In this document: one piece after another, positions 1 through 13,324 of the stretch
Layout of the letters: the number at the start of each line of letters is the position of its first letter
Position numbering within the stretch: position 1 is the first letter of the stretch
Source: Paracoccaceae bacterium
Lineage (GTDB): Bacteria; Pseudomonadota; Alphaproteobacteria; Rhodobacterales; Rhodobacteraceae
NCBI GenBank assembly: GCA_003545125.1
Contig: DQCI01000037.1
Span: 7,095 to 20,418, forward strand
DNA length: 13,324 nucleotides
Direction of reading: 5' to 3'
Position numbers and translations under genes: made by a program
The notes under the pieces: model-generated
What the model was told of the DNA's origin: nothing
Seen by the model: only the letters and a program-made list of their open reading frames with translations
Database searches by the model: none

Positions 1-3000
1 CAGCGCCGCTGTCGGCGGCGACGGCGGCGGGCGGCGCACTCCCGGCCACGGGCGGCGGTGCGGGTTGCGGTGCAGGCTGTGACGCGCCCAGCGCCGCAGG
101 AGGTGACGGCGGGCTCGCCCCCCCGGCCCCAAGCTTGGCGCGCACCGCCTCGGCGAGGTCGCCCAGCACCGGGTGGCGGAAGATGTCGGTGATCGACAGT
201 CTGGCCACTCCGAGCCGCGCCTTGATCTCGCGATGCGCCTGCACCGCGAGCAGCGAATGCCCGCCCAGGTCAAAGAAATTGTCGCGGGGTGAGATATTGG
301 CGACCCCGAGCGTGGCGGTCCAGATGCGCGCGACCTCTGCTTCGACGTCGCCGTCGAACCCCGCGCCTTCGGGGGCGGCCTTACTGGCGTCGGGCCTATT
401 CTCCGCCGGCCGGGACCGGGCCGCCACCCCGGGCGCCGATGGCATCGGCAGAGCCTTTCGGTCGACCTTCCGGTTCGGTGTCAGCGGGAAAGCGTCGAGC
501 GCCACGAAACGCCCGGGGATCATGTGCGCAGGCAGCGCCTCGGCCAGCGCGGCCTTGAGCGCCGCTTCGTCGAGCGCGCTGTCGGCCAGGACATAGGCCA
601 CAAGCATCTGCATCCCCGGCGCATCTTCGCGCACGACCACGACCGATTGGCGCACCTGGCCCAGCGCGTCGATGGCGGTTTCGATCTCGCTTGGCTCAAT
701 CCGGTATCCGCGCAGCTTGACCTGGAAGTCGGTCCGGCCGAGGTATTCGAGCGTGCCTCCGGGCAGCCAGCGGGCCAGATCGCCGGTGCCGTAGAGACGC
801 GCGCCGTCACGGTCGCTGAAGGGATCGGCCACGAAGCGCTCGGCGGTGAGATCTTCGCGGCGCCAGTAGCCACGGGTGACCCCCTCGCCGCCGATCCAGA
901 GCTCGCCCGGCACCCCGATCGGCCGGGGCTGCATCTTCTCGTCGAGGATATAGACCTGGGTGTTGGCAACCGGTGTGCCGATACCGACCACGCCCGCACA
1001 CCCCGCAGCGGGACCTGTGGTGGACCAGATCGTCGTCTCGGTGGGCCCGTACATGTTCTCTATATGCGCCTCTGTCAGCCCGGCCAGATCGGTCACCAAC
1101 GCCCCGGGCAGCGCCTCGCCGCCAAGGCAGATGTGTTTGACATCGGCGAGCGCGGCGCCGGCCTCGTCGTTCATCACCAGCATACGCGCCATCGAGGGCG
1201 TACATTGCAGATGGGTCACACCGTGGCGGCGGATCTGCGCGGCGATCGAGAAATCACCCGCCGCGGGCCCGGTCCCGACGCCGGCATCGGCACTGGCATT
1301 GGCAGCCCGTACCACTTGGGCCAACGGGTTGAGCCCGTCGAGCAGTGTGTCGACCTCGATGCCGTAGTCGATCAGGCAGGCGATCTCGGTCACCCCGATC
1401 GCCTTGACCTGCGTTGCCCGCTCCAGCGCGTCCTCGACGGTGCCGAATAGCCCACTGTCGTTGAAATAGCGTTCGAAGGCGAAATCGAGAATGCTCTCCA
1501 ATTCGTCCTCGGACAGCATTCCGAGATCGAGCTGGAAGGCATTGTCGACCCCTTGAGGCTTTTTGAACGCCGGGAAGGCCCAGGCGTATTGCTTGATAAG
1601 CCCCGCGGCCGAGCGCAGGTAGTCCTTCATCGGTTCGCGGGCGATCTCGCGCGCCTCCTCCCGGGTCGCGGCCAGGAAGGTGTGCAGCATCAAGGTGACC
1701 TTGAACCGCGACGGGTCATGGCCAGCCTCACCAAGCGCGTCGTGGTAGAGTTTGATCTTGCCCGCCACCTCGTCGATCGACTGGCCGAGCAGGTGGGTGA
1801 GCACATTGCAGCCGTTGCGGCCCGCCTCCTTCCAGGTTTCCGGATTGCCCGCCGTCGTGACCCAGAGCTCGAGCGTGTCGGAGATCGGGCGCGGCTGGGT
1901 GACGACCTCGTGCAGCTCTCCGTCCTGGCGCGGGAAGGCCACCGGTTCGCCCGCCCAGAGCCTTCGCAACTCGGCGATCTGGGCAAACATGGCAGGTTTG
2001 TTCGCGGGCGGTGTGTTTTCGGGGCGCAGCACGAAATCGTCGGGCTGCCAGCCGCTTGCAATGGCAAGACCCGCGCGGCCGCCGGTGAGGTTGTCGATCA
2101 CCGCCCATTCCTCGGCGATCCGGGCGGTATGATGCAAGGGAGCGACGCAGGAGCCCGCGCGCACGCCGATATTGCGGGTGAAGCCCGCGACAGCCGCACC
2201 GGTGACGCTGGGGTTCGGGTATGGCCCGCCGAAGGCGTGGAAGTGCCGTTCCGGCGTCCAGACCGCGGTGAAGCCGTTCTCGTCGGCGAACTTCGCACCT
2301 TCGAGCAGCGAGCGGTACTTGCCGCGCCCGCGCCCGTCGTCGTTACCCCAGTAGTAGAGGCTGAAGTCCATGCCGCCGGGGCCGGTGTCGCCCGGCGCGT
2401 CGCCTGCCGCCTCGCCTGCCACCAGCGCGCGGTTCCCGTCGCCCGAGATCACCAGTTTGAAGCCGCGCGCGAGCGTCCAGAACAGCTCCAGCACCGAGAT
2501 ATCGAAGGACAGCGAGGTGACCGCAAGCCAGACCCCGCCCGCCGAATGGTCAATCCGCGCGTCCATGCCAATGAAGAAATTCGCCACATTGCGGTGTTCG
2601 ACCATCACCCCTTTGGGACGCCCGGTGGAGCCCGACGTATAGATCATATAAGCGAGGTCTGTGCCCGAGACCCCAACGTCGGGGTTGGTGTCGGACTGAT
2701 CGCCGAGGTTTTCCGCGATGTCGAGGATCTGCGCGCCGCTTTGCGGCAGCGCGGCGGCCAGTGCAGCGGTGGTAATGACCACGCCGGCCTCGCTGTCTTC
2801 GAGGTAAAGCGCTGTGCGCTCTGCGGGGTAGCCCGGATCCATAGGCAGGTAGGCCCCGCCCGCCTTCATGATTGCGAGCGCGGCGATCACCAGGTCGGCT
2901 GAGCGCGGCAAGTGCAGTCCGACGATCACGCCCGGTTTCACGCCCACCCCGGTCAGCCGGTGCGCCAGCCGGTTGGCCGCAGCGTTGAGTGCGGCGTAGC

Positions 3001-4702
3001 TGAGGCTCTCGCCCTCGAAGGCCAGCGCCTCGGCGGCTGGCGTGCGGTGGACCTGGTGCTCGAAGGCCTGGTGCACGCATTCGGTGTCATCGTAGGCCAC
3101 GTCGGTCGCGTTCCAGTCGACGAGCAGGGTCTGGCGTTCGGCGTCGGGCAGGAGCGGCAGCGCGGCCGGGTCGTCGGTCTCGTCGAGGTGGGCGAGCAGA
3201 TGGGTGAGCCGCGCGGCGTAGAGATCGAGCGTGTGTTCGTCGATCCGCGCCCCGTCGCCGTAGAGCGTGGTGCCGGCGGCGGTCACCGCGAGGGTGAGCG
3301 CCGAGGGGCCGACAAGCCCCGCCGCGGCGTCATCCGACAGCCCTGATTGCGGCAGCGCCGGGTCGGCGCCCGCCAGGCGGGCCACCAGATCGGCGGCGAA
3401 GGGGCCGCGGGTGCGCGCGGTGTCAAGCGCGTCTCTGAACGTGTCCACCAGTCCGGCAAACGTGTCCGACAAAGACAGCTTCACCGGCACCCAGTCGCAT
3501 AGATGCAGGGCCGCCGGGCCCGGCGCGGGCGTTGCGTGGAGCGCGAGATCGATGGCATCTGCGCCGCCCAGCCGCGCCATCATCAGCGCAAAGCCTGCGC
3601 GGACCTCGTCGGGAGTGACCGCGCCGGGCACCGCGATCGGACGCGCGAGCGCGCGCGCGGGGCCCGCTGCGCGCGCGACCAGCGGCGGATCGGCGGGCGT
3701 GATGGCCTCGAGCGCCTTTCGCCAGACCGGATCTGAGCGCGTGAGCGGGGCCAGCGCAGTGTCGATTGCGGCGCGTTGCGCCGCGGACGGGCTCTGCAAG
3801 ACCGCGCCGACGCGGGCGACGTCGGTGGCGCGCGCGCGGGTGCCCTCAGGGCCGGTGATCCGGGTGAGCACGAGGTCTCCGTCCCCGGTAGCGAGGACGA
3901 ATTGGTCGGCATCGGCCGCCAGCACAGCCCCCGGCGCGGCGCCCGAGCGGCTTTGCGATACATGGGCCGCGCGCGCCAGCCAGAGCCGCCCGCCGGCCTC
4001 GAATTTCGGCAAGCACAGCGGGTTCCAGTAGTCGCCGTGGTCGAGCGCGCGGATCGCCCGCACGAGGTCGGCGGCGGGCGCCGCGAAATCCAGCACCGCA
4101 CCGGCTTGCGGCCGCGCGTCTCGGCCGAAATAGCTGCGCCGGGTCAGGTCCTGAGGCTGACGCGCGGGCGCGGGCTTGGCAAGCTCCACCATTAACGCCG
4201 GGAAACTGTCGATCGCGGCACCGTAGCATTTGGAATTGAGCGACAACGCGGTGTCTTCGCCGGTGATCTCGACCCCGGCAGAGGCGAGAATGTCGCCCTC
4301 ATCCACCCCGCCCTCGATCAGGTGCCAGGCAATGCCATGGCGGCGTTCTCCCGCGAGCGCGGCCCACACCGGCGCGTTCAACCCGGCATACGCAGGCAGC
4401 GGGCCGTCGTGGAAATTGACCGCCCCCCGGCGCGGCAGCGCCAGCACCGACGCGGGAAGGATATCGAGATTGGCGATCGAGAGCAGCCAGTCGAATGCCC
4501 GGTCCCCGAGTTGTTCAGCCAGCCGGTCGGCAAGCTGCGGCCCCGGCGCGACCACCTCGAGCCCGGCCCCCGCTGCCCAGGCGATCACGTCGGCGTCGCG
4601 GGTGACGACGGCGTTGATCTCGTGGCCGCCCCCGCGCAACAGCTCCCCACACTGGATCACGAGGCTTTCATGGCCGACGAGGACGGAACTGAAGTGGGAC
4701 AT
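1..4702 (-). CDS. NRPS, partial: formyltransferase - half condensation - adenylation interrupted by luciferase-like FMN monooxygenase - PCP
   Basis: Minus-strand frame from ATG at 4702, open for all 1567 codons to the left edge, so the C-terminus is missing. Domains in order: formyltransferase, about residues 1-290, with N96-F-H98 followed by D-G-P-L-P and a G-V-D134-E-G-D segment (likely N/H/D triad) plus the YFGR C-terminal motif near 191; residues about 305-530 resemble only the C-terminal half of a condensation domain and have no HHxxxDG; adenylation N-part 538-770 with YTSGSTGRPKG at 688 and FDISVLE at 733; inserted luciferase-like monooxygenase 777-1130 (VWTPERHF at 814); adenylation remainder 1148-1425 with YGPTE at 1218, YGTGD at 1304 and K1412; PCP 1448-1520 with LGGHS (S1483); then a Pro/Ala-rich linker. 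The FT/A/monooxygenase content matches the MupA/Atu3671-type NRPS family. Putative glycine activation, N-formylation and FMN-dependent oxidation are inferred. The start lies 2 nt after the glycosyltransferase stop, implying translational coupling. A further module, reductase or release domain may follow off-window. Confidence 0.95.
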   Translation of the reverse strand, partial: MSHFSSVLVGHESLVIQCGELLRGGGHEINAVVTRDADVIAWAAGAGLEVVAPGPQLADRLAEQLGDRAFDWLLSIANLDILPASVLALPRRGAVNFHDGPLPAYAGLNAPVWAALAGERRHGIAWHLIEGGVDEGDILASAGVEITGEDTALSLNSKCYGAAIDSFPALMVELAKPAPARQPQDLTRRSYFGRDARPQAGAVLDFAAPAADLVRAIRALDHGDYWNPLCLPKFEAGGRLWLARAAHVSQSRSGAAPGAVLAADADQFVLATGDGDLVLTRITGPEGTRARATDVARVGAVLQSPSAAQRAAIDTALAPLTRSDPVWRKALEAITPADPPLVARAAGPARALARPIAVPGAVTPDEVRAGFALMMARLGGADAIDLALHATPAPGPAALHLCDWVPVKLSLSDTFAGLVDTFRDALDTARTRGPFAADLVARLAGADPALPQSGLSDDAAAGLVGPSALTLAVTAAGTTLYGDGARIDEHTLDLYAARLTHLLAHLDETDDPAALPLLPDAERQTLLVDWNATDVAYDDTECVHQAFEHQVHRTPAAEALAFEGESLSYAALNAAANRLAHRLTGVGVKPGVIVGLHLPRSADLVIAALAIMKAGGAYLPMDPGYPAERTALYLEDSEAGVVITTAALAAALPQSGAQILDIAENLGDQSDTNPDVGVSGTDLAYMIYTSGSTGRPKGVMVEHRNVANFFIGMDARIDHSAGGVWLAVTSLSFDISVLELFWTLARGFKLVISGDGNRALVAGEAAGDAPGDTGPGGMDFSLYYWGNDDGRGRGKYRSLLEGAKFADENGFTAVWTPERHFHAFGGPYPNPSVTGAAVAGFTRNIGVRAGSCVAPLHHTARIAEEWAVIDNLTGGRAGLAIASGWQPDDFVLRPENTPPANKPAMFAQIAELRRLWAGEPVAFPRQDGELHEVVTQPRPISDTLELWVTTAGNPETWKEAGRNGCNVLTHLLGQSIDEVAGKIKLYHDALGEAGHDPSRFKVTLMLHTFLAATREEAREIAREPMKDYLRSAAGLIKQYAWAFPAFKKPQGVDNAFQLDLGMLSEDELESILDFAFERYFNDSGLFGTVEDALERATQVKAIGVTEIACLIDYGIEVDTLLDGLNPLAQVVRAANASADAGVGTGPAAGDFSIAAQIRRHGVTHLQCTPSMARMLVMNDEAGAALADVKHICLGGEALPGALVTDLAGLTEAHIENMYGPTETTIWSTTGPAAGCAGVVGIGTPVANTQVYILDEKMQPRPIGVPGELWIGGEGVTRGYWRREDLTAERFVADPFSDRDGARLYGTGDLARWLPGGTLEYLGRTDFQVKLRGYRIEPSEIETAIDALGQVRQSVVVVREDAPGMQMLVAYVLADSALDEAALKAALAEALPAHMIPGRFVALDAFPLTPNRKVDRKALPMPSAPGVAARSRPAENRPDASKAAPEGAGFDGDVEAEVARIWTATLGVANISPRDNFFDLGGHSLLAVQAHREIKARLGVARLSITDIFRHPVLGDLAEAVRAKLGAGGASPPSPPAALGASQPAPQPAPPPVAGSAPPAAVAADSGA

Positions 4703-4704
4703 GG

Positions 4705-5730
4705 TCAAGACAACCTCTGGGTCTGGGAATTGGGAACGGCGCCGGTCGCCGCCGGCGACGGGTTGCCGGGGCCTCCGTACAGCAGCGCCCGGGCATCATG
4801 GGCAAGAAGGGTGGTCAGAAATCCGGGTGCCACGCCCCGGTCGCGCCGGGTGAGCGTGCAGCGCAGCCAGTGGAGCCCGCCGCCTGCGAGGTGCGCAAGG
4901 CTCGCAAGGGCCGCATAGCCGATCCCGTGGTTTTTCGCGAAGTAATGCCAGCGGCTGTCAAACCAGTAGCCGGGCACGCGGCCCCAGGTTTTCATGCCGG
5001 TCGAAACAGAGCCGATATGCGCGACCCGGCTCGCGGGCACGTAGTCGGTCCGGTAGCCCGCCCGGGCGGCGCGCAGGCAGAGGTCGGTTTCCTCGAAATA
5101 GAGGAAAAAGGTCTCGTCGAAGAGCCCGATCTCGTCGAGCACCTTGCGGCGCATCAGCATCGAGGCCCCGGCCAGCCAGTCGACAGCTTGCGTCTCCATC
5201 GGCGTCTCCACCGGCACCTTGTGGTTCTTCAGAAGGCGTGACACCGGGCCGAATTTGATCGCGCCTTCGAATTCGCTGGCGACAGACGGGAAACGAAAGC
5301 TGGTCAGATGGGTGTCGCCCTCGGGTCCGTGGATGTGGCTGCCCGCGAACCCTGCCTCGGGCGTGGCTTCGAGGTGGTCGCGCAGCACGCGGATCGCGTC
5401 TCGGGCGGGAAAGGCGTCGGAATTCAGGATGTAGACGTAGTCCGGCGCAGACCCATCCGCCAGCCCGGCCCGGATACCGACGTTGTTGCCAGCCCCGAAC
5501 CCGCCGTTCACCCCCGACTGGATCACCCGCACTCGGCCCCCCTGCCCCCAGCCGGCCGCGGCGACATGGGCGCTCATCGCGTCGAAGGAGCCATCCTGGC
5601 TGTCGTTGTCGACGATGACGATGCCGCCGTCGATCCCCGCCATCGCGGTGCGTGCGGCCTCGGCCGCCTTCAATGTCATGTCGGCCGTCCTGTAGTTCAG
5701 GACGATGGTCAGAACCGTAGCGGTGCTCAT
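4705..5730 (-). CDS. family-2 glycosyltransferase, rhamnosyltransferase-like
   Basis: A 341-residue GT-A-fold glycosyltransferase that would transfer a sugar from an activated nucleotide donor; acceptor and sugar are not readable from sequence. Visible features: N-terminal nucleotide-binding strand TVLTIVLNYR, IVIVDNDSQDGS at about 37-48, NGGFGAGNN at 75-83, the DxD-like ILNSD (D105), DWLAGASMLMRR at 184-195, and FFLYFEETDLC (E213, E214, D216), the pattern typical of WbbL-like rhamnosyltransferases in GT2. No signal peptide is seen; the C-terminal about 70 residues contain short hydrophobic stretches, so peripheral membrane contact is possible. Its ATG overlaps the PKS stop as ATGA, and the NRPS starts 2 nt after its stop, so it is co-translated with both synthases. 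This favours a role in decorating their product over general cell-envelope synthesis, but that is inference. GT2 membership is firm; function is not. Confidence 0.93.
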   Translation of the reverse strand: MSTATVLTIVLNYRTADMTLKAAEAARTAMAGIDGGIVIVDNDSQDGSFDAMSAHVAAAGWGQGGRVRVIQSGVNGGFGAGNNVGIRAGLADGSAPDYVYILNSDAFPARDAIRVLRDHLEATPEAGFAGSHIHGPEGDTHLTSFRFPSVASEFEGAIKFGPVSRLLKNHKVPVETPMETQAVDWLAGASMLMRRKVLDEIGLFDETFFLYFEETDLCLRAARAGYRTDYVPASRVAHIGSVSTGMKTWGRVPGYWFDSRWHYFAKNHGIGYAALASLAHLAGGGLHWLRCTLTRRDRGVAPGFLTTLLAHDARALLYGGPGNPSPAATGAVPNSQTQRLS

Positions 5731-8700
5731 TCGGCCGCCACCTCGACGGGAGCGGAAACCGGCCGCGGCCGGTCTGCGGCCTCAGCCCGTTCCAACACCT
5801 GTTTCAGCCGCGCCGCCAGCACCCGTACATTGGGTTCAAGCACCATCGAATCGTGATCACCGGGGACTTCGTGAATGGTGAGCTGCGGCGCATGCCTGGT
5901 CCAGCCGTTGTCGCGGAACATGTAGTGTTTGTCTTTGCCGACGAGCCGGCCCGGGGCCACCTCCCAGCGCGCCATCAAGGGCGGGCGGAACAGCGTGAGC
6001 GGTCCCTGCCAGCGGCGGAGCCGGTATTTGCCGACGCTTTCGAGGAACGCCGCTTCGATCGCCGCATCGTGGAACTCGTGGGCCCCTTCGGCCTTGTCGT
6101 CCGCGCCCCCGCGGCGTTTGGCGCGTTCCCATTCGATCCGGTTGCGGGCCCAGGTCGAGACGTAGGACAGCCCCTCGTCCTTGAGGTTGAGCCAGTTGAT
6201 CGCGATCCGGTCGCGCCGGGTGAGCGGCGGGCGGATCGGCAGCGGGGTATCGAGCAGGATGAGCGAAGCGATCTGCTCGCCGGCCGCCTCAAGCTGGCGG
6301 GCGATCTCGAATGCTGTGATGCCACCGCCAGAGAACCCGCCCAGCATGTAGGGTCCAACGGACTGCACCTGGCGCATCTCGGCGATGTAGTCCCGGGCCG
6401 CCGCCTCGATGCTGTCATGCGGCGCCGCATCGCCGTAGAGCCCGCGCGCCTGCAGCCCGTAGAACGGGCGGTCGGCGCCGATGAGATGCGCGAGGTGGCG
6501 CAGGTTGAGCACGTTGCCAAACATGCCGGCCACGAGGAAGAAGGGCGTGCGCGGCCCACCCTCGCCGGTGTGCATCGGCACCAGATGGGTGAAGCGGCGT
6601 TCGGGTAACGCGAGGGCTTTGGGGCCAGATCGCGGCCCGCTCCGGTCACCGCTTCCTGCATCCGACACACCGCGCTCCGCCAACAGGGCCGCCACCTTGC
6701 GGATGGTCGGCGCCTCGAACAGGACCGAGATCGGGAAGTCGACGGTCCAGGTCTTGCGGATCTGAGCGAAGAGCCGCACGGCGATGAGCGAATGCCCGCC
6801 AAGGTCGAAGAAGCTGTCGTCCGCCCCGATCCGTTCGACCCCCAGAAGCTCGGCCCAGACCCCCGCCAGCGTGGTCTCGATCGCGCCTGTCGGCTCGACA
6901 TAGTCGCTGTCGAGCTGGGGCCGTTCGAAGCTCTGCACCTGGCCCGTTCGGACGGTTTCGGTCTCCACCGCCTGCGCGATCAGGGCGGGCAGGTCGAGCG
7001 CGGAGAGGATCACATGCGGGCGGTTCTCGAGCGCCAACGCGCTGAGGAACAGATCGGCCCCTTCTTCGGCGCGGATCCCCTGGCTGAGCGTGTGGCGCAG
7101 CCGTTCTTCAGCCGGTGACAGCGGTTGGATCCGTTCGACACCGCCGGTCCCGGCGGTCGCGGGGGCCACTTGCGGAGCAGCGGCAAAGCCCTGTGCGGTT
7201 TCCATCCGGCGGACCGAAAAGCCACGGATCTCCACACAGACCTCGCCCTGTGGCGTCGCGAGCGTGACGTCGAAGACCGCAATCTCGCCGCTGGCGTGGT
7301 TGTCAGCGGCATTGCGCATCCAACTGACGATGTTCGGCGGCAGGTCGCGGAACACCTTTACCGATCGGTAGGAGACCGGCACCCAAAGATTGGCCTCCGG
7401 GTCGTACCCCTCGATCAACACCATCGCCCAGCCGGTGGCGAGGTCCATGAGCCCGGGATGCAGCCGGTAGCCGGCGCCCGGATCGCCCAGCGCTGTCTCC
7501 GGCAGGGCCAGTTCGGCGAGCCCTTCGCCATAACCAAACGCGGTCGAGCGCAACACCCGCCAACGCGGACCGAAGGCGAGATGCGCCTCCTGCGCGCCGC
7601 TGAGCGCCCCCCCCTCCGGCGCCCGCACAGGCGTCGCGCAACGTGCGGCAATGGCGGCAATGTCGAGGGGGGCCGGCGCGCGCATCGGCAAGAGTGAGAT
7701 CTGCGCCTGGGCGTTCACGTCGCGCGCGGTCTCGGGCCCGCTTTCCACCACCAGGCCATAGCCTGTCTCGGTGCGCGGCAGGCGCAGCGCCACCGACCGA
7801 CCCTCGTCCTCGCCGACCGCGAGCGGGCGCAGGAAATCGAGATCGCGGATCTCGAAAGCCTGGGTTTCCCCCTGCCCCGCCAGCGCTTCCGCCGCCAGTT
7901 CCAGGTATCCGGTGCCGGGCAACAGCGCATCGCCCGCCCGAGTGCGGTGGTCATCGAGCACCCAACGGTCGGCGACCCGGTAGTCGGCGGTGAAGACACG
8001 GTGCCCGGCCCGGTCGAAGCTCTTGTGGTCGAGCAGCGGCTGGTGCGCGGGCGATACTGGCGCCAGGGGCCTTTCCCCGGTGCGCTGCGCCATGGCGTCG
8101 GCGGCCATGCCGGTATCGGCCCAGATCCCCCAGCCAATGGCCTGCACCCGGGTCTTGCCGCCCGCCCGCGCCCTGGCATAGGCGTTGAGGTATTCGTTCG
8201 CGGCAACATAGTCGACCTGGCCCGCCGGAGCGGTCGCGGTCGAGCTTGACGAGAACAGCACCATCCAGTCGATCTCGCCGTCGGGGAAGACCTCTTCGAG
8301 CACCTGGGTGCCGTGCAGCTTGGGTGTCAGGACATCCTCGATCCTGGTCATGGTCCGGGTCTGGATCAACCCGTCCTCGAGCACGCCAGCGGCATGGATG
8401 ATACCGTGCACCGGTCCCATCTCGGCCTCGATCCGGGCGCGCACCTCGCGCATGTCCTCGACGTTGGAGACATCGCCCGCGAGGCACAGCACCTCGCCGT
8501 GGGCGTCTTCCAACGCCTTGACCGCGCGGATCCGACGGGCAAGCGGATCGCCCGGGGCGGTATTGTCGAGCAGCTTGTCCCAGGTCTCGCGCGCGGGCAG
8601 ACCGTCGCGCGACATCAGCGCGATGCGCGCCCCTGCCGCCTCGATCAGACGGCGCGCAAGCGTGAGGCCGATGCCCCCGAAGCCGCCGGTGATGAGCACC

Positions 8701-11700
8701 ACGCCGTTGTCCTTGAGCTGCGACGCACCCACCTCGGGTGCCTCCAGAGGCTGCGGCCGCCAGGTCATCTCAAAGCGCTTCGTGCCGCGCACCGCCGCTT
8801 CCAAAGCCACCGCTGGCGAAAGCAGCTCCTCCAGCACCGGCGTGACATATCCCGAGAGGTCAGGCCGCACCCGGCCACGCGCCTGTGGCAGATCGAGATC
8901 GAGGGTAGAAACCGTGATGTTCGGGAACTCGCGGCCAATCACCCGGGCCGGGCCCGCCAGCGTGGCCTTTTCGGGATAGGCCAAGGCCTCGTGCGCGACC
9001 TGCACCGCGCCCGAACTCAGCACATTGATGTGCATGGGATGGCCCCAGCCTTCGTCGCCCATCGCCTGGGCCAGGAACACGAGGCTGAACAAGCCCTGTT
9101 CGAGGTTGCGGTGGAAAAAGCTCGACCCGGGACGGCAGTTTTCGCGCGTGGTGGCGAGCCATCCATGCAGGATCCGGTCGGGCAGGAACGCGCGCGTCCT
9201 CAGGTCGCCGATCAGCGCATCGTAGCTGTCGCGCCCGCGTTCGGGCGACAGGATGTATCCCGTCTTGCCGTCGCGGGCGAAACTGTCGCCCGTACGCACG
9301 GTCAAGACCTCGTGCCCGGCGGCGCGCAGCCGGCCCGTCACCTGGTCGCCGAGCCCCGCCGCGTCAGCGAACACAAGCCAGCGCTGGCGCGGCAGATCCG
9401 AGAGATCACTTGTCACGTCGTTGGCGCAGTCGGCGTAGACCGGGCGCCAGACCGGGCGCCAGCCCCAGTTTTCGGGGATTTCCTCGCGCATCAGCCACCC
9501 GGCTTCGGGCGCGGCCCGGGCCTCGCCCGGTTCGATGAAATACTGCGTGCGCCGGAAGGCGTAGCTCGGTAGCGGCACGCGAACACGGCGCGCCTCGCCC
9601 CAGACCTGCTCCCAGGCGATCTCACCGCCGAGCGCCCAGACCCGCCCCAGCATGGCCATGAAGTAGGCGTCGTCGGCGGTGTCGTCGGTCGGGTGGCGGA
9701 GCGAACCGATCACCTGGTTCGGATCGACCTGCGCGTGCTGGCCCGCGAGCGACGAGAGCGCCTTGCCCGGCCCCACTTCGATGAAGATGCGGTTCTTGTC
9801 CGCGAGCGTGCCGATGCACCCCTCGAAATCCACGGTGCCCCGCAGGTGCGCGACCCAGTAGTCGGGGCTGGTCGCTTCGGCGTCCGTGATCATCTGGCCG
9901 GACCGGTTCGACGTGAAGGGGATCCGCGGCGGATTGAGCTTGATCGAGCGGAGGTAACGCCCGAATTCCTCGAGGATCGGCTCCAGCATGCGCGAATGCG
10001 CGGCGATGTCGATGCCGATACGCTGGCAATCGACCTCGCGCGCCTCCAGCTCTTTCTGCAGCGCATCGAGCGCAGCCTGCGGCCCGGTGGCGACCGAAAG
10101 GTTGGGCGCATTGACCGCGCCGAGGTCGAGGTCATCGCCGAGCAGCGGGCGCAGCGCCTTCGCCGACAACGCGACCGAGAGCATACCGCCCGCGGGCACG
10201 GTGTCGAAGAGCTTGCCGCGCAGATGCACCAGCCCGATGCAGTCCTCGAACGACATCACGCCGGCGAGACAGGCGGCGGTGTTTTCGCCCATCGAATGGC
10301 CGACCAGCGCGGAGGGCGTCACCCCCCAGCTCATCCACAGCTTCGCAAGCGCGACTTCGCAGATCATGATCAGCGGCAGTTGCACCGAGGGCTGTTTCAA
10401 CCGCTCATCGGCCTTTGCCTCTTCGCCCGGCTCCGGCAACCACAGGGCGCGGATGTCGTAGTCGAGCCTGGGCGCGAGGATCTCGAGCCCTTTGTCCATC
10501 CAGCGGGCGAACTCGGGCTCGGTCTCATAGAGATCACGCGCCATCCCTGCGTATTGCGCACCGCCGCCGGGGAACATGAACACCGCATCCGGTTGGTCGA
10601 GCGCGGTATGGGTGAAAACCCGGCGGGGATCGTTCTCGGCAAGTTTCGCGGCGGCCTCTGTGTGGGTCTCTGCCACCACGACACGGCGGCGTTCGAACGC
10701 ATGGCGACCTTCTTTCAGGGTCCAGGCGATATCCGCCAGGTCCTGGTCGGGGTGCGTGGTGAGATGATCGGCCAGCCGCGCCGCGGTGTCGTCGAGTGCT
10801 GCTTTCGACCGGGCCGACAGGCACAGTATCTGGAACGGCCAGTCGGAGGATTCCGACGCCGCCCGTTCGGGCGCTTCCTCAAGCACCGCATGGGCATTGG
10901 TGCCGCCGACGCCCAACGAATTCACCCCCGCCCGACGCGGGCCCTTGTGGCTGACCCAGTCTGAAAGCGTGTCGTTCACCCGGAACGGCGAATGCTCGAA
11001 ATCCACGTCCGGGTTGGGCGCTTCGAAGTTCAGGCTCGGTGGGATCTGCCGGTGATGGAGCGACAGCGCGGTCTTGATCAGGCTCGCGACCCCGGCCGCG
11101 GTGTCGAGATGGCCGATATTGGTCTTGACCGAGCCCAGCTTGCAAAACCCCACCTCGTCGGTGGATTCCTGAAACGCCTGGGTCAGCGCCGCGACCTCGA
11201 TCGGATCGCCCAGATAGGTGCCTGTTCCATGGCATTCGACATAGTCGATCGTGTCGGCGGTCACCCCCGACATCAGCTGCGCCTCGGCGATCGCCTCGGC
11301 CTGACCGTCGACCGACGGCGCGAGATAGCCCGCCTTGGCGGCCCCGTCGTTGTTGATCGCAGAGCCCTTCAGCACCGCCCAGATGTGGTCGCCGTCACGG
11401 ATCGCGTCGTCCAGCCGGCGCAGCACCACGGCCCCCGCACCCGAGCCGAAGACCGTGCCTTGCGCCCGATGGTCGAAGGCGTGGCAATGGCCGTCGGGCG
11501 ACAGGATCTCGCCCTCCTTGTGGAGATAGCCGCGGTTTTGCGGCAGTTCGATCGTGACGCCGCCGGCGATGGCCATGTCGCAGTCGCCCGCAAGCAGCGC
11601 CTGCATCGCGTAGTGCGCTGCCACCAGCGAAGTGGAACAGGCAGTCTGCACGTTAACGCTGGGCCCGGTCATGTCGAAGACATGGCTCACGCGGGTGGCC

Positions 11701-12200
11701 AGAAAATCCTTGTCGTTGCCTGTGTGGCGCAGCAGGAACATGCCGACATCGTCGACGAGCTCCGGGTTCGAACAGATGTTGAAGTAGAAGTAGCTGCCCA
11801 TGCCACAGCCCGCGTAAACCCCGATGGGCCCCGGGCTCTTCGACGGCGGATGGCCCGCGTTTTCCAATGCCTCCCAGGCCACTTCCAGGAACTGGCGGTG
11901 CTGCGGATCCATGATCGCGGCTTCCTTGGGCGAGAGCCCGAAAAAGTCGGCGTCAAACTCGGCGAACCCATCCAGCGGCGCCGCGGCCGGCACATAATCG
12001 GGCCGGTCCACGAGATGCGGCGCCGCGCCGGCGGCGATCAATTCGTCGCGGCTGTAGCGGCGGATTGATTCAACACCCCGCGCCAGGTTGTCCCAGTAGG
12101 CCGCAATGCCGTCCGCTCCGGGCAAGTGGGCCGCCATGCCCACGATCGCAATGTCTGCGGCCGTTTCCCGGGCCGCCGCTGGCGCGAATGTATCGCTCAT
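5727..12200 (-). CDS. type I polyketide synthase, KS-AT-KR-DH-ACP-TE
   Basis: One-module PKS of 2157 residues, numbered from ATG at 12200. A TTG three bases upstream is in frame, but the AGGA at 12208-12211 is better spaced for the ATG. KS about 15-440 with TACSTS (C188), H324 and H364. AT about 538-850 with GHSMGE (S636) and AAHS (H735) in place of the usual HAFH or YASH, so the extender unit is uncertain (malonyl by default). A KR structural part from about 938 and catalytic KR 1163-1365 with TGGFGGIG, K1294, S1318, Y1331, N1335; LED at 1274-1276 keeps the Asp of B-type KRs. DH about 1385-1668 with H1418 and D1586. ACP 1772-1845 with LGGHS (S1804). TE about 1880-2135 with GFSGG (S1957), D1984, H2116. 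All active-site residues except some DH positions look intact. There is no loading domain, so it should accept a carrier-bound chain, elongate and reduce it once, and release it. It is the first gene of the operon. Confidence 0.97.
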   Translation of the reverse strand: MSDTFAPAAARETAADIAIVGMAAHLPGADGIAAYWDNLARGVESIRRYSRDELIAAGAAPHLVDRPDYVPAAAPLDGFAEFDADFFGLSPKEAAIMDPQHRQFLEVAWEALENAGHPPSKSPGPIGVYAGCGMGSYFYFNICSNPELVDDVGMFLLRHTGNDKDFLATRVSHVFDMTGPSVNVQTACSTSLVAAHYAMQALLAGDCDMAIAGGVTIELPQNRGYLHKEGEILSPDGHCHAFDHRAQGTVFGSGAGAVVLRRLDDAIRDGDHIWAVLKGSAINNDGAAKAGYLAPSVDGQAEAIAEAQLMSGVTADTIDYVECHGTGTYLGDPIEVAALTQAFQESTDEVGFCKLGSVKTNIGHLDTAAGVASLIKTALSLHHRQIPPSLNFEAPNPDVDFEHSPFRVNDTLSDWVSHKGPRRAGVNSLGVGGTNAHAVLEEAPERAASESSDWPFQILCLSARSKAALDDTAARLADHLTTHPDQDLADIAWTLKEGRHAFERRRVVVAETHTEAAAKLAENDPRRVFTHTALDQPDAVFMFPGGGAQYAGMARDLYETEPEFARWMDKGLEILAPRLDYDIRALWLPEPGEEAKADERLKQPSVQLPLIMICEVALAKLWMSWGVTPSALVGHSMGENTAACLAGVMSFEDCIGLVHLRGKLFDTVPAGGMLSVALSAKALRPLLGDDLDLGAVNAPNLSVATGPQAALDALQKELEAREVDCQRIGIDIAAHSRMLEPILEEFGRYLRSIKLNPPRIPFTSNRSGQMITDAEATSPDYWVAHLRGTVDFEGCIGTLADKNRIFIEVGPGKALSSLAGQHAQVDPNQVIGSLRHPTDDTADDAYFMAMLGRVWALGGEIAWEQVWGEARRVRVPLPSYAFRRTQYFIEPGEARAAPEAGWLMREEIPENWGWRPVWRPVYADCANDVTSDLSDLPRQRWLVFADAAGLGDQVTGRLRAAGHEVLTVRTGDSFARDGKTGYILSPERGRDSYDALIGDLRTRAFLPDRILHGWLATTRENCRPGSSFFHRNLEQGLFSLVFLAQAMGDEGWGHPMHINVLSSGAVQVAHEALAYPEKATLAGPARVIGREFPNITVSTLDLDLPQARGRVRPDLSGYVTPVLEELLSPAVALEAAVRGTKRFEMTWRPQPLEAPEVGASQLKDNGVVLITGGFGGIGLTLARRLIEAAGARIALMSRDGLPARETWDKLLDNTAPGDPLARRIRAVKALEDAHGEVLCLAGDVSNVEDMREVRARIEAEMGPVHGIIHAAGVLEDGLIQTRTMTRIEDVLTPKLHGTQVLEEVFPDGEIDWMVLFSSSSTATAPAGQVDYVAANEYLNAYARARAGGKTRVQAIGWGIWADTGMAADAMAQRTGERPLAPVSPAHQPLLDHKSFDRAGHRVFTADYRVADRWVLDDHRTRAGDALLPGTGYLELAAEALAGQGETQAFEIRDLDFLRPLAVGEDEGRSVALRLPRTETGYGLVVESGPETARDVNAQAQISLLPMRAPAPLDIAAIAARCATPVRAPEGGALSGAQEAHLAFGPRWRVLRSTAFGYGEGLAELALPETALGDPGAGYRLHPGLMDLATGWAMVLIEGYDPEANLWVPVSYRSVKVFRDLPPNIVSWMRNAADNHASGEIAVFDVTLATPQGEVCVEIRGFSVRRMETAQGFAAAPQVAPATAGTGGVERIQPLSPAEERLRHTLSQGIRAEEGADLFLSALALENRPHVILSALDLPALIAQAVETETVRTGQVQSFERPQLDSDYVEPTGAIETTLAGVWAELLGVERIGADDSFFDLGGHSLIAVRLFAQIRKTWTVDFPISVLFEAPTIRKVAALLAERGVSDAGSGDRSGPRSGPKALALPERRFTHLVPMHTGEGGPRTPFFLVAGMFGNVLNLRHLAHLIGADRPFYGLQARGLYGDAAPHDSIEAAARDYIAEMRQVQSVGPYMLGGFSGGGITAFEIARQLEAAGEQIASLILLDTPLPIRPPLTRRDRIAINWLNLKDEGLSYVSTWARNRIEWERAKRRGGADDKAEGAHEFHDAAIEAAFLESVGKYRLRRWQGPLTLFRPPLMARWEVAPGRLVGKDKHYMFRDNGWTRHAPQLTIHEVPGDHDSMVLEPNVRVLAARLKQVLERAEAADRPRPVSAPVEVAAE

Positions 12201-12207
12201 CAATTCG

Positions 12208-12211
12208 TCCT
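12208..12211 (-). promoter_or_regulatory. Shine-Dalgarno of the PKS gene, decides the start
   Basis: AGGA on the minus strand lies 7 nt before ATG at 12200 but only 4 nt before the in-frame TTG at 12203. This supports ATG as the start and makes the protein 2157 rather than 2158 residues. Confidence 0.6.
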
Positions 12212-12282
12212 GCTCTTTCGAGACCTTGAAAACCGGAGCCAGACCACGGATTGCTCATGCCTGGTCGTGGCCACAAACCAAC

Positions 12283-12292
12283 AGACCGGTCT
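12283..12292. repeat. 10-bp perfect palindrome upstream of the PKS gene
   Basis: AGACCGGTCT reads the same on both strands and lies 83-92 bp upstream of the PKS ATG, a position suitable for an operator. No known regulator is matched, and a 10-bp palindrome may occur by chance. Confidence 0.3.
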
Positions 12293-12399
12293 CTGGCCCC
12301 TGTACTCAATGTCCACGCCGGTTTGGCGAGATTGCGGCACCGCTTTGAAAAAAACAGACAAGTTGGGAGGTTACACATCCCGCTCGGGACCGGAACGCC

Positions 12400-12426
12400 C
12401 GGCCACGCGGGTCTGATCCGTGGCCG
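12400..12426. repeat. 8-bp inverted repeat, CGGCCACG-N11-CGTGGCCG
   Basis: Perfect arms at 12400-12407 and 12419-12426 separated by 11 nt. A further copy of CGTGGCC lies at 12266-12272 inside the palindrome GTGGCCAC. There is no T-run after either arm, so an operator for a dimeric regulator or a leader hairpin is more likely than a terminator. Function is inferred only from symmetry and position. Confidence 0.4.
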
Positions 12427-12523
12427 CCAGATTGGCATTGGCGCCGCGCCGTCGCGGCATGATCTCGCGCCACAATGCGCTGCTGTCGAGCTGCCGAAAG
12501 GGTCGTTGCACGTCGATTGCGGT

Positions 12524-12538
12524 TGATTACGGGGATCA
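12524..12538. promoter_or_regulatory. candidate iron-responsive operator, IRO-box-like site 1
   Basis: Exact TGA-N9-TCA, the core described for RirA-controlled iron-responsive operators in Rhizobiales and Rhodobacterales. It sits within a longer perfect inverted repeat TTGAT-N7-ATCAA (12523-12539). It lies 53-67 bp upstream of the DUF2218 start, where it could overlap a promoter. The core is only six fixed bases, so a chance match cannot be excluded for one site alone. Confidence 0.4.
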
Positions 12539-12560
12539 AATCGGCGAATTCGGCTTTAGA

Positions 12561-12575
12561 TGACCAAAATCATCA
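12561..12575. promoter_or_regulatory. candidate iron-responsive operator, IRO-box-like site 2
   Basis: A second exact TGA-N9-TCA, 37 bp downstream of the first. It overlaps a separate inverted repeat, GATGA-N6-TCATC (12559-12574). It ends 4 nt before the Shine-Dalgarno of the DUF2218 gene, so a bound repressor would sit over the start region of that transcript. Confidence 0.4.
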
Positions 12576-12579
12576 GATT

Positions 12580-12584
12580 AAGGA
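12580..12584 (+). promoter_or_regulatory. Shine-Dalgarno of the DUF2218 gene
   Basis: AAGGA followed by six bases and ATG at 12591. This fixes the start of the small gene and argues that it is really translated. Confidence 0.65.
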
Positions 12585-12590
12585 TTTCGC

Positions 12591-12983
12591 ATGCATGTCA
12601 CCACCGGCACTTTCGCCACGGCGCAGGGGGCAAGATACCTCCAGCAACTATGCAAGCATTTCGCGCACAAGATCGAGACCAGCTGTTCCGAGACCGAAGG
12701 CCGCCTGCACTACGACATGGGCACGGCGTTTCTGACGGCCGATGAGAACGGGCTCACCGTGCGGTTCGAACTGAAGAACGACGACGCGTTTGAAGCGGCG
12801 CAGCACGTGATCGACAGCCATCTCGAACGCTTCGCTTTCCGCGAGAATTTCAAGCACATGGACTGGGACTGGACCCCGCCGCCCGCGCGCAGGTCGGTCC
12901 CCCGGGCGGCGGCCGATATGCTGCGAGAACACATGCCCGGCCTGCATGCCTTCTTGCGTGAATCGGCCAATCGGCTCAGGTAA
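12591..12983 (+). CDS. DUF2218 family protein
   Basis: A 130-residue soluble protein with no signal peptide or membrane segment. The first about 92 residues carry the DUF2218 pattern: an ARYLQQLCKHFAHKI segment at about 14-28 with conserved Cys/His (C21, H23, H26), a central beta-rich part with HYDMGTAFL, and SHLERFAFRE at 75-84. The family's molecular role is unknown. As I recall, DUF2218 occurs near siderophore-uptake genes and as an N-terminal part of some siderophore-interacting ferric reductases, which fits an iron-linked locus. After HMDWDW there is a C-terminal extension of about 35 residues, rich in Pro/Arg then helical, beyond the usual roughly 90-100 residue domain. It is transcribed away from the PKS operon, with a good AAGGA site and stop TAA at 12981. 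Confidence 0.85.
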   Translation: MHVTTGTFATAQGARYLQQLCKHFAHKIETSCSETEGRLHYDMGTAFLTADENGLTVRFELKNDDAFEAAQHVIDSHLERFAFRENFKHMDWDWTPPPARRSVPRAAADMLREHMPGLHAFLRESANRLR

Positions 12984-13324
12984 ACCTCTGGAACAAAGCG
13001 TCAATCCGGTGGCATCGTGCGACCGAACCCCTGCCGACCCGGCGCGGACCGGGGCATTGAACCAGCGCCCAGTCAACCCGCGCTCCACACGGATCAACGC
13101 CGACGCTCCCCGGGGGCGCCGCCCTGTGATCCGCCGCCATGGCGCCCTTCCTGTCCGCATGCAACGGAACCCGGAGCAGCTCGATCGAGGATCATGCTGG
13201 TTCGCCAGGTGTCCGTGCGGTTCCCTCGGTCGAGGAAGTCGGTCGCGTCGGATGTGTCGATCCCATCCGACAGACCCAGCCCGATCCGCTCCAATCGCTA
13301 GGCGGCCGAGATCTCCGCACCGTC
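12984..13324. other. 341 bp without a supportable gene
   Basis: Open frames on both strands here have no ribosome site and no recognisable domain. The stretch contains a small GC hairpin at 13038-13053 and a perfect 8-bp stem with a 9-nt loop at 13247-13271, neither followed by a T-run. A minus-strand frame entering from the right edge ends in TAG at 13298-13300 after eight visible codons and might be the tail of the next gene, but this is too short to call. Confidence 0.5.
13247..13271. repeat. 8-bp hairpin, GTCGGATG-N9-CATCCGAC
   Basis: Perfect inverted repeat with a 9-nt loop. It lies 264 bp past the DUF2218 stop on the plus strand and 26 bp past the possible gene end at 13298 on the minus strand. 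Without a T-tract, an intrinsic terminator is only weakly supported. Confidence 0.3.

What the first reader, a model, noticed from the sequence alone, without database searches (positions are those of the whole stretch)
1..12983. Compact NRPS-glycosyltransferase-PKS operon with iron-box-like control, possibly a new siderophore or glycosylated peptide-polyketide pathway
Seen: three coupled minus-strand genes (PKS, then ATGA overlap, GT2 glycosyltransferase, then 2-nt gap, NRPS with FT and monooxygenase domains) diverging from a DUF2218 gene preceded by two TGA-N9-TCA sites. Known: Atu3671-type NRPSs with embedded luciferase-like monooxygenases occur in the Agrobacterium siderophore locus, and RirA uses TGA-N9-TCA. 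Inference: an iron-regulated product that starts from an oxidised, formylated amino acid, is extended once by the PKS and may be glycosylated. I know of no described pathway with exactly this set of genes.
Basis: partly seen in the sequence, partly recalled or inferred. Interest (0 to 1): 0.75.

Follow-up and report, generated by a model that had tools for sequence, protein, structure and literature searches.

The report
Polysaccharide-linked peptide-polyketide assembly line
Three neighbouring genes form a small assembly line, widespread in marine relatives of this bacterium, that probably builds an unusual chemical group for the slime (surface polysaccharide) around the cell rather than an iron scavenger as first guessed.

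Summary
In detail: a PKS (KS-AT-KR-DH-ACP-TE), a GT2 glycosyltransferase and an NRPS (FT-A-PCP with a MupA/Atu3671-type monooxygenase inside the A domain) form one minus-strand operon. The iron reading fails: DUF2218 is near 0 of 120 related loci, TGA-N9-TCA is not enriched upstream of the PKS, and no TonB receptor was found in this 89% complete genome. The trio is common: TIGR04020 passes its cut-off in 105 of 295 genomes of the family, and 34 of 38 sampled loci not cut by a contig end have the trio in order. It often lies in exopolysaccharide loci: Wzx, Wzz or a ParA/CpsD-like gene in 27 of 40 loci, 0 of 20 controls. A paralogous trio in the same genome does too. The A domain reads as glycine. 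Best explanation: formyl-glycine is oxidised, extended by the PKS and released as a substituent of a surface polysaccharide; chemistry and acceptor are inferred. In print I saw the NRPS-PKS pair only as an orphan cluster; the polysaccharide link appears new.

The parts
5727..12203 (-). type I PKS, KS-AT-psiKR-KR-DH-ACP-TE (likely start ATG at 12200)
   Evidence: catalytic motifs of KS, AT, KR, DH, ACP and TE seen in the window protein
11022..12155 (-). KS domain
   Evidence: PF00109/PF02801
9660..10583 (-). AT domain
   Evidence: PF00698; GHSMG motif
8115..8705 (-). KR domain
   Evidence: PF08659
7194..8039 (-). DH domain, placed after the KR
   Evidence: PF21089 and PF14765
6681..6872 (-). 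ACP
   Evidence: PF00550
6237..6521 (-). thioesterase (Pfam-matched part)
   Evidence: PF00975; GFSGG and GDH motifs
4705..5730 (-). GT2 glycosyltransferase between PKS and NRPS
   Evidence: PF00535/PF13641; weak TIGR03965 and TIGR01556, below cut-off; conserved family
2..4708 (-). NRPS FT-(C-like remnant, by eye)-A[LLM]-PCP, runs off the window
3815..4522 (-). formyltransferase domain, N-H-D triad intact
   Evidence: PF00551/PF02911; triad kept in 69 of 70 aligned proteins
2432..3064 (-). A domain, first part (to motif A4)
   Evidence: PF00501
1313..2365 (-). luciferase-like monooxygenase inserted between A4 and A5
   Evidence: TIGR04020, 462 bits against cut-off 244.45
467..1249 (-). A domain, second part; code reads DILQCGMIWK (assigned by eye)
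143..337 (-). PCP
   Evidence: PF00550; GGHSLL
12591..12983 (+). DUF2218 gene, divergent; judged not part of the system
   Evidence: PF09981; near 0 of 120 related loci
12524..12538 (+). TGA-N9-TCA site, assigned to DUF2218
12561..12575 (+). TGA-N9-TCA site, assigned to DUF2218

Best explanation
The operon is one copy of a conserved Rhodobacteraceae unit, PKS-GT2-NRPS (often followed by its own phosphopantetheinyl transferase), that works as part of a surface polysaccharide pathway. Proposed steps: (1) the A domain loads glycine on the PCP; (2) the FT domain formylates its nitrogen, as in the linear gramicidin initiation module; (3) the embedded FMN monooxygenase hydroxylates the alpha carbon, leaving either an alpha-hydroxy-formylglycyl or, after collapse of the carbinolamide, a glyoxylyl thioester; (4) the PKS adds at least one malonyl unit, reduces and dehydrates it; (5) the TE releases the short acyl group onto an acceptor, most likely a sugar of the polysaccharide or of its precursor; (6) the GT2 adds a sugar to the same repeat unit; where present, the SGNH lipoprotein transfers or trims acyl groups outside the inner membrane. 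Shown: gene order, domains, intact motifs, wide conservation, polysaccharide context of most sampled relatives. Inferred: substrate, every chemical step, acceptor, product.
For: Trio in conserved order in 34 of 38 LLM-centred loci not cut by a contig end and, apart from six loci on short contigs, in the 80 GT2-centred loci, which were chosen for GT2 similarity. Any of Wzz, Wzx or the ParA/CpsD-like protein in the 20-kb stretch: 27 of 40 and 55 of 80, against 0 of 20 control stretches about 200 kb away; PPTase 32 of 40 and 68 of 80 against 0 of 20. Pfam tally of 89 flank ORFs: among the 25 families listed of 77 are epimerases, GT1/GT2, Wzx, MocA, Wzz, RmlD and no uptake receptor or siderophore family. 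The four annotated plasmid loci opened (of nine records that matched) lie among polysaccharide genes, one beside rfbABCD, a sugar transferase and galE. The own genome's second trio (GT2 53% identical; its PKS is cut by the contig end) stands near a Bac_transf, GT4 and GT2 gene and relatives of the Wzz and ParA/CpsD-like families, and the only PPTase relative found in the genome lies directly behind its NRPS. Two loci outside the family have NRPS then PKS-TE collinear, supporting the direction NRPS to PKS. Code: with PMC12283262; insertion between A4 and A5 as in myxothiazol and melithiazol, PMC10204066. The SGNH model matches PatB, OatA and carbohydrate esterases with modest scores.
Against: 13 of 40 and 25 of 80 loci show none of the three EPS markers; L114, L121 and L137 show none of the nine neighbour families sought. 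The window copy's own contig has only the SGNH gene of this kind. The GT2 is missing between PKS and NRPS in L120, L141, L146 and L221 and in the outside loci L215 and L217, so the NRPS-PKS chemistry does not need it; L217 shows none of the neighbour families and L215 only a weak GT4 match (27%). The FT histidine is replaced by Gln in the own paralogue, by Phe in L217 and lost in L211, so formylation is not universal. No chemistry, acceptor or expression was tested. The KR-then-DH order recalls iterative synthases (recalled), so a single extension is not secure.
Confidence: 0.57

Rival explanations
1. The trio makes a free, secreted glycosylated peptide-polyketide (signal or antibiotic); the polysaccharide genes are neighbours because these regions exchange as surface or plasmid-borne islands.
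For: Hybrid NRPS-PKS lines usually make soluble products (general knowledge); relatives outside the family have the NRPS-PKS pair without GT2 (L215, L217); some family loci lack EPS markers; some copies are on plasmids.
Against: The EPS context recurs across many named genera and in the paralogue of the same genome. No small-molecule exporter or resistance gene was recognised among the neighbour clusters that were annotated or the 25 listed families; several smaller clusters were not annotated, and a Wzx-like flippase could itself export a small molecule.
Confidence: 0.25
2. The trio makes a special lipid-like primer or anchor for a capsule, comparable to the role proposed for the RkpA synthase in the rhizobial K-antigen pathway (recalled).
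For: A PKS, GT2 and PPTase inside polysaccharide loci; the KR-DH order could allow iteration.
Against: No ER domain for a saturated chain; no Kps-type capsule family among the 25 listed; a glycine-type start with a monooxygenase is odd for a lipid.
Confidence: 0.1
3. An iron-regulated siderophore pathway.
Against: DUF2218 in 0 of 120 loci; motif at chance upstream of the PKS; no TonB receptor match in the own genome; no uptake receptor or siderophore family among those listed in the flank tally (the listed PF10609 has iron in its name but is the ParA/CpsD-like ATPase).
Confidence: 0.05

Closest known systems
Myxothiazol and melithiazol terminal NRPS modules (MtaG, MelG, names recalled): glycine A domain with monooxygenase between A4 and A5
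   Same: Same insertion site (PMC10204066 passages) and nearly the glycine code reported for monooxygenase-bearing domains (PMC12283262 passage)
   Different: There the module is terminal and cleaves the chain to an amide; here it starts with FT, has no sign of an upstream condensation partner, and a PKS with TE goes with it
Linear gramicidin synthetase LgrA initiation module (FT-A-PCP)
   Same: FT-A-PCP start; best-scoring solved relative by sequence
   Different: Glycine-like code, embedded monooxygenase, extra stretch between FT and A, PKS partner
MupA (mupirocin) alpha-hydroxylase
   Same: Same family TIGR04020; MupA alpha-hydroxylates an ACP-bound thioester (PMC10952193 passages)
   Different: Acts on a beta-keto polyketide; here the domain sits inside an NRPS A domain. 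Closest solved domain by sequence is PuwE, 6ket
Orphan NRPS-like/T1PKS cluster of Roseibaca domitiana and the PKS/NRPS genes of Phaeobacter inhibens T5
   Same: Roseibaca: NRPS 4527 nt and PKS 6333 nt with about 1 kb and one locus tag between, the size of the GT2 gene (PMC10584327 passages); Phaeobacter: PKS Inhi_1972 and NRPS Inhi_1974 (PMC4062626 passages)
   Different: In the passages read they are unknown clusters with no polysaccharide link or mechanism; that they are this trio was not tested by sequence
Fabrubactin siderophore cluster of Agrobacterium fabrum
   Same: Alphaproteobacterial assembly-line siderophore with a flavin monooxygenase, FbnE (PMC12971057 passages)
   Different: No receptor or uptake genes found with the trio; sequences not compared here

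Membership tests
TIGR04020 MupA/Atu3671 luciferase-like monooxygenases | score above curated cut-off over the whole profile | tested here: met
   462 bits against 244.45, profile 1-340 of 341
FT-type NRPS initiation modules (LgrA kind) | FT domain with N-H-D triad before A-PCP and no complete condensation domain | tested here: met
   Pfam order and no condensation hit; triad present in the window protein
FT-type NRPS initiation modules (LgrA kind) | formyl transfer to the PCP-bound amino acid | not testable with these tools
   needs an enzyme assay
A4-A5 monooxygenase-bearing glycine modules (myxothiazol kind) | insertion between A4 and A5 and a glycine code like DILQLGMIWK | tested here: met
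   insertion after FDISVLELF and before HLQCTP; code DILQCGMIWK, 9 of 10, positions by eye
A4-A5 monooxygenase-bearing glycine modules (myxothiazol kind) | terminal module that cleaves the chain to an amide and is followed by a TE | tested here: not met
   starts with FT, TE is on the PKS; the far end of the NRPS lies beyond the window behind an N-run, but 68 relatives are of similar length
Siderophore biosynthesis and uptake locus | TonB receptor or siderophore transporter with the pathway | tested here: not met
   0 PF00593 in the own genome, 89% complete; none among the 25 listed of 77 families in 89 flank ORFs of relatives
Siderophore biosynthesis and uptake locus | iron-responsive box at the biosynthetic promoter | tested here: not met
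   6 TGA-N9-TCA against 5.0 expected upstream of 71 PKS genes; other box types not tested
Exopolysaccharide (Wzx/Wzy-type) locus component | recurrent linkage with flippase, chain-length or CpsD-like genes beyond background | tested here: met
   27 of 40 and 55 of 80 against 0 of 20
Exopolysaccharide (Wzx/Wzy-type) locus component | such genes next to the window copy itself | tested here: inconclusive
   only the SGNH gene on a 20.4 kb contig that ends at the window's right edge
Exopolysaccharide (Wzx/Wzy-type) locus component | mutant changes the polysaccharide | not testable with these tools
   bench work
RkpA-type capsule synthases | sequence kinship with RkpA | not tested
   recalled only; papers seen in a search listing

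The most novel reading that the evidence does not exclude
About a third of the sampled genera of this family carry, and many of them use, a dedicated NRPS-PKS assembly line, started by oxidised formyl-glycine, to make a nitrogen-containing acyl group that is built into a surface polysaccharide: assembly-line chemistry as a regular part of exopolysaccharide synthesis.
Probability: 0.45. Interest if true: 0.75.

Novelty: new variant of a known kind. Interest (0 to 1): 0.55.

Why it matters
Roseobacters and their kin are abundant surface colonisers whose exopolysaccharides matter for attachment (general knowledge). If an NRPS-PKS line decorates these polymers, it would explain a frequent orphan hybrid cluster of the family, predict a new polymer substituent that can be looked for by NMR or mass spectrometry, and show megasynthases serving glycan synthesis instead of free natural products.

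Tried and rejected
Rejected: iron control of the operon. For DUF2218 alone the boxes look better than chance: 6 of 21 DUF2218 relatives have TGA-N9-TCA within 150 bases upstream, 0.5 sites expected. Rejected: a unique gene set. Uncertain: that the second trio on contig C8 lacks the monooxygenase, because a 36-base N-run sits exactly at the insertion site; two other trios without it (L211, L213) show that such versions exist, but L211 is decayed. Led nowhere: GT2 against solved structures by sequence (none); the stretch between FT and A against solved structures (none); papers holding 'Atu3671' (none in the library searched).

Literature: searches. Of twelve papers only passages returned by 'find' were seen: PMC4062626, PMC9765074, PMC12283262, PMC12971057, PMC10204066, PMC11342130, PMC9396620, PMC11340318, PMC8383342, PMC10584327, PMC11595833, PMC10952193. 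All others were seen as search listings.

Limits of the counts. The 40 LLM loci were picked by hand at roughly even steps from about the first 85 matches, so the lowest-scoring matches are not represented; many stretches hold only part of the KS because they were cut at 20 kb; several lie on the same contigs as GT2-set loci, so the two sets overlap. Neighbour queries were drawn from the GT2 set (at most 12 per family), which makes its counts partly circular; the 20 controls, one per genome on contigs that carry an LLM hit, supplied no queries. In one search the printed label of the wider neighbour count names PPTase, but the script did not include it. From 406 flank ORFs of at least 250 aa, 110 were drawn at random and 89 given to Pfam; I dropped 21 by hand to shorten the list, with no rule recorded.
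Full report
What is there. The window is bases 7095-20418 of a 20,418-base contig of a 4.35 Mb, 89% complete genome assembly. One minus-strand operon fills most of it: a PKS (5727-12203), a GT2 glycosyltransferase (4705-5730, overlapping the PKS by 4 nt) and an NRPS (from 4708 leftwards, running into an N-run). Pfam and NCBIfam give the PKS as KS-AT-KR-DH-ACP-TE and the NRPS as FT-A-PCP with a TIGR04020 monooxygenase inserted into the A domain. The stretch between FT and A resembles the second half of a condensation domain by eye, but no Pfam condensation model and no solved structure matched it. The DUF2218 gene (12591-12983) diverges; its TGA-N9-TCA pair lies just before its start.

Motifs. 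In an alignment of 70 NRPS proteins (window, the own paralogue and 68 relatives from the 80 GT2-set loci whose reading frames were long enough) the FT residues N-H-D are kept in 69; the paralogue has Gln for His. In a second, smaller alignment the His is Phe in L217, outside the family, and the site is lost in L211. The A-domain code, assigned by eye from recalled positions, is DILQCGMIWK in the window; position five varies (M, F, L, Y, C) and the other columns examined do not; the last Lys was looked at in 14 proteins only. A published survey reports that four glycine-activating domains with a monooxygenase share DILQLGMIWK (PMC12283262, passage), which is the code of the own paralogue. Myxothiazol and melithiazol synthetases carry the monooxygenase between A4 and A5, hydroxylate glycine at the alpha carbon and so cleave the chain, leaving a glyoxylyl thioester (PMC10204066, passages). 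The insertion here is at the same place. The window PKS has its KS, AT, KR, DH, ACP and TE motifs.

How common. The GT2 has 4183 relatives at E <= 0.001 among 7999 scored. Their titles name Rhodobacteraceae genera or unnamed Alphaproteobacteria, apart from one titled Enemella, which may be mislabelled. In these 80 the order PKS-GT2-NRPS is the same, with parts missing only in six loci on short contigs (L026, L056, L064, L087, L091, L092, whose printed rows for L052-L054 were cut: FT 80, LLM 77, KS 74, DH 78, TE 79 of 80). TIGR04020 passes its cut-off in 105 of 295 genomes drawn one per genus from the family. In 40 loci centred on such hits, two (L116, L118) are cut by contig ends; of the other 38, 34 have the full trio with the GT2 between; L120, L141 and L146 lack the GT2 there and L114 has another order. 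In the class, 10 of 385 genomes match the FT region at E <= 1e-30, five of them outside the family; two of these, L215 and L217, have NRPS then PKS-TE side by side without GT2. In 198 genomes searched with the paralogue's GT2, 68 match at E <= 1e-60, and apart from the paralogue itself the best is 56% identical, so the C8 type is rare in that sample.

Neighbourhood. Clustering the flank ORFs of the 80 loci gave, next to the trio, a phosphopantetheinyl transferase, a Wzz-like protein, a ParA/CpsD-like ATPase, a MocA-epimerase fusion, a flippase (Polysacc_synt), GT2 and GT4 enzymes and an SGNH-like lipoprotein. Against 20 control stretches about 200 kb away on contigs that carry LLM hits, any of Wzz, Wzx or the ATPase was found in 27 of 40 LLM loci, 55 of 80 GT2 loci and 0 of 20 controls; PPTase in 32, 68 and 0; any of the three or GT4, GT2b, MocA fusion or SGNH in 35, 72 and 3. 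A Pfam tally of 89 flank ORFs shows sugar-nucleotide epimerases, glycosyltransferases, flippases and chain-length proteins; 25 of 77 families were listed, and no uptake receptor or siderophore family is among them. Nine plasmid records hold the GT2 at E <= 1e-60; the four opened tell the same: in Ruegeria conchae the trio, PPTase and a hypothetical gene of SGNH size follow rfbABCD and a sugar transferase and precede glycosyltransferases and galE; Paracoccus sp. Arc7-R13 has flippase, sugar transferase, WecB/TagA and PPTase, Ruegeria sp. SCSIO 43209 sugar transferase, GT61, DegT and GtrA, Parasedimentitalea marina CpsD/CapB, sugar transferase, WecB/TagA and a Wzy-like gene under the gathering score.

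The own genome. A second trio lies on contig C8 (GT2 53% identical; NRPS 43-50%; PKS part 44%, cut by the contig end). Near it are a priming sugar transferase, GT4 and GT2 genes, a Wzz-like gene just under the gathering score and an ATPase whose CbiA match is also under it; tblastn with the neighbour families finds the last two at 32% and 45% identity. The only PPTase relative found in the genome lies directly behind its NRPS. The window copy is followed by an SGNH lipoprotein gene interrupted by an N-run, then a GntR regulator and, by eye, ABC transporter genes. Its near relatives L014 and L015 carry flippase and ATPase genes beyond the SGNH gene. A model of the SGNH family member L017 (mean pLDDT 88) matches PatB, GDSL-type lipases, carbohydrate esterases and OatA, with modest TM-scores of about 0.3-0.4 by query length.

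Iron. DUF2218 is in 0 of 40, 0 of 80 and, among the controls, 0 of 20 stretches. TGA-N9-TCA upstream of 71 PKS genes: 6 seen in 4 loci, 5.0 expected from base-composition shuffles. PF00593 TonB receptors: 0 in the own genome, while the same search finds them in 3 of 14 control genomes. Of 21 DUF2218 relatives, 6 have the box within 150 bases upstream, 0.5 sites expected. The boxes thus belong to DUF2218 if to anything.

Variants. L213 has lost the monooxygenase and DH and has a damaged KR motif, with FT and carrier motifs kept; L211 has lost KS, AT, PCP and FT catalytic residues, its PKS is in two frames, and it still sits in a full polysaccharide locus. These suggest that the oxidation and beta-processing steps can go together, but two cases prove nothing.

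Reading. The best account is a loading module for oxidised formyl-glycine feeding one PKS module, with release of a short nitrogen-containing acyl group used in a surface polysaccharide. Gene content, order and context are shown; chemistry and acceptor are inferred. In the literature searched a fitting NRPS/PKS pair appears as an orphan cluster: the hybrid NRPS-like/T1PKS class, the most frequent new type, was detected in 18 of 37 species studied with Roseibaca domitiana (not all need be this trio), and in that species the two genes lie about 1 kb apart with one locus tag between, which fits the GT2 (PMC10584327); Phaeobacter inhibens has Inhi_1972 and Inhi_1974 (PMC4062626). In the passages read I saw no link to polysaccharide; most subscription papers are not in that library.

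Added: the FT replacement in L217, the weak GT4 match in L215, sub-threshold Pfam scores, the hand-dropped ORFs and the overlap of samples.

Noticed in passing
window 12524-12983: DUF2218 gene with a TGA-N9-TCA pair; 6 of 21 relatives elsewhere have the box within 150 bases upstream (0.5 expected), and others show by eye a similar A-rich TGA...TCAG motif, so this small gene may itself be iron-regulated.
   Followed up: partly
L010:9029-15699: Second PKS-GT2-NRPS trio in the same genome; FT His replaced by Gln, and a 36-base N-run exactly where the monooxygenase would be inserted.
   Followed up: partly
L211:6189-16511: Decayed trio (KS Cys, AT Ser, PCP Ser and FT residues lost, PKS in two frames) kept in an otherwise normal polysaccharide locus.
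   Followed up: partly
L213:4197-13830: Trio without monooxygenase and DH and with a damaged KR motif: a natural simplified version.
   Followed up: partly
L221:1346-12453: Second monooxygenase-bearing NRPS-PKS pair of genome G126, with the PKS downstream, an SGNH match in between on the other strand and no GT2 match.
   Followed up: no
L008:6029-6947: SGNH-like lipoprotein gene directly downstream of the window's NRPS; its family was found in 22 of 80 and 18 of 40 loci, and the members scanned have no Pfam match.
   Followed up: yes
L114:2-20000: The best TIGR04020 hit of the family sample lies in a different, larger NRPS-PKS cluster with an 8 kb PKS frame.
   Followed up: no
L223:4165-5817: Exosortase XrtD (VPLPA-CTERM type) annotated beside the trio's polysaccharide locus in Ruegeria conchae.
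   Followed up: no
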